Below are positions 1 to 64,000 of a DNA stretch of 64,000 nt, piece by piece. The position numbers and the translations under genes were made by a program. Within the stretch, counting starts at the first letter, position 1. Each line of letters starts with the position of its first letter. Below the pieces are notes generated by a model. That model was not told where the DNA came from, ran no database searches, and saw only the letters and a list, made by a program, of their open reading frames with translations. This DNA comes from Collimonas arenae (GTDB lineage: Bacteria; Pseudomonadota; Gammaproteobacteria; Burkholderiales; Burkholderiaceae_D): NCBI RefSeq assembly GCF_000786695.1, contig NZ_CP009962.1:5022001-5086000 (forward strand), written 5' to 3'.

Positions 1-731
1 GCGATCAGCATGAAGGAATCGTTGGTCGAGGTATCGCCATCGATAGTGATGCAGTTGAAGGAGCGGTCAGCCGCTTGCTTTACCATTTTCTCCAACACCG
101 GCTGCGCCACTTTCGCATCGATCGCCAGGAAACCCAGCATAGTCGCCATGTTCGGCTTGATCATGCCCGCACCCTTGCTGATACCGGAAAAATTCACGGT
201 TTTACCAGCGATGACAAGACTGCGCGAAGCCGCTTTAGGTTGCGTATCGGTGGTCATGATGGATTCAGCGGCATTGAACCAGTTATCGCCCTGCAGGTTT
301 TTGATCGCCAGCGGCAAGCCCGCAATGATCCGCTCCACTGGTAACGGTTCGAGAATCACACCGGTCGAGAATGGCAAAATCTGCGCCGCATGGCAGCCCA
401 GCAATTCCGCCAGCGCATCACAAGTCGCATTGGCAGCCGCAAGGCCGGCTTCGCCGGTTCCGGCGTTGGCATTGCCGGTATTGATTAACAACGCACGAAT
501 AGGTTCGCCTGAAATCTCGGCAGCTGCCAGATGCGCTTTACTGACTTGGACCGGCGCGGCGCAAAAGCGGTTTTGGGTGAACACCCCAGCCACGGTGGCG
601 GTAGGCACCAATTTCATCACCAGCAAATCCTTGCGATTCGCTTTGCGCACGCCGGCTTCGGCATATCCAAGCTCAATACCCGCAACGGGCAGCAGGTCGG
701 CGGCGACGGGAACAGGGGAATTGACGGCCAT
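1..731 (-). CDS. argJ: ArgJ, bifunctional glutamate N-acetyltransferase/amino-acid acetyltransferase (partial, C-terminus beyond window)
   Basis: Ornithine acetyltransferase of the cyclic arginine pathway: it moves the acetyl group from N-acetylornithine to glutamate and, in bifunctional forms, also acetylates glutamate from acetyl-CoA. The first 243 codons are present and the gene runs off the left edge. The autocleavage segment [16 protein letters not shown] is seen; the conserved Thr in MATML (about residue 197) is the nucleophile that becomes the N-terminus of the beta chain. The ATG at 731 gives the usual start ([18 protein letters not shown]) just ahead of the first conserved strand. 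The gene lies downstream of secA in the same direction, behind a hairpin terminator. Cytoplasmic. Whether it is mono- or bifunctional cannot be told from this part. Confidence 0.95.
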
Positions 732-882
732 GAGAATCCTTAACTAAATATAAATATTGACGTTGGTAATGGGAATGATAATTCTGGCGACTCTTTGCGT
801 GAACAATGCGGGCACAAAACCTGGCGCGAAATCAGATGGCTATTCTAAGGCGTATAGCGGGGATGTGTACAATCTGCGTCAA

Positions 883-912
883 CAAAAGCAAAGGGCGGAG
901 ACTTCTCCGCCC
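883..912 (-). terminator. Rho-independent terminator of secA
   Basis: The arms GGGCGGAGA (893-901) and TCTCCGCCC (904-912) form a GC-rich hairpin. On the minus strand it is followed by TTTGCTTTTGTTG. It lies about 50 bases after the secA stop codon and ahead of argJ, so argJ probably has its own promoter in the 732-880 interval. Confidence 0.75.
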
Positions 913-960
913 CGCCCTTGTTTAATCAGTGCCAGCCTTGGCCGGCGCCAGTCATCCTGA

Positions 961-3720
<2,760 letters not shown>

Positions 3721-3964
3721 GCTTGGATTCTAAAAAAGAGCGCCGGCGACATTCCGTCACATCTTGTGGCATCTTGTGAACGCACACGCAATGAGTACGA
3801 AACCGGGCTGTGGCTAAATAAATAATCGGAGAATTTTATCACGCAGTCCCCGACACATTGGGGTTATGCGCCAGGAAACAATAGCAAGTTGCGCAAATTG
3901 TGCAGCATTCGCACGGCTTACGGCTATTCTTCGCCCAAACATACTTCCATTACAACAATATCTA

Positions 3965-4921
3965 TTACTTCCCTGCCAATGTTGCCACCTTGGCCAAGTC
4001 GGTGCCGGCATTCAGGAACTTGCGCGGATCCTGGGCGATGCCTTTGATTCTTACCTCAAAGTGCAAATGCGGCCCGGTAGAGCGCCCGGTGGTGCCAATA
4101 TCGGCGATATGCTGCCCGCGCTGCACGATATCACCCACCTTGACCAGCAGGCGTGAGGCATGGGCATAACGGGTAATAATATCGTTGCCATGATCAATAT
4201 CGAGCATGTTGCCGTATTGCGGGTGATATTCAGCCGCAATCACCACGCCCGCAGCAGCAGCTACAATTGCCGTGCCAACCGATGCGGGAAAATCCAATCC
4301 TTCATGAAACGCACTGCGGCCGGTAAAAGGATCGAGCCGCCAGCCAAAGCTCGATGAGTTATAACTGACATTGACCGGCTGGTTGGTCGGCAACAGCTTG
4401 GATTTGATCCGGTCGCTCATCAGCACGGTTTCGACCACATTCATATAGTCGGCGCGATAACCGACGTCACGCGACATGGCATCCAGCGCCTGCTGGAACT
4501 CGCTCATGCTCATGTCATGCGACCGTCGGTCGCTGAGGCTGCTGGATTCCGCGCCGCCGCGTCCCGGCGGCTCCTTGAAATTGAACTCTTCCGGCTTCAC
4601 GCCCGCCAGCCCCTGAACCCGTTCACCAAGCGCATCCAGGCGCATCAGCTGTGCCTGCATTTCCCCTAGTTTGATCGCCATCGCCGCCAGATTTTCTTTC
4701 AGGTATTTGTCTTTATCAGGCATGCCCCCAGCGGTACTGCCGACTGCGGCTTTACCGACGAAAGGTACGCTGAGCGAATAATGGACCGTGAGGAAATACA
4801 GCAAGACGGTTGCCAGTATGACCGACAACAGGAAGGCTGCGACCATCAATGCCAGATGCTTGGCGCCCAAAGTAATGGATTTTGCACGATTAAAGCGCGG
4901 GTGCAGCAGAATTACTTGCAT
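3965..4921 (-). CDS. M23 (LytM) family metallopeptidase, membrane-anchored
   Basis: Predicted peptidoglycan endopeptidase of 318 residues. A single membrane segment (about 23-47) is followed by a charged, coiled-coil-prone stretch (about 68-105) and a C-terminal M23 domain. The zinc ligands are all visible: HEGLD (His206, Asp210) and HLH (His285/His287), so the enzyme looks catalytically competent rather than an EnvC/NlpD-type activator. The protein should sit in the inner membrane with its catalytic domain in the periplasm. It is divergent from the DUF721 gene (54-base gap) and upstream of secA on the same strand. The cross-link it cuts cannot be told from sequence. Confidence 0.9.
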   Translation of the reverse strand: MQVILLHPRFNRAKSITLGAKHLALMVAAFLLSVILATVLLYFLTVHYSLSVPFVGKAAVGSTAGGMPDKDKYLKENLAAMAIKLGEMQAQLMRLDALGERVQGLAGVKPEEFNFKEPPGRGGAESSSLSDRRSHDMSMSEFQQALDAMSRDVGYRADYMNVVETVLMSDRIKSKLLPTNQPVNVSYNSSSFGWRLDPFTGRSAFHEGLDFPASVGTAIVAAAAGVVIAAEYHPQYGNMLDIDHGNDIITRYAHASRLLVKVGDIVQRGQHIADIGTTGRSTGPHLHFEVRIKGIAQDPRKFLNAGTDLAKVATLAGK

Positions 4922-4975
4922 TGCGGCTCCGATGGCATACTGGCCAGCTCACAGGTGTGATAATGTTTCACTATC

Positions 4976-5491
4976 ATGCGTAGACTCTCAACTTCTTCTT
5001 ACCAGCCATCGGCAATCGGCTCCAGGCCTCAAACCATAACATCCCGGGAAGCCACAGATTTTTTACGGGGAAATGACAGGATGGCGGCGTTACTGCCCGC
5101 TGTCACGCGCATGGCGGCATTGCAAAAACAGTGCGCCGCCGAATTACCATCCATGTTCAGTGCTTGCGAAGTATTGCAATGTGAAGCAGGCCAACTTGTC
5201 TTGTCAGCACCCAATGCCGCTCTTGCAACTAAACTGAAGCAACAACTGCCACGCCTGCAAAGCCAGTTGCAAACAGGAAATTGGCAGATTAATGCAATCC
5301 GAATCAAAGTGCAAGTAAGCCAAAACCTCGTGAAACCGCCTGTGGTCAAGCAGGCATTACTTTCATCCAACGCCGTTTTAGCGTTTGCCGCATTGATGGA
5401 AGATCTTCCATCTTCCGCTGCGAACGAGACGCTGAAAAACGCCATCGCTGCCATGGTGGCGCGTCATCGCAACAAGAGTGCTAAAGACTAA
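4976..5491 (+). CDS. DUF721 (DciA-like) protein
   Basis: 171 residues. The central part (about 35-110) carries the DUF721 pattern: a short helix, then CEVLQCEAGQLVLSAPNAALATKLKQQLPRL, where strands of a KH-like fold end in the A-x-x-K-L-x-x-Q-L-P-x-L helix typical of the family. DUF721 includes DciA, which in many bacteria lacking DnaC/DnaI helps the DnaB helicase at replication initiation. That role is inferred by family, not shown here. The gene is divergent from the M23 gene. The start at 4976 is chosen because MRRLST-type N-termini are common in betaproteobacterial members; no strong ribosome binding site is seen. The low-complexity tail (after about 145) is poorly conserved in the family. 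Confidence 0.75.
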   Translation: MRRLSTSSYQPSAIGSRPQTITSREATDFLRGNDRMAALLPAVTRMAALQKQCAAELPSMFSACEVLQCEAGQLVLSAPNAALATKLKQQLPRLQSQLQTGNWQINAIRIKVQVSQNLVKPPVVKQALLSSNAVLAFAALMEDLPSSAANETLKNAIAAMVARHRNKSAKD

Positions 5492-5820
5492 ATTCTTCTT
5501 TCCTCAGAACCACAAAACATTGCAATAAAAGCATTATACGCCAGCAGCAATGCCCTCTTCAATATTTGCCTTGAGGGAAAGCGATGAGTTTGACTGCCGG
5601 CTTAACCGCCACGCCACTTGATTCGAGTATCGGCGACCGCGCAACATATCGCGGCAAATAACAAACCACCTACAAGCAACAAACCATCCCACCGCAAAAA
5701 GATTGTTGCAGCCCAACAAGACGGATATGCTGTCGTCTGCCGACGGTGGCATTCAAACCAAATCATTACCTTGCATACCTGCCGCCTCTCATTGAACCTC
5801 GAACCGCGATAGACAGATTG
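5492..5820 (+). other. Intergenic stretch upstream of the EIIA-like gene
   Basis: 329 bases with no convincing gene. A weak hairpin (CCCTC near 5550 with GAGGG near 5575) could end the DUF721 transcript. The downstream part must hold the promoter of the EIIA/permease/ATPase unit, but no clear -35/-10 pair was recognised. Confidence 0.4.
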
Positions 5821-6276
5821 ATGAATAGTATTGGCGAATTGTTGGCAGTCGAAAATATTCTGCTGGACCTGGACGTTTCGCATAAGAAGCAGGTTTTCGC
5901 GGCAACCGGGCAACTCCTCGGCGGCCAGCATGATCTGACAGCCAATCAGGTTGTCGATGCATTGTCGGCGCGCGAGATGCTGGGCTCGACAGGACTGGGC
6001 GCCGGGGTTGCCGTGCCACATGCACGCATTCACGGATTGGCGCAGGCAAAGCTGGCGTTCATACGACCGCGCACGCCGATCCCGTTTGACGCTCCCGATG
6101 CAAAGCCGGTATCGGACATCATCGTCATTCTGATACCCGAACACGCCACCGACCAGCATTTGAAAATCCTGGCAGAAGTCGCCGAGATGTTCCAGGACAG
6201 GGGTTTCCGCGAACGGCTTTCCTTGTGCGATGATGCCGCCGATACACTTCGCGCCTTTACTGGCTGGCCTGAATAA
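5821..6276 (+). CDS. PTS EIIA (PtsN/EIIA-Ntr-like) domain protein
   Basis: 151 residues covering one PTS EIIA type-2 domain. The phosphorylatable histidine is in GVAVPHARI (His67), the counterpart of His73 in E. coli PtsN. The domain starts right at MNSIGELLAVENILLDLDV, so the ATG at 5821 is preferred over an in-frame GTG at 5746. The gene lies 22 bases before an ABC permease and is probably co-transcribed with it. Canonical ptsN normally sits by rpoN/hpf/hprK, so this may be a second, dedicated paralog. EIIA-Ntr proteins act by protein-protein contact (for example on transporters and kinases), which suggests regulation of the adjacent transporter; that is inference. Confidence 0.85.
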   Translation: MNSIGELLAVENILLDLDVSHKKQVFAATGQLLGGQHDLTANQVVDALSAREMLGSTGLGAGVAVPHARIHGLAQAKLAFIRPRTPIPFDAPDAKPVSDIIVILIPEHATDQHLKILAEVAEMFQDRGFRERLSLCDDAADTLRAFTGWPE

Positions 6277-6298
6277 AAACCTGTAAGAATACCTGCGC

Positions 6299-8059
6299 AT
6301 GCCTAAACGCTCTTATCCGGATATCACTTCGCCCCAGCTACGCACCAGCTGGCGCTTTGGCTGGATCGACATCTTGGTCGTGATGGCGATGCTGCTGCTG
6401 TTCTGGCTGGTGTTCTCGCTCAGCGGCGACATGCGCGTGCACTTCGACGAACTGCATCCTCCGCCATTGTCGCTGGATGTAGACATGATCCCTTATTACA
6501 CGGCGCGCACCGTGTTGCGGATGTTTATCGCCTTCGGCGCTTCGCTGTTGTTTACATTCATCTGGGGCTATGTTGCGGCCAAGAGCCCGCGCGCGCGCAA
6601 GGTCATGCTGCCGATCCTGGATATCCTGCAATCGGTGCCGGTGCTGGGCTTCCTGTCGATCACGGTGACGGGGTTCCTGGCCCTGTTTCCCGGCAGTCTC
6701 CTGGGTGTCGAATGCGCCAGCATTTTTGCGGTGTTCACCGCGCAAGCCTGGAACATGACCTTCGGCTTCTACCACTCGCTCGTGACGATTCCCGCCGAAC
6801 TGTCAGAAGCCGCCTCCATCTTCCGCCTCAACCGCTGGCAGCGCTTTACCACGCTGGAGCTGCCGACCTCGGCCATCGGCCTGATGTGGAATTCGATGAT
6901 GAGCTTCGGCGGCGGCTGGTTTTTCGTGGCGCAAAGCGAAGCGATTACCGTACTGAACAAGAATATCAAGCTGCCGGGCCTGGGATCTTACATGGCGGCG
7001 GCAGTCGAAGCCGGCAACACCCGCGCCGCGCTGTATGCAATTGGCGCAATGATCCTGACCATCCTCTTGATCGATCAGCTAGTGTGGCGGCCGCTGGTCG
7101 CCTGGGCCGAAAAATTCAAACTCGAAAATACCGAGGCCAAAGACAGCCCGCAATCCTGGATGCTGGATTTGTTGCGACGTTCCAATGTAGTCGGCTGGCT
7201 GTTCCAGCGCATTGGCCATTTTTTCGCCCGAGTCAGCCAACGCGTCTCGATGGTGGCGTCCGATGTCTCGACCAGCGTGACCCGCAACGCACCGACGCTC
7301 TTCAAGCAAGTCTTGCGCGTGGCGCTGTGGCTGGCCATCGCTGCCGGCATTGCCTGGCTGGTAATCGATGCGTTTGGCGTCGCCAGGGAAATCAAGACCG
7401 AGATGACCGGCGCCGAGATGCTGCACGTGGTCTGGCTTGGCATCCTCACCTTCCTGCGGGTGCTGGCAATGATGGTGGTGGCGACGCTGATCTGGACCCC
7501 GATCGGCGTCTGGATAGGCTTGCGGCCGCGGGTCGCGCGCATCGCCCAGCCGCTGGCGCAAATCGCTGCCTCGTTTCCGGTGAACATGACTTTCCCATTC
7601 ATCGTGGTGTTTTTCATCACGATGAACATTCCCATCAACATCGGCAGCATCCTGCTCATGGCGTTGGGAACCCAATGGTATATCCTGTTTAATGTGATCG
7701 CCGGCGCCATGGCGATTCCGACCGACCTGCGTGAAGCTGCGCAGATCTTCGGCTTGCGCAAGTGGCGCTTGTGGAAGACGGTGATCATTCCAGCGATTTT
7801 CCCGTTCTGGGTCACCGGCGCAGTCACCGCTACTGGTGGCGCCTGGAATGCCAGCATCGTGGCCGAGGTTGCTTCCTGGGGCCAGAACAAGCTGGTGGCC
7901 GATGGCCTTGGCGCCTACATCGCCCACGTCACCGAGAAAGGCGACAAGCCCGCTATTTATTTCAGCATCGTGGTGATGTCGTTGTTCGTGGTGGTCATCA
8001 ACCGCGTACTGTGGCGCCGGCTGTATGCGCTGGCAGAACATAAATTCAAGCTCGATTAA
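6299..8059 (+). CDS. Double-length ABC transporter permease (nitrate/sulfonate/taurine type, two BPD domains in one chain)
   Basis: 586 residues, about twice a normal permease of this class. Two BPD_transp_1 domains are fused head to tail. Each has its own EAA loop for ATPase docking: EAASIFRLNRW (about 170) and EAAQIFGLRKW (about 479). The halves are joined by a hydrophilic stretch (about 275-325) and each begins with membrane helices. The fused chain could form the whole membrane channel with two copies of the ATPase encoded next. No periplasmic binding protein is encoded nearby. The last codons and stop are part of a 15-16 bp tandem repeat. Family relatives move nitrate, sulfonates or bicarbonate, but the substrate here cannot be named. 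Confidence 0.85.
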   Translation: MPKRSYPDITSPQLRTSWRFGWIDILVVMAMLLLFWLVFSLSGDMRVHFDELHPPPLSLDVDMIPYYTARTVLRMFIAFGASLLFTFIWGYVAAKSPRARKVMLPILDILQSVPVLGFLSITVTGFLALFPGSLLGVECASIFAVFTAQAWNMTFGFYHSLVTIPAELSEAASIFRLNRWQRFTTLELPTSAIGLMWNSMMSFGGGWFFVAQSEAITVLNKNIKLPGLGSYMAAAVEAGNTRAALYAIGAMILTILLIDQLVWRPLVAWAEKFKLENTEAKDSPQSWMLDLLRRSNVVGWLFQRIGHFFARVSQRVSMVASDVSTSVTRNAPTLFKQVLRVALWLAIAAGIAWLVIDAFGVAREIKTEMTGAEMLHVVWLGILTFLRVLAMMVVATLIWTPIGVWIGLRPRVARIAQPLAQIAASFPVNMTFPFIVVFFITMNIPINIGSILLMALGTQWYILFNVIAGAMAIPTDLREAAQIFGLRKWRLWKTVIIPAIFPFWVTGAVTATGGAWNASIVAEVASWGQNKLVADGLGAYIAHVTEKGDKPAIYFSIVVMSLFVVVINRVLWRRLYALAEHKFKLD

Positions 8060-8106
8060 GTTCAAGCTCGTTAAGTTCAAGCTCGCTAAGTTAAAGCTCG
8101 ATTAAA
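8045..8106 (+). repeat. Short tandem repeat, four 15-16 bp copies
   Basis: Four consecutive copies of TTCAAGCTCG(A)TTAAG-like units at 8045-8060, 8061-8075, 8076-8090 and 8091-8106. The first copy contains the last codons and stop of the permease gene, so the array looks like a tandem duplication of the gene's 3' end including its stop codon. The array fills the gap before the ribosome binding site (AAAGGA) of the ATPase gene. Confidence 0.9.
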
Positions 8107-8125
8107 CGCTCAAAGGAATTGACCG

Positions 8126-9550
8126 ATGTCAAACCCAGTTTCCACCGCATCCCCGGCCACCGGCCGCAGCGCCTTGCACGCCGCGCCCCTGATCGAACTG
8201 CAGCATGTGTCGAAAGCCTATACCACTGGTGGCGGCGAGCCCGTCACCATCCTCGACGACATCAGTCTTGCCGTGCGCGAGGGAGAAATGCTGGCGCTGC
8301 TAGGCCAGTCGGGAAGCGGAAAATCGACCATCTTGCGCCTGATTGCCGGGCTGACCGATCCTACCAACGGCGCCGTCCTCAGCCACGGTAAAGCCTTGGA
8401 GGGCATCAATCGCAAGCTGTCCATCGTGTTCCAGAGCTTCGCCCTGTATCCCTGGCTGACCGTACAGCAGAATGTCCAGGTCGGACTCACCCAGCGTCGC
8501 CTGAGCGTTCAGCAGGAACAGGAAGAAATCGACAAGGTCCTGACGTTGATCGGCCTATCAGGCTTCGAAAACGCCTTCCCCAAGGAACTCTCCGGCGGTA
8601 TGCGACAACGCGTCGGACTGGCCCGGGCGATCGTCGCCAAACCGGAAGTGCTATGTATGGATGAAGCATTCAGCGCGCTCGACGTGCTCACCGCTGAGAA
8701 CCTGCGCGCCGAAGTAGTCGACCTCTGGAATAACGCCAGCGAGACCGGTATCAAGAGTATTTTCTTCGTGACCCACAATATCGTCGAAGCGGCTTACATG
8801 GCGTCGCGCATCGTGATCATTTCCTCGCATCCGGGCCGCATCAAGAATGTGATTCAGAATCCGCTGCCCTATCCGCGGGACGTCAAGTCGAAGGAATTTG
8901 CAGCTCTGGTCAACCAGATTCACGACGCGATTACAGCGCTGGCGCTGCCGGATGAACCAGGCGCTGAAGTTGCACTCGCCGAGACTGGCGTTGATGGCGA
9001 GAAAACGCCAGAACAGGAAGTACAAACAGCGGCGCAAGATGCAAGCTCAAATCGCGTCGAACCGATTCCTAATGTGCCGGTCGGTCGGATTGTAGGTTTA
9101 CTGGAAATTCTCCAGAACAATCAGGAAACCATCAACATCTACGAACTGAGCACCCGGATCGGCACCGACTTCGGCGAAACGATTGCCATCGTCAAGGCTG
9201 CCGAAATGCTGGATCTGGTCGATACGCCTAAGCATGAAGTCAACATGACTACGCTCGGCTGGTATTTCCTGGCCGCGCCGATGGCCGCCCGTAAAACGCT
9301 ATTCAGGAAACAGATCTTGCGTTTGCGCCTGTTCCAGATGCTGACGACGCGCCTCAATGAAAATCCGGGGGCGAAGGTAAAAGAGGACGACATCCTGGAA
9401 GAACTGGCGAGCCTGCTGCCTTACGACCAGCCGGAGAGCTTGTTCGCGACGCTGATTTCCTGGGGGCGTTATGCGGAAATCATAGACTACGACCAACGCA
9501 CCGGCACTGTCCACCTGGAGGCGCATGAGCCGCAGGTGAGCAGTACGTAA
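8126..9550 (+). CDS. ABC transporter ATP-binding protein with C-terminal AAA-associated domain
   Basis: 474 residues. The first ~260 form an ABC ATPase of the nitrate/sulfonate/taurine class: Walker A GQSGSGKST (60-68), signature LSGGMRQRV, Walker B LCMDEAFSALD (Ala where Pro is usual). After a variable linker (about 275-310) comes a C-terminal domain of about 155 residues (NVPVGRIVGLLEIL onwards) that looks like the 'AAA-associated' domain, predicted winged-helix-like, found only on a subset of these ATPases. RBS AAAGGA lies upstream of the ATG at 8126. It is the last gene of the EIIA/permease/ATPase unit and is convergent with lpxC. The extra domain may be regulatory; an interaction with the neighbouring EIIA protein is an inference. 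Confidence 0.85.
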   Translation: MSNPVSTASPATGRSALHAAPLIELQHVSKAYTTGGGEPVTILDDISLAVREGEMLALLGQSGSGKSTILRLIAGLTDPTNGAVLSHGKALEGINRKLSIVFQSFALYPWLTVQQNVQVGLTQRRLSVQQEQEEIDKVLTLIGLSGFENAFPKELSGGMRQRVGLARAIVAKPEVLCMDEAFSALDVLTAENLRAEVVDLWNNASETGIKSIFFVTHNIVEAAYMASRIVIISSHPGRIKNVIQNPLPYPRDVKSKEFAALVNQIHDAITALALPDEPGAEVALAETGVDGEKTPEQEVQTAAQDASSNRVEPIPNVPVGRIVGLLEILQNNQETINIYELSTRIGTDFGETIAIVKAAEMLDLVDTPKHEVNMTTLGWYFLAAPMAARKTLFRKQILRLRLFQMLTTRLNENPGAKVKEDDILEELASLLPYDQPESLFATLISWGRYAEIIDYDQRTGTVHLEAHEPQVSST

Positions 9551-9621
9551 CGTGGATGGAAGGGATTTGACGCGGTGAAGCTGGACAACAGATGGAAAAG
9601 CACACGCTTTAAAAACCTGCT

Positions 9622-10557
9622 TTAATTCAACGCCCACTCTTGTCCGACTTGCCGCTGATACGCGCCCGGCGCTTCAGTCAACTCGTCAAAGCTGACCACC
9701 TCATAGGCATCCGGTTGCGCCAGCAAGGCACGCAACAGCTGGTTATTCAAACCATGGCCGGATTTATGGGCGGTATAGCTGGCAAGCAGCGGATGGCCGA
9801 TCAGGTACAGATCGCCGATGGCATCCAGTATCTTGTGACGCACAAACTCGTTTTCATAACGCAGGCCGTCGCTATTCAGGATCCGGTATTCGTCCATAAC
9901 GATAGCGTTTTCCAGCGAACCGCCACGCGCCAGTCCCAAGCCGCGCATAGTTTCCACATCCTGCATAAAACCGAAAGTACGCGCACGCGCGATTTCTTTT
10001 ACGTACGACTCGATGCTGAAATCCACTTCCGCCGTCTGGCCGGTGCCATCTACCGCGGGATGGTTGAATTCGATGAAAAACTTGAGCTTGAAACCATTGC
10101 AAGGGTCCAATCGCGCCCACTTTTCACGATCACCCAGGCCTTCACGCACTTCAACTGATTTCTTGATGCGGACAAATTTCTTGGCGGCCCCCTGCTCTTC
10201 CAGCCCGGCTTGCTGCAGCAGGAACACGAAGGATGAGGCAGAACCGTCCATGATCGGAATTTCTTCGGCAGTCACGTCGACATACAGGTTATCGATGCCC
10301 AGTCCTGAGCAGGCTGACATCAGATGCTCAATAGTCGATACCCGCGCGCCATCCTTGACCAGTACCGAGGCCATGCGCGTATCGCCGACCTCGGTGGCTT
10401 TCGCAGGGAAATCGACGACCGGATCAAGATCAACACGACGGAAGACGATGCCGGTATCCACAGCGGCCGGGCGCAAGGTCAGCTCGACTTTTGTGCCGGA
10501 ATGGACGCCAATACCTGTCGTCTTGACAATTTTTTTAATGGTGCGTTGTTTCAACAT
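9622..10557 (-). CDS. lpxC: LpxC, UDP-3-O-acyl-N-acetylglucosamine deacetylase
   Basis: Catalyses the committed step of lipid A synthesis, zinc-dependent deacetylation of UDP-3-O-acyl-GlcNAc, in the cytoplasm. 311 residues, the usual size. Zinc ligands are His78 (EHLMSA), His241 and Asp245 (HKILDAIGD); the catalytic His268 lies in HKSGHGLNN. It follows the dcw cluster with only the peroxiredoxin gene between. No Shine-Dalgarno sequence is visible before the ATG at 10557, and a TATAAT lies six bases upstream. Confidence 0.98.
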
Positions 10558-10563
10558 GATGGC

Positions 10564-10569
10564 ATTATA
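10564..10569 (-). promoter_or_regulatory. Possible -10 box directly upstream of lpxC
   Basis: TATAAT on the minus strand, separated from the lpxC ATG by six bases. A start site at the usual distance would give a leaderless mRNA. The -35 partner is weak: TTACAG lies 19 bases upstream of it, or 17 upstream of an overlapping TTTATA. Confidence 0.4.
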
Positions 10570-10703
10570 AATCTGACTGATAATTATTCTGTAACGATGT
10601 GTAGTTAGTGTGGGGGAAAAAACACGCTTGGGTTTTCCAACTATTTTTTTCTATCAAAGGCATATCGACAGGCTATCGAATACCTCCATTTCTCTCCCGG
10701 CTC

Positions 10704-10733
10704 AAACGAAAAGCGGCGCATATGCGCCGCTTT
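10704..10733 (-). terminator. Rho-independent terminator after the peroxiredoxin gene
   Basis: A perfect 24-base palindrome, AAAGCGGCGCAT/ATGCGCCGCTTT (10710-10733), followed on the minus strand by TTTTCGTTT. It lies 25 bases after the peroxiredoxin stop codon and separates that gene from lpxC. Confidence 0.85.
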
Positions 10734-10757
10734 GCCTACTAACGACAAACGTCAGTT

Positions 10758-11264
10758 TTATGCCAACTGCGCGAGCAACGTTTCTGCATTGGAAACTTCA
10801 AATGCGCCGCCTTGTTCGACGTTCAATTGCTTGACCACGCCGTCTTCGATCAGCGCAGAGAAACGCTGCGAACGGGTACCCATGCCAAACTTGCTGAAAT
10901 CAGCATCCAGGCCCAGCGCCTTGGCGAAATCGGCATTGCCGTCAGCCAGCAAACGCACAATGCCGGTGGCTTTCTGATCACGTCCCCAAGCGCCCATGAC
11001 GAACGCATCGTTAACCGAAATCGCCCAGATTTCATCAACGCCCTTGGCCTTGAATTCTGCTGCATGCTGGATGTAGCCTGGCAGATGCTTAGCGGAGCAA
11101 GTTGGCGTGAAAGCGCCTGGAACCGCAAACAGGGCAATTTTCTTGCCCTTGACCAAATCGCTGACAGCGAATGTATTTGGTCCGAGTGCGCAGCCTGCGG
11201 TCTCGGTTTCGATGAATTCTGCTAATTTGCCTTCTGGCAGGCGATCGCCGATCTTGATAGTCAT
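10758..11264 (-). CDS. Peroxiredoxin (Prx5-like, AhpC/TSA family)
   Basis: 168-residue thiol peroxidase reducing H2O2 and organic hydroperoxides. The peroxidatic cysteine is in the hallmark PGAFTPTCS (Cys56). Length and the downstream WAISVNDAFVMGAW segment match the Prx5/hybrid class, in which the reductant is glutathione/glutaredoxin or thioredoxin; which one applies is not visible. A second conserved cysteine (Cys25) lies near the N-terminus. The gene stands between ftsZ and lpxC with terminators on both sides, so it is probably its own transcription unit. A ftsZ-peroxiredoxin-lpxC order is common in Burkholderiales. Confidence 0.93.
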   Translation of the reverse strand: MTIKIGDRLPEGKLAEFIETETAGCALGPNTFAVSDLVKGKKIALFAVPGAFTPTCSAKHLPGYIQHAAEFKAKGVDEIWAISVNDAFVMGAWGRDQKATGIVRLLADGNADFAKALGLDADFSKFGMGTRSQRFSALIEDGVVKQLNVEQGGAFEVSNAETLLAQLA

Positions 11265-11367
11265 GATAAATCCTTGTCTAGTTGATGAGGCCTCCGAACC
11301 CGTGCCGCGACAAGGGTCGTTCGCCGATTTTCGGAAGCACCGAATGTTGAATGTTAACAGATACTAC

Positions 11368-11399
11368 AAAAGAAAACGCCGCGCCTTGCGACGCGGCGT
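11368..11399 (-). terminator. Rho-independent terminator of ftsZ / dcw cluster
   Basis: The arms ACGCCGCG (11376-11383) and CGCGGCGT (11392-11399) form a hairpin with an 8-base loop. On the minus strand it is followed by TTTTCTTTT. It lies about 130 bases past the ftsZ stop and marks the end of the division cluster. Confidence 0.85.
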
Positions 11400-11525
11400 G
11401 GAACCCGCAGTATGCCTTGTTCCGCAAATTCATGCACAGCCCAGCCGGTGATAGCGGGTATAAGAACCCGCCAACACCTCAGGTCACGGCGTGCCCTGCT
11501 TGGCCGGCTTGCTCAGTCAGCTTAT

Positions 11526-12701
11526 TTAGTCGGCTTGCTTACGCAGGAAGGCCGGGATGTCATACGTTTCCATGCCGTTCTTTTCCAAGGCGCGCACCGT
11601 ATCGGAAGCTGACTCGCGACGCCATACCGCCGGCGCCTTCATGCCTTCGAACGACGAGCTGCCGTGACCAACCGACGGCTGACCGTGCATCAACGGCTCG
11701 TTGTGGGTGCCGGTACGCATCATTGGCGCTTGCACCAGTTGCACGGCCTTACGCGTGCGGCCGAGGCCGGTTGCGACCACGGTAACGCGGATATCGTCGC
11801 CCATGGCTTCATCGTATGCAATCCCTTGGGCAATCGAAGCATCCGGTGCCGCAAACGCGCGTACGGTCGCCATGACTTCCTTGATTTCCTTACCCTTCAG
11901 ACTGCGGCTGGCGGTAACGTTGACCAATACGCCGCGCGCGCCGGAGAGGTCGATGCCGTCCAGCAGCGGCGAGGCGACTGCCTGCTCCGCCGCCAAACGT
12001 GCGCGATCCACGCCGGATGCGGTAGCCGTACCCATCATCGCCTTGCCTTGTTCGCCCATGATGGTCTTGACGTCATTGAAGTCGACGTTGATATGGCCCG
12101 GCACATTGATGATTTCAGCAATACCGGCAACGGCATTGTTGAGCACATCGTCAGCGTGTTGCAACCACTCCATCATGCTGTCGTCTTCATAAATCTCTTC
12201 GAGTTTTTCGTTGAGAATAATGATCAGCGAATCAACGTGCAGGGACAAAGCCTCCAGACCTTCATCGGCGATATCCATGCACTTCTGGCCTTCATATGAA
12301 AACGGCTTGGAAACCACCGCCACTGTCAGCGCGCCCTGTTCCTTCGCGATCTGCGCCACCACCGGTGCGGCGCCGGTACCTGTGCCGCCGCCCATTCCGG
12401 CAGCGATAAACACCATGTGCGCGCCGCGCAGCGCATCTTCGATGCGGTTACGTGATTCTTCTGCCAGCTGACGCCCTACCGACGGCTTCATGCCAGCACC
12501 CAGGCCGGTCTCGCCGATCTGGATCACGTTATGCGCCTTCGACTGCTTGAGCGCCTGTGCATCCGTGTTGGCAGCGATGAACTCCACTCCCGACACACCC
12601 TTGTTGATCATATGTTGGACCGCATTGCCGCCGGCGCCGCCGACGCCGACGACTTTAATCACGGTGCCCAAAGTTGCATTGTCAAGCATATCGATTTCCA
12701 T
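11526..12701 (-). CDS. ftsZ: FtsZ, tubulin-like cell division GTPase
   Basis: Forms the cytokinetic Z ring. 391 residues. The tubulin signature GGGTGTG is at 104-110, the T7 synergy loop NVDFND at 205-210, and the C-terminal conserved peptide YDIPAFLRKQAD binds FtsA/ZipA/MinC. The ATG at 12701 follows GAGGAAATATC, a good ribosome binding site. There is a variable linker between about 320 and 375. It is the last gene of the dcw cluster, 103 bases after ftsA, and ends in a hairpin terminator. Confidence 0.99.
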   Translation of the reverse strand: MEIDMLDNATLGTVIKVVGVGGAGGNAVQHMINKGVSGVEFIAANTDAQALKQSKAHNVIQIGETGLGAGMKPSVGRQLAEESRNRIEDALRGAHMVFIAAGMGGGTGTGAAPVVAQIAKEQGALTVAVVSKPFSYEGQKCMDIADEGLEALSLHVDSLIIILNEKLEEIYEDDSMMEWLQHADDVLNNAVAGIAEIINVPGHINVDFNDVKTIMGEQGKAMMGTATASGVDRARLAAEQAVASPLLDGIDLSGARGVLVNVTASRSLKGKEIKEVMATVRAFAAPDASIAQGIAYDEAMGDDIRVTVVATGLGRTRKAVQLVQAPMMRTGTHNEPLMHGQPSVGHGSSSFEGMKAPAVWRRESASDTVRALEKNGMETYDIPAFLRKQAD

Positions 12702-12804
12702 GATATTTCCTCATAAAGATGCAGCATCCAGTCAATAGGCATCACGCTGTGTGAGGCCTAGCAACTGACAACTGCCAATTGCACAAACAACGTTAAAGTT
12801 AATA

Positions 12805-14037
12805 TTAAAAATTACCCAAAAACCATTCTTTCATGCGCTGCCAAATCGCCTTCGCAGATCCTTCCTGACGCGTCACGATATAGCCGCGCAGGTATTGCTT
12901 TTTCGCTTCCAGCAGCAAGCCCAGCACCGTCGAATAGCGCGGGCTGCGCACCACGTCGGCCAGCTGGCCGCGGTAATCCGGCGTCCCCAGGCGCGCCGGC
13001 TTGAGGAAGATGTCTTCCGCCAACTCGATCATGCCTGGCATCATGGCCGAGCCGCCGGTCAGCACCACACCGCTCGACAGCACTTCTTCATAGCCTGACT
13101 CGCGCACCACCTGATGCACCAGCGCGAACAACTCTTCGACGCGTGGCTCGATCACCGCCGCCAGCGCCTGGCGCGACAAGGTGCGCGGATTGCGGTCACC
13201 GAGGCCGGGCACTTCCAGCGTTTCACCCGGATCGGCCAGAATCTGCTTGGCGACGCCGTAGCGCAACTTGATTTCTTCCGCTTCATTGGTCGGCGTCCGC
13301 AACGCCATGGCAATGTCGTTAGTAATCTGATCGCCTGCAATCGGGATCACTGCGGTATGGCGAATCGCCCCTTCGGTGAACACCGCCACGTCGGTGGTGC
13401 CGCCGCCGATATCCACCAGCACCACGCCCAATTCTTTCTCGTCCGGCGTTAACACCGCATCGGCCGATGCCATCGGCTGCAAGATCAGGTCCGACACTTC
13501 CAGCCCGCAACGGCGAATGCACTTGACGATGTTCTGCACCGCAGATACCGCCCCGGTAACAATGTGCACCTTGACCTCTAGTCGGATGCCGCTCATGCCG
13601 ATTGGTTCACGCACATCTTCCTGGCTGTCGACAATAAATTCCTGCGGTACGGTATGCAGCAATTGCTGGTCGGTAGGAATGTTGACCGCCTTCGCCGTTT
13701 CAATAACGCGCGAGACGTCGGCGGCGCTGACTTCCTTGTCCTTGATCGCCACCATGCCGCTGGAATTGAAGCTGCGGATATGGCTGCCGGCGATGCCTGT
13801 GTAGACGTTGCGGATCTTGCAGTCGGCCATCAGTTCGGCTTCTTCCAGCGCACGCTGGATCGATTCCACTGTGGCCTCGATATTGACTACCACGCCCTTC
13901 TTCAAGCCCTTGGATTCCGCCTGGCCCAGGCCGATCACTTCATGGCGCCCATCCGACAATACCTCGGCAACCACCGCCACCACCTTCGAGGTGCCGATGT
14001 CGAGACCGACGATCAAATTTTTTGCGTCTTTTGTCAT
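12805..14037 (-). CDS. ftsA: FtsA, actin-like division protein
   Basis: Membrane tether and regulator of the Z ring, actin/Hsp70 fold. 410 residues. Phosphate-1 motif LIVGLDIGTSKV near the N-terminus, phosphate-2 motif VLVDIGGGTTDVAVF, adenosine motif VVLTGGSAMM. The C-terminal amphipathic helix (AIWQRMKEWFLGNF) that docks on the membrane is intact. It lies between ftsQ (10-base gap) and ftsZ. Confidence 0.99.
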   Translation of the reverse strand: MTKDAKNLIVGLDIGTSKVVAVVAEVLSDGRHEVIGLGQAESKGLKKGVVVNIEATVESIQRALEEAELMADCKIRNVYTGIAGSHIRSFNSSGMVAIKDKEVSAADVSRVIETAKAVNIPTDQQLLHTVPQEFIVDSQEDVREPIGMSGIRLEVKVHIVTGAVSAVQNIVKCIRRCGLEVSDLILQPMASADAVLTPDEKELGVVLVDIGGGTTDVAVFTEGAIRHTAVIPIAGDQITNDIAMALRTPTNEAEEIKLRYGVAKQILADPGETLEVPGLGDRNPRTLSRQALAAVIEPRVEELFALVHQVVRESGYEEVLSSGVVLTGGSAMMPGMIELAEDIFLKPARLGTPDYRGQLADVVRSPRYSTVLGLLLEAKKQYLRGYIVTRQEGSAKAIWQRMKEWFLGNF

Positions 14038-14047
14038 AATGTTTCGC

Positions 14048-14815
14048 TTATTTTTTCTTGCTTCCCAATCCGCCCGACAAGCCGCTCGCCTTCAGCGCCA
14101 AGCCATTTGGATACCGCATATCCACACCTTCGATCCGGTTCTGCAAACGTGACAGCAGTTGCGGATAAATCTGCACCAGTCGTGTAACCCGGTCTTTCAA
14201 GGTAGTCTTGTTTTGTTCACGTCCCAGCTCTACCATCATGCCGTTGTCCAGCTTGATGGTCCACGCATAGCGGCTCGATAAAGCCACTTCCACCGGGTTT
14301 AACTTCAGCGGTGCAAACCACTGGCGAAAATCCGCCAGGCGCGCCACCACATCCTTCTCGCTGCCATCCGGTCCGGACAAACGCAGCAATGCTCCATCCT
14401 CTTCTGCCTCGTCCAGGTTCGCGGTGAACAAATCGCCACGCACCGATAACAAGCGTCCGTCGTCATCCCAGGTCGCCAGCGGCTGATGCTCTTCCACTGT
14501 CACGATCAGCGTATTCGGCCATTCACGCCGTACCGCTGCCTTGCGCACCCACGGCACCGATTCGAATGCTGTGCGTACCGTGTCCAGATTGGCGGTAAAG
14601 AAGTTGCCCTTGATGCGCTGCAGTGCCGTAGCGCGAACGATCAGGGGATTGACGCGCCGCAGTTCGCTTTGAGGTGCAGCTTCAATCCGGATCGTCTTCA
14701 GCGTAAACATAGGACGCTGCGCCAGCCACCACACGCCGGACGCCAGCAATGCGAGCGCAACCAACCCTAGCAAGGTGCCGGAGATTGCATTCAACATTTT
14801 GACGTCTTGCCACAT
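14048..14815 (-). CDS. ftsQ: FtsQ, divisome bitopic membrane protein
   Basis: Essential scaffold of the FtsQLB complex. 255 residues: a short cytoplasmic tail, one membrane helix (about 11-31), a POTRA domain starting at FTLKTIRIEA (about 37) and the FtsQ/DivIB beta domain (WPNTLIVTVEEHQP onward). Located between ddl (77-base gap) and ftsA, its normal place. Confidence 0.97.
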   Translation of the reverse strand: MWQDVKMLNAISGTLLGLVALALLASGVWWLAQRPMFTLKTIRIEAAPQSELRRVNPLIVRATALQRIKGNFFTANLDTVRTAFESVPWVRKAAVRREWPNTLIVTVEEHQPLATWDDDGRLLSVRGDLFTANLDEAEEDGALLRLSGPDGSEKDVVARLADFRQWFAPLKLNPVEVALSSRYAWTIKLDNGMMVELGREQNKTTLKDRVTRLVQIYPQLLSRLQNRIEGVDMRYPNGLALKASGLSGGLGSKKK

Positions 14816-14892
14816 GGTTTTCGACTTTATCGCTTGGTTCGTTAAATAATTCTCTAAATAACTTCTTCAAATCTTTTTACTTGCTTTGCCGG

Positions 14893-15879
14893 TTACACCG
14901 GCTTCCAATCTGCAGTGGGCGCCAGATCGAGTGCTGCCGAAGCCAGTATTTCAAGGCACAGATCTTCGTAGCTGACACCGTCCGCCTTGGCCGCCATCGG
15001 CACCAGCGAATGTCCGGTCATCCCGGGTGAGGTGTTGATCTCCAGCAGGAACGGCTCATTGTCGGAATCGCGCAGCATGAAATCCACCCGCGCCCAGCCT
15101 TCACAACCAATCGCCTTGAATGCCTGCACCGCAAGCGACTGTATGCGCTGGGCCAAGGCATCATCCAGCGGCGCCGGACAAAGATATTTGGTATCGTCGG
15201 TAAAATACTTATGCTGATAATCGTAGTTACCGTCAGGCGCACGAATTTCAACGATCGGCAGCGCCCGCGCAGTACGGCCCTTACCGAGCACCGGCACCGT
15301 CAATTCGCGCCCACGTACAAACTCTTCCGCCAATACCACCTCATCATATTTCGCGCACAGTGCAAAACCGTCATTCATGTCGGAATAACCCGCCACCTTG
15401 CTGATACCGATGGTTGAGCCTTCATGCGGCGCTTTCAACATCAGCGGCAGACCCAATACGTCCGGCACCTGACGCAGATCTTCCCGGGTCGCGCTATGCG
15501 CATCCAGCACCAGGAAACGCGGCGTCGGCAAAGCCAGGCTGTGCCAGACGCGCTTGGTCATTACTTTATCCATTGCAATAGCCGACGCCATGACGCCCGG
15601 CCCCGTATACGGAATGCCAAGCTGTTCCAACGCCCCTTGCAAGGTGCCGTCTTCTCCGTAGCGGCCATGCAAGGCGATAAATACGCGGTCGAATTTTTCC
15701 GCTGCAAGTTCCGCCAGGCTACGCTCAGCTGGATCGAAAGGATGAGCGTCGACACCGCGGCTTTTCAACGCCGTCAATACGCCGTTACCGGACATGATGG
15801 ACACTTCGCGCTCGGCCGAACGGCCGCCGAACAGCACGCCGACTTTTCCGAATTGATGACCTGTCATTTTTTTGCTCAT
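14893..15879 (-). CDS. ddl: D-alanine--D-alanine ligase
   Basis: ATP-grasp ligase making D-Ala-D-Ala for the peptidoglycan stem peptide; cytoplasmic. 328 residues. The N-terminal [18 protein letters not shown] and the C-terminal metal/ATP site [18 protein letters not shown] are typical of the DdlB type found in dcw clusters. It starts 2 bases after the murC stop, so translation is probably coupled. Confidence 0.98.
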
Positions 15880-15881
15880 TT

Positions 15882-17288
15882 CTATTGCTCTACCAGTTGC
15901 GCCAGCTTGCCCGGCACGCCGCTAATCGAACCCGCACCCATGGTCATCACGACGTCGCCATCGCGCACGATGTTCATGATCGACGCCGCCATGTCGTTGA
16001 TATCCTCCACGAATACCAGTTCGCCCATGCCGGCTACCCGCAGGGCATGCGCCAAAGCGCGGCCGTCGGCGGCGACTATCGGCGCTTCGCCGGCGGCATA
16101 CACTTCCGCCAGCACCAGCACGTCGACCGTCGACAATACTTTTACAAAATCTTCAAACAGATCGCGTGTCCGTGTATAACGATGCGGCTGGAATACCAGC
16201 ACCAGCCGCCGGCCAGGATAAGCGCCACGCGCTGCCTGGATCGTTGCCGCGGTTTCCACCGGATGGTGACCGTAGTCATCGACCAGTGCAAACTCTCCCT
16301 TAGGCTTGCCTTCGGCGTCCTGCAATTTGATTTCGCCGTAGCGTGTGAAACGTCGTCCTACGCCATTAAACTCGGTCAAGGCCTGCTGGATCGCGCTATC
16401 GGCAACACCTAGTTCGCGCGCAATCGCAATCGCGGCGCAGGCGTTCTGGACGTTGTGCATGCCCGGTTGATTCAGGCTGATCGGCATCGCCGCGTAACCC
16501 TTTTGAATCACAGTGAACTGCATGTGCCCGCCGACCGCCTTGGCGTCAATCGCCCGTACATCGGCGTCTTCGTGGAAGCCGTACGTTGTAATCAACTTGG
16601 AAATCTGCGGCATGATTTCGCGTACATTGGCATCATCCATACATAGCACTGCTACGCCATAAAATGGCAAACGCTGGGTGAACTCGACGAAAGCCTGCTT
16701 CAACTTGTTGAAATCATGATCATAGGTATCCATATGATCGGCATCGATATTGGTGATGACCTCAATCACCGGCGACAGATTCAGGAAAGACGCATCCGAC
16801 TCATCGGCCTCCGCCACGATAAAGTCGCCCGAACCCAGCTTGGCGTTGGCGCCAGCGCTGGTCAGACGGCCGCCGATGACGAAGGTCGGATCCAACCCGC
16901 CCTGCGCCAGTACGCTCGCCACCAGGCTGGTGGTAGTGGTTTTTCCATGGGTGCCGGCAATCGCGATGCCGCGCTTGAGCCGCATCAACTCCGCCAGCAT
17001 GACCGCGCGCGGGACGATCGGAATATGTTTTTCGCGCGCTGCGACAACTTCCGGATTATCGGCTTGCACCGCGGTCGAGGTAACGATGGCGTGGGCCTGG
17101 TCGATATGCGCTGCCGCGTGGCCACGGCTCACCTTGGCGCCAAGACCGGCCAGACGGCGAGTCGCCGCATTGTCGCCGAGATCGGAGCCGGAAATCGTGT
17201 AGCCGAGATTCAGCAATACTTCAGCGATGCCGCTCATGCCGCTGCCGCCAATTCCGACGAAATGGATATTCTTTACTTTATGTTTCAT
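15882..17288 (-). CDS. murC: MurC, UDP-N-acetylmuramate--L-alanine ligase
   Basis: Adds L-Ala to UDP-MurNAc. 468 residues. Rossmann-like N-terminus [20 protein letters not shown] loop [11 protein letters not shown] (the MurC version of the Mur ligase P-loop), and the C-terminal dinucleotide-like domain with [13 protein letters not shown]. Nine bases after murG, in order within the dcw cluster. Confidence 0.99.
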
Positions 17289-17297
17289 AGTAGTTAC

Positions 17298-18386
17298 TCA
17301 CTGCGCACCTGCCAATTCTTCAAGAACCTGCGCGATGGCTTCATTCGCATCGCGCCGGCCGTTTTCATATGCTGCCTGCGCCATCGTTTGGCAGTCCTGA
17401 CGCGAGATCCGCGTCAACAACGCGGCCAGGCGCTCCTTGCTCAAGTCTGTTTGCGGCAAATGAATCGCCGCCCTTTGCGTCGCCATCCAGCGTGCATTGT
17501 CGCGCTGATGCGAAGTAGTCGAAGCCACCAATGGCACCAGTACGCTAGCGACGCCGGCTGCAGTCAGTTCCGACACCGTGATCGCCCCGGCCCGACAAAT
17601 CACCAGGTCGGCGTCGGCATAACGGCGCGGCATGTCGTCGATAAACGCCACCACTTCTGCCGACACGCCAGCTGCCGCATAGGCGCTCCGTAAGGCCTCG
17701 ATATGCTGCTTGCCGGACTGGTGCGTAACGCTCGGCCGCTGTTCGGCGGGAATCAAGGCCAGCGCCGCCGGCAGGCAATCGTTCAGCGCTTTCGCGCCAA
17801 GGCTGCCGCCAACTACCAGCAAACGCAGCGGGCCGATGCGGCCGCTGTAGCGCTCTGCCGGCAAAGGCAGCGCCATGATTTCCTTGCGCACCGGATTACC
17901 GGTCACCAGCGCCTTGTTGGCCGCCTTGCCGAAATCTGCGGGGAAACCGAACAGTACCCGCTTGGCCAACGGCGTCAGGGTCTTGTTCGACAACAGCAAG
18001 GCCGCATCGGCATTCACCAACACCAGCGGTACGCCACGCAAACGCGCCATCGCACCGCCCGGCACTGTCACATAGCCGCCCATTCCCAGCACCACATCGG
18101 CCTGGCGTCGACCCAATATCCGGAAGCAAGCCGGAAAACTGAGCAACATACGCCAAACGCCGCGCACGGTATGCGCCAAGCCTTTGCCGCGCAAACCGGA
18201 GAAGACGATCTTGTCCATCTCGATACCATGCTGCGGCACAAGGTCAGTCTCCATGCCATGCGTGGTTCCCAGCCAGCTTACTTGCCAGCCGCGTGCACGC
18301 ATGGTGTCGGCAATTGCCAGACCGGGGAAAATATGGCCGCCGGTACCCGCCGCCATGATCATCAGGTTTTTTTTGCTTGCGCTCAT
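17298..18386 (-). CDS. murG: MurG, lipid II-forming GlcNAc transferase
   Basis: GT28 glycosyltransferase transferring GlcNAc from UDP-GlcNAc to lipid I on the cytoplasmic face of the inner membrane. 362 residues. N-terminal glycine loop [16 protein letters not shown] and second loop [13 protein letters not shown] are present, with the UDP-sugar site around [15 protein letters not shown]. The start codon overlaps the ftsW stop by 4 bases. Confidence 0.99.
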
Positions 18387-19630
18387 GCCCGGCCTCCACG
18401 CATGAGAACCCGGTTCTCGTAATCGATGCGCAACAGGATCGCCAGGCCGATACAGTTAATCAGCACGCCGGAGCCGCCATAGCTCATCAACGGCAAGGTC
18501 AATCCCTTGGTCGGCAACAAACCCAGGTTGACGCCCATGTTGATGAAGGTCTGCACACCGATCCAGATACCGATGCCCTTGGCGGTCAGGCCGGCGAAAG
18601 TCTGCTCCATCGCGATCGCCTGGCGGCCGATTTCAAACGAACGTTTGATAATCCAGTAAAACAGCATGACCACCACCAGCACACCAGCAAACCCAAGTTC
18701 CTCGCCGATGACAGCAAGCAAAAAGTCGGTATGCGCTTCCGGCAGGTAGTGTAGTTTTTCAACGCTGGCGCCAAGACCAACCCCAAACAGTTCGCCACGG
18801 CCAAAAGCAATCAACGAATGCGACAACTGGTATGCCTTGCCCAGTGCATTTTCTTCCGCCCAAGGATTCAGATAGGCAAAAATCCGCTCGCGACGCCATG
18901 GCGAGAGCCAGATCACCAGCGTAAACATCCCGGCCAGCATGGCGCCGATGCCGCCGAACCAGACACCGTTGATTCCGCCCAAAAACAAGATGCCCATAGC
19001 AATACATACGATCACACCGAGAGCGCCCAGATCTGGCTCCAGCATCAGCAGCAGGCCGACCAGGCCGACGGCGGCAGTCATCGGCAAAAATCCCTTGGTC
19101 AGCTTGTGCATCACTTCCTGCTTGCGCACCGTGTAATTGGCCGCGTACAAGACGATGAACAGCTTCATCAGTTCCGACGGCTGCAAATTGAAAACCCGGA
19201 ACGACAGCCAGCGCTTGGCGCCATTGACGCCGCGTCCCAGGCCTGGCACTAGCACCATGGCCAGCAGTATCAAAGTAACCACGAACAGATACGGCGCCCA
19301 GCGCTGCCAGGTAGCGATAGGAATGCGGAAAGTCACCAGTCCGGCGACTAGCGAAACGCAGATGAAGATCGCTTGCCGCACCAGGAAATGGGCATTCGTA
19401 TAGTTGGCGTACTTGGGCGAGTCCGGCAAGGCAATCGAGGCCGAATACACCATCACCAGGCCAAACAACATCAGCAAGATGACCACCCAAACCAGCGGTT
19501 GGTCGTATTCCATCATTTTCGAACGCTGGACGCCGGGCCTTTGGCTGTCACGCGCACGCGGCCGCGGCGGCGCACTATTCACAGTGCTATCCGCCGGCTT
19601 GCCTGAAAATGATGGAAAGGCGAATTTCAT
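18383..19630 (-). CDS. ftsW: FtsW, septal SEDS peptidoglycan glycosyltransferase
   Basis: Polymerises lipid II at the septum together with FtsI. 415 residues, ten predicted membrane segments, preceded by a 40-residue polar N-terminus rich in Pro/Arg. The SEDS signature is seen: [23 protein letters not shown], the Asp-containing [16 protein letters not shown], and the C-terminal [12 protein letters not shown]. Overlaps murD by 4 bases upstream and murG by 4 bases downstream, as expected for coupled translation. Confidence 0.98.
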
Positions 19631-21153
19631 AGTCCGACCTCGCCACGCGACAAGGCCAGTTCACGCACGGCATCGACAAACACTTGTGCCCGGTGCGCGT
19701 AGTTGCGGAACATGTCGAAACTGGCGCAGGCTGGTGACAGCAGCACGGCGTCGCCAGCATGCGCCAGCTCGGCGGCGCGCACGACGGCCTGTTCCAATGT
19801 TTCACAGTCGACAATTTCCAGGCCGCCGGCCTGGTGTTCAACCGCTGCACGAATTGCCGCCGCATCACGGCCGATCAGCAGCAACGCCCGACCGTAGGCG
19901 GCCAGCGGCGCGCCCAGAGGCGCAAAATCCTGTCCCTTACCGTCGCCACCTGCGATCAGTATCAGGCGGCTGGCATTACCGTCGCCGTCGCAACCTCGGC
20001 CGATGCCATTCAACGCGGCCACCGTGGCGCCAACATTGGTGCCTTTGCTGTCATCGTAATATTCGACGCCACCAATGGTAGTGACCAGTTCAACTCGATG
20101 CGGCTCGCCGTGATACTCGCGCAAACCATGCAACAAGGGGGCAAACGGCAAGTCGATTGCACGGCACAGCGCCAGCGCCGCCAGCGCGTTGGCCGCATTG
20201 TGGCGGCCACGGATACGCAAGGCATCGGCCGGCATCAGACGCTTTACCGTCACCGGCAACAAGGCCAGCTGTTCTTTCTTGCTGCGCCGCTTTTCGACTC
20301 TCTCTTCTTCGTCACCAGGCACCGCAACCGACAACCACTGCATACCGTTGTCGCTGACCAGGCCGAAACAATCACCTTCATCGGGCTCATCAAAACCGAA
20401 ACTGATGCTATTGCCTGTCTTGAACTGCATCGTCAAAGGATCGTCGCGATTCAGCACACGTACGGTTTCGGCGCTGAAGATGCGCGCCTTGTCAGCGACG
20501 TACGACGTCATGTCGCCATGCCAGTCCAGGTGATCCTGGGTGATGTTCAAAATCGTTGCGGCGTCGGCATGCAGACCACACGTTGCATGCAACTGGAAAC
20601 TGGACAACTCCAGTACCCAAACTTGCGGCAAAGCCTCGCGTTCCAGCGCGCTGCGCAAGACATCCAGTGCTGCAGGGCTGATATTGCCGGCGACCTGCAC
20701 CGTCAGGCCGGCGCGTTCGCATAGCAAGCCGGTCAGGCTGGTGACCGTGGTCTTGCCGTTGGTACCAGTGATGGCAATCACCTTTGGCGTATAGGCGTGG
20801 CTTTCGCGTAGTGCCGCCAGGGCTTGTGCAAATACCTCGATTTCACCCCATACCGGAATGTCACGATCGGTGGCGGCGGACAGGATGTCTTTTAACTCCT
20901 TGCCGGGCGCCAAACCCGGGCTGGTCACGGCAAAGTCGATGCCATCCAGCAGGCTGGCGGCAAAGCCACCTTCTTCGCCGGAGCTGACGAACTCCACCGC
21001 CGGAATTTCCTGCAACAGCAGCGGCAGCCGTTCCGGTGCGCTGCGTGTGTCTGCCACGCGCACGGTTGCACCGCAATGTGCCAGCCACAAAGCGGATGCC
21101 AGACCCGACTCGCCGAGTCCTAATACCAGAACATGTTTACCCGTATAGTTCAT
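19627..21153 (-). CDS. murD: MurD, UDP-N-acetylmuramoylalanine--D-glutamate ligase
   Basis: Adds D-Glu to UDP-MurNAc-L-Ala. 508 residues, longer than the ~440 of E. coli MurD. P-loop [13 protein letters not shown] and [13 protein letters not shown] are conserved. The extra length includes a charged insertion in the central domain ([14 protein letters not shown], about residues 285-300). The middle of the protein otherwise reads as an intact Mur ligase, with [11 protein letters not shown] in the C-terminal half. Lies between mraY (12-base gap) and ftsW. Confidence 0.97.
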
Positions 21154-21165
21154 TACTGCTGCTCA

Positions 21166-22335
21166 CTACCTTAACTTCAGGGTTGAAAGTCCAAACAACA
21201 CCAACATCATTGAGATGATCCAGAAACGCACTACTACCTGCGTCTCTTTCCAGCCTTTTTGCTCGTAGTGATGGTGCAGAGGCGCCATCAACAGCACGCG
21301 GCGACCCACGCCGAAGCGCTTCTTTGTGTACTTGAAATAGATTACTTGCAACATGACCGATAAAGTTTCGACCACGAAAATACCACCCATAATGAACAGC
21401 ACGATTTCCTGGCGCACGATCACGGCGACAGTTCCCAGCGCACCGCCCAAGGCCAGGGCGCCGACATCGCCCATGAAAACTTGCGCCGGATAGGCGTTGT
21501 ACCAAAGGAAAGCAAGCCCTGCACCCGCCATCGCGCCGCAGAAGATCAGCAGCTCGCCCGCGCCCGGGATATGCGGAATCAGCAGATATTTCGCGAACGT
21601 GACGTTACCGGTCAGATAAGCGAACAATCCCAGCGCTGCGCCTACCATCACAGTCGGCATGATCGCCAGGCCGTCGAGACCATCGGTCAGGTTGACAGCG
21701 TTACTGGTGCCGACGATGACAAAATAGGTCAGCGCCATGAAGCCCCACACGCCCAATGGATAACTGACCGTCTTGAAAAACGGCACGATCAGGTCGGCCT
21801 TTGGCGGCAGATCCAGACTGAAGCCGGATTCGACCCAGGCCACAAACAAATCCCAGACCTGGGTGTTGTTCGGCGCCGAGACTGAGAACGCCAGGTAGAT
21901 TGCGGCGACCACGCCGATCACCGATTGCCAGAAATATTTTTCTCGCGAGCGCATACCGTTCGGATCCTTGTAGACCACCTTGCGATAGTCATCGACCCAG
22001 CCGATAGTGCCGAAACCGAGCGTCACGATCAGTACGATCCAGACAAAACGATTGCCGAGATCGCTCCATAGCAACGTTGAAATCCCGATGGCGATCAAGA
22101 TCAGCACGCCACCCATGGTCGGCGTGCCGGATTTGATCAGATGCGTTTGCGGACCGTCGGTACGCACCGCTTGGCCGACCTTCAGGCGCGCCAGCATACG
22201 GATCACGCCAGGACCGGCGATCAAACCAATCATCAATGCCGTCAAGGTCGCGAACACGGCACGGAATGTGATGAAATTGAAGACGCGCAGGAAACTGAAA
22301 TCCTGCTGAAAATTTTGTGCCAGCCATAGCAGCAT
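21166..22335 (-). CDS. mraY: MraY, phospho-MurNAc-pentapeptide translocase
   Basis: Makes lipid I by transferring phospho-MurNAc-pentapeptide to undecaprenyl phosphate; polytopic inner-membrane enzyme. 389 residues from the ATG at 22335, chosen over an upstream in-frame start inside murF because [10 protein letters not shown] is the normal N-terminus and GGGGACTC precedes it. Catalytic aspartates are visible in WVDDYRK and [10 protein letters not shown], and the HHHYE motif is in the last cytoplasmic loop. Starts one base after the murF stop codon. Confidence 0.98.
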
Positions 22336-22336
22336 G

Positions 22337-23737
22337 TTAGTGAGTCCCCTCGGATGTTGTACCAACCAGGTGCAGGACGGCGCGCTCCATTTTCATGAAG
22401 CGCGAGCCTTTGACCAGCACGGTCGTATTCGGTGTCATATCGGCATCGAGCGCGGCTAGCAACGCTGCGATGTCGGTAAAGTGTTGCGCTTGCGCGCCAA
22501 AAGCGGTGCTGGCTTCGGCAGCCATGTCGCCTAGCGTGAATAGTTTCGTGATGCCCCGTTGCTGTGCGTAAGCGCCAATTTCCTGATGAAACGTGCTTCC
22601 CTCGTTGCCGACCTCGCCCATCTCGCCCAGCACCAGCAAACGCGGTGCGGCAGACTGCGCCAGCACATCGATAGCAGCCCGCACAGAATCCGGATTGGCA
22701 TTGTAGGTATCGTCAATCACCAGCGCGCCGGCGCAAGTCGCCACGGTCGCCAGCTTGCGTTGCAGACGACCGCTAACCGGCGCGAAGGATTCCAGGCCGC
22801 GCTTGATGGCAGCGACATCGACGCCGATCGCCAAGGCGCAGGCGATAGCGGCCAGCGCGTTGCGGACGTTGTGTTCGCCGGCGGCAAACAGTTGCACAGT
22901 GAATACCGGTTGATCCGGAACACTGACCGTCAAGTCGCTACCAAAGCCATTGGCGGCGTTGTTATAGCTGCAATGGACATCAGCTTCAGGTGTCAGGCCG
23001 AAAGTAATGCTGCCGCCCTTGCCTGCGCTGTAGCTGCGCCACAGATCAGTGTAAGGATCGTCTGCCGGAAACACCGCGATGCCATTATTTGCCATGCCAC
23101 GGATCACGTTGCCGTTTTCCTCAGCAACAGCTTCGACGCTGGCCATGAATTCCTGATGTTCGCGTTGGGCGTTATTGACGAGAGCGACAGTGGGTTCGGC
23201 AATTGCAGTCAACACGGCGATCTCGCCTGGATGGTTCATGCCAAGCTCGATCACGGCAGCCTGATGCATGCCTTCCAGCCGCAATAAGGTCAGCGGCACA
23301 CCAATTTCGTTATTGAAATTGCCGCGCGTAGCCAGCGACTTGTCAACGCCAAAAGCCGCGACCAGAATCGCGGCAATCATTTCTTTTACTGTGGTTTTTC
23401 CATTGCTGCCGGTGACAGCGATCAGCGGCAGCTTGAATTGCTGGCGCCAGCGCTGTCCTATCGTGCCCAAGGCCTCACGGGTATCTTTAACTACTAGCGC
23501 AGGAACAGCCAATGCGACGGGAGCACGCTCGACTATCACAGCGGCGGCGCCCTGTGCGATGACCTGATCCAGGAAATCGTGGGCGTCGAAACGCTCGCCG
23601 CGCAGAGCGACAAACACAGAACCGGGGGTCACTGCGCGGCTGTCGGTGAACAATCCGTCAATCGCAGTCTGGCCGCTGGCCCCCACGCTCGCGGGCACTC
23701 CCAACCAGGATTGTAGTTGCGCCAATGAAGTATGCAT
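22337..23737 (-). CDS. murF: MurF, UDP-MurNAc-tripeptide--D-Ala-D-Ala ligase
   Basis: Adds D-Ala-D-Ala to complete the UDP-MurNAc-pentapeptide. 466 residues. P-loop [26 protein letters not shown], and [16 protein letters not shown] are family signatures. Its ATG overlaps the murE stop as TGATG, and its stop is one base from the mraY start. Confidence 0.98.
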
Positions 23738-25266
23738 CAGCTACCGCCCTTCATCGTGGCCCGCGCTGCGAGCGCCAGAGCGGTGTGATCGGCGTCTAAA
23801 AACGGCAATTTCTTTCCTTTGATTTCCTGATATGTTTCATGTCCTTTTCCTGCCAGCAGCACCACATCCGCCCTGGCGGCATGACGTACAGCCCACAAGA
23901 TCGCGGCAGCACGATCTTCCAAGGCCTGCGCGTCGTGCGGCGCCTTCATTCCCGCAAGGACCTGGCCGATGATGACGGCAGGCTCTTCGCTGCGCGGATT
24001 GTCGCTGGTGACGATGACGTGATCCGCCAGTTCCGCCACTGCCCCCATCTGCGGCCGCTTGCCGGGATCGCGATCGCCGCCGCAACCGAACACGCACCAC
24101 AGTTCGCCATTGCGTTGCTGCGCAACCTGTCGCAAGGTACTCAAGGTCTTTTCCAAGGCATCTGGCGTGTGGGCATAATCGATCACGATCAGCGGCGCGT
24201 CTTGGCCGCCGAATTGCTGCATTCGACCCGGTACGGCAACCAACAGTTCAATCGCATAGAGCGCGGTTTTCCATTCAATGCCATGCGCCAGCAACACACC
24301 CAGGATACCTAGTGCATTACTGACATTGAATTGGCCCACCAACTGAGTCTTGACCTGCCCTGAACCGAATGGCGATTCAACGTGAAAAACGGTGCCGCTG
24401 GCACTGGTGCGGATTGCCGAGGCACGCAGTACGGCCACGCCAGGCGGCGCATCCAATGCGTCGCAGGTATAGCCGATCAGGGGAATCGCCTGCTTCTTTT
24501 GCTGCAGATGGCTGATCAGGCGCAATCCCATGTCGTCATCAAGATTGATCACAGCTTGCTGCAAACCCGGCCAGTCGAACAACATGCGCTTGGCGGCTTC
24601 GTAATGTTGCTCATCGCCGTGATAATCCAGATGATCGCGGGTGAAATTGGTAAACAAGGCGATGTCGACATGCATGCCGTTCAAGCGTCCCTGCTCCAGG
24701 CCGATCGAAGACGCCTCGATGGCCAGCGCGGTGACGCCTTGTTTGCGCATGTCGCTCAAGGTATGTTGCAGCAGCAGCGCATCCGGCGTGGTGTTGCCGG
24801 TTTCCTCGAATTCGCCGCGCTCGCCTTGCGCAAAAATACCGGTCCCGAGCGTACCGATCACACCGGTGTCCTGCCCCAGGTGCGACAAAGCGTGTCCGAG
24901 CCACTGGCTGCAGGACGTCTTGCCGTTGGTGCCGGTGACGGCCACCACCAGCATATCCTTGTCGGCTTGCTGATAATACGCGCCGGCAATCTGGCCTGAC
25001 AGGTGCTTGAGTCCGCTGACCGCCAGATGTGCTGTAGTCCATGCGGCGTCCCAGCTGAATTTCTCGCTCTCGTACAGCACTGCGGAAGCGCCATTTTTCA
25101 GCGCTTGTGCAATATAGGCACGGCCATCTGCGGCATCGCCTGGGTAGGCGAAAAATACGTCGCCAGCCTTGACTTTGCGCGAATCCGACACCAGCTCTGC
25201 GCCGGCCGGCGCAACGCCGCTCAACCATTGCTGGATGTCTTGTAATTGCTTTCCCTTGGAGGTCAT
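23737..25266 (-). CDS. murE: MurE, UDP-MurNAc-dipeptide--meso-diaminopimelate ligase
   Basis: Adds the third stem residue. 509 residues. P-loop GTNGKTSCSQWLG, carbamylated-lysine region, and near residue 420 the motif DNPRSEEP. DNPR is the meso-diaminopimelate-selecting version, so the peptidoglycan is expected to be the common Gram-negative DAP type. Its ATG overlaps the ftsI stop as TAATG. Confidence 0.98.
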   Translation of the reverse strand: MTSKGKQLQDIQQWLSGVAPAGAELVSDSRKVKAGDVFFAYPGDAADGRAYIAQALKNGASAVLYESEKFSWDAAWTTAHLAVSGLKHLSGQIAGAYYQQADKDMLVVAVTGTNGKTSCSQWLGHALSHLGQDTGVIGTLGTGIFAQGERGEFEETGNTTPDALLLQHTLSDMRKQGVTALAIEASSIGLEQGRLNGMHVDIALFTNFTRDHLDYHGDEQHYEAAKRMLFDWPGLQQAVINLDDDMGLRLISHLQQKKQAIPLIGYTCDALDAPPGVAVLRASAIRTSASGTVFHVESPFGSGQVKTQLVGQFNVSNALGILGVLLAHGIEWKTALYAIELLVAVPGRMQQFGGQDAPLIVIDYAHTPDALEKTLSTLRQVAQQRNGELWCVFGCGGDRDPGKRPQMGAVAELADHVIVTSDNPRSEEPAVIIGQVLAGMKAPHDAQALEDRAAAILWAVRHAARADVVLLAGKGHETYQEIKGKKLPFLDADHTALALAARATMKGGS

Positions 25267-27047
25267 TACAAACCCTCCTGCGGACCATCGGTCGGGATAA
25301 TGATGTCCGTCACGCTGGAATCCGGCGGCACGTTCAGGGCCCGCAAGGCATTCGCGGCGACTGTCGCAAATACCGGCGCCGCCACATCGCCACCAAAGTG
25401 CGAACCGACCGTCGGCTCATCCACCATCACGGCAATGATCAGGCGCGGATCGGAGGCTGGTGCAAAACCGACAAAGTCGGCGATATATTTTTTGACGTAC
25501 TTGCCGCCTTCAATCTTGTAAGCCGTACCGGTTTTGCCACCGACTCGATAACCAGGCACCTGTGCTTTCGGCGCTGTGCCGCCAGGAGCAGTGACTCTTT
25601 CCAGCATGGCGCGCATAGTGAGCGCGGTCTTTTCAGAGACCACACGCTGGCCGACCGGCGGTTCGGTAACCTTCTGGAACGAAAGCGGAATCAGATCGCC
25701 GTTGCGAGCGAAGATCGTATAGGCATGCGCCATCTGGATCAGCGATACCGATATCCCGTGACCGTAGCTCATGGTCGCCTGCTCAATCGGCCGCCAGGAC
25801 TTGAAAGGTCGTACGCGGCCGGCGACGGCGCCGGGGAAACCGAACTTCGGTTGCTGGCCGAGACCGACGGTAGTGAACATTTCCCACATTTCTTCAGCCG
25901 GCATCTTCAGCGCGATCTGCGCAGTACCAAGATTCGACGATTTCTGGATAATCTGCGCCACGCTCATGGTCAGCAAGCCATGCGGATGCGAATCGCCGAT
26001 AGTAGCGGTGCCGATGGTCATCTTGTCCGGCACCTGGAACGTGGTGGTGGCTTGCACCCGGTTAGTATCCAGCGCCAGGGCAATCGTGAACGGTTTCAGG
26101 GTCGAGCCTGGCTCGAAGGTATCCGTCATCACGCGGTTGCGCAATTGCGCACCGGTCAGGACTGAGCGGTCGTTAGGGTTGTAGCTCGGCAGGTTGGCCA
26201 GCGCTAGCACTTCGCCGCTCTTGGCGTCGACCACCACAATACCGCCGGCCTTGGCCTTGAATTTCTCGACCGCTTCCTTGAGCTGAGTGAAGGCGATGTA
26301 CTGGATCTTGCTATCGATCGACAACACCAGGTCCTTGCCATCATGCGGCTCTTTGACCGCCTCGATATCTTCGACGATGCGGCCCAGCCGGTCCTTGATC
26401 ACGCGCCGGCTGCCGGTGGCGCCTGCCAGGTTTTTTTGCTGCGACAGCTCCATGCCGTCCTGGCCGGCGTCTTCCACATTGGTAAAACCGACTACGTGCG
26501 CCATCACTTCACCCTCAGGGTAAAAGCGCTTGTATTCCTTGCGGGTTTCAATGCCCTCGATGCCGAGCTTGATGATCTTGTCGGACACGTCTTGCTCGAC
26601 TTGCCGCTTGAGATAGACAAAATTACGGTCGGAATCAAGTTTCTTACTTAGCTCGGCGTCGCTCATTTCGAGCAATTTCGCCAGCGCCTGCAATTTTTCT
26701 TTCGGGGCGTCCTTGACGTCGTCAGGAATCGCCCAGATTGCCTTGACCGGCACCGACGAAGCCAGCACCTGGCCGTTGCGATCGGTAATCTTGCCACGTG
26801 TGGCCGGCAGTTCCAGCGTCCGCGCATAGCGAGAGGCGCCCTGTTTTTGCAGGAAATCGGTGGAAATGCCTTGCAACCACAGCGCTCGCACGATCAACGC
26901 CAGGAAAGCTGCAAACATAGCGAACAGCACAACCCGCGAACGCCATACCGGCAACTTGACCTTGAGCACCGGGCTGGCCGAAAACGGCACGCCTTTGCCG
27001 GCCGCAACGCGGCCGGTGTGGGAGCTGCGCGGCGGATTGCGCGTCAT
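25266..27047 (-). CDS. ftsI: FtsI (PBP3), septal peptidoglycan transpeptidase
   Basis: Class B penicillin-binding protein, bitopic, acting in the periplasm with FtsW. 593 residues: cytoplasmic tail, membrane helix (about 38-60), pedestal domain (about 75-240) and transpeptidase. The active-site Ser315 is in FEPGSTLKPF (SxxK), SSN follows in QKSSNLGTAQ, and KTGT in GGKTGTAYK. Overlaps ftsL by 4 bases. Confidence 0.99.
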   Translation of the reverse strand: MTRNPPRSSHTGRVAAGKGVPFSASPVLKVKLPVWRSRVVLFAMFAAFLALIVRALWLQGISTDFLQKQGASRYARTLELPATRGKITDRNGQVLASSVPVKAIWAIPDDVKDAPKEKLQALAKLLEMSDAELSKKLDSDRNFVYLKRQVEQDVSDKIIKLGIEGIETRKEYKRFYPEGEVMAHVVGFTNVEDAGQDGMELSQQKNLAGATGSRRVIKDRLGRIVEDIEAVKEPHDGKDLVLSIDSKIQYIAFTQLKEAVEKFKAKAGGIVVVDAKSGEVLALANLPSYNPNDRSVLTGAQLRNRVMTDTFEPGSTLKPFTIALALDTNRVQATTTFQVPDKMTIGTATIGDSHPHGLLTMSVAQIIQKSSNLGTAQIALKMPAEEMWEMFTTVGLGQQPKFGFPGAVAGRVRPFKSWRPIEQATMSYGHGISVSLIQMAHAYTIFARNGDLIPLSFQKVTEPPVGQRVVSEKTALTMRAMLERVTAPGGTAPKAQVPGYRVGGKTGTAYKIEGGKYVKKYIADFVGFAPASDPRLIIAVMVDEPTVGSHFGGDVAAPVFATVAANALRALNVPPDSSVTDIIIPTDGPQEGL

Positions 27048-27316
27048 TTGTCCCCCAGCGTCAGGTATTGGGTACGGGCCGCCGTCAGCGGCACCATGTT
27101 GAGGTCGTGCGTGGCGCTAGCCTCAATGCGTGAATTCTTGCCCAGCGTCGACTGGTCGAGCTGCAATTGCGCCCACTCGATATCGAGCTGGCGCGACTGG
27201 CTTGCCACCCGTTCCAGCTCTATGAACAACTGGCGCGCCTGGTATTGGGCATTGACCAGCGCCAGCGCGCACAGCACCAGCGCCATGGCCAGGACAAAAT
27301 TGATGCGGCCGGTCAT
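27044..27316 (-). CDS. ftsL: FtsL, divisome membrane protein
   Basis: 90 residues: short cytoplasmic N-terminus, membrane helix (about 5-23, [17 protein letters not shown]) and a periplasmic heptad-like coil that pairs with FtsB and binds FtsQ. Sequence conservation in this family is low, so position between rsmH and ftsI (4-base overlaps on both sides) is the main evidence along with topology. Confidence 0.93.
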
Positions 27317-28290
27317 GCTTGCCCCCCGGCTTGCGGTCCGCTGGCGCCCAGACGTTCACCGACCCGCATGATCGCGGAACGGGCACGGGGGTTGTCAGCG
27401 ACTTCAGCATCGGACGGCTTGACCCGTGAGATCAGTTTCAATTCCGGTTGCGGCAAATCAACCGCACGAATCGGCAGGCGACGGTCGGGCTGCGGCAGCT
27501 TGGCCTTGGAGGCCAGGAACTGCTTGACGATACGGTCTTCCAGCGAATGAAAGCTGATCACGACTAATCTCCCTTGCTGGCCCAACTGCCGAAATGCCTG
27601 GTCCAGTACTATCTCGAGTTCTTCAAGCTCTTGATTGATGAAAATCCGTATAGCCTGAAAGGTACGAGTGGCCGGGTCTTTGCCTTTCTCGCGGGTCTTG
27701 ACGGCGTTTGCCACGATCTTGGCAAGCTGTCGTGTGCCAGTAATGGGCTCGATTGTCCGGCCAGCAACAATCGCCTTTGCAATCTGAACAGCAAACCGTT
27801 CTTCCCCATAATCACGTACCACCTTTCCGATTGTTTGTTCATCCGCGCTGGCCAGCCACTCTGCAGCTGATATGCCACGCGTCGTATCCATCCGCATGTC
27901 GAGCGGACCGTCAGCACGAAAACTGAAACCCCGGCTGGCATCGTCGACTTGCGGCGATGAGATGCCAAGGTCCAGCAACACCCCATCGACTTGCTTTATT
28001 CCTCTTTCCTGCAAGGCCTGCGCCATCGTCGCAAAACTGTCATGCACAATCTCGAAACGTGGATCAGCGATCGTGCTTGCCGTGGCGATGGCTTGCGGGT
28101 CCTTGTCAAAGGCGATCAAACGACCACGCTCGCTCAGGCTTTCCAAAATCTTGCGGCTATGGCCGCCGCGGCCGAAAGTACCGTCGACGTAGATACCGTC
28201 GGCGCGTGCGCCCTCGATCACCAGCGCACTGACAGCCTCATCCAATAACACGGTGCGGTGCTGGAACTCGGGCACCACTGGTTCACTCAT
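27313..28290 (-). CDS. rsmH: RsmH (MraW), 16S rRNA C1402 N4-methyltransferase
   Basis: SAM-dependent methyltransferase modifying m4Cm1402 of 16S rRNA. 325 residues. [13 protein letters not shown], the SAM loop [36 protein letters not shown] and the C-terminal [15 protein letters not shown] are all family signatures. Second gene of the dcw cluster, 10 bases after mraZ. Confidence 0.99.
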
Positions 28291-28300
28291 GGCGGGCCTG

Positions 28301-28729
28301 TCAGAACGAAAAATTATTTAACACATCGGGCATGCCAGTCGCAACGGCCTGCGACTCGCTCTCAGCCAGTTTGGCCGCGTCCCAAATCTCGAAATGGCTT
28401 CCCATGCCCAGCAACATGACGTCGCGCGTCAGACCGACGGCTGCGCGCAGTTCCGGCGCAACCAGGATCCGGCCGGCGGAGTCGAGTTCGACATCCGAGG
28501 CGTTGCCAAGGAAAATCCGCTGCCAGGCGCGCGCCGACATCGGCCACGCGGCGATTTGCTCGCGGTGGCTTTCCCAGACCGGGCGCGGGAACAGCAACAG
28601 GCAACCGTGCGGGTGCTTGGTAAGCGTCAGCCGCCCCTCGCACTGGACCGTCAGCGCGTCACGATGCTTGGATGGCACAGCCATCCGTCCTTTTGCATCG
28701 AGATTTAATGCTGACGCCCCCTGAAACAC
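28301..28729 (-). CDS. mraZ: MraZ, dcw cluster transcriptional regulator
   Basis: Two AbrB-like swapped-hairpin domains; 142 residues. The first begins [22 protein letters not shown], the second [19 protein letters not shown]. MraZ oligomers bind repeated GTGGG-type boxes upstream of their own gene and repress dcw transcription; such repeats are seen here just upstream. The start codon is GTG at 28729 (GTG TTT CAG), preceded by CAGGAG; a nearby ATG is out of frame. Confidence 0.97.
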
Positions 28730-28795
28730 CGCATACGCTCCTGTTAATTTGCTAAATTCTGGAAAAAATTTCTTTCCAAGTCAGTAAAAATGCCC

Positions 28796-28855
28796 CACAA
28801 AAAAACACTTTTCCACACTTTCACCCACTTTAGAGGATGCACTATTCTAGGTCAA
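28796..28855 (-). promoter_or_regulatory. dcw cluster promoter with overlapping MraZ-box repeats
   Basis: On the minus strand TTGACC (28850-28855) and TAAAGT (28827-28832) are spaced 17 bases, a good sigma70 promoter. GTG-containing boxes recur every 10 bases: (A)GTG copies have their CAC complement at 28796, 28806, 28816 and 28826, the outermost reading GTGGG. The last box overlaps the -10 element. Phased GTGGG-type boxes are the known target of MraZ, so MraZ autorepression fits. Confidence 0.7.
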
Positions 28856-28860
28856 GCCAT

Positions 28861-29213
28861 TTAGCAGCGAGCAATTGGAAAATATGCGAGTAAAGTCAAT
28901 GACTTAGCGCCACTATTTAAAGATTCCCAAAGAATGCATTACATTGAATTACTAAATAAATGAAGGACTTAGCGAAAGTTGTAAATGTCAGCTCTGAGAT
29001 ATACACATGTGTTTGCAGCAAACATGCCGAAACAAAGGTTCACAATTGGACAGAGTGTTGGACATCCAAAATGGTACAAATCGCAGATAAAGAAGGGAGT
29101 AGGCAGCTTGATAGTGCGGAATGGATAGCTTGGATGATGCGATATAAAAATATTTCACGACGACAATAAAACAACTACAACCATTTGATCCGGCTCTTCG
29201 CGGCGGCGGCGAC
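28861..29213. other. AT-rich intergenic spacer between mraZ promoter and ruvC
   Basis: About 350 bases that are clearly richer in A/T than the flanking genes. One plus-strand frame of 69 codons (28960-29169) is open but has no ribosome binding site, no recognisable domain and no neighbour relation, so no gene is called. No terminator for ruvC was recognised within it. Confidence 0.5.
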
Positions 29214-29756
29214 CTAGCCAACCAATCGTCCCCCTCGTACACGCAAACCTTTCTTGGCCAGCCCCGGCGCCAGTGCGCTCAGATGTGCCAAGGCATCACC
29301 GCTGTGCGCATGGCAGATAGCCACGGCGAGTGCATCGGCGGCATCGGTACCCGGCAAGCCGGGCAATTGCAACAGCCGCTGCACCATATCCTGGACTTGC
29401 TGTTTTTGCGCCTTGCCATGACCGGCGACTGCTTGCTTGATTTGCAAAGCGGTATATTCAGCAACCGGCAAGTCTGCACTCACTAACGCACAAATGGCCG
29501 CACCACGGGCTTGCCCGAGCAATAGTGTCGATTGTGGATTAACGTTGACGAAGACTTTCTCGATCGCCGAACAATCCGGCGTGTAGGTGCGGATGACCTC
29601 GGAAACACTGGCCAATATCACCTTCAGCCGTTGCGGCAAGTCGGCATCCGGCGTCTTGATGGTACCCGAGGCGACATAGCTGAGCTTGCTGCCCTGTTTG
29701 TCGATGATACCGAAGCCGGTGGTCCGCAGACCTGGGTCGATGCCTAGGATTTTCAT
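29214..29756 (-). CDS. ruvC: RuvC, Holliday junction endonuclease
   Basis: Resolves Holliday junctions by paired cuts. 180 residues, RNase H fold. The four acidic catalytic residues are present: Asp7 ([12 protein letters not shown]), Glu66 (AIEKVF), Asp138 and Asp141 ([13 protein letters not shown]). It lies 64 bases after purH in the same direction. The next gene downstream is mraZ, so ruvA and ruvB are not adjacent. Confidence 0.98.
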
Positions 29757-29820
29757 ATTCTGGAGCGCTTCGCCGTTGCCTGCACCAGCGAAGCACTGCT
29801 CAACAACTTAGTGACAAAAA

Positions 29821-31386
29821 TTAATGACGGAAATGACGGGTGCCGGTTAGCAACATGACGACGCCATGCTCATCCGCTGCATCGATCACTTCCTGGTCAC
29901 GCATCGAACCGCCCGGCTGCACTACGCAGGTTGCGCCGGCATCGACAACGACATCCAGGCCGTCACGGAACGGGAAGAAGGCATCAGACGCCACAGCCGA
30001 ACCAACCAGCGACAAGCCGGCGTTTTGCGCCTTGATCGACGCGATGCGGGCGGAATCGACACGGCTCATCTGGCCGGCGCCGACACCCAGCGTCATGCCG
30101 TTACCACAGAACACGATCGCATTCGATTTGACGAACTTGGCGACGCGCCAGGCAAACATCAGGTCCTGCAATTGCTGCTGGGTCGGCTGCTTCTTGCTGA
30201 CAACTTTCAATTCGCCCAGAGCGACATTGCGTGCGTCCGGCGATTGCACCAGCAAACCACCGCCCACGCGCTTGAAATCATGCAAATTGATCGCATGTGC
30301 CAACGGGATTTCCAGCAGGCGGACATTCTGTTTGGCAGCGAAAATCTGCTTGGCTTGCTCAGTGAACGATGGTGCGATGATCACTTCAACGAATTGCTTG
30401 GCGACCGCTTCGGCGGCATTGCCGTCGAGTTCCTGGTTGAAGGCGATGATGCCGCCAAAAGCCGAGGTCGGATCGGTTTGCAGCGCCTTGCTATAGGCTT
30501 CCAGCGGATTCGCGCCGATGGCGACACCGCAAGGATTGGCATGCTTGATGATGACGCAGGCGGTGTCGCTGAAGGTCTTGACGCACTCCCACGCTGCATC
30601 GGCATCGGCGATGTTGTTGTACGACAATTCCTTGCCTTGCAATTGCTTGTAGTTGGCCAGCGCGCCTTCGACATGGCGGGTGTCGCGATAGAACGCCGCC
30701 GACTGGTGCGGGTTTTCGCCGTAGCGCATTTCCTGCACTTTTTCGAAATGCAGGTTCAGGGTTGCCGGATAGGCGCTGCGGGTGGCGTGTTGCTTGTCTT
30801 CGCCCAGCGAAGTGAAATAGTTGGTGATGGCGCCGTCGTATTGCGCGGTGTGGGCAAAGACCTTCTTCGCCAGCGCAAATTTGGTGCCGTAGCCGACCTC
30901 GCCCTGATTCGCCTTCAGTTCGCCCAGCACTGCCGCGTAATCGCTAGGATCGCACAGGACGATGACATCTTTATGGTTCTTGGCCGAGGAACGCAGCATG
31001 GCAGGGCCGCCGATGTCGATGTTCTCGATGGCGTCTTCCAGCGAACACTGCTCCTTGGCAATGGTCTGCTGGAACGGGTAGAGATTGACCACCACCATGT
31101 CGATCATCGGGATTTGGTGTTGCGTCAGCGCCGCCATGTGCTCAGGAAAGTCGCGGCGCGCCAGGATACCGCCATGGACTTTCGGATGCAGGGTCTTGAC
31201 GCGGCCATCCAGCATTTCCGGGAAACCGGTGTAATCCGCCACTTCCGTGACCTTGATGCCGTTATCGGCAAGCAGCTTGGCGGTGCCGCCGGTCGACAGA
31301 ATATTCACGCCAAGCGCCGACAACTCTTTTGCGAAATCGAGTATCCCGGTCTTGTCGGATACGGAAATGAGGGCTTGTTTGATCAT
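29821..31386 (-). CDS. purH: PurH, AICAR transformylase / IMP cyclohydrolase
   Basis: Last two steps of IMP synthesis in one chain. 521 residues: N-terminal MGS-like cyclohydrolase ([28 protein letters not shown]) and C-terminal formyltransferase ([38 protein letters not shown]). Between fis and ruvC, the usual order in betaproteobacteria. Cytoplasmic. Confidence 0.99.
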
Positions 31387-31604
31387 AGTGAAAACTCAGG
31401 AAGGTGATGAATGACGGGAAGGCGGACTTGGTGAATGGACTACAAATAACTGAATCAGGTGGGACTCGCAGTTCCCTGTGACGGGCATGACAGTCTGCGG
31501 TCGTATTTACTGGTCGTATTACTAAACAAGCTTTGCCACATTTTACTGCCTGGGCGTGACCGGCATGACCGACACACCCGGCAATGCAAAAGCGTAAATT
31601 TTTA

Positions 31605-31838
31605 TTACAACAGGCCGTGCTGCTGCAATTTCTTGCGCAGGGTATTGCGATTGATGCCCAACATTTCGGCGGCATGCGACTGGTTACCCTCGGCGCGCGC
31701 GATCACGGCTTCCAATACCGGCTTTTCAACCGTGGAAATCACCATGTCGTACACGTTCGACGGCGGCTGTTCACCCAAATCCTTGAAATATTTTTCAAGG
31801 CTTTGCTTTACCACGTCTTGGATACTTTCTTTACTCAT
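31605..31838 (-). CDS. fis: Fis family nucleoid-associated protein
   Basis: 77 residues with the C-terminal helix-turn-helix KPVLEAVIARAEGNQSHAAEMLGINRNTLRKKLQQHGLL, which is close to E. coli Fis. The N-terminal hairpin arm is shorter than in enterobacteria. Fis bends DNA and modulates rRNA promoters and recombination. It follows dusB by 68 bases, matching the dusB-fis operon of other proteobacteria. A gap of 218 bases before purH shows no obvious signal. Confidence 0.93.
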   Translation of the reverse strand: MSKESIQDVVKQSLEKYFKDLGEQPPSNVYDMVISTVEKPVLEAVIARAEGNQSHAAEMLGINRNTLRKKLQQHGLL

Positions 31839-31906
31839 TCTTTTTTACTATTCTTTTTCAAGATCCGGATTAAATCCCATCCAGTCCTGTTTCTTGTTGA
31901 TCTGAT

Positions 31907-32920
31907 TCAGGCCGCCATCTGCTCGGCCACCCCGTATTGTAACCGCTCCCCAAACGCAAACTGCGATTCGAAGAAGCTATTTACTGCTGCCAGTTGCTGG
32001 CCACAGTCTTCCAGCAGGTTCATACGCTGCCGGAATGCCTCGCCGCCCGGCAAATCCCTTACGTACCAGCCTATATGTTTGCGCGCGGTACGGACTCCCA
32101 GGTAATCCCCGTAAAACCCGTAGTGAGCGCGCAAATGTTCATCCATCAATTGTTGCACTTCAGCCACCAGCGGCGCCGGCAAATATTCACCGGTGCGCAG
32201 GTAATGATCGATCTCACGGAAAATCCATGGCCGCCCCTGCGCTGCACGGCCAACCATGATGGCATCGGCCTTGGTGTATTCAAGCACCTGGCGCGCCTTT
32301 TCCGGCGTCGCGATATCGCCGTTGGCGACGACCGGGATGCCCACTGCCGCTTTGACTGCGGCAATGGTCTGGTATTCAGCGTCGCCGCTATAGCCGTCAG
32401 CGCGGGTGCGTCCGTGCAAGGTCAGCATTGCGATGCCGTTGGCTTCCGCCAGCCTGGCTATATTCAAGGCATTCTTGTTGAGGCGATCCCAGCCGGTGCG
32501 AAACTTCAACGTCACAGGCACGTCCGCCGCCTTGACCACCGCTTCCAGAATCTTCGCCACCAATTGCTCGTCTTGCAACAAAGCCGAACCGCACCAGCTG
32601 TTGCATACCTTCTTGACCGGACATCCCATGTTGATATCGATGATCTGGGCACCGTGGTCGACGTTGTATTTTGCACATTCCGCCAGCATCAGCGGGTCGG
32701 CGCCGGCGATCTGCACCGCTCTTGGCTCCATCTCGCCGTCGTGATTGATACGGCGCGAAGTTTTCTCGGTCTGCCACAGACGCGGATTGGAAGCGGCCAT
32801 TTCCGACACGGCATAGCCGGCACCCAACTCTTTACAGAGCTGCCGGAATGGTCTGTCCGTGACACCTGCCATCGGTGCCACAAAAACATTGTTACGCAGG
32901 AAATAGGGGCCAATGTTCAT
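31907..32920 (-). CDS. dusB: DusB, tRNA-dihydrouridine synthase
   Basis: FMN- and NADPH-dependent reduction of uridine to dihydrouridine in tRNA. 337 residues, TIM barrel. N-terminal VFVAPMAGVTDRPFRQL, catalytic Cys100 in INMGCPVKKVC, LTLHGRTRADGYSG, and VVANGDIATPEKARQVL. Promoter-proximal gene of the dusB-fis pair. Confidence 0.97.
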   Translation of the reverse strand: MNIGPYFLRNNVFVAPMAGVTDRPFRQLCKELGAGYAVSEMAASNPRLWQTEKTSRRINHDGEMEPRAVQIAGADPLMLAECAKYNVDHGAQIIDINMGCPVKKVCNSWCGSALLQDEQLVAKILEAVVKAADVPVTLKFRTGWDRLNKNALNIARLAEANGIAMLTLHGRTRADGYSGDAEYQTIAAVKAAVGIPVVANGDIATPEKARQVLEYTKADAIMVGRAAQGRPWIFREIDHYLRTGEYLPAPLVAEVQQLMDEHLRAHYGFYGDYLGVRTARKHIGWYVRDLPGGEAFRQRMNLLEDCGQQLAAVNSFFESQFAFGERLQYGVAEQMAA

Positions 32921-33022
32921 GGAAAATTCAAGGCGCTATCGATAACTCGAGATGCGTTGCAGCGGGAAAGGCGTCATTTTATCGCGATTGCCGCCGCACG
33001 CGGGTTATTCTCGGTGCCGCAG

Positions 33023-34144
33023 TTAGAGCTCGTCTTCAGCCACCGTGTTGGAACTGACCAGATGCTGCGTCGCGTAGTGGATCAGCTCATCAAGCCCGCG
33101 GCCATCGGCGCCATAGGTAGCCACCCCTACCGAGAGCGCAAGCCGGATCGACCAGTTCTCGATATTTACCGGGTGATTCTTGAAATGGCCGATAAATGCA
33201 GCCGCCAGATTATCCGCGTCCACCGTGTCGGTCGCAGGCAACACATACAGGAATTCGGTCGCATTCCAGCGCCCGCCGCTATCGGCCTTGCGCAACTGGC
33301 CGCCGGTGTCCTTGGCAAAGGCCGCCAGGATATTGTCGGCCACAGCCCAGCCATAAAGATCATTAATCTTGTGAAAATCATCCAGCTGACAGTACAGGAT
33401 CGACAGCGGCGACTCATCCGTCGCGGTCGCCGCCACCGCTTCTTCATAGACATGGACAATCCGGCGCCGTGTCAGCAAACCGGTCAGCGAATCAAGCTGT
33501 GCCTGGCGTGTCAGCAGATGCGACAGGTTGGATTGTTTCCAGATCACTTCGCAGACATGGCCGAAGGCCTGGAATGAGGCTAGTCCGGTTGCGGAAAAAT
33601 AATCCTGGCTGTCGGCATAAAACACCATCATGCCGTGCATGCGGGCTTTTTCAGAGCGTAACGGAATGGCCAGCGCAGCCTTGACGGAACATCGCTCGGG
33701 ATTCGCCTGCCAGGGCGCAAACAAAGCCTGGAAATCGCTGTCGTGGCCAGCTTCCCAATCCGCGGTCTGGGCAAACGGCGCAACGTAATCAAAACAATCC
33801 TTCGTCAGCCGCCATTGATCCGACTCCCCCAATGCCTTGCCGACAATCGCTGTCGGCTTGATCGTTGCTTCCGAGTCATCCTGGCAAAAACCAACCCATA
33901 CCAACCGTATATGCGGACTGGCTGGCAAGATCATCTGACACAGCCGCTTGACGCTATCGCGCCCGCTGTAGGCCTGGGGCAAGGTTTGCAGCAACTGATG
34001 AAGGACGCCGACCAGCGCCAGTTGCTCGTCGTTCAACGTCGAGGATGGCTCCGGCTGGGCAACCCTTTTCCCCGTGGCCGATTCCACCAATTGTTCGGAG
34101 TCGGCAGCACGCTGCGCCCAGGAGGGAAAGAGGTTAAGTTTCAT
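33023..34144 (-). CDS. GAF domain protein with degenerate GGDEF domain
   Basis: 373 residues. About 45-205 looks like a GAF-type sensor (KAALAIPLRSEKARMHGMMVFYA), and about 210-365 like a GGDEF domain (RQAQLDSLTGLLTRRRIVHVYEEA). The catalytic signature GG(D/E)EF reads NATEF (294-298), and the first metal-binding Asp (DxDxFK) is Gln253 in QLDDFHKIND. Both metal ligands known from PleD (Asp327, Glu370) are therefore lost, and cyclic di-GMP synthesis is not expected. No I-site RxxD is evident ahead of the motif. It is likely a sensory or binding module without cyclase activity. No membrane segment; monocistronic by spacing. Confidence 0.85.
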   Translation of the reverse strand: MKLNLFPSWAQRAADSEQLVESATGKRVAQPEPSSTLNDEQLALVGVLHQLLQTLPQAYSGRDSVKRLCQMILPASPHIRLVWVGFCQDDSEATIKPTAIVGKALGESDQWRLTKDCFDYVAPFAQTADWEAGHDSDFQALFAPWQANPERCSVKAALAIPLRSEKARMHGMMVFYADSQDYFSATGLASFQAFGHVCEVIWKQSNLSHLLTRQAQLDSLTGLLTRRRIVHVYEEAVAATATDESPLSILYCQLDDFHKINDLYGWAVADNILAAFAKDTGGQLRKADSGGRWNATEFLYVLPATDTVDADNLAAAFIGHFKNHPVNIENWSIRLALSVGVATYGADGRGLDELIHYATQHLVSSNTVAEDEL

Positions 34145-34323
34145 GCTGGCGGTCCCGCTGTTGTTTTAGTTCTTGTCAGCAAGATTAGCACAAGCACGCT
34201 GCCTTTATCGCAACTGTTTTCACTGCAGCTTATACAGATTTATAGCAGTTTTTGATAGTTGATCTACGGAAATATTACATGCTTCTACTGCAATATTTCC
34301 CCCCCGCCATTTTATGCACCAGG

Positions 34324-34983
34324 CTAACGGTCGACTTCATCCAGCGTCAGCTCGTCCAGATGGGCGACGTCGGCCCAGCCATCCACCCGCAGTGGCTGCG
34401 CCCATTCGGTATTCCAGCTCAGACGATTGATGCTGGCATTGAAGATATCGCAGTTGCGCGGCTGCTCCAGCGGCAGTGAATTCGCGTAGCGGTAGATGCA
34501 ATCGAGTACGCCGCCATGAGTGACGATGGCAATCCGCGTCCGATCGGCGGACGCCAGTATCGCCAGCAATGCATGTACTGCCCGTTGATAGAATTCACGC
34601 ATGGTTTCTGCAACATGCACACCGGCCGGATAACGAAAATCGACATCGCGTCCCATCAGGGCAGCATAAGCCTCGGGAAAGCGTTCCGCCGCCTCCGGAT
34701 AACGCAGGCCTTCCAGCGCACCGTAGCAACGCTCACGCAAACCAGCGTCGAGTTGCAACGGCAGATTACGGGCGGCGGCCAACGGTACAGCGGTTTGCTG
34801 CGCACGTTGCAGATCGCTGCTGAAGATAGCGTCGAGGGCGACGCCATCCAGGCAACGAGCCAATGCTTGCGCCTGGCGTTCACCCACCTGGTTCAGTGCA
34901 ATATCGAGATGACCCTGCAGGCGACGCTCCAGGTTCCAGTCTGTTTCGCCGTGGCGTATCAATAAGATTTGTGTAGTTGCCAT
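34324..34983 (-). CDS. Histidine phosphatase (phosphoglycerate mutase-like) family protein
   Basis: 219 residues. The phosphohistidine motif is LLIRHGETDWN (His11), with the second Arg in SSDLQRAQQTA and the distal His in VTHGGVLDCIYRY. The catalytic set is complete, so it is an active phosphatase or mutase. Members of this subgroup include broad phosphatases and cobalamin/alpha-ribazole phosphatases (CobC-like); the substrate cannot be fixed. It is 25 bases downstream of the PEBP-family gene and probably in one transcript with it. Confidence 0.88.
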   Translation of the reverse strand: MATTQILLIRHGETDWNLERRLQGHLDIALNQVGERQAQALARCLDGVALDAIFSSDLQRAQQTAVPLAAARNLPLQLDAGLRERCYGALEGLRYPEAAERFPEAYAALMGRDVDFRYPAGVHVAETMREFYQRAVHALLAILASADRTRIAIVTHGGVLDCIYRYANSLPLEQPRNCDIFNASINRLSWNTEWAQPLRVDGWADVAHLDELTLDEVDR

Positions 34984-35008
34984 AGATTTTCTGCAAGGCC
35001 GGCCAACT

Positions 35009-35644
35009 TTATAAAGCCGGATTCAAAGTATAAAGACCGACGATCGACTCCTCCGCCAGGATATGACCGTGCATGGCGGCCTGCACCTGTGCACCTGTGA
35101 ACTTGCCGGTCACCGCCAGGCGCGGAATAGACAATGCGTACAAGGTGAAGATATAACGATGCACGATCTCATCGTTCCACGGCGGACAAGGGCCGTCGTA
35201 ACCGAAGTAGTCGCCGCTCATCGCCGCATCGCTGGCGAACCAGCCGGTGTAGTCGTTCAAGCCTTGGCGGATACCCGGCAGCGGGCTGTTCGGTGCTTCC
35301 GGACCGGGCTTGCCGCGCGGCGTGATGCCGTCGCTGAATGCTCCGGCAGCAATCAAGGAAGTGGTCGGCGGCAGGTCCAGCAGCAGCCAATGGAAAAAAT
35401 CGACACGCGGCAAATCCACCGGCACCGTCTTGCCTTCCTGGTTAACATCGTCGCCGCGCGACGGCACATCCGGATCGTGACATACCAACACTAGCGATCG
35501 CGTGGCGGCCGGAAGTTGCTCCCAGGCCAGGTGCGGATTGCGATTGGCCGACAAAGCGATATGGGTTTCGGGGCTGACCACGGCGAAAGCGAATTCGCCA
35601 GGAATATACGCGCCGTCCTTAAAAGAATTGCTCCAGAGTTTCAC
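35009..35644 (-). CDS. YbhB/YbcL family Raf kinase inhibitor-like protein (PEBP fold)
   Basis: 211 residues, phosphatidylethanolamine-binding-protein fold. Ligand-pocket motifs: NPHLAWEQLPAATRSLVLVCHDPDVPSR and VDFFHWLLLDLP, then DYFGYDGPCPPWND. No signal peptide, so cytoplasmic. Bacterial members have no settled function. Next to the phosphatase-like gene. Confidence 0.9.
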   Translation of the reverse strand: MKLWSNSFKDGAYIPGEFAFAVVSPETHIALSANRNPHLAWEQLPAATRSLVLVCHDPDVPSRGDDVNQEGKTVPVDLPRVDFFHWLLLDLPPTTSLIAAGAFSDGITPRGKPGPEAPNSPLPGIRQGLNDYTGWFASDAAMSGDYFGYDGPCPPWNDEIVHRYIFTLYALSIPRLAVTGKFTGAQVQAAMHGHILAEESIVGLYTLNPAL

Positions 35645-35697
35645 AGTAAGCTCCCGTCGATAAATTCAGATCTGCCAGACTACAGCAAAAAAAACGC

Positions 35698-36156
35698 CTA
35701 CGCTTTGGAGGCCGGCGGTTTTACCTGCAGCCAGAATGTCACCGGGCCGTCATTGGTCAGCGACACTTTCATGTCGGCGCCAAACTGGCCAGTTTGCACC
35801 AATGCATGGCGACCGCTGGCCTGCCGCACAAAATAGTCGAACAAGCGGCGGCCTTCTTCCGGCGCGGCGGCAGGTGTAAACGATGGCCGCGTACCCGATT
35901 GCGTATCCGCCGCCAGCGTGAATTGCGGCACCAGCAGCAAACCGCCGCCAATGTCGCTCACACTGCGATTCATCTTGCCTGCATCGTCGCTGAACACGCG
36001 ATAACCGAGCAGCTTGGCAAGCAAGGCATCAGCCTGCTTTTCACTATCTCCGCGTTCGGCGCACAGCAGCACCATCAAACCCGCGTCGATAGCACCGACC
36101 GTGAGGCCATCAACCACAACGCTGGCATGACTGACCCGTTGCAACAATCCGATCAT
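35698..36156 (-). CDS. dtd: Dtd, D-aminoacyl-tRNA deacylase
   Basis: Hydrolyses D-aminoacyl-tRNAs (classically D-Tyr-tRNA). 152 residues. [17 protein letters not shown] start, [18 protein letters not shown] near the active site and the Gly-cisPro motif in [11 protein letters not shown]. It follows tyrS by 10 bases, a logical pairing of a tyrosyl-tRNA synthetase with the deacylase that corrects its D-amino acid errors. Confidence 0.96.
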
Positions 36157-36166
36157 GACAGACTCG

Positions 36167-37444
36167 TCATGCGGTCAACGTTACCCGCGCAAACTTGCGC
36201 TTGCCGACTTGAATCACGAAAGTCGCCGCATCGACTTTCAAGCCTTTGTCGCTGACCACAGCACCATCAATCCGGACTCCGCCCTGCTCCACCATACGCA
36301 AGGCTTCCGACGTTGATGGGCAAAGGTTGGTTTGCTTCAGCAACTGGCCAATACCGAGCGGCGCGCCGCTCAAGGTCAGTTCAGGAATATCATCCGGAAT
36401 GCCGCCTTTGGCGCGGTTATTGAAATCGCTCAGGGCGTCGTCCGCCGATTGCCGGTTATGGAAGCGTGCGACGATTTCCTGCGCCAGCGCAACCTTGACG
36501 TCGCGCGGATTCTGGCCACCCTCGACCTGTGTCTTGTAGCCGGCAATTTCCGCCAGCGACTTGAACGACAGCAGCTCGTAGTAACGCCACATCATCACGT
36601 CGGAAATGCTCATGACCTTGGCGAACATGGTGTTGGCCGGTTCGGTGATGCCGATGTAGTTGCCTTTCGACTTGGACATCTTCTCGACGCCGTCAAGACC
36701 TTCCAGCAAAGGCATGGTCAAGATGCACTGCGGCTCCTGGCCGTAATCCTTTTGCAGCTCGCGCCCCACCAGCAGGTTGAATTTCTGGTCGGTGCCACCC
36801 AGTTCCAGATCCGATTCCAGCGCCACTGAATCGTAGCCCTGCATCAGCGGATAGAGCAATTCGTGCACCGAGATCGGCGTACCGGCCTTGAAGCGTTTGG
36901 TGAAATCTTCGCGTTCCAAGATACGCGCCACGGTGTACTTGGCCGACAACTGGATCATGCCGCGCGCGCCGAGCTTGTCGGACCATTCCGAGTTGTAACG
37001 GATCTCGGTGCGGGCCGGATCCAGCACCAAGCTGGCCTGGGCGAAATAGGTCTTGGCGTTTTCTTCGATCTGCTCGCGCGTCAGCGGTGGCCGCGTCACA
37101 TTGCGGCCGGAAGGATCGCCGATCATCGAGGTGAAATCGCCGATCAGGAAAATCACGTTATGGCCAAGATCCTGCAATTGCCGCATCTTGTTTAGCACCA
37201 CGGTATGGCCCAGGTGCAAATCCGGCGCTGTAGGGTCCAGGCCCAGTTTGATGCGCAATGGTTTGCCGCTTTGCTCCGAGCGCTGCAGCTTGCGCGCAAA
37301 ATCGCTTTCGATCAGCAGTTCGTCAACGCCGCGCTTGGTAATCGCCAATGCTTCCTGGGTCCGGTCAGACAGGACCAGGGGCGTGTTTTCAACGGCCGCG
37401 GCTGCGGCGGTTTTTGGTGATGCGCTTTGAGAATCGTGAGCCAT
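36167..37444 (-). CDS. tyrS: TyrS, tyrosyl-tRNA synthetase
   Basis: Class I aminoacyl-tRNA synthetase, 425 residues. The HIGH motif reads HLGH ([16 protein letters not shown]) and the KMSKS loop is [12 protein letters not shown]; the KMSKS form marks the TyrZ-type subgroup rather than the KFGKS form of E. coli TyrS. A C-terminal S4-like RNA-binding segment ([18 protein letters not shown]) is present. It is divergent from the M23 gene at 37682. Confidence 0.98.
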
Positions 37445-37568
37445 ATTAGGGAAATCCAGCGAAATGAAATCTAAAAAAACGTCTATAAAAAAGTGGCTAA
37501 AAGCAGCGACTAAAAACGGCGCTCGCGCCTGCGGCTAGAAGGAAAACATAGGGTTACATAAATCGGAT

Positions 37569-37595
37569 TTGTCCCATATCGACGTAGGGTATAAT
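37569..37595 (+). promoter_or_regulatory. Probable sigma70 promoter of the M23 peptidase gene
   Basis: A perfect TATAAT at 37590-37595 preceded by TTGTCC (37569-37574, 15-base spacing; shifted hexamers give 16-17). Transcription would start near 37602, which excludes the upstream in-frame start at 37598 and supports the ATG at 37682. Confidence 0.55.
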
Positions 37596-37681
37596 CCTTG
37601 ATCCTTTTTAATCCCGCCGCAAGTCGTTCAGTCAACAACAGCACAAGAATCGGTAGCAAACGGCAAATTTTAACGTATTGC

Positions 37682-39094
37682 ATGTCTATCAAAGATAAAT
37701 TCCTCGACCTTCGGTCCAGTATCACGCCATTGTTCCAGCAGATACCAGCGCGGGTCAGTGCGTCTTTTACAAGTTCCTCACGTAAAACCCGTATTATCTC
37801 CGCTTCTGCCGTGGTGCTGACCCTGGTTGCGTTTGGTGCGGCTGGTGTTTCTCCGATAACAACGGATCCGGACGAAGTTGCTGTGAGAGCCATTTCCGCC
37901 GAGCTGGCATTGCCTAGTCTGGGCGAGCAAATCGCGAAACTTGAAGCACAACAGCAACTCTATGTTGCCGAAGACAAAATGCGCGCCGGCGATACACTGG
38001 CAGCCTTGTTGACCCGGCTCGGCGTGGATGACGACGCCGCAGCCAACTTCATCAAATCCGACAGCAGTGCGCGTGCCATGTTGCGGCTCAAGCCGGGCAC
38101 AACGGTACAAGCACAGACCAGCAATGATGGCGAATTGCAAATGTTGCGTGCGACCATTGCCAGCGGCGTCGATAATTCTCCCAAGAATTTGCTTATCAAG
38201 CGCGACGGCGACAAATTCAGTGTCGCAGAAGAAACGCCGACCGTTGAACGCCGCATCGAAATGCATACCGGGGTGATCCGCTCGTCGCTGTTTGCCGCTA
38301 CCGATGCCGCAGATATTCCTGACAGCGTGGCGTCGCAGATCGTCGCCATGTTCGGCACCAATATCAATTTTGCTTCAGACCTAAAACGTGGCGACCACTT
38401 CAATGTTGCCTACGAAACCTTTTGGCAAGACGGCCAGTTCCTGCGCGCCGGCCGCATCCTTGCTGGTGAATTTGTCAACGGCGGCAAGCCGTTCCAGGCG
38501 GTCTGGTTCGATGAAGCCGGTGGCAGTGGCGGCTACTACGGCTTCGATGGCAAATCGCTGAAAAAAGCATTTTTAAAATCGCCGCTGACCTTTACCCGTA
38601 TTTCTTCTGGCTTTTCGATGCGGATCCATCCGATCCTGGGGAAATGGAAAAAGCACACCGGTGTCGATTTTGCCGCTGCCACAGGTACCCCTATCCACGC
38701 TACCGCAGACGGCACAATTGACTTTGCCGGCGTCGAAAGCGGCTACGGCAACGTCGTCATCATTAAACACGATAGCAAATATTCAACGGTGTATGCCCAC
38801 ATGAGCCGCTTCGCGCCAGCCTCGCGCAAGGGCAGCAAGGTCAGTCAGGGAGACGTTATCGGCTATGTTGGCATGACTGGCTGGGCAACCGGACCGCACC
38901 TGCATTATGAATTCCGGGTGGCCGATGTGCCGCGCGATCCGCTGTCGGTGGTGGTGCCTACCGCCACGCCGCTGGCCGGTGCCGAACTGCAACGCTTCAA
39001 GACCGTTGCCGCCGACATTACCCACCGGTTCAACCTGCTGAGCGGCAGCGAAACAACGCCTGCGGCGCCGGCTACCAAACTGGCGGCAAAATAA
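37682..39094 (+). CDS. M23 family peptidoglycan endopeptidase (MepM-like)
   Basis: 470 residues. N-terminal membrane anchor (about 38-57), an OapA/Csd3-like middle region (about 85-290) and a C-terminal M23 domain. Zinc ligands are complete: HTGVD (His325, Asp329) and HLHYEF (His406, His408). The arrangement resembles MepM (YebA), which cuts DD-cross-links to let the wall expand. Start at 37682 (MSIKDKFLDL) rather than 37598 because a TATAAT lies at 37590. Next to anmK in the same direction, and divergent from tyrS; this trio is common in proteobacteria. Confidence 0.92.
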   Translation: MSIKDKFLDLRSSITPLFQQIPARVSASFTSSSRKTRIISASAVVLTLVAFGAAGVSPITTDPDEVAVRAISAELALPSLGEQIAKLEAQQQLYVAEDKMRAGDTLAALLTRLGVDDDAAANFIKSDSSARAMLRLKPGTTVQAQTSNDGELQMLRATIASGVDNSPKNLLIKRDGDKFSVAEETPTVERRIEMHTGVIRSSLFAATDAADIPDSVASQIVAMFGTNINFASDLKRGDHFNVAYETFWQDGQFLRAGRILAGEFVNGGKPFQAVWFDEAGGSGGYYGFDGKSLKKAFLKSPLTFTRISSGFSMRIHPILGKWKKHTGVDFAAATGTPIHATADGTIDFAGVESGYGNVVIIKHDSKYSTVYAHMSRFAPASRKGSKVSQGDVIGYVGMTGWATGPHLHYEFRVADVPRDPLSVVVPTATPLAGAELQRFKTVAADITHRFNLLSGSETTPAAPATKLAAK

Positions 39095-39199
39095 GCTTTA
39101 TGCCAGTGCGGGACGCTTGTCCTGTTGTCGAATGAGGAATAAACATAGAACCGTTGTCGGAGCGCTAGTAAAATCAGGCGATCTCACAACGGTTTTATT

Positions 39200-40372
39200 A
39201 TGTCCACACTACATCCCCAAAAAGATCTGCCCGGCAAGCTCTTCATCGGCCTGATGTCCGGCACCAGCCTGGATGGCGTCGATGGCGTCATCACCACCTT
39301 TCCTGCACACCAGGAGCAAGCGCCAGTGGTGACCCTGGCCTCAGCCTATGTACCGTTTTCGGCCGGACTGCGCGCTGAGCTGATGGCCTTGCAGACTGCC
39401 GGTCAAAATGAAATCGAACGTGAAGCGCTGGTCGCCAATACCCTGACCGAACATTACGCCGCCTGCGTCGAACGCCTGCTGGTGGAAGCCGGCGTGCAAG
39501 CGACGCAGATCCGGGCCATCGGCGTCCATGGCCAGACTATCCGCCATCGTCCCGAACTCGGCTTTACCCGCCAGACTAACAATCCGTCACTACTGGCAGA
39601 ACTAACCGGTATTGACGTCATCGCCGATTTTCGTAACCGCGACGTTGCAGCCGGCGGCCAGGGTGCGCCTCTGGTGCCGGCATTCCATCAGGCGGTTTTC
39701 GCCGACCCGGCGCAAACCCGGGTGGTGGTGAATATCGGCGGCATCGCCAACATCAGCGTCTTGCACAGTCAGGCTAGCGCCGGTGCAAGCCCCAAAGTGA
39801 TCGGTTTTGACACCGGACCAGGCAACGTCCTGATGGATTTGTGGATCAAACGCCATCATGGCAAGGATTACGACGAAAGCGGCCACTGGGCCGCCAGCGG
39901 CCAGTATTCGCCAGCCTTGCTGGCGCAAATGCGCAAGGAAGATTATTTTGCCGCCACGCCACCGAAAAGCACCGGCCGCGACCTGTTCCACGAAGCCTGG
40001 CTGGCTAAACAGTTGAGCGGCTCGCTACAACTGTCCGCAGCCGATGTGCAAGCAACATTGGCGATGCTGACCGCGACCACGATTGCCGATGCCATCGCAC
40101 GACATGCTGAGGATGTGCAAACCGTGTATGTCTGCGGCGGTGGGGCCTATAACTCCTACCTGATGACGCAACTGACCCAGGCGCTGCAAAAAAACGGCCT
40201 GCCGGCCACCACAGTGTGCTCTACCCAGAAACTGGGGATTGCCCCCAACCACGTCGAGGCAGTGGCTTTTGCGTGGCTGGCGATGCGTTTCGACCAGCGC
40301 TTACCCGGCAACCTGCCCGCAGTGACAGGGGCGCGCAGCCCACGAATTTTGGGAGCCTTGTACCCCTCCTGA
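39200..40372 (+). CDS. anmK: AnmK, anhydro-N-acetylmuramic acid kinase
   Basis: Converts recycled 1,6-anhydro-MurNAc to MurNAc-6-phosphate with ATP. 390 residues, ASKHA kinase fold. LFIGLMSGTSLDGVDGVI at the N-terminus, GVHGQTIRH, DFRNRDVAAGGQGAPLVPAFH, and the nucleotide site VVNIGGIANISVL. It lies 105 bases after the M23 endopeptidase gene, tying wall turnover to recycling. Ends in a bidirectional terminator shared with erpA. Confidence 0.98.
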   Translation: MSTLHPQKDLPGKLFIGLMSGTSLDGVDGVITTFPAHQEQAPVVTLASAYVPFSAGLRAELMALQTAGQNEIEREALVANTLTEHYAACVERLLVEAGVQATQIRAIGVHGQTIRHRPELGFTRQTNNPSLLAELTGIDVIADFRNRDVAAGGQGAPLVPAFHQAVFADPAQTRVVVNIGGIANISVLHSQASAGASPKVIGFDTGPGNVLMDLWIKRHHGKDYDESGHWAASGQYSPALLAQMRKEDYFAATPPKSTGRDLFHEAWLAKQLSGSLQLSAADVQATLAMLTATTIADAIARHAEDVQTVYVCGGGAYNSYLMTQLTQALQKNGLPATTVCSTQKLGIAPNHVEAVAFAWLAMRFDQRLPGNLPAVTGARSPRILGALYPS

Positions 40373-40400
40373 TGAACCAAACCAAGAACGTACAGGCGCA

Positions 40401-40439
40401 AAAAAAGACGCTCCGGGATTTCTCCCCAGCGTCTTTTTT
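40401..40439. terminator. Bidirectional terminator between anmK and erpA
   Basis: The arms AAAAAAGACGCT (40401-40412) and AGCGTCTTTTTT (40428-40439) are perfectly complementary, giving a hairpin with a T-run on whichever strand is read. It serves the convergent anmK (+) and erpA (-). Confidence 0.92.
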
Positions 40440-40482
40440 ATCACCGCAAAACGTCAGGCCTGGCCAGCTCCTTCCAACTCGA

Positions 40483-40845
40483 TCAAGCCGAGAAAGAAGA
40501 TCCGCAGCCGCAGGTAGTCGTTGCATTCGGATTCTTGATCACGAATTGCGCGCCTTCCAGATCGTCCTTGTAATCGATTTCGGCGCCAACCAGGTACTGG
40601 TAGCTCATCGAATCGATCAGCAACTGCACACCGTTCTTGCTCATTGTGGTGTCGTCTTCATTGACGATTTCATCGAAAGTGAAACCGTACTGGAAGCCCG
40701 AGCAGCCGCCACCCTGCACGAATACGCGCAACTTCAGGTCGGGATTGCCTTCTTCTTCAATCAGTTGCGCAACCTTGGCGGCCGCGCTATCGGTAAACAC
40801 GATCGGGGATGCGACTACATCTTGAATTTCAGCGACAGCATTCAT
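40483..40845 (-). CDS. erpA: ErpA, iron-sulfur cluster insertion protein
   Basis: A-type Fe-S carrier, 120 residues from the ATG at 40845. That start is chosen because GCAGGAG precedes it and MNAVAEIQ fits the family; a further in-frame start lies at 40872. The three cluster-binding cysteines are present: Cys48 ([12 protein letters not shown]), Cys112 and Cys114 ([11 protein letters not shown]). Delivers clusters to enzymes such as IspG/IspH. Convergent with anmK. Confidence 0.96.
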
Positions 40846-40948
40846 TTTTTGCTCCTGCGGGAATACATACAATACTGCATTATAGGCGCTTGCCTGGAAT
40901 CATGCAGGCAAAGCCTGAAACCACACATGCGGTTGTCTATGCGACACT

Positions 40949-41344
40949 TCAGGCAGATTGCGTCATGGCAAGCTTCAATACCGGCTCGATCACATTCTGG
41001 TCATGGGTCAGCTTCCCGCTGACCAGAGCGCCGCTATGCATTTCCAGCGCTTTGTAATTGACATCACCGGTTATACGGGCTTTCGGCTGCAATTCAAGCA
41101 ATTCAGACGAAAAAACATTACCGCAGATTTCGCCGTTAACTACCAGATGCGCCACCCGCACCTCGCCCTCGACCTTGGCGCTCTCGGAAATCACCAGCAC
41201 GCTGGTCTGCCCGACTTCGGCTACCACGTTGCCCTTGACGTGGCCGTCGATCCGCAGCCCGCCCTTGAAGTGGACATCGCCCTGGATACTGGTCGACGAG
41301 CCGATCAGGCTATCGATGGTGCTCTTTGCCTTGCGATTGAACAT
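40949..41344 (-). CDS. Bactofilin family cytoskeletal protein
   Basis: 131 residues built almost wholly of the bactofilin (DUF583) beta-helix: SLIGSSTSIQGDVHFKGGLRIDGHVKGNV, then repeated short strands with hydrophobic spacing. It has short tails, as usual. Bactofilins polymerise without nucleotide and guide local peptidoglycan synthesis or remodelling at the membrane. It lies 12 bases after the DUF6776 gene and upstream of erpA on the same strand; the three probably share a transcript. Confidence 0.93.
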   Translation of the reverse strand: MFNRKAKSTIDSLIGSSTSIQGDVHFKGGLRIDGHVKGNVVAEVGQTSVLVISESAKVEGEVRVAHLVVNGEICGNVFSSELLELQPKARITGDVNYKALEMHSGALVSGKLTHDQNVIEPVLKLAMTQSA

Positions 41345-41356
41345 GATGTTTCCTTT

Positions 41357-42091
41357 TTACAAATTAGAAGTTTGCTGCGCGCGCATCTGGCCTTTTTCCA
41401 TGACTTTGGCTTGAATCGCCTTGACCACGGCGCCTTCCGGCAAAGTCAGTTCGGCCTCTACCCGCTGGTAATACTTGAAATCCAGCTTATAAGCAGCTTT
41501 ATCGGCGACCGAAGCGCTGGCGCCAGGGAAAGTCAACACCGTGCTTTTCCCCGCGACCGTGGCGCTTACCAGTATTTGCACGTCGCCGACAAAATTAGGC
41601 GCCTTGCCGCCTTGCATGATCAGCATCCGATAACGCAACTGCGTCGGCGTCTGCATTTCGGCGGTCAGACGCTGGATGGTAATGCCTTGATTACCAGTAG
41701 CATTCGGCAGCAAACCCTCAAAAAACGCCAGATCTTCTTTCAGCTTGGCATTTTCGGTTTCCAGTACCTTGATCTGCTGGCCCAGTTGTTCTTGCGCCGC
41801 CTTCTCGATATTCAGCCGGCTTTCTGCTGCATTGACGGTGCTCGAAAAACGATCCCGCTCTGCCGTCAAACCGGCCACCTTGTCATTCAAATCCGCCAGC
41901 TGCTGCCGGCTGACAGCCGGACCGTGGCCAGTAAAATTGCGGCCCATGTCGTATACCCACATGGCGATCGCGCCGCCAAAACCTAATACGACGATCAGGA
42001 AAAGCGCCTTCAGCGGCCAGGGAAAATGACTTTTGACGGTCATTTTCGGCGCAGAGATCGACATGCGCCGGACCCACAGCTTGTATTTCAT
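41357..42091 (-). CDS. DUF6776-like membrane protein with coiled coil
   Basis: 244 residues. One membrane segment (about 28-48, LFLIVVLGFGGAIAMWVYD), a coiled coil (about 60-125, with repeated Leu/Ala/Glu/Lys heptads), and a C-terminal beta-rich periplasmic domain (about 130-230). The pattern fits the DUF6776 family of Burkholderiales; function unknown. The tight link to a bactofilin (12 bases) suggests it could be a membrane partner for the polymer, which is inference. Confidence 0.75.
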   Translation of the reverse strand: MKYKLWVRRMSISAPKMTVKSHFPWPLKALFLIVVLGFGGAIAMWVYDMGRNFTGHGPAVSRQQLADLNDKVAGLTAERDRFSSTVNAAESRLNIEKAAQEQLGQQIKVLETENAKLKEDLAFFEGLLPNATGNQGITIQRLTAEMQTPTQLRYRMLIMQGGKAPNFVGDVQILVSATVAGKSTVLTFPGASASVADKAAYKLDFKYYQRVEAELTLPEGAVVKAIQAKVMEKGQMRAQQTSNL

Positions 42092-42128
42092 CGCGACCCA
42101 GCAGCCGCACAGCCAGTCATCGAGCGAC

Positions 42129-43166
42129 TCATGGCATCACTGGCACGTGCATCAGACCCGTCGTTTCTTCGAATCCGAACATCAGGTTCATGCATTGAAC
42201 CGCCTGGCCGGCAGAGCCTTTGACCAGATTATCCTGCACCACCAGCACCACCACGGTATCGCCGTCGTTCGGCCGATGCAGCGCGATGCGCAACATGTTG
42301 GAGCTGCGGGTAGAACGGGTTTCCGGATGCGCACCGAACGGCATCACATCGACAAACGGCTCGTTCTTGTAAGCGTCTTCAAACAGCGCCTGCAAAGCAA
42401 CGTTGTCCAAATCCTTGGTCAAGCGCGCATAGATAGTCGAATGCATGCCGCGTATCATCGGCACCAGATGCGGCGTAAACAGCAAGCCGACTTTCTGCTT
42501 CGTGAGCTTGCCGAGTTGCTCCACGGTTTCCGGCGAATGACGATGGCCGGAGACGCCGTACGCTTTGAAATTGTCACTGGCTTCTGAGAACAGCATCGCC
42601 ACTTCGGCCTTGCGGCCAGCGCCGGACACGCCTGATTTGCAATCGGCGATGATGTGCGAGGCATCCACTACATCGGCTTTCAGCAAGGGCGCCAAGCCGA
42701 GCTGCATGGTAGTCGGATAACAGCCTGGATTGCCGATAATGCGCGCATCCTTGATCGCAGCGCGGTTCAGCTCTGGCAAACCGTAGACGGATTCCTTCAG
42801 CAGTTCAGGACAGCTGTGCGGCATCTTGTACCACTTCTCGAATACCGCTGTGTCCTGCAGACGGAAATCCGCGGCCAAGTCAATCACCTTGACGCCGGCG
42901 GCCAGCAACTCAGGCGTCTGCGCCATGGCGACGCCGTGGGGTGTCGCGAAGAACACTACATCGCATTCGGTCAGATTGGCTTTTTCCGGCGCTGAGAATG
43001 CCAGGGAAACGCGGCCGCGCAGCGATGGGTACATGTCCGCAATCGGCATGCCATCCTCTTTGCGCGAAGTCACTGCTTGCAACTGCACCTGTGGATGCGT
43101 TGCCAGCAAACGCAGCAACTCGACCCCGGTATAACCCGTACCACCCACAATCCCGACTTTGATCAT
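42129..43166 (-). CDS. argC: ArgC, N-acetyl-gamma-glutamyl-phosphate reductase
   Basis: Third step of arginine synthesis; NADPH-dependent. 345 residues, type 1. Nucleotide loop [17 protein letters not shown] and the active-site Cys149 in [10 protein letters not shown]. Proton-transfer His region SGHRHSPE is also present. Located 37 bases before the DUF6776 gene. Together with argJ at the left edge it gives two arginine genes in the window, but not in one operon. Confidence 0.98.
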
Positions 43167-43502
43167 CTTATTTCCTTGCTTGGAAGCGTACTGAGCCGCT
43201 TATGATTTTCCTGTAACTCGTTCTTGAAATTCGTTCCTGAAATTCGTCCTGAACCTGATATGAAAATCGTACGATCCATGGCCGCAGGTTTCTCAGGTAC
43301 GACAGCATAGGGCCGACTATTTTATCAGCCAATTGTTTGAGCTTGTTAACATTCACCAAGGCAATATTTAGCCGTTATGAACATGGCAATGCCCCTGGCG
43401 ATCGCCTCGCTCAATGTTATCCTGGCGAAATTGAAGCACGCCGAAAGACAAAAAGCCGCCAGGCGCGAACCTGGCGGCTTTTCATGATTCTGAAAGCGTA
43501 GA
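43167..43502. other. argC-rpsI intergenic region with short direct repeats
   Basis: 336 bases. Near argC there is a run of three imperfect direct repeats, CGTTCTTGAAATT (43219-43231), CGTTCCTGAAATT (43232-43244) and CGTCCTGAACC (from 43245). The distal end holds the rpsI terminator. The rest shows no gene or recognisable site. Confidence 0.5.
43451..43482. terminator. Terminator of the rplM-rpsI operon
   Basis: The arms AAAAGCCGCCAGG (43451-43463) and CCTGGCGGCTTTT (43470-43482) are perfectly complementary with a 6-base loop, ending in T-runs on both strands. It lies just after the rpsI stop. Confidence 0.93.
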
Positions 43503-43895
43503 TTAGCGCTTGGAGAATTGTTTTGCGCGACGTGCCTTGCGCAGACCGACCTTCTTACGTTCAACTTCACGTGCATCACGTGTAACGAAGCCGGCTTTGG
43601 ACAGCTCCGATTTCAAAGTTGCATCGTAGTCGATCAGTGCACGAGTGATACCGTGGCGAACTGCACCAGCCTGGCCGGACTCGCCGCCACCGCTGACATT
43701 GACTTTGATGTCGAAAGTTTCGACATGGTTAGTCAGTTCCAGTGGTTGACGAATCACCATCAAACCGGTTTCGCGCGAAAAATATTCATTCGCTGGCTTG
43801 CCGTTGACGATGATCTGGCCAGAGCCGGACTTGATGAAAACGCGAGCCACTGCACTCTTGCGACGGCCGGTTCCGTAATTGTAGTTACCGATCAT
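43503..43895 (-). CDS. rpsI: Ribosomal protein S9
   Basis: 130 residues of the 30S subunit. [27 protein letters not shown] at the N-terminus and the basic tail [17 protein letters not shown], whose final Lys-Arg reaches the P-site tRNA. Follows rplM by 9 bases, the universal rplM-rpsI operon. Confidence 0.99.
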
Positions 43896-43904
43896 GTCTA
43901 TTCC

Positions 43905-44333
43905 TTAGAGTTCAAGTGCTTTAGGTTGCTGCGCGGTGTGCGGATGGCTGCCATCTGCGTACACTTTGAGCTTCTTGATCATGGCGTAGCCAAGCGGACC
44001 CTTAGGCAGCATGCCCTTGACCGCTTTTTCCAGCGCACGACCTGGAAAACGCTGTTGCATTTTCTGGAAATTTGTTTCGTAGATGCCGCCTGGGTAACCG
44101 GAGTGACGGAAATATGTCTTGTCGGTTGCCTTGGCGCCAGTGACGCGCAGTTTGCCTGCATTGATGACGACGATGAAATCGCCGGTATCAACGTGTGGAG
44201 TAAATTCCGGTTTGTGTTTGCCGCGCAGTCGGAGTGCCACTTCGCTGGCAACACGTCCGAGGACTTTGTCCGTCGCGTCAATCACGAACCAATCACGCTG
44301 GACTTCATGGCCCTTAGCGGAAAAAGTTTTCAT
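43905..44333 (-). CDS. rplM: Ribosomal protein L13
   Basis: 142 residues of the 50S subunit. [25 protein letters not shown] and [25 protein letters not shown] are diagnostic. RBS TAGGAAG precedes the ATG at 44333. Transcribed from a strong promoter at 44475-44504 with an untranslated leader of about 135 bases containing a small GGTGG/CCACC hairpin. Confidence 0.99.
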
Positions 44334-44474
44334 GTTGACTTCCTAACTAGTTTAATTCGCTCAAATGGTGGTTCCACCGCTATCGGAAACCTGGTTGTTA
44401 GACCGGATTTTCGCCCTGCATCAGCGACAGACTCTTCCTTGTTATCTTTCCCTGAGCAAACGGAAAAGCCGTAA

Positions 44475-44504
44475 ATTATAGCCTTTTCAAGGACTTGGCG
44501 TCAA
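44475..44504 (-). promoter_or_regulatory. Sigma70 promoter of rplM-rpsI
   Basis: On the minus strand TTGACG (44499-44504) and TATAAT (44475-44480) with an 18-base spacer: a near-consensus pair, as expected for a ribosomal protein operon. Confidence 0.75.
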
Positions 44505-44841
44505 ACTGATTGAAAATTATCGGCACTTGCGCTAGGAATTGTTGTTATTGCGCCAGCCGGGGAAACAACTCCGGGCAAAAGAAAACCCGATCTGCACATA
44601 GGCATCGGGTTTAAATCCACTCCTGTGGAGGGGTGGAGGAGACACGATTGATTGCCCAACATCAACTCCAGCAATCGATAAACCATCTTAGCAAACGGAA
44701 TTGTGCGTCGCAAGGTAGAAAAATAAGGGATTTTACCAATAATACTGCCTGAATTTCCCCTGCGACAACAAAATCGCGCCTGAACCACATCCGTCCAGAG
44801 CAGTTAGAATATCGCGACACACAAACAGCCCGCGAGATCCT
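44505..44841. other. Gene-free region with two hairpins between rplM promoter and the OsmC gene
   Basis: 337 bases. Two stem-loops stand next to each other: AAACCCGAT (44583-44591) with ATCGGGTTT (44604-44612), and CCACTCC with GGGGTGG (about 44617-44636). Neither is followed by a clean T-run on the plus strand. No reading frame looks like a gene. The OsmC promoter should lie at the right end (a TAGAAT near 44804 is a weak candidate). Confidence 0.45.
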
Positions 44842-45288
44842 ATGGAATGCACAGTACGCTGGACCGGCTTGTCCGGCATGACTTTTTTAGCAGAAACCGG
44901 CTCCGGCCACCTGTTGACGATGGATGGCGCCCCGGATGGCGGCGGCCGCGACCTGGCACCACGGCCGATGGAAGTGGTACTGGCCGGCACCGGCGGCTGC
45001 ACCGCCTATGACGTGGTGCTGATCTTGCGCAAAAGCCATCAGGATGTGCGCGGCTGCGACGTCACGCTGAAATCGGAGCGGGCCGAGAAAGAACCCAAGG
45101 TATTCACCAAGATCCATTTCCACTTCACCGTGCGCGGACGCAACCTCAAGCCAAATCTGGTTGAGCGTGCGATCAAGTTGTCGCACGAGAAATACTGCTC
45201 GGCCTCGATCATGCTGGAAAAAACCGCCGAGATGACCCATTCGTTCGAGATCATCGACGACCTGGCGGAAATGCCAGCTAACGCCTAA
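44842..45288 (+). CDS. OsmC family protein (YhfA-like)
   Basis: 148 residues, OsmC/Ohr fold. The two cysteines of the peroxidase site are present: Cys53 (AGTGGCTAYDVV) and Cys119 (EKYCSASIML), so thiol peroxidase activity is possible. The sequence fits the YhfA-like branch better than OsmC or Ohr proper. It stands alone on the plus strand, convergent with coq7. Confidence 0.9.
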   Translation: MECTVRWTGLSGMTFLAETGSGHLLTMDGAPDGGGRDLAPRPMEVVLAGTGGCTAYDVVLILRKSHQDVRGCDVTLKSERAEKEPKVFTKIHFHFTVRGRNLKPNLVERAIKLSHEKYCSASIMLEKTAEMTHSFEIIDDLAEMPANA

Positions 45289-45310
45289 GCAATCGACGGC
45301 TGCAGACTAT

Positions 45311-45937
45311 TCAGATGTAATAGGCGACCGTCGTCATCACTTTCGACATCGCCTGCATCGCCTTTTGCGCCGGCAACGGCATTTCAGCCCCGCCAAGCGT
45401 ACGCGCCGCCTCGCCATGGGCGATCTCGTCGTCACGCATCTGCTCGACGATAGCGCGCGACTTGGCGTCTTGTAGCGGCAATTTCTCCAGATGGCTGTTC
45501 AAGTGCTTTTCCACCTGGCGTTCGGTTTCCGAGACAAAGCTCAGGCTGCGCACGTCGCCCAGCCGCGCCGCCAGCGTCCCCAGTGCGTAGGAACCAGCGT
45601 ACCACAAGGGATTGAGCAAGCTGACATGCGAACCCAGTTCACGCAAGCGTTCCGCAGTCCAGGCTAAATGGTCTTCCTCTTCCCTGCCCGCTTCGGCAAA
45701 CTGCTGCTTGATCGGCTCGCCTTGCGCAAAACGGCCTTGCGCATCATACAAAGCCTGGGCGCACACTTCACCGACATGATTGATGCGCATCAGGCCGGCG
45801 CTATGGCGCTGCTCGCCCGCATCCAGCACACCGTCAGAGGCCTGCAAAGCCGGGCTCGGTCGCGATGCCGAGGCTTGCCCGGTAATGACGCGCAAGGCGT
45901 TGTCGAAATCGGCGATGGCTTTGTCTAGGAATGGCAT
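45311..45937 (-). CDS. coq7: Coq7, 2-polyprenyl-3-methyl-6-methoxy-1,4-benzoquinol 5-hydroxylase (demethoxyubiquinone hydroxylase)
   Basis: Di-iron hydroxylase of ubiquinone synthesis. 208 residues, ferritin-like four-helix bundle. Iron-ligand motifs are seen in [29 protein letters not shown] and [12 protein letters not shown]. Coq7 replaces UbiF in many beta- and alphaproteobacteria. Likely bound to the inner face of the membrane. Precedes nothing in its operon; convergent with the OsmC gene. Confidence 0.96.
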
Positions 45938-45996
45938 GCTGGGAATTGTCTATAAAGGTCAGTGGCCTGAATTTTATCAGGCCGGTGTCATCGGTG

Positions 45997-46842
45997 TCAT
46001 TTGACGCGCTTTGGACGAAACACCGCGCTATCTGCATAAAAACCGTCGTCTTGTCCGGCGCACCATCCCGGCACGCCGAGTACCGGCAACGGTGTCAGAC
46101 GCCTGACCAGAGAGCCGTGCTGCGCCAGGTCGGCGGCGATCTGTTGGTCGATCCAACCGCGCTTGGCATCTTCGCCCAGTGAAAAGTAAAACTCTGGCGC
46201 GCTGATCACCAAGGTATGTGCGGTAATCGCCTTGTACGGACGCACCAGTTTTTCCAGCAAGGCATGGCCGAACAACCAGACCTCGGCATCCACGCCAAAC
46301 GCAGCTCGTTGTTCGACAAATGCGTCGGTCCATTGATGGTTGCGCAAAGCCGTCGTCAGCGCTTGCCCGGCAGCGTTGTCACGCACCAACAGCAAAGCTG
46401 CATTCTCATCAAAGATAGTGGCTGCATCGCGCGTCGCGCCGCGCGGCTTGCTGCTGCCGGACAACGTACCGGCCCGCGCCAGCTCGGCGGCCTGCAATGC
46501 GTTCAGGCGCGCCTTGATGGCCGGGAAAGAGAGCCAGATCAAGGCATTCAGGAAATCATGGAGATTGTCACGAGTTGGCACTTTGCCGCTACTGCCGATA
46601 AATGCTTCGTAAGCCACTGCGGCGGGTAGCTCGGCTTGCGCCACAAAATTGAGCGGCAAGCCTTGGTAATTATGAATACAACGCGCTTGCACAACCGCGT
46701 TCAACGCCTGCCTCCAATCTGTGGCGGCGCTCAACTGCCTGCCAAGAACACGAAACGGCGCGAGCCACGGTTGCGACCAGTCAATTGCACGCAGGAACAA
46801 TGCGGATGAGTCGAACGAATCGGGAGCGGCGGGTGTAGTCAT
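45997..46842 (-). CDS. DUF3025 domain protein
   Basis: 281 residues, no signal peptide or membrane helix. The family core is PTRDNLHDFLNALIWLSFPAIKARLNALQA (about 90-119), followed by DAATIFDENAALLL. Function unknown; the family is widespread in Burkholderiales and often sits near coq7 or rRNA-related genes. The gene lies 46 bases after cobA, and 59 bases before coq7, on the same strand. Confidence 0.85.
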   Translation of the reverse strand: MTTPAAPDSFDSSALFLRAIDWSQPWLAPFRVLGRQLSAATDWRQALNAVVQARCIHNYQGLPLNFVAQAELPAAVAYEAFIGSSGKVPTRDNLHDFLNALIWLSFPAIKARLNALQAAELARAGTLSGSSKPRGATRDAATIFDENAALLLVRDNAAGQALTTALRNHQWTDAFVEQRAAFGVDAEVWLFGHALLEKLVRPYKAITAHTLVISAPEFYFSLGEDAKRGWIDQQIAADLAQHGSLVRRLTPLPVLGVPGWCAGQDDGFYADSAVFRPKRVK

Positions 46843-46888
46843 TTGCCGCGCATTTTACATCGCGCTTAGCCAAGCGCCAATGCCAGGC

Positions 46889-47659
46889 TCAGATTGGCGC
46901 CTGCTGCAGTTTTTCCGGCACAATATCAGCCAATGCATCGGCACAGCGGACCACTTCGCCGATAACAATAATGCTGGGGCTACCAAGACCGCTCTCCTGC
47001 AGGTCCTGCGGCAGCCGATCGAGACAGGTCAGCAACTGCGCTTGCGACGCCAGCGTTGCCGATCGCACCACTGCGACAGGCATGCTTCCGGCCATGCCGG
47101 CATCCGGCAGATTGCGCTGCAATTGCCGACAGCGAGCAACACCCATATAGATCACCAGAGTCATCCCGGCCGCGACCAGCGCAGGCCAGTTCGGCTGCAC
47201 CGCATCGCTCTTGCCATGGCCAGTGACGAAAATCACACCCTGGCTATAGTCGCGATGGGTTGCTGCAACGCCGATACTGGCGGCAGCCGCCATGCCGCTG
47301 GTAATGCCCGGCACCACATCGACTGCCACGCCGGCATCGCGCAGATAGGCGCGCTCTTCACCACCGCGGCCGAACAGGTAAGGATCGCCACCCTTCAAGC
47401 GCACCACGCATTGTCCGTTTTGCGCCTCCAGTACCATCAGGCGCTGGATGAATTCTTGCGAGGTCGACTGGCAACCGCCGCGCTTGCCAACGTGGATGAT
47501 GCGCGCACCCTCGTGCGCATGCTGCAGGATCTCGGGATTGACCAGATCGTCCACCAGCAGCACGTCGGCGCGGGCAATCGCCTTGACTGCTTTCAGCGTC
47601 AGCAGGTCAGGATCGCCCGGTCCCGCTCCAACCAATATGACTTTGCCTTGTCGCTGCAT
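46889..47659 (-). CDS. cobA: CobA/SUMT, uroporphyrinogen-III C-methyltransferase
   Basis: Makes precorrin-2 by two SAM methylations, on the way to siroheme (cofactor of nitrite and sulfite reductases) or cobalamin. 256 residues from the ATG at 47659, chosen because GGAGGCAGAT precedes it. VILVGAGPGDPDLLTLKA and VRLKGGDPYLFGRGGEE are diagnostic. No CysG-type N-terminal dehydrogenase/ferrochelatase domain. It is the last gene of the nitrate-uptake operon, 13 bases after nrtD, which suggests a role in siroheme supply for nitrite reductase. Confidence 0.96.
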   Translation of the reverse strand: MQRQGKVILVGAGPGDPDLLTLKAVKAIARADVLLVDDLVNPEILQHAHEGARIIHVGKRGGCQSTSQEFIQRLMVLEAQNGQCVVRLKGGDPYLFGRGGEERAYLRDAGVAVDVVPGITSGMAAAASIGVAATHRDYSQGVIFVTGHGKSDAVQPNWPALVAAGMTLVIYMGVARCRQLQRNLPDAGMAGSMPVAVVRSATLASQAQLLTCLDRLPQDLQESGLGSPSIIVIGEVVRCADALADIVPEKLQQAPI

Positions 47660-47672
47660 ATCTGCCTCCACG

Positions 47673-48479
47673 CTAAGCCGCCACCGGATGCGTCTGTTTT
47701 CGATACAGGAATTCCAGCACCGAGGTACGGTATTCTGCATATAGCGGATCCTGCGCCAGCGTCACCCGTTCCCGTGGCCGCGCCAGCCTTACTTGCACAA
47801 TCTCGCCGATAGTGGCTGCTGGACCATTCGTCATCATCACGATGCGGTCCGACAACAGCACTGCTTCGTCGACATCATGGGTCACCATCACAACCGTCGA
47901 TTCGGTCTTGGCGACAATCTTCAACAACTCGTCCTGCAAATGGGCGCGCGTCAAAGCATCCAGTGCACCGAACGGTTCATCCATCAGCAACACCTTTGGC
48001 TCCATTGCCAGCGCCCGCGCAATACCGACCCGTTGCTTCATGCCGCCGGAAATTTCGTGCGGGCGTTTTTTTCCCGCCGCCGTCAAACCCACCATCGCCA
48101 GCGCGGCCTTGGTGCGTTCCTTCAGGGCGTTCCTGTTTTCGGTCGCGCCAAATACGCGTTCGACGCCGAGGTAGATGTTTTCATGGCAGGTCAGCCACGG
48201 CAGCAGCGAATGATTCTGGAACACCACCGCACGCTCAGGCGACGGTCCACCGATTTCACGACCCGCGCAAATCAATACGCCCCCGCTCGGCATCAGTAAA
48301 CCGGCAATGAGATTCAACAAGGTCGACTTGCCGCAACCCGAATGACCGATCAGCGTCACAAACTCGCCCTTGCGCACTGTCAGGTTGATATCGCACAGCG
48401 CATGAAACGGGCCTTTGCGGGTGTTGAATACCATCTCGGCCTGATGGATATCGATGAATCTAGCGTCGCGCTGTTCCAT
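47673..48479 (-). CDS. nrtD: Nitrate ABC transporter ATP-binding protein (NrtD/NasD type)
   Basis: 268 residues. Walker [18 protein letters not shown]-loop [13 protein letters not shown], signature [15 protein letters not shown], Walker [13 protein letters not shown]. It lacks the C-terminal NrtA-like domain that marks cyanobacterial NrtC, hence the NrtD name. Lies 23 bases after nrtB and 13 before cobA. Energises nitrate (or nitrite/cyanate-like anion) import; specificity rests on NrtA. Confidence 0.92.
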
Positions 48480-48502
48480 GCTCTTCCTCGCTGATGTGAT
48501 TG

Positions 48503-49420
48503 CTAGCTCGCAACCTGTTCGTAAGTAAACGCCTTAGCCAATGCCACCAGCAATTGCTCCAGCAGCAAACCGACCACGCCGATCACCACAATCGCGATGA
48601 TGATGTGTGGCACGTTCAGGTTGTTCCATTCATCCCAGACCCAGAAGCCGATACCGACGCCCCCCGTCAGCATTTCCGCCGCCACGATGACCAGCCATGC
48701 GGTGCCGATCGCCAGCCGTACACCGGTCAGCATGTAAGGCAGGACCGAAGGGAAGAGAATCTTGGTGATGATTTTCCACTCCGACAGGTTCAGCACCCGC
48801 GCTACATTCATGTAGTCCTGCGGCACTCTCTGCACACCGATCGCGGTATTGATCACCATCGGCCAGATCGAGCAGATGAAGATTGACCAGATGGCCGCCG
48901 GGTTGGCCGACTTGAACACTAGCAAACCAATCGGCAGCCAGGCCAGCGGCGACACGGGCTTCAGCAAACTGATAATGGGTCCGAACATGCTCGACAAGAA
49001 TGCGAAGCGGCCGATCATGAAGCCGAGTGGAATCCCGACCAGAGCCGCCAGGCCGAAGCCGACGCCGACACGCTGCAGCGAAGCCAGGATATTCCAGCCG
49101 ATGCCCTGGTCGTTGGGACTGGTGCGGTAGAACGGATCTGAAAATAGTTTGAACGCTTCCTGCAAGGTCAGCAGCGGCGTCGGGAACTGTCTGTTGTTCA
49201 TCGCAATGATCTGCCAGACCAGCACCAGGAACGCCAGTCCGAGCAGCGGCGCAATGATTTGCATCAGCCAGGAAGGTGCGCTGCTGCGCCGCTTGATTGT
49301 TTTCAGCATTGGCCGCGGCGCGGCGGCCGTATCGACCGGTGCTTTCGCTTCATGCCCGGCGCTATCCATGATCGCCGCCTGGCGGTTTGCATTCGCCGTT
49401 GTATCCATGATTGCATTCAT
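48503..49420 (-). CDS. nrtB: Nitrate ABC transporter permease (NrtB/NasE type)
   Basis: 305 residues from the ATG at 49420, picked because GGGAGCG precedes it and it falls after the nrtA stop; the frame is open further upstream, inside nrtA. A polar N-terminus of about 60 residues comes before six predicted membrane helices. The EAA loop reads [23 protein letters not shown]. Inner-membrane channel of the NrtABD importer. Confidence 0.92.
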
Positions 49421-49464
49421 ATTCGCTCCCGGATAATCCATGGCCCGGCGACTGCCGGACCATG

Positions 49465-50751
49465 TCATGCATGGATCTTGAACGACGCGGCATAGGCTTG
49501 CGGATTCTTGCCATCCCACACCACGCCATCCATCAGCTTCGAGGTACGCAATACATCCTTCGGCACCGGCGTATTCGTCATCGCCGCGGCGTCCTTGTAG
49601 AGAGCGATCTGGCTGACCGACTTTGCCACCGCCAGGTAGTCCGGATCGGTCTTCAGCAAACCCCAGCGCCGGTGCTGCGTCATGAACCACATGCCGTCCG
49701 ACAGATAAGGGAAATTGACCAGGCCGTCGTTGTAGAATTTCATGTAGTTCGGGTCGTCCCAGGTCTTGCCCAGGCCGTTCTGGTAACGCCCCATGATTCG
49801 CTGGTCGATCACATCCTTGCTGGTATTGACATAGGATTTATCGGCAATCGCTTCAGCCATCTTGTTCTTGTTGGCGAGCGAGGCGTCAATCCACCTGCCG
49901 GCTTCCAGCACCGCCGCAATCAGTGCACGGCAGGTATTCGGATTCTTGGCGGCAAACTCGGCGGTGGCGCCTAGTACTTTTTCCGGATGGTCTTTCCAGA
50001 TCTCTTGCGTGGTGATGGCGGTGACGCCGACGCCGTCGACAATCGCCCTGTGGCCCCATGGCTCGCCAACACAGAAACCATCCATGTTACCGACCCGCAT
50101 ATTCGCCACCATCTGCGGCGGCGGCACGGTGATAACTTTGGCGTCCTTGAGCGGATTAACGCCGTTGGCGGCCAGCCAGTAATACAGCCACATGGCGTGC
50201 GTGCCAGTCGGGAAAGTCTGCGCGAAGGTATATTCGCGCTTGTCGCTGGTCATCAGCTTGGCCAGCGAAGCGCCGTCGACCGCCCCCTTGTCAGCCAGTT
50301 TTTTCGACAAAGTGATCGCCTGGCCGTTATTGTTCAGTCCCATCAGGATCGCCATGTCTTTCTTTTGTCCGCCGATGCCCATCTGCACGCCGTAGATCAA
50401 ACCAGACAACACGTGCGCGCCATCCAGTTCGCCGTTGGCCAACTTGTCGCGCACGCCTGCCCAGGAAGCTTCCTTGCTGAGGACGATCTTGATGCCGTAT
50501 TTCTTGTCGAAGCCGAGCAGCGACGCCATCACGACGGAGGCGCAGTCGGTGAGAGGAATGAAACCGATCTTGACTTCGGTTTTTTCCGGTTTGTCCGAGC
50601 CGGCGGCCCAGGCTCCGGTTGCAGTGCTCGATAATCCCAACATGCTGGCTCCTGCCGCGAGTGTCGCGGTCTGTAATAGTTGGCGGCGCTTGCCATCGAC
50701 AGCCAGGCTTGTATCCAGATCATCCTGCGGCAACACATTCTCTACATCCAT
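49465..50751 (-). CDS. nrtA: Nitrate-binding protein NrtA (NasF-like), Tat-exported
   Basis: Periplasmic anion-binding protein, 428 residues from the ATG at 50751 (AAGGGG upstream; an in-frame start at 50796 lies inside the control leader). Twin-arginine signal KRRQLLQTATLAAGASM (Arg22-Arg23), cleavage near WAA (about 50). Family motifs: GFIPLTDCASVVMA, LANGELDGAHVLSGLIYGVQMGIGG. The Tat signal marks it as the transport component rather than the cytoplasmic sensor NasS, which is a homolog without a signal. First gene of the operon, under sigma54 and leader control. Confidence 0.93.
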   Translation of the reverse strand: MDVENVLPQDDLDTSLAVDGKRRQLLQTATLAAGASMLGLSSTATGAWAAGSDKPEKTEVKIGFIPLTDCASVVMASLLGFDKKYGIKIVLSKEASWAGVRDKLANGELDGAHVLSGLIYGVQMGIGGQKKDMAILMGLNNNGQAITLSKKLADKGAVDGASLAKLMTSDKREYTFAQTFPTGTHAMWLYYWLAANGVNPLKDAKVITVPPPQMVANMRVGNMDGFCVGEPWGHRAIVDGVGVTAITTQEIWKDHPEKVLGATAEFAAKNPNTCRALIAAVLEAGRWIDASLANKNKMAEAIADKSYVNTSKDVIDQRIMGRYQNGLGKTWDDPNYMKFYNDGLVNFPYLSDGMWFMTQHRRWGLLKTDPDYLAVAKSVSQIALYKDAAAMTNTPVPKDVLRTSKLMDGVVWDGKNPQAYAASFKIHA

Positions 50752-50777
50752 CGCACGGCCCCTTGGTTTCGGCAAAC

Positions 50778-50880
50778 AAAAAAGGCGTCGTTCCACAATG
50801 CACCAGTCATGTGGAAAGACACCTTTGTCTTATGTGGAAAGGACCACCGTTAGCCGATTCCAGCGACGCCATCGTTGGCG
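50778..50880 (-). promoter_or_regulatory. ANTAR-responsive two-hairpin antitermination leader of the nrt operon
   Basis: Reading the minus strand 5' to 3': P1 is CGCC-AACGAU-GGCG (50880-50867). P2 is AAGAC-AAAGGU-GUCUU (50831-50816). Both loops are hexanucleotides with A at position 1 and G at position 4, the published signature of RNAs bound by ANTAR proteins. A terminator follows: AAAGGUGUC (50826-50818) pairs with GACGCCUUU (50789-50781), enclosing a UUCCAC/GUGGAA hairpin, then a T-run (50783-50778). The terminator's 5' arm is the loop and 3' arm of P2, so the two are mutually exclusive. NasT, encoded just upstream, is the natural ligand. Confidence 0.8.
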
Positions 50881-50894
50881 CTTGAATGTTTATA

Positions 50895-50911
50895 TGCAAA
50901 CCACGTGCCAG
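50895..50911 (-). promoter_or_regulatory. Sigma54 (-24/-12) promoter of the nrtA operon
   Basis: Minus strand CTGGCACG-TGGT-TTGCA: TGGCACG at 50904-50910 and TTGCA at 50895-50899, a full match to the TGGCACG-N4-TTGC(A/T) consensus. Transcription would begin near 50885, just before the first leader hairpin. Confidence 0.88.
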
Positions 50912-50950
50912 GATTTTTTGCGACAAAGCGCGCGTTTCTCACCCGGAAAG

Positions 50951-50982
50951 CGCACTTGCTTTGTGCGTCGCACCAAATGTGC
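50951..50982. promoter_or_regulatory. Two NtrC-like dyads upstream of the sigma54 promoter
   Basis: GCAC-N7-GTGC (50952-50966) has exactly the spacing of the E. coli NtrC site. A second dyad GCAC-N5-GTGC (50970-50982) lies beside it. They would sit about 70 to 95 bases before the predicted transcription start, a normal place for an enhancer-bound NtrC. Confidence 0.6.
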
Positions 50983-51034
50983 TCACGATTTTCGGGCATT
51001 GCTGTTGAATGTCTGACCATCTGGCCAGCTTGTT

Positions 51035-51655
51035 TTAGCCCAGCAAATCGGCGGCGTCGATAATGCGTTGGGCCACCTCGGACAATTTCAGATTCTTGTC
51101 CATTGCCAGCCGGCGCAGCTTTTGATAAGCCTCCTGCTCGCTCAGCTTATGGTGCTCCATCAGCAAGCCTTTGGCCCGCTCCAGCACTTTGCGCTCGGCC
51201 AGTTTCAGCTTGGTGTCGGATAACTCAGCAAGCGATTTCTGCTCTTGCCGGAAGCGCGCCAAAGCGACATCCAGTACCGGCTTGATGCGCGCTGTCTGTA
51301 GACCCGCCACGATGTAGGCGGACACTCCGGCGGCCATGGCGGCATCCATGCTGGAGGTCTTTGCATCCTCGGTAAACAAGACGATGGGACGGCGCGCATC
51401 GCGGGTTGCCACCACCACGTGTTCCAGTACATCGCGGGCGTTGGATTCGGCATCCACGATGATCATGTCAGGTTGCAACTGAGCAATTCTCTCAGGCAGA
51501 TAAAGGTCGGCCGGAAGCGAGGCGACGATGTTGTAGCCGGCTTCCAGCAAACCGATGCGCAAGTCCTTGCCACGCGCGGCCTGGACCGCAAACGCAGGGT
51601 CGTCTTCACCCTCAATGGCGACCGGATTGACAACAACGATACGTAGACTTTGCAT
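51035..51655 (-). CDS. nasT: NasT-like ANTAR antiterminator (response-regulator fold)
   Basis: 206 residues. N-terminal receiver-like domain (about 1-125; LRIVVVN start, PDMIIVDAES with a central Asp) and C-terminal ANTAR RNA-binding domain (about 145-206; ERAKGLLMEHHKLSEQEAYQKLRRLAMDKNLKLSEVAQRII). In Azotobacter and others NasT binds the leader of nitrate assimilation operons and is held by NasS without nitrate. Start at 51655 because MQSLRIVV begins the first strand; the open frame extends upstream to a GTG at 51775 lying in the pyrC hairpin. No nasS is seen in the window. Confidence 0.92.
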   Translation of the reverse strand: MQSLRIVVVNPVAIEGEDDPAFAVQAARGKDLRIGLLEAGYNIVASLPADLYLPERIAQLQPDMIIVDAESNARDVLEHVVVATRDARRPIVLFTEDAKTSSMDAAMAAGVSAYIVAGLQTARIKPVLDVALARFRQEQKSLAELSDTKLKLAERKVLERAKGLLMEHHKLSEQEAYQKLRRLAMDKNLKLSEVAQRIIDAADLLG

Positions 51656-51767
51656 GCTTGAAACCCGCGTCCGGAGATGACTTAGTGAGTTACGGTTAGA
51701 CAGGATGGAAGCCCCTTTATCCATCCCTGCCGTACATGCATGCAAAAATCGCACCAAGTCGATGCGA

Positions 51768-51790
51768 CAGGCCACCGGAGAGGTGGCCTG
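51768..51790 (-). terminator. Hairpin after pyrC
   Basis: CAGGCCACC (51768-51776) and GGTGGCCTG (51782-51790) form a perfect 9-bp stem with a 5-base loop directly after the pyrC stop. There is no T-run on the minus side, so termination may be weak or factor-dependent. Confidence 0.55.
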
Positions 51791-51796
51791 ATAACT

Positions 51797-52831
51797 TTAT
51801 ATCAACTGCCAATCGATTGTTTCACCACCGTTCAGGGGCACCACGGTGGTTTCGCCCAGAGGCAATTCGGCCGGCAAGGTCCAGGGCTGGCGTTTCAATG
51901 TCACGCTGCCTTGGTTGCGCGGCAGGTTATAGAAAGCCGGACCGTTAAAGCTGGCGAATGCTTCTAGCTGATCCAGCGCACCGGCCTGGTCGAAAGCTTG
52001 TGCGTACAGTTCCATCGCATGCAAGGCCGTGTAGCAGCCGGCGCAACCGCAAGCGTGTTCTTTCAAACCCTTGGGGTGCGGCGCCGAGTCGGTACCGAGG
52101 AAGAAGCGCTTGCTGCCGGAAGTTACCGCACGCACCAGCGCCTGGCGATGTTCTTCGCGCTTCAATACCGGCAGGCAGTAATAATGCGGACGAATCCCGC
52201 CCTTGAAGATTTCGTTGCGGTTGTACAGCAGATGATGTGCCGTGACGGTAGCGGCAACCGGACCGTCAGCGCTCTCGACGTACTGGGCCGCGTCCTTGGT
52301 GGTGATGTGCTCAAACACCACTTTCAGCTCCGGCATGTCGCGCCGCAACGGCTGCATCACGCGATCGATGAAAACGGCTTCGCGATCGAAAATATCGATG
52401 GCCGGATCGGTCACTTCGCCATGCACCAGGAAAGGCATGCCCAGTTCCTGCATCGTTTCCAGCGTCTTGTAGCACTTGGTCAAGTCGGTTACACCGGCAT
52501 CCGAATTGGTAGTGGCGCCAGCCGGATAGAGTTTTACCGCATGCACAAAGCCGCTGTCCTTGGCGCGCCGGATTTCATCGGGCGGGGTATTGTTGGTCAG
52601 GTACAGCGTCATCAGGGGTTCAAACGCCAGATCAGACGGCAGCGCCGCCAGGATGCGCTCGCGGTAAGCCCCAGCCTGTGCAGTGGTGGTCACCGGCGGC
52701 TTCAGGTTAGGCATCACGATGGCGCGGCCGAACTGGCGCGCGCTGTGCGGCAGCACGCTCGCCATGGCGACGCCGTCGCGCAGGTGCAAGTGCCAGTCGT
52801 CGGGCCGGGTAATGGTCAAGGTATCAGTCAT
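51797..52831 (-). CDS. pyrC: PyrC, dihydroorotase
   Basis: Third step of pyrimidine synthesis, cyclising carbamoyl-aspartate; zinc enzyme. 344 residues, class II like E. coli PyrC. Metal motif HLHLRDG (His14, His16), carboxylated Lys in [18 protein letters not shown], and the C-terminal [21 protein letters not shown]. The ATG at 52831 overlaps the end of the AAA ATPase gene by 8 bases; an alternative ATG two codons upstream (52837) cannot be excluded. Confidence 0.97.
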
Positions 52832-53582
52832 CTTCATTCTCTTCTGCAAAAAGTTGCTCCAACATGGCTGCCGGATTATTCAGGAAATGGCGGGTAGTCG
52901 TATAGTGTTCGGTGTCTTCGTAGCGGGTTTCAGCCAGCCCGCTCTGGTCCAGCAGATAGATCCTGGCATGCGGATAGGCAAGCAGAATCGGCGAATGCGT
53001 GGCGATGATGAACTGACAGCGGTCTTGCGCCAGCTTATGAATGATCGCCAGCGCCGTCAGTTGGCGGTTGGGCGAAAGCGCGGCCTCGGGTTCATCCAGC
53101 ATGTAAAAGCCATCAGGCTGGAATTTGTTTTGCAGCAACGCCAGGAAAGACTCGCCATGCGATTGCCGGTGCAAACCCTTGTCGCCATAGGAGTGATGCA
53201 CCCGGCCAGCGCCCTCTTCCAATTCTTCTTCATAGGTGGCCAGATTGAAAAAACTCTCGGCGCGCAGGAAGTAGCCATTCCTTGGCCGTTTGAAACTCTT
53301 CACTGTGCGCAGATAGCTGTGCAACTCGGAATGGGCATCGGCAGTAGAGAAACGCGCATTTCTGGTGCCTCCTTCGGCGTTGAAACCCCAGGCAATCGCC
53401 ATCGCTTCCATCAGGGTCGATTTGCCTGCGCCATTCTCGCCCACCAGGAAAGTCACCTCCGGATGAAACTCGATCTGCTCCAGCTCCCGCACCGCAGGAA
53501 TGCTGAAAGGATAGGCATCGTAGTCAATCGCCATGTCGGGATTGAGTTTCAGACTGCGCAGATAGGGTTTGACGGAGAGCAT
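52824..53582 (-). CDS. AAA family ATPase (SMC/RecF-like, AAA_21 type), function unknown
   Basis: 252 residues. Walker [16 protein letters not shown] (near residue 50), ABC-like region [14 protein letters not shown], Walker [17 protein letters not shown], and an H-loop [18 protein letters not shown]. It is a stand-alone, compact head domain with no long coiled coil, and no nuclease (TOPRIM) domain is visible. Similar small ATPases are chromosomal and often annotated only by domain. It overlaps pyrC by 8 bases, so the two are probably co-transcribed; a functional link is not implied. Confidence 0.8.
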
Positions 53583-53692
53583 GGTACGGCGGAGGTTTTG
53601 ATGGCGTCATTTTACCGCAGCCGGGATAATACCCCCGCGAAAGACCTGGCTTTCCCTGTACGACTCAGCTCCGAACCAAGATCGGATGGGCA

Positions 53693-53728
53693 ATAAAAAA
53701 GCCGCCCGGTATTGATCCGGAACGGCTT
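53693..53728 (-). terminator. Rho-independent terminator of the glt operon
   Basis: AAGCCG (53699-53704) pairs with CGGCTT (53723-53728), with an inner CCGG/CCGG, followed on the minus strand by TTTTTTATTG. It lies 25 bases after the gltL stop. Confidence 0.8.
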
Positions 53729-53752
53729 CTGATCCTGCAAAAATCCGGATGG

Positions 53753-54478
53753 TCAGTGAATGATCTTCGCCAGGAAGTCACGCGCGCGATCGGAGCGCGG
53801 CGCACCGAAGAACTCTTCCTTGCGGCAGTCTTCTACTACCAGGCCTTTATCCATGAACACTACGCGGTTGGCGACCTTCTTGGCGAAACCCATTTCATGT
53901 GTAACCACCATCATGGTCATGCCTTCTTGCGCCAGGCCGACCATTACGTCCAGCACTTCGTTGATCATTTCCGGATCGAGGGCCGAAGTCGGCTCGTCGA
54001 ACAGCATTGCGATCGGATCCATCGACAACGCACGGGCAATCGCCACGCGTTGCTGCTGGCCGCCCGACAACTGGCCTGGGAACTTGTCCTTCTGTGCGAT
54101 CAGGCCAACGCGGTCCAGGTATTTCAACCCCTTTTCGTTCGCTTCATCCTGGCTACGGCCGAGCACCTTGACCTGGCCGATAGTCAGGTTTTCACGGATC
54201 GACATGTGCGGGAACAGTTCGAAATTCTGGAACACCATGCCGATGCGCGCACGCAGTTTCGACAGGTTGGTTTTCGGATCGCCGACCGAGACGCCGTCGA
54301 CCGTGATCACGCCCTTTTGAAACGGTTCGAGGCCGTTGACAGTTTTGATCAGCGTTGATTTACCTGAACCCGACGGTCCGCACACGACGACCACGTCGCC
54401 CTTGGCCACTTGCGTGGTGCAATCGGTCAAGACTTGAAACTGACCGTACCATTTGCTGACGTTATCTAACTTAATCAT
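53753..54478 (-). CDS. gltL: GltL, glutamate/aspartate ABC transporter ATP-binding protein
   Basis: 241 residues, polar amino acid uptake class. Walker A GPSGSGKSTLIKTVNG, signature LSGGQQQRVAIARAL, Walker B AMLFDEPTSALDPEMI. Last gene of gltIJKL; ends in a terminator. Which amino acid is carried is inferred from the whole operon's likeness to E. coli gltIJKL. Confidence 0.93.
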   Translation of the reverse strand: MIKLDNVSKWYGQFQVLTDCTTQVAKGDVVVVCGPSGSGKSTLIKTVNGLEPFQKGVITVDGVSVGDPKTNLSKLRARIGMVFQNFELFPHMSIRENLTIGQVKVLGRSQDEANEKGLKYLDRVGLIAQKDKFPGQLSGGQQQRVAIARALSMDPIAMLFDEPTSALDPEMINEVLDVMVGLAQEGMTMMVVTHEMGFAKKVANRVVFMDKGLVVEDCRKEEFFGAPRSDRARDFLAKIIH

Positions 54479-54551
54479 GAGTATTTCTCCTAATTCCTGA
54501 ATTCTGTTTTGCAGGTGGCAGCCTACCCGTCAACGGACAGGCTGCCGTCCT

Positions 54552-55247
54552 TTATCGAATAATCGCAACCTTGTGCTGCAGCTTCTTGACCAGCGTCGAC
54601 AAACCGAAGCTCATCACGAAGTACACCACGGCGACAAACATATACATTTCCACCAGACGGCCGTCACGCTGCGCGATCTTCGAGGCAACGGTAACGAAGT
54701 CCGGTACCGAGCCCAGCACGTAGACCAGCGAGACGTCCTGGAACAGCACGATGGTTTGCGTCAGCAAGATCGGGATCATGTTGCGGAACGCTTGCGGCAG
54801 CACCACATTGCCCATCATCTGCCAGTAGTTCATGCCGAGCGCGTAGCCGGCAGAAACCTGGCCGCGTGGAATCGACTGGATCCCCGAACGCATGATTTCG
54901 CAATAGTAAGCTGCTTCAAACAGGATGAAGGTAATCAACGCAGATGAAAACGCGCCGACCTGCACCGGTTCCTTCGCGCCGATGATCCAGGCGCCGATAT
55001 ACGGCACCAGGAAGTAGAACCAGAAAATCACCAGCACCAGCGGCACCGAGCGGATCAGGTTGACATAGCTGGTGGCGATCAGCGAGATGGTCTTGCTGTG
55101 CGACAAACGCATCATCGCCAGCACGGTGCCAAACAAGATACCGCCGACCATCGCCACCAGTGTCAGTGTCAGCGTGAACTTCATGCCGGTGGTGAACAGG
55201 TAGAACCAGGAACGCTGGATGACGTCAAAATCGAAATTCGAAAACAT
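54552..55247 (-). CDS. gltK: GltK, glutamate/aspartate ABC transporter permease
   Basis: 231 residues with five predicted membrane helices and the HisM/GlnP-type core: LIRSVPLVLVIFWFYF and the EAA loop SAGYALGMNYWQMMGNVVLPQAFRNM. Starts 2 bases after gltJ and pairs with it as the heterodimeric channel. Confidence 0.93.
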   Translation of the reverse strand: MFSNFDFDVIQRSWFYLFTTGMKFTLTLTLVAMVGGILFGTVLAMMRLSHSKTISLIATSYVNLIRSVPLVLVIFWFYFLVPYIGAWIIGAKEPVQVGAFSSALITFILFEAAYYCEIMRSGIQSIPRGQVSAGYALGMNYWQMMGNVVLPQAFRNMIPILLTQTIVLFQDVSLVYVLGSVPDFVTVASKIAQRDGRLVEMYMFVAVVYFVMSFGLSTLVKKLQHKVAIIR

Positions 55248-55249
55248 GA

Positions 55250-56002
55250 TTAATGGCCTCCTGTGTTCGCACTGCCAGAGGCAATAAATCCTGGAATCGC
55301 AATGGCTTTTTCAAGCCAGCGGGCCAGCAACAAGGCGATACCCGAAATGAGCACATAGATCACTGTAGCGCCAGTCAGGGATTCGAAAGTCTGGAACGTA
55401 AATTCACGCATTGAATAAGTCGCCGCAGTCAGTTCCACCAGGCCGATGGTCAATGCGACCGAGCTGTTCTTGATGATCGCTGCAAATTCGTTGGTCAGGG
55501 ACGGAATGATGATCCGGAACGACATCGGCAGCAATACGTAGCGATATGTTTGTGGCAACGTCAGACCAAGTGCAGTACCCGCCAGCTTTTGGCCACGGGG
55601 CAGTGCATTAATGCCAGCGGAGACCTGTACGGCAATCCGCGACGACGTAAAGAAACCAAGCGCCAGGAAGGCGGTAATGAACGACGCATTCGGCAGGCTT
55701 TTGAGCCAGTTGCCAATGCTCGCAGGTACAATTTCCGGCATCACGAAATACCAGAGGAACATCTGAACGATTAATGGGATGTTACGAAATAGTTCGACGT
55801 AGCCGTTGGCCAGGCGTACTGCCCACTTGTTCGGCATGGTGCGAATCGTACCGATCACCGTACCGATGACCAGCGCCATGATCCAGGCTGAAATAGACAA
55901 CGCAAGCGTCCATTTCAAACCGGCCAGCAAGGTGTCCATGTAAGTGCTGACACCGTCGGGAGACTCTTGCCAGAAGATACCCCAGTTCCAGTTGTAATGC
56001 AT
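55250..56002 (-). CDS. gltJ: GltJ, glutamate/aspartate ABC transporter permease
   Basis: 250 residues from the ATG at 56002, preceded by GAGGGGACTTAAT; an earlier in-frame ATG at 56110 lacks support. The N-terminus MHYNWNWGIFW is typical of GltJ. Core FRNIPLIVQMFLWYFV and EAA loop LAGTALGLTLPQTYRYVLLPMSFRII. Lies downstream of gltI across a 178-base gap with a hairpin. Confidence 0.93.
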   Translation of the reverse strand: MHYNWNWGIFWQESPDGVSTYMDTLLAGLKWTLALSISAWIMALVIGTVIGTIRTMPNKWAVRLANGYVELFRNIPLIVQMFLWYFVMPEIVPASIGNWLKSLPNASFITAFLALGFFTSSRIAVQVSAGINALPRGQKLAGTALGLTLPQTYRYVLLPMSFRIIIPSLTNEFAAIIKNSSVALTIGLVELTAATYSMREFTFQTFESLTGATVIYVLISGIALLLARWLEKAIAIPGFIASGSANTGGH

Positions 56003-56138
56003 ATTAAGTCCCCTCTCACTCTCTAACTCACTGCCGCTACTGCTTGAAACCACTTGAATGTGCGCCGGAACTACTGCCATCCGGCGCATATGACAATGAA
56101 AATTGTGCAATGCAGCAAATTGATTCCAGAAACAAAAG

Positions 56139-56156
56139 GGGAGGCTTACGCCTCCC
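56139..56156 (-). promoter_or_regulatory. Stem-loop between gltI and gltJ
   Basis: GGGAGGC (56139-56145) and GCCTCCC (56150-56156) with loop TTAC, flanked by AAA/TTT. On the minus strand the downstream side reads CTTTTG. It lies 25 bases after the gltI stop and may attenuate or stabilise the message so that binding protein exceeds permease, as in other binding-protein operons. Confidence 0.65.
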
Positions 56157-56180
56157 TTTCATTTCTTCAGATCGCCAATC

Positions 56181-57128
56181 TTATTTTTTCTTCAACGATT
56201 GTTTTTGCGCTTCTGGCACGACAGCGTACACAGCCGGATCGCTGGAGTCGGTCGGATGGGCAAATGCCGCCTTCAATTGCGGGCTCATCGGCACATTCAG
56301 GTTGACGCCTTTAGGAGGAATCGGCTTCAAGAACCATTTTGCGTAGATGTCGTTGACCGCGCCCGATTTGTAGAGGCTGGTCAGCGCACCGTCGACTGCT
56401 GCCTTGAAAGCAGGATCGTCCTTGCGCTCGATGATGCCGTATGGCTCAACCGACAGCGCTTCGGTAGTGATTGCATAGTCGTTAGGCGCACGCGAGCTTG
56501 CTGCCAGCGAAGCCAACAGGATGTCATCCATCACGAACGCCACTGCACGGCCGGTTTCAACCATCAGGAACGCTTCAGCGTGGTCCTTGGCAGCCAGGAT
56601 GTTCATGCCGAGGTTGCGCTCGCCATTGAGGATCGTGATCTGCTTCAGGTTCGACGTGCCGGAAGTCGAAACGATCGTCTTGCCCTTCAGATCATCCAGC
56701 GTCTTGATGTTGGACGATTTCTTGGCCAGGATACGGTTTGCCGTGACGAACATGGTCGGGGCAAAAGAAACAACTTTTTGACGATCAGCATTGTTGGTGG
56801 CGGAATCGCAGGACAGGTCGATTGTGCCGTTGGCGATCAGCGGAACGCGGGTAGCCGATGTCACTGGCACCATCTTGACGTTCAGTGCTGTCATGCCCAG
56901 CTGCTTTTGAATCGCAGTGGCGGCCTTCAGGCACAGGTCGATCGAATAGCCTTGATACGATTGCTTGTCATCCAGGTAAGCAAAAGGAATGGAAGAATCG
57001 CGCACACCCAGGGTAATGGTGCCGGTATCTTTGATTTTTTTGAGTGTTCCGGTCAGTTCTTGCGCTTGCACGGAGCTAACCAGCACTCCCAGGCCAACCA
57101 AAGCAACGACCAATTTCGATGACATCAT
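56181..57128 (-). CDS. gltI: GltI, glutamate/aspartate periplasmic binding protein
   Basis: 315 residues from the ATG at 57128 (GGGAG five bases upstream). Sec signal peptide, cleaved near VQA-QE (about residue 22). SBP family 3: GYSIDLCLKAATAI, VPVTSATRVPLIANGTIDLSCDSATNNADRQ. First gene of gltIJKL. A second, related binding protein gene lies 197 bases upstream. Confidence 0.92.
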   Translation of the reverse strand: MMSSKLVVALVGLGVLVSSVQAQELTGTLKKIKDTGTITLGVRDSSIPFAYLDDKQSYQGYSIDLCLKAATAIQKQLGMTALNVKMVPVTSATRVPLIANGTIDLSCDSATNNADRQKVVSFAPTMFVTANRILAKKSSNIKTLDDLKGKTIVSTSGTSNLKQITILNGERNLGMNILAAKDHAEAFLMVETGRAVAFVMDDILLASLAASSRAPNDYAITTEALSVEPYGIIERKDDPAFKAAVDGALTSLYKSGAVNDIYAKWFLKPIPPKGVNLNVPMSPQLKAAFAHPTDSSDPAVYAVVPEAQKQSLKKK

Positions 57129-57325
57129 AGCAACTCCCGTTAAAAAATTATCTGTATAGTTTAACAAACTCACTGCAGCCGCAGCAGACTTATACCTATG
57201 CTTATTGTTTATTTTTAGCTCTCCTCCAAAAAATGCCGGCCTCCCCGCCTGTACAAAATGTCAATAACGATCGATTTTCTTGTTCTTGTCTTCTTGCTAC
57301 AACTTGGCACGCTGCGCGCTATGGC

Positions 57326-58258
57326 TTAATTTCCGACATGATCTGACGGGAAGCGCAACGACTCTCTAAAAAGATAGCCCATAGGCATGTTCAACGTAAG
57401 ATTATTTTTTGCCGGTATCGCACTCAGGAACCACTTTGAATACAGCTTGTAGATCTCGCCATCATGAATGATGCGGCCCATTTCGCGATCCACTAGCGCT
57501 TTGTATGCCGGATCGCCCTTCGGCAGCATGATAGCGTAAGGCTCTGTTGTCAAAGGATCGCCGACAATCGCATAAGCGGCCGGATCCTTGGCAGTTGCTT
57601 TCAAGCCATACAGCAGCACGTCATCCATCACAAAAGCGTCCGCCTTCTTGTCTTCCACCATCTTGAACGACTCGTTGTGGTCGTGTCCTTCCAGCACCGT
57701 CATGTTGAGCGAACGGACCTGGCCGCGGTCTTCCAGCGATTTGACGCTAGTCGTGCCTTTGGTCGTCACCACTCTTTTATCGCGCAGATCCGGCCAGTTC
57801 TTGATCTTGTCGTCGACCCTGACGATCATGCGCGACGACGCCATGAAGTGCGCAATGGTGAAGTCTACCTTCTTGCGCCGCTCCGCGTTATTCGTGGTCG
57901 AACCGCATTCCAGATCCGCTTTTCCACCCGAAATCACATCGATACGGTTGGACGAAGTCACCGGTACATAGGCGATATTCAATTGCGGCAACTTTAATTG
58001 TTGCTTTACCGCATCTGCTATTTTCAAGCACAGGTCAATCGCGTAGCCCACCGGTTTTTTATCCTGGTCCAGAAAAGAGAAGGGAAAAGATGCCTCTCTG
58101 TACGCGATTGTAATGGTCTTGCTATCGCGGATCCTGGCTAGCACGTCTTCCGCATGCGCCGTCATTGCACTCAAACCGAGGCTGAAGATCAATGCTACGC
58201 CCAAGCCATTTTTACGCCACGCGGTTACGCCGCTGCCACTACATTCCCTGATGTCCAC
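57326..58258 (-). CDS. Second amino-acid ABC transporter substrate-binding protein (GltI-like)
   Basis: 310 residues, SBP family 3, clearly homologous along its length to the neighbouring GltI (GYAIDLCLKIADAV, VPVTSSNRIDVISGGKADLECGSTTNNAERR). Signal peptide ends near AHA-ED (about 36). The start codon is GTG at 58258, preceded by GGGAG at a good distance. No permease or ATPase follows directly, so it may deliver a related substrate to the GltJKL complex; this is inference. Confidence 0.88.
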   Translation of the reverse strand: MDIRECSGSGVTAWRKNGLGVALIFSLGLSAMTAHAEDVLARIRDSKTITIAYREASFPFSFLDQDKKPVGYAIDLCLKIADAVKQQLKLPQLNIAYVPVTSSNRIDVISGGKADLECGSTTNNAERRKKVDFTIAHFMASSRMIVRVDDKIKNWPDLRDKRVVTTKGTTSVKSLEDRGQVRSLNMTVLEGHDHNESFKMVEDKKADAFVMDDVLLYGLKATAKDPAAYAIVGDPLTTEPYAIMLPKGDPAYKALVDREMGRIIHDGEIYKLYSKWFLSAIPAKNNLTLNMPMGYLFRESLRFPSDHVGN

Positions 58259-58390
58259 ACTGTTCTCCCGTTGATATGCGCTAATGTTGTCGAACTATTT
58301 TTATGTCCTGAATATGCTAAACATGCAATATTCAAGCCAGCTGCTTAGCTGCCCGCGGCGATTGCCTTTCATCGCTCTTAGATAAGCAAA

Positions 58391-58453
58391 CGCCCCGAAT
58401 TTTACCGGGGCCAGATACCACAAACGCAAACGGCGGCTGCCGTTTGCGTTTGT
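58391..58453 (-). terminator. Double hairpin after gdhA
   Basis: ACAAACGCAAACGGC (58420-58434) and GCCGTTTGCGTTTGT (58439-58453) form a perfect 15-bp stem with a 4-base loop. A second stem CCCCG/CGGGG lies at about 58393-58410. Neither has a long T-run on the minus strand, but their place 43 bases after the gdhA stop fits transcript ending or 3' protection. Confidence 0.65.
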
Positions 58454-58496
58454 ACAAAAATATTTCGACTATAACTTCAAGTTAGCGCGACATCAA

Positions 58497-59783
58497 TCAA
58501 GGATACAAACCGCGCATTTCGCGCGCCTGCAATACCCGCGTACATGCAACGATAAACGCCGCGGTACGCAGTGAGACCTTCTTCTCCTCAGCCAATTGCC
58601 AAACCGCTGTGAACGCTTCGCGCATGATGCGGGTGAGGCGCAAATTGATTTCGTCTTCGGTCCAGAAAAAGCTGGAAAAGTCCTGTACCCATTCGAAATA
58701 ACTCACGGTCACGCCACCGGCATTGGCGATCACGTCAGGAACGATCAACACGCCTTTTTCATGCAGGATGTCGTCGGCTGCGGGGCTGGTCGGACCATTC
58801 GCGCCTTCGAGAATGATCTTGGCGCGGATCTTGCCGGCGTTTTCAACAGTGATTTGCTGTTCCAGCGCTGCAGGCACCAAAATATCGCAATCCACCGCCC
58901 AAAACTGCGCACGGTCGCTGACTTCATCGCCGCCGCTGAAACCGGCAACGCTGCCGGTTTCCTGCACGTGGGCTTGCAACGCCGCCACGTCCAGGCCGCT
59001 GTCGCGCACGATGGTAGTTTTATGATCTTGCACCGCTACCACTTTGGCGCCGGCTTCCGAAAACAAACGCGCCGCAATGCTGCCGACATTACCGAAACCC
59101 TGCACCGCGATCTTGGCGCCATGGATATCCAGGCCGCGCTTGACCGCTGCTTCGCAACCAACCACGAATACGCCGCGACCAGTGGCTTCGCGCCGTCCCA
59201 GGCTTCCGCCCAGGGAAATCGGCTTGCCGGTCACCACGCCTGAAGCCGTGCTGCCCTGGTTCATGGAATAGGTATCCATCATCCATGCCATGATCTGTTC
59301 GTTGGTGTTGACGTCCGGCGCCGGAATGTCTTTATTCGGGCCGATGATGATGCCAATCTCGCTGGTGTAGCGACGCGTCATGCGTTGCAGCTCGCCTTGC
59401 GACAGAGTCTTCGGATCAACCCGGATGCCGCCCTTGGCGCCGCCGTACGGCACGTTGACAGCGGCGTTCTTGACCGTCATCCAGGCCGACAGCGCCATCA
59501 CTTCCGACAGGGTCACGTCCTGGTGAAAACGTACGCCGCCCTTGCCTGGGCCGCGCGATGTATTGTGCTGGACCCGGTAGCCTTCGAAGTGGGCAATGGT
59601 GCCGTCGTCACGTTCGATCGGGACGTCGACGATCAGCATCCGCTTCGGACGCTTCATGGTTTCAACCCAGCGGGCCAGGTTGCCGAGATAAGGGGTAACG
59701 CGGTCGATTTGTTCGAGATAGTCGCCCCATGGGCCGATGCCATGTTGCGAGAGATAGGATGGAACTTCGTGCTTGATAGTCAT
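58497..59783 (-). CDS. gdhA: GdhA, glutamate dehydrogenase (Glu/Leu/Phe/Val dehydrogenase family)
   Basis: 428 residues, hexameric class I-type size. Substrate Lys region [13 protein letters not shown] and the catalytic-lysine motif [14 protein letters not shown] are present, then the Rossmann loop [24 protein letters not shown] upstream of the ATG at 59783. Interconverts glutamate and 2-oxoglutarate plus ammonia; the direction and NAD/NADP choice are not certain. Placement next to glutamate uptake genes favours a catabolic role. A divergent arrangement is absent; the LysR gene follows upstream on the same strand. Confidence 0.95.
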
Positions 59784-59989
59784 ACGTTTGCGCGCTCCTG
59801 GAAGTAGCAGACCGGCCCCCGTATGAAAGATTGCAGCAGGGGCGAAATCGATCTAGTGGCGAATCGTAGGACAACGGCATGGGGCATTGCCAATGCTTTG
59901 TGCGCATGTAACTATGCAATTTTTGCATGATTATCTATTATGCAATTTCCATGCCGAAAGCATGGTCACTCCTTGCTCCCTCAACGCCG

Positions 59990-60970
59990 CTAGCGCTGGC
60001 TGGAAATAGCCGGAATCGGGGTTTTACGCTTGGCGTTCCTGGCCGCCAGCTCCTGCTGTTGCAACAGATAGGCCCACAAGCGTGCAACCACTGGCTTGCC
60101 TGGTCTTTGCACTGTCGGGCGCTCGCGATACAAACGGATTTCCATCGTCGCCTCCCATTCCGGCGCCCCCAGGTCGACGCTGGCCAGCTGCTTCAACTTG
60201 ACCTCGCGCGTCACTGCGGACTCCGGCAAGAACGCCACACCATGGCCTTCCAGCGCCATCATTTTCAAGCCTTCCGCCATATCGGTTTCATAGCGTTTTT
60301 CAAGATACAACGGCTTTTTGGCGTCGGCCAGGATCAGTTCCACCATACGCCCGAGATAAGCATTGCTGGTGTACGAGAGGAACGGCAAAGGCGCGGTCGC
60401 GCTGCCGGGAAAGCGATAATCGGGCTCGCCCGCCTTGTTGCAATGGGCGTAGGCACGCAGCACTTCGCTGCCAAGGGTGATCAGGTCGTAGCGGCCGGTA
60501 TCGAGTTGCACCGGCTGGCGCGGATGGTGGTAGCACAGCAGCAGATCACAACCGCCGTCAACCATCGCCATCACCGCATCGTGTACGTTCAGCGCCAGCA
60601 AGCGCGTATTGAGCGGGCCGAACCCCTCTTCCAGCACACGAATCCAGCGCGGCACGTAGGTCAGCGACAAGGTGTGCGGCACCGCGAAATCGACCGTACT
60701 CAAGGCCGTTGGCCGCTTGCCGCGCATCAGCGCGCGGGCGTTGTTGATCTGGCCGAGCATCTCCAGCGCCTGCTCGTAAAAGACTTCGCCTGCCGCCGTC
60801 AGACGCGTCGGATAGGAAGTGCGGTCAATCAGGTCGGCGCCCAGCCATGCCTCCAGCGATTGAATCCGGCGCGAAAACGCCGGCTGCGTGACGTGACGCA
60901 ATTCTGCCGAACGGCTGAAACTATGCGTCTCCGCCAACGAAATGAAGTCTTCTAACCATTTGCTTTCCAT
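59990..60970 (-). CDS. LysR family transcriptional regulator
   Basis: 326 residues. N-terminal winged HTH (about 3-62; WLEDFISLAETHSFSRSAELRHVTQPAFSRRIQSLE) and a C-terminal periplasmic-binding-like effector domain (about 92-300). Upstream of gdhA and the glt genes in the same direction, 206 bases from gdhA, so it may regulate them; the usual divergent layout is not seen. The HTH and LPFLSYTSNAYLGRM region resemble regulators with hydrophobic or amino acid effectors, but nothing specific can be claimed. Confidence 0.92.
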   Translation of the reverse strand: MESKWLEDFISLAETHSFSRSAELRHVTQPAFSRRIQSLEAWLGADLIDRTSYPTRLTAAGEVFYEQALEMLGQINNARALMRGKRPTALSTVDFAVPHTLSLTYVPRWIRVLEEGFGPLNTRLLALNVHDAVMAMVDGGCDLLLCYHHPRQPVQLDTGRYDLITLGSEVLRAYAHCNKAGEPDYRFPGSATAPLPFLSYTSNAYLGRMVELILADAKKPLYLEKRYETDMAEGLKMMALEGHGVAFLPESAVTREVKLKQLASVDLGAPEWEATMEIRLYRERPTVQRPGKPVVARLWAYLLQQQELAARNAKRKTPIPAISSQR

Positions 60971-61160
60971 GCCGCTATCGTAACGCGAGTCGGCATTTCG
61001 AGATAAAAATATTTTCGGGAAAGAGGCGGCCGGCGTAGGCTTTAAGAGTCGCCGCAGCGCGACGAATTACTCTGTCCCCAACAGACTAGATAAAACGTTT
61101 AAATCACAGAGAACAATGTACGTGCCGAGTAGTTCTGATACTCTTTCTCACCCCACTCTG

Positions 61161-63050
61161 CTACACCATCCGAATCACATTTTCAGCGTAGCCATCGGTG
61201 TCCGGCGACGACGGCGATGCGATTCCCACCTCCTCCGGATGCGCTTGCTGGCGCAACCACATTTGCGCATAAGCGCCGTCTGCGGCCAGCAATTGCGCAT
61301 GCGTGCCGCGTTCGATAATGCAACCGTGGTCGAGCACCAGGATCTGCGCGGCGTCGGCAATCGTCGATAGCCGGTGCGCAATGACGAGCGTGGTGCGGTC
61401 CCTGGCGATTTCCTTGAGCTGCGCTTGGATTGCTTGCTCCGATTTCGAATCCAGCGCAGAAGTCGCCTCATCGAATATCAGCACAGCCGGATTCTTCAGC
61501 AAGGTGCGGGCGATAGCGACACGCTGTTTTTCGCCGCCGGACAATTTCAGGCCGCGCTCGCCGACCATCGAGTTATAGCCATCCGGCAGCGACTCGATGA
61601 AGTCGTGGATGTGCGCAGCCTTGGCCACTGCGATAATTTCTTCCTTGCTCGCGCCTGGTTTGCCGTAAGCAATGTTGTACTCGATGCTGTCGTTGAACAG
61701 CACCGTATCTTGCGGCACGATGCCGATGGCCTGGCGCAACGAGGCTTGCGTAATGTCGCGCAGATCCTGGCCGTCGATGGTGATGCGGCCGCTGTTGATA
61801 TCGTAGAAGCGGAACAGCAGACGCGACAACGTCGACTTGCCGGAGCCGCTATGGCCGACCACGGCGGTGGTGGTGCCTGCTGCTATCGTGAAATCGACAT
61901 CGAACAGAATCTGGCGTTTGCTTTCGTAGCTGAAATCGACGTGTGAAAAACGTACTTGCGCTCCACCGGTCAACAGCGGCCGTGCGTCTTCCGCATCGGC
62001 GATTTCGCGATTCTCATCGAGCAAATGAAACAGCCTTTCCATATCAGCCAGGCTCTGCTTGATTTCACGGTAAATCACGCCGAGGAAATTCAGCGGGATG
62101 TACAGTTGGATCATGAAAGAGTTGACCAGTACCAGGTCGCCCAAAGTCATCTTGCCGTCGATTACACCCTGCGTCGCACGCCATAAAATCAGGGTCACCG
62201 CGATGGCGATGATCAGCGATTGCCCGGTGTTGAGCAGCGATAGCGAAGTCTGCGATTTGACCGCTGCCGTTTCGTAGCGCATTAGACCGTCGTCGTAGCG
62301 TCGCGCTTCGTATTCCTCATTGCCGAAATACTTGACGGTCTCGTAGTTGATCAGCGAATCGATGGCTTTGGTGTTGGCGCTCGAATCCAGTGTGTTCATG
62401 GTGCGCCGGAAATGAGTGCGCCATTCGGTTACCGTCACCGTAAAACCAATGTAGCTGACCAGCGCCACTACCGTGATGCCGGCGAACCAGATATCGTAAT
62501 GCAGCACTAGGTAGCCCAGCACCAGAGAGATTTCAATCAGGGTCGGCAAGATGCTGAACAAGGCGTACGACACCAGAGAAGATATTCCGCGCGTACCGCG
62601 TTCGATATCGCGCGTCATGCCGCCGGTCTGTCGGTTCAAATGGAAACGCAAGGACAGCGAATGCAGGTGACGGAAAACCTGCAAGGCGATGGTGCGCACC
62701 GCGCGCTGGGTGACGCGGGCAAAGACGAATTCGCGCAGTTCGGTGAACAAGGTGGTGCTCAGGCGTAGCGCGCCGTAAGCCACCAGTATCCCCAATGGCA
62801 GCACCAGCAACGCCAGCGGATGCGTGGCGGTGACGGTCATGCTGTCGACCAGCTTCTTCAAGACCAACGGCACGCCGACATTGGCCAGCTTGGCGCCCAG
62901 CATGAACAACAATGCCAGCGAGACCCGCCATTTATAGGTCCAGAGATAGGGCAGCAAGGTCTTGAGCGTGGCCCAATCGCTGCGCTTGGGCTGGGCGCCG
63001 CTGGTAGCGGTGGCAGCGGCGTCTGGCTGTGGGGCGGAATGGTGGCGCAT
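61161..63050 (-). CDS. ATM1-type ABC exporter (fused permease-ATPase)
   Basis: 629 residues: six membrane helices (about 38-320) and an ATPase (about 360-600). The membrane part has the ATM1/ABCB7 signatures TGGMTRDIERGTRGI and NYETVKYFGNEEYEARRYD, linked to export of glutathione-bound sulfur or metal species. Walker A GHSGSGKSTLSRLLFRFYD, signature LSGGEKQRVAIARTL, Walker B VLIFDEATSALDS. Inner membrane homodimer. Bacterial members protect against heavy metals; substrate here not fixed. Monocistronic. Confidence 0.92.
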   Translation of the reverse strand: MRHHSAPQPDAAATATSGAQPKRSDWATLKTLLPYLWTYKWRVSLALLFMLGAKLANVGVPLVLKKLVDSMTVTATHPLALLVLPLGILVAYGALRLSTTLFTELREFVFARVTQRAVRTIALQVFRHLHSLSLRFHLNRQTGGMTRDIERGTRGISSLVSYALFSILPTLIEISLVLGYLVLHYDIWFAGITVVALVSYIGFTVTVTEWRTHFRRTMNTLDSSANTKAIDSLINYETVKYFGNEEYEARRYDDGLMRYETAAVKSQTSLSLLNTGQSLIIAIAVTLILWRATQGVIDGKMTLGDLVLVNSFMIQLYIPLNFLGVIYREIKQSLADMERLFHLLDENREIADAEDARPLLTGGAQVRFSHVDFSYESKRQILFDVDFTIAAGTTTAVVGHSGSGKSTLSRLLFRFYDINSGRITIDGQDLRDITQASLRQAIGIVPQDTVLFNDSIEYNIAYGKPGASKEEIIAVAKAAHIHDFIESLPDGYNSMVGERGLKLSGGEKQRVAIARTLLKNPAVLIFDEATSALDSKSEQAIQAQLKEIARDRTTLVIAHRLSTIADAAQILVLDHGCIIERGTHAQLLAADGAYAQMWLRQQAHPEEVGIASPSSPDTDGYAENVIRMV

Positions 63051-63072
63051 AGGGTGACAATCTTTATGTATA

Positions 63073-63172
63073 GGGACTTACGCAAAATCGTTCTGGCAAG
63101 ACGCATCGACGAAGACAGTACGAATGGTCGGCCAGGAGATGCAACGCGGTCAGGGCAGTTTTGCGTAAGTCC
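63073..63172. mobile_element. MITE-like inverted-repeat element A (about 100 bp)
   Basis: GGACTTACGCAAAA (63074-63087) and its exact complement TTTTGCGTAAGTCC (63159-63172) bound a 71-base interior. TATA occurs close to both outer sides (63069-63072, 63177-63180) but with unequal offsets, so the target duplication is uncertain. The interior shares a homologous core with element B (CGACGAAGACAGTACGA at 63107-63123). No coding capacity. Confidence 0.7.
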
Positions 63173-63235
63173 TGGGTATAAATGGTTTAAGCTACGGGCA
63201 TAACAGACTATTGTAGCTCTCGGGGAAAATAAAAG

Positions 63236-63643
63236 ATGGCTGATCAAATCGACAATCAATTACCACTTGGCGCCATGCCGCAACTGCGCGTGATGCCGAT
63301 GCCGGCCGACGCCAATGTCCACGGCGACGTCTTTGGCGGTTGGATCATGGCACAAGTCGACATCGCCGGCTCGCTGCCGGCCACGCGCCGCGCCAATGGC
63401 CGCGTCGCCACCATTGCGGTGAACTCCTTCTTGTTCAAGCAACCGGTATTTGTCGGCGACCTGCTGTCTTTTTACGCCGAGATCGTCAAGGTCGGCAATA
63501 CCTCGATCACGGTCAACGTCGAAGTCTATGCGGAACGTAACCGGCTGCAAACGGAGATCGTCAAAGTGACCGAAGCGACGCTGACCTATGTCGCTACCGA
63601 CGACCAGCGCAAGCCGCGCAAGCTACCTCAGCTCACGCCTTGA
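63236..63643 (+). CDS. Acyl-CoA thioesterase (YciA-like, hotdog fold)
   Basis: 135 residues, single hotdog domain. The active-site segment ANVHGDVFGGWIMAQVDIAG (helix after the HGDVFGG loop with the catalytic Asp) is typical of YciA/cytosolic acyl-CoA hydrolases, followed by VNSFLFKQPVFVGDLLSFYAEI. Hydrolyses acyl-CoA to free acid and CoA in the cytoplasm. The gene stands alone between two inverted-repeat elements. Confidence 0.93.
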   Translation: MADQIDNQLPLGAMPQLRVMPMPADANVHGDVFGGWIMAQVDIAGSLPATRRANGRVATIAVNSFLFKQPVFVGDLLSFYAEIVKVGNTSITVNVEVYAERNRLQTEIVKVTEATLTYVATDDQRKPRKLPQLTP

Positions 63644-63668
63644 TTGGTTTCTGTCTATTTTCTACTTA

Positions 63669-63847
63669 GAGGCTGTTGCAAACGCACCTGGCGTTGTTGC
63701 CCTTGCAGGGCGCGCCCGGACTTGCAAGCCCGGGGCGTTCCGCAGGCAGACGACAGTGTCGCCTGAAACCCCTGCTACACCCTCCTAGCCGTACTACTCG
63801 TACTGTCTTCGTCGGAGCGCCTAGCCATCTGTGTTCGCAACAGCCTC
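63669..63847. mobile_element. MITE-like inverted-repeat element B (179 bp) with 3-bp TTA target duplication
   Basis: Ends GAGGCTGTTGC (63669-63679) and GCAACAGCCTC (63837-63847) are perfect inverted repeats, extending imperfectly to 24 bases (20 of 24 matching). TTA directly flanks both sides (63666-63668 and 63848-63850). A 3-bp T-N-A duplication is what some IS5-family subgroups make, so a non-autonomous derivative of such an element is likely. The core TCGTACTGTCTTCGTCG (63798-63814) is the complement of that in element A. No gene inside. Confidence 0.78.
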
Positions 63848-64000
63848 TTACTTTCTCGCCGGGGCCTGATGCGCACCCAATTCGCCTGAAATCCCGGCAG
63901 CCGCGGCCTGCACCACTGCAATCAGTGACTGCATCCGCTCAAGCGGCATGTAAGGCAACGTGCTGGAGACACTGATGGCGGCGACGATGGCGTGGCTGGC
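63848..64000 (-). CDS. IclR family transcriptional regulator (partial, C-terminal 50 residues)
   Basis: Only the end is in the window. HAIVAAISVSSTLPYMPLERMQSL and the following amphipathic helix VVQAAAAGISGELGAH match the last strand and helix of the IclR effector-binding domain. The stop codon TAA is the TTA target duplication of element B read on the minus strand, so the element sits exactly at the gene's 3' end. Target genes unknown. Confidence 0.7.
   Translation of the reverse strand, partial: ASHAIVAAISVSSTLPYMPLERMQSLIAVVQAAAAGISGELGAHQAPARK

What the first reader, a model, noticed from the sequence alone, without database searches (positions are those of the whole stretch)
50778..50880. 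Legible ANTAR dual-hexaloop antiterminator in front of nrtA
Two short hairpins with hexaloops AACGAU and AAAGGU (both A1/G4) lie in the leader. The second overlaps the 5' arm of a terminator, AAAGGUGUC/GACGCCUUU followed by a T-run. The gene for a NasT-type ANTAR protein is immediately upstream. This gives a testable switch: NasT bound to both loops holds P2 and lets transcription pass. The loop rule (A1, G4) is established for ANTAR targets; the assignment here is from reading the bases.
Basis: partly seen in the sequence, partly recalled or inferred. Interest (0 to 1): 0.78.

Follow-up and report, generated by a model that had tools for sequence, protein, structure and literature searches.

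The report
Three-hairpin nitrate switch before nrtA
The start of a bacterial nitrate-uptake message carries what looks like a protein-operated RNA switch of a known type, but with three matching docking hairpins where two are usually described, and the same layout recurs in many related bacteria.

Summary
On the minus strand, between a NasT-type ANTAR gene and nrtA, lie hairpins with loops AACGAU and AAAGGU; the second excludes a strong terminator. ANTAR antitermination is the best reading: one ANTAR gene in the genome, hairpins that covary in relatives, a sigma54 element just upstream.

The two named hairpins are 34 nt apart, outside the 5-12 nt reported for eut. Strict triples occur in 38 of 52 leaders of the family, the window's included, against 0.03% of shuffles, and three hexaloops in 27 of 40 further elements. 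The genome's second target has the same plan, with one stem mismatch. In other families of the class two are commoner (16 of 29; three in 10).

Verdict: a new variant, a three-hexaloop ANTAR leader, of a known kind. For leaders, the passages I saw describe two; the small RNA EutX is noted with one extra. No NasS was found in 15 genomes of the genus, so the nitrate input is open. NasT binding is inferred, not shown.

The parts
51035..51655 (-). nasT: ANTAR-domain antiterminator, 206 aa
   Evidence: Pfam ANTAR 75.3 bits (on a 209-aa reading); translation; alignment with EutV
50952..50966 (-). NtrC-like dyad GCAC-N7-GTGC, starting 56 nt before the promoter
   Evidence: A slightly looser pattern is found in 32 of 52 leaders against 0.9% of shuffles; the consensus is recalled
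50896..50910 (-). sigma54 -24/-12 element TGGCACGTGGTTTGC; predicted +1 at about 50884 (12 nt after the -12 C, a rule from memory)
   Evidence: Sequence; the 52 leaders counted were chosen for such an element
50866..50881 (-). P1: hexaloop hairpin GCGCC-AACGAU-GGCGU, at about +4 of the predicted RNA
   Evidence: covariation
50842..50855 (-). Pm: the missed middle hexaloop hairpin GGCU-AACGGU-GGUC (two of four pairs G.U); may be extended by UGGAA/UUCCA (50858-50862 with 50835-50839)
   Evidence: covariation; out-scored by a rival hairpin
50816..50831 (-). P2: antiterminator hexaloop hairpin AAGAC-AAAGGU-GUCUU
   Evidence: A1 and G4 in 52 of 52 leaders, loop letters not imposed
50781..50826 (-). 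Intrinsic terminator hairpin, exclusive with P2
   Evidence: -22.1 kcal/mol
50778..50783 (-). U-tract of the terminator
   Evidence: Sequence
49465..50751 (-). nrtA: nitrate-binding protein with a twin-arginine-like start (KRRQLLQ)
   Evidence: Pfam NMT1_2 344.9 bits; the name nrtA rests on context and similarity
48503..49420 (-). nrtB: nitrate ABC transporter permease
   Evidence: TIGR01183 251.3 bits, above cut-off
47673..48479 (-). nrtD: nitrate ABC transporter ATPase
   Evidence: TIGR01184 331.5 bits, above cut-off
46889..47740 (-). cobA-type uroporphyrinogen-III C-methyltransferase (siroheme branch), end of the likely operon
   Evidence: TIGR01469 289.4 bits, above cut-off

Best explanation
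A NasT-operated transcription antiterminator with a three-hexaloop target. Under nitrogen limitation NtrC and sigma54 start transcription at about 50884. P1 is made first, at the very 5' end; Pm follows, then P2. Without active NasT the terminator, much stronger than P2, forms and RNA ends before nrtA. Active NasT docks on P1 and Pm as they emerge, is passed on to or co-occupies P2, holds it, and RNA polymerase reads into nrtABD-cobA. The same plan works in front of the second target (an MFS, narK-type by my reading, transporter gene with nirB and a nitrate-reductase-like gene). Shown here: the sequences, the exclusivity of P2 and terminator, covariation of all three helices, A1/G4 conservation, the sole ANTAR gene, the sigma54 element, the second target. 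Inferred: NasT binding, order of docking, NtrC action, the start site, nitrate as the signal.
For: Three A1/G4 hexaloop hairpins (>=4 bp, at most 2 G.U each) in 38 of 52 leaders, the window's included, against 0.03% of shuffles; with at most 1 G.U, 26 of 52 against 0.07%; of 128 such hexaloop hairpins of any loop letters upstream of P2, 88 are A1/G4. With loop letters left free, A1 and G4 stand together in 44 of 49 hairpins at the P1 place and 43 of 49 at the Pm place (52 leaders; 3 without a hairpin at each place), while positions 3, 5 and 6 vary. Covariation on 44 leaders: 59 double-changed cells against 18.8 in shuffles and 10-25 when slid; repeated on 66 elements from named genomes, on an alignment fitted to the model. 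One ANTAR gene in the genome, two clear targets, both in front of nitrate genes. Folding of the RNA from the predicted start through P2 gives all three hairpins. EutV's contacts R142, K143, K147, Y164 and M172 correspond to R, K, R, Y and M in this NasT (alignment, chain numbers taken as shifted by two; residue list from passages of PMC8934654).
Against: No binding or readthrough data. In the window's own copy Pm is the weakest hairpin (2 of 4 pairs G.U, -2.1 kcal/mol for the inner part; it passes only the looser test), and a competing GUGG-UCCUUU-CCAC hairpin scores higher. The folds do not show Pm, and the fold that stops just before the terminator's 3' arm keeps P2 but loses both P1 and Pm. 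14 of 52 leaders fail the strict triple test. On the fitted set, one measure is weak: 10 pairs with double changes against 8.3 in shuffles, reached by 31 of 500. EutV's N173, R175 and R177 are D, N and K here (NasR has D, N and R). Below the gathering score of Rfam narK (26.9 of 43.2) and P11 (17.7 of 70). NasS, the usual inhibitor of NasT, was not found.
Confidence: 0.8

Rival explanations
1. P1 is a 5'-terminal mRNA-protecting or promoter-clearance hairpin and not a NasT site; the working ANTAR target is the pair Pm plus P2, a normal dual hexaloop.
For: P1's loop A lies at +7 to +10 of the predicted start in 40 of 44 leaders where it was located, so it would cap the RNA; elements of other families more often have two hexaloops (16 of 29).
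Against: A1 and G4 kept in 44 of 49 P1-place hairpins with free loop letters, while positions 3, 5 and 6 vary and the stem is rewritten by double changes; a stability hairpin needs no such loop.
Confidence: 0.2
2. The dual hexaloop: P1 plus P2; the middle hairpin is incidental.
For: In the window the middle hairpin is weak and absent from several folds; P11 leaders have a promoter-near hexaloop and P2 with a small hairpin between; linkers up to 25 nt were accepted in actinobacteria.
Against: Middle hairpin covaries at 5 of 6 pairs, is A1/G4 in 43 of 49 leaders with free letters, and gives the 10-nt spacing; P1 to P2 is 34 nt, and longer eut linkers cut or abolished function.
Confidence: 0.07
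3. The switch is set by NasT amount and NtrC, not by nitrate: without NasS, NasT is always active.
For: No NasS found in the window genome; 13 of 15 genomes of the genus show one NasS/NrtA-family match, nrtA, with a signal-like start in all 15 rows read from 14 genomes; the receiver domain lacks the lysine (YIVAGL against YLVKPL in EutV).
Against: The terminator would serve little purpose with an always-active NasT; nrtA precursor could take the part of NasS; six weaker PF13379 genes of the genome were not examined. Not tested.
Confidence: 0.2
4. The terminated leader is itself a product: a short RNA with hexaloops that soaks up NasT, as proposed for EutX and EutV.
For: P11 is described in Rfam as a small RNA; PMC8934654 notes EutX as a sequestering RNA with an extra single hexaloop beside its dual motif.
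Against: P2 is locked in the terminator of such an RNA; the terminator and T-run sit next to the gene start, as in attenuators. Could be an added effect.
Confidence: 0.1

Closest known systems
ANTAR dual-hexaloop target RNA (EutV/eut, NasR/nasF; PMC3369931, PMC7496416, PMC8934654, passages seen)
   Same: Hexaloops with A1 and G4, short stems, last hairpin exclusive with an intrinsic terminator, close pair with a 10-nt spacer, ANTAR gene in the genome.
   Different: Three hexaloops, evenly spaced at 10 nt in the window, the first at the predicted 5' end of a sigma54 transcript; the passages describe two for leaders.
EutX small RNA (PMC8934654, passage)
   Same: Dual hexaloop motif plus one additional hexaloop with G4, so three hexaloops in one RNA are already noted there.
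   Different: EutX is described as an RNA that sequesters EutV; here the three stand in a row in front of the terminator of a leader.
Rfam RF03032 narK RNA
   Same: Its consensus, as printed, reads as a sigma54-like element plus two A1/G4 hexaloops; the two matches above its cut-off show both, and a terminator.
   Different: The window scores 26.9 against a gathering score of 43.2 and has one more hexaloop.
Rfam RF00625 P11 (recalled: nalA of Pseudomonas)
   Same: sigma54-like element, promoter-near A1/G4 hexaloop, P2 GGAC-AAAGGC-GUCC overlapping a terminator; a middle hairpin.
   Different: Window scores 17.7 against 70. In P11 the middle loop is A1/G4 in 16 of 30 loci read by eye and a tetraloop in 12.
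NasS-NasT of Paracoccus (PMC3795266, passages)
   Same: NasT-type ANTAR regulator beside nitrate assimilation genes.
   Different: No NasS found in this genus; only the nrtA product, with a signal-like start.

Membership tests
ANTAR-target RNA | Stem-loops with six-base loops, A at 1 and G at 4 | tested here: met
ANTAR-target RNA | Last hairpin exclusive with an intrinsic terminator | tested here: met
ANTAR-target RNA | Short linker between neighbouring hexaloops (5-12 nt in eut, PMC3369931) | tested here: met
ANTAR-target RNA | Exactly two hexaloops (the dual form) | tested here: not met
   Three in the window; strict triples in 38 of 52 leaders, the window's included
ANTAR-target RNA | ANTAR protein in the genome | tested here: met
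   One gene at E <= 0.001
ANTAR-target RNA | Bound by the ANTAR protein; readthrough depends on it | not testable with these tools
   Needs the bench
Rfam RF03032 narK RNA | Gathering score 43.2 | tested here: not met
   26.9 bits
Rfam RF00625 P11 | Gathering score 70 | tested here: not met
   17.7 bits
NasT proteins | ANTAR domain with RNA-contact residues | tested here: met
   R, K, R, Y, M at five EutV contact sites, but D, N, K at N173, R175, R177
NasS-NasT system | Cytoplasmic NasS sensor | tested here: not met
   A NasS-like protein of a relative (L032, so named by me: no signal, next to nasT) finds only nrtA in the window genome at E <= 1e-5

The most novel reading that the evidence does not exclude
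NasT leaders are built for a higher-order NasT. The three evenly spaced hexaloops are read together by three NasT dimers: Paracoccus NasT released from NasS ran at about 130 kDa, broadly consistent with a hexamer (PMC3795266, passages). The array would give a cooperative, threshold-like antitermination unlike the one-dimer, two-hairpin EutV switch. In this genus the nrtA product itself, before export, would stand in for the missing NasS, so the switch senses the transporter's own state.
Probability: 0.15. Interest if true: 0.75.

Novelty: new variant of a known kind. Interest (0 to 1): 0.52.

Why it matters
ANTAR targets are searched for and modelled as two-hairpin elements. If a large bacterial family uses three in its leaders, such models miss or misplace one site, and the unsettled question of how many ANTAR dimers act on one RNA becomes testable: remove each hexaloop in turn and measure stoichiometry and readthrough. 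It also suggests that Rfam's narK RNA is a sigma54 promoter plus a NasT target, and points to a genus that seems to run NasT without NasS.

Tried and rejected
Rfam at gathering score gave nothing at the leader. Below it, four matches came up: narK and P11 at this place and strand, and RFPL3-AS1_2 (plus strand) and ClpQY_promoter, both taken as chance. In the narK match 27 window bases stand where the model has 2; the middle hairpin itself was first seen by eye in the relatives printed. An alternative switch by a second UUUCCACA copy in the Pm arm (it repeats the terminator arm) was dropped: L016-L018 lack it by eye. A sigma70-like promoter on this strand was looked for and not found. P11 as a uniform triple was rejected: the middle loop is A1/G4 in only 16 of 30 loci read (L283 could not be read there, L287 has no clear middle hairpin). 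Paper searches aimed at three-hexaloop ANTAR targets and at 'narK RNA' listed none in the held library; the paper I recall as defining narK RNA (10.1093/nar/gkx699) is not held, and the P. aeruginosa nalA papers are recalled, not read. No structure prediction and no search of the 5.8-billion-protein set was run. The six weaker PF13379 genes of the genome (35 to 89 bits) were not examined one by one.

Rows dropped: of 88 stretches downstream of nasT genes, 36 without a sigma54 element plus GAC-N6-GTC hairpin were left out of the leader counts; six of these (L020, L024, L025, L032, L035, L037) have a nasS-like gene next to nasT by eye. Of the 52, eight were left out of alignment A1: six without the layout by eye (L027, L028, L029, L062, L067, L077) and two with long inserts (L065, L066). 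Of the 35 non-own matches, 29 had loci and were counted; counts there and are of A1/G4 hairpins in the matched stretch, layout not checked, and one search has no shuffle control. The 40 elements were picked from the matches as lying away from the leaders already counted; not all such matches were taken.

Full report
What is there. The feature is on the minus strand between a NasT-type ANTAR gene (51035-51655) and nrtA (start codon at 50751). The genes after nrtA are nrtB, nrtD and a cobA-type methyltransferase. The source is a Collimonas-like bacterium: NasT is 98% identical to that of Collimonas humicola. Reading with the RNA: an NtrC-like dyad (50952-50966), a sigma54 element TGGCACG-N4-TTGC that fits the consensus I recall at every position (50896-50910), predicted start at about 50884, P1 with loop AACGAU, a middle hairpin Pm with loop AACGGU, P2 with loop AAAGGU, and a terminator that uses the loop and 3' arm of P2. 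Spacers are 10 nt (P1-Pm) and 10 nt (Pm-P2); P1 to P2 is 34 nt.

More than chance. The stretch folds better than all 200 shuffles (z -3.78). The terminator is -22.1 kcal/mol against -3.7 for P2, so P2 needs help to win. Folding the RNA from the predicted start to the end of P2 gives all three hairpins, with Pm extended by a UGGAA/UUCCA stem; folding through the U-tract gives P1, the extended Pm and the terminator. Against this, the fold that ends just before the terminator's 3' arm keeps P2 but replaces P1 and Pm; the folds, cut at other ends, do not show Pm; and Pm in the window has two G.U pairs.

Relatives. NasT was sought in 145 genomes drawn from the family; 112 match at E <= 0.001, which includes weak ANTAR paralogues. 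I read 88 stretches downstream of nasT genes (30 loci, the window's genome among them, and 58 fetched). Of these, 52 have a sigma54 element followed by a GAC-N6-GTC hairpin. In those 52, the P2 loop is A1 and G4 in every one, though loop letters were not imposed. Strict triples of A1/G4 hexaloop hairpins occur in 38 of 52, against 0.03% of dinucleotide shuffles; 14 fail, of which 6 have Pm only, 5 P1 only and 3 neither; with at most one G.U per hairpin it is 26 of 52 against 0.07%, and the window's own Pm does not pass that. Among hexaloop hairpins upstream of P2 with any loop letters, 88 of 128 are A1/G4. With letters free, the P1 place has a hexaloop hairpin in 49 of 52, A1/G4 in 44; the Pm place 49 of 52, A1/G4 in 43; the window's own Pm is out-scored there by another hairpin.

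Covariation. On 44 of the 52 leaders (8 dropped before alignment, listed under Tried and rejected), 92.8% of cells pair, 59 cells have changes on both sides (shuffles 18.8, slid versions 10-25), and P1, Pm and P2 have double changes at 4 of 5, 5 of 6 and 1 of 4 pairs. A covariance model from that alignment found 66 elements at E <= 0.01, one each in 66 of 80 loci of named genomes. There, on 62 distinct rows, 135 cells are double-changed against 33.1 in shuffles and 8-42 when slid; the number of pairs with a double change is 10 against 8.3, which 31 of 500 shuffles reach; that alignment is fitted to the model, and many species are likely to overlap the first set. Of these 66, 45 have three strict hexaloops, 19 two, 2 one; of their shuffles 0.1% have two and none three.

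Regulon. In the window's genome the model has two strong hits: this leader (62.8 bits) and one at C1:171495-171574 (40.6 bits); the next is 18.4 bits, E 0.67. The second lies in front of an MFS transporter (narK-type by my reading), a nirB-type nitrite reductase, a flavoprotein and a molybdopterin oxidoreductase. It has a sigma54 element, loops AACGAC, AATGAT (its stem with one U.U mismatch, so a strict count gives two) and AACGGC, and a terminator. In 40 further elements that I picked from the family search, 27 have three hexaloops, 1 four, 12 two; the next gene could be named in 37, 25 like that MFS gene and 12 like nrtA. The commonest P1 and Pm stems of the MFS-gene leaders (GATC with GATC, GTCC with GGAC) differ from those of the nrtA leaders (CGCC with GGCG, GGCC with GGTC), while P2 stems are partly shared; so the triple plan is kept in two separate targets.

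Wider. In 369 genomes of the class, 33 match at E <= 0.01, the window's included. In 29 of the 35 non-own matches the count is three hexaloops in 10, two in 16, one in 3; these were found with a three-hairpin model. P11 leaders were read in one unnamed genus, taken as Pseudomonas-like because of P11 (37 of 41 genomes above the cut-off): they have a promoter-near hexaloop and P2; the middle hairpin is A1/G4 in 16 of 30 loci read by eye and a tetraloop in 12. Rfam's narK RNA, by its printed consensus and its two matches above cut-off, looks like a sigma54 promoter plus two ANTAR hexaloops.

Protein. NasT aligns with chains of EutV, Rv1626, NasR and AmiR (entry names partly from PMC8934654 and memory). 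EutV's contacts R142, K143, K147, Y164 and M172 are R, K, R, Y and M here, if chain numbers are shifted by two, which puts every named residue on the right letter; N173, R175 and R177 are D, N and K. The receiver lysine is missing, as expected for a partner-controlled protein. Yet no NasS was found: a NasS-like protein of a relative (L032; so named by me because it lacks a signal and follows nasT) finds one gene, nrtA, in 13 of 15 genomes of the genus; in one more nrtA is found in two pieces, and in one (G102, 1.7 Mb) it is decayed. The 15 N-termini read, from 14 genomes, carry KRRQ and a hydrophobic stretch. The window's genome has six weaker PF13379 genes (35 to 89 bits) that I did not examine; none matched the NasS-like query at E <= 1e-5. 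In G102 nasT has stops, and by eye P2 and the -12 element are eroded while the loop letters of P1 and Pm survive.

Literature seen. PMC3369931: passages. PMC8934654: passages and part 1 of the discussion. PMC8164766, PMC6759348, PMC7496416, PMC3795266, PMC5424462: passages. They describe two hairpins, or do not give the number, for ANTAR leaders; PMC3795266 speaks of a series of regulatory hairpins, data not shown. PMC8934654 notes that the small RNA EutX has an additional single hexaloop besides its dual motif, so three in one RNA is not without precedent. It proposes that a dimer is recruited at the first hairpin and passed to the second, and reports no antitermination when the linker is lengthened by 20 nt. 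PMC3795266 reports released NasT as broadly consistent with a hexamer. No paper on a three-hexaloop leader stood in the listings.

Mechanism. The recruit-and-transfer model extends naturally: P1 and Pm are two docking stations, P2 is the working one. The first loop base of P1 lies at +7 to +10 in 40 of the 44 leaders where it was located, so NasT could load almost as soon as RNA leaves the polymerase. Whether NasT occupies the three in turn or together is open.

Verdict. The finding is real; its mechanism is very likely right; its count of hexaloops is too low, and the corrected count is the interesting part.

Noticed in passing
44577-44644, minus strand: Betaproteobacteria toxic small RNA RF02278, 56.7 bits, above its gathering score.
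   Followed up: no
Rfam RF03032 and RF00625 matches, L245, L246, L233 and L260-L288: Both Rfam families look like sigma54 promoter plus NasT/ANTAR hexaloops plus terminator; the narK model seems to include the untranscribed -24 element.
   Followed up: partly
Genus of the window (15 genomes): NasT without any NasS found: the NasS/NrtA-family match is nrtA with a signal-like start.
   Followed up: partly
L020, L024, L025, L032, L035, L037: In other genera a NrtA-like gene without signal (nasS-like) sits right after nasT, where nrtA sits here; L032 and L035 keep what look like traces of a sigma54-like element and hairpin in between (by eye).
   Followed up: no
L096 (G102, 1.7-Mb genome of the same genus): nasT, nrtA, promoter and P2 are all decayed together, a natural loss of the whole switch.
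   Followed up: partly
50833-50840 and 50810-50817: The stretch UUUCCACA occurs twice, once in the Pm arm and once in the terminator arm, so Pm could pair with the terminator here; not seen in L016-L018.
   Followed up: partly
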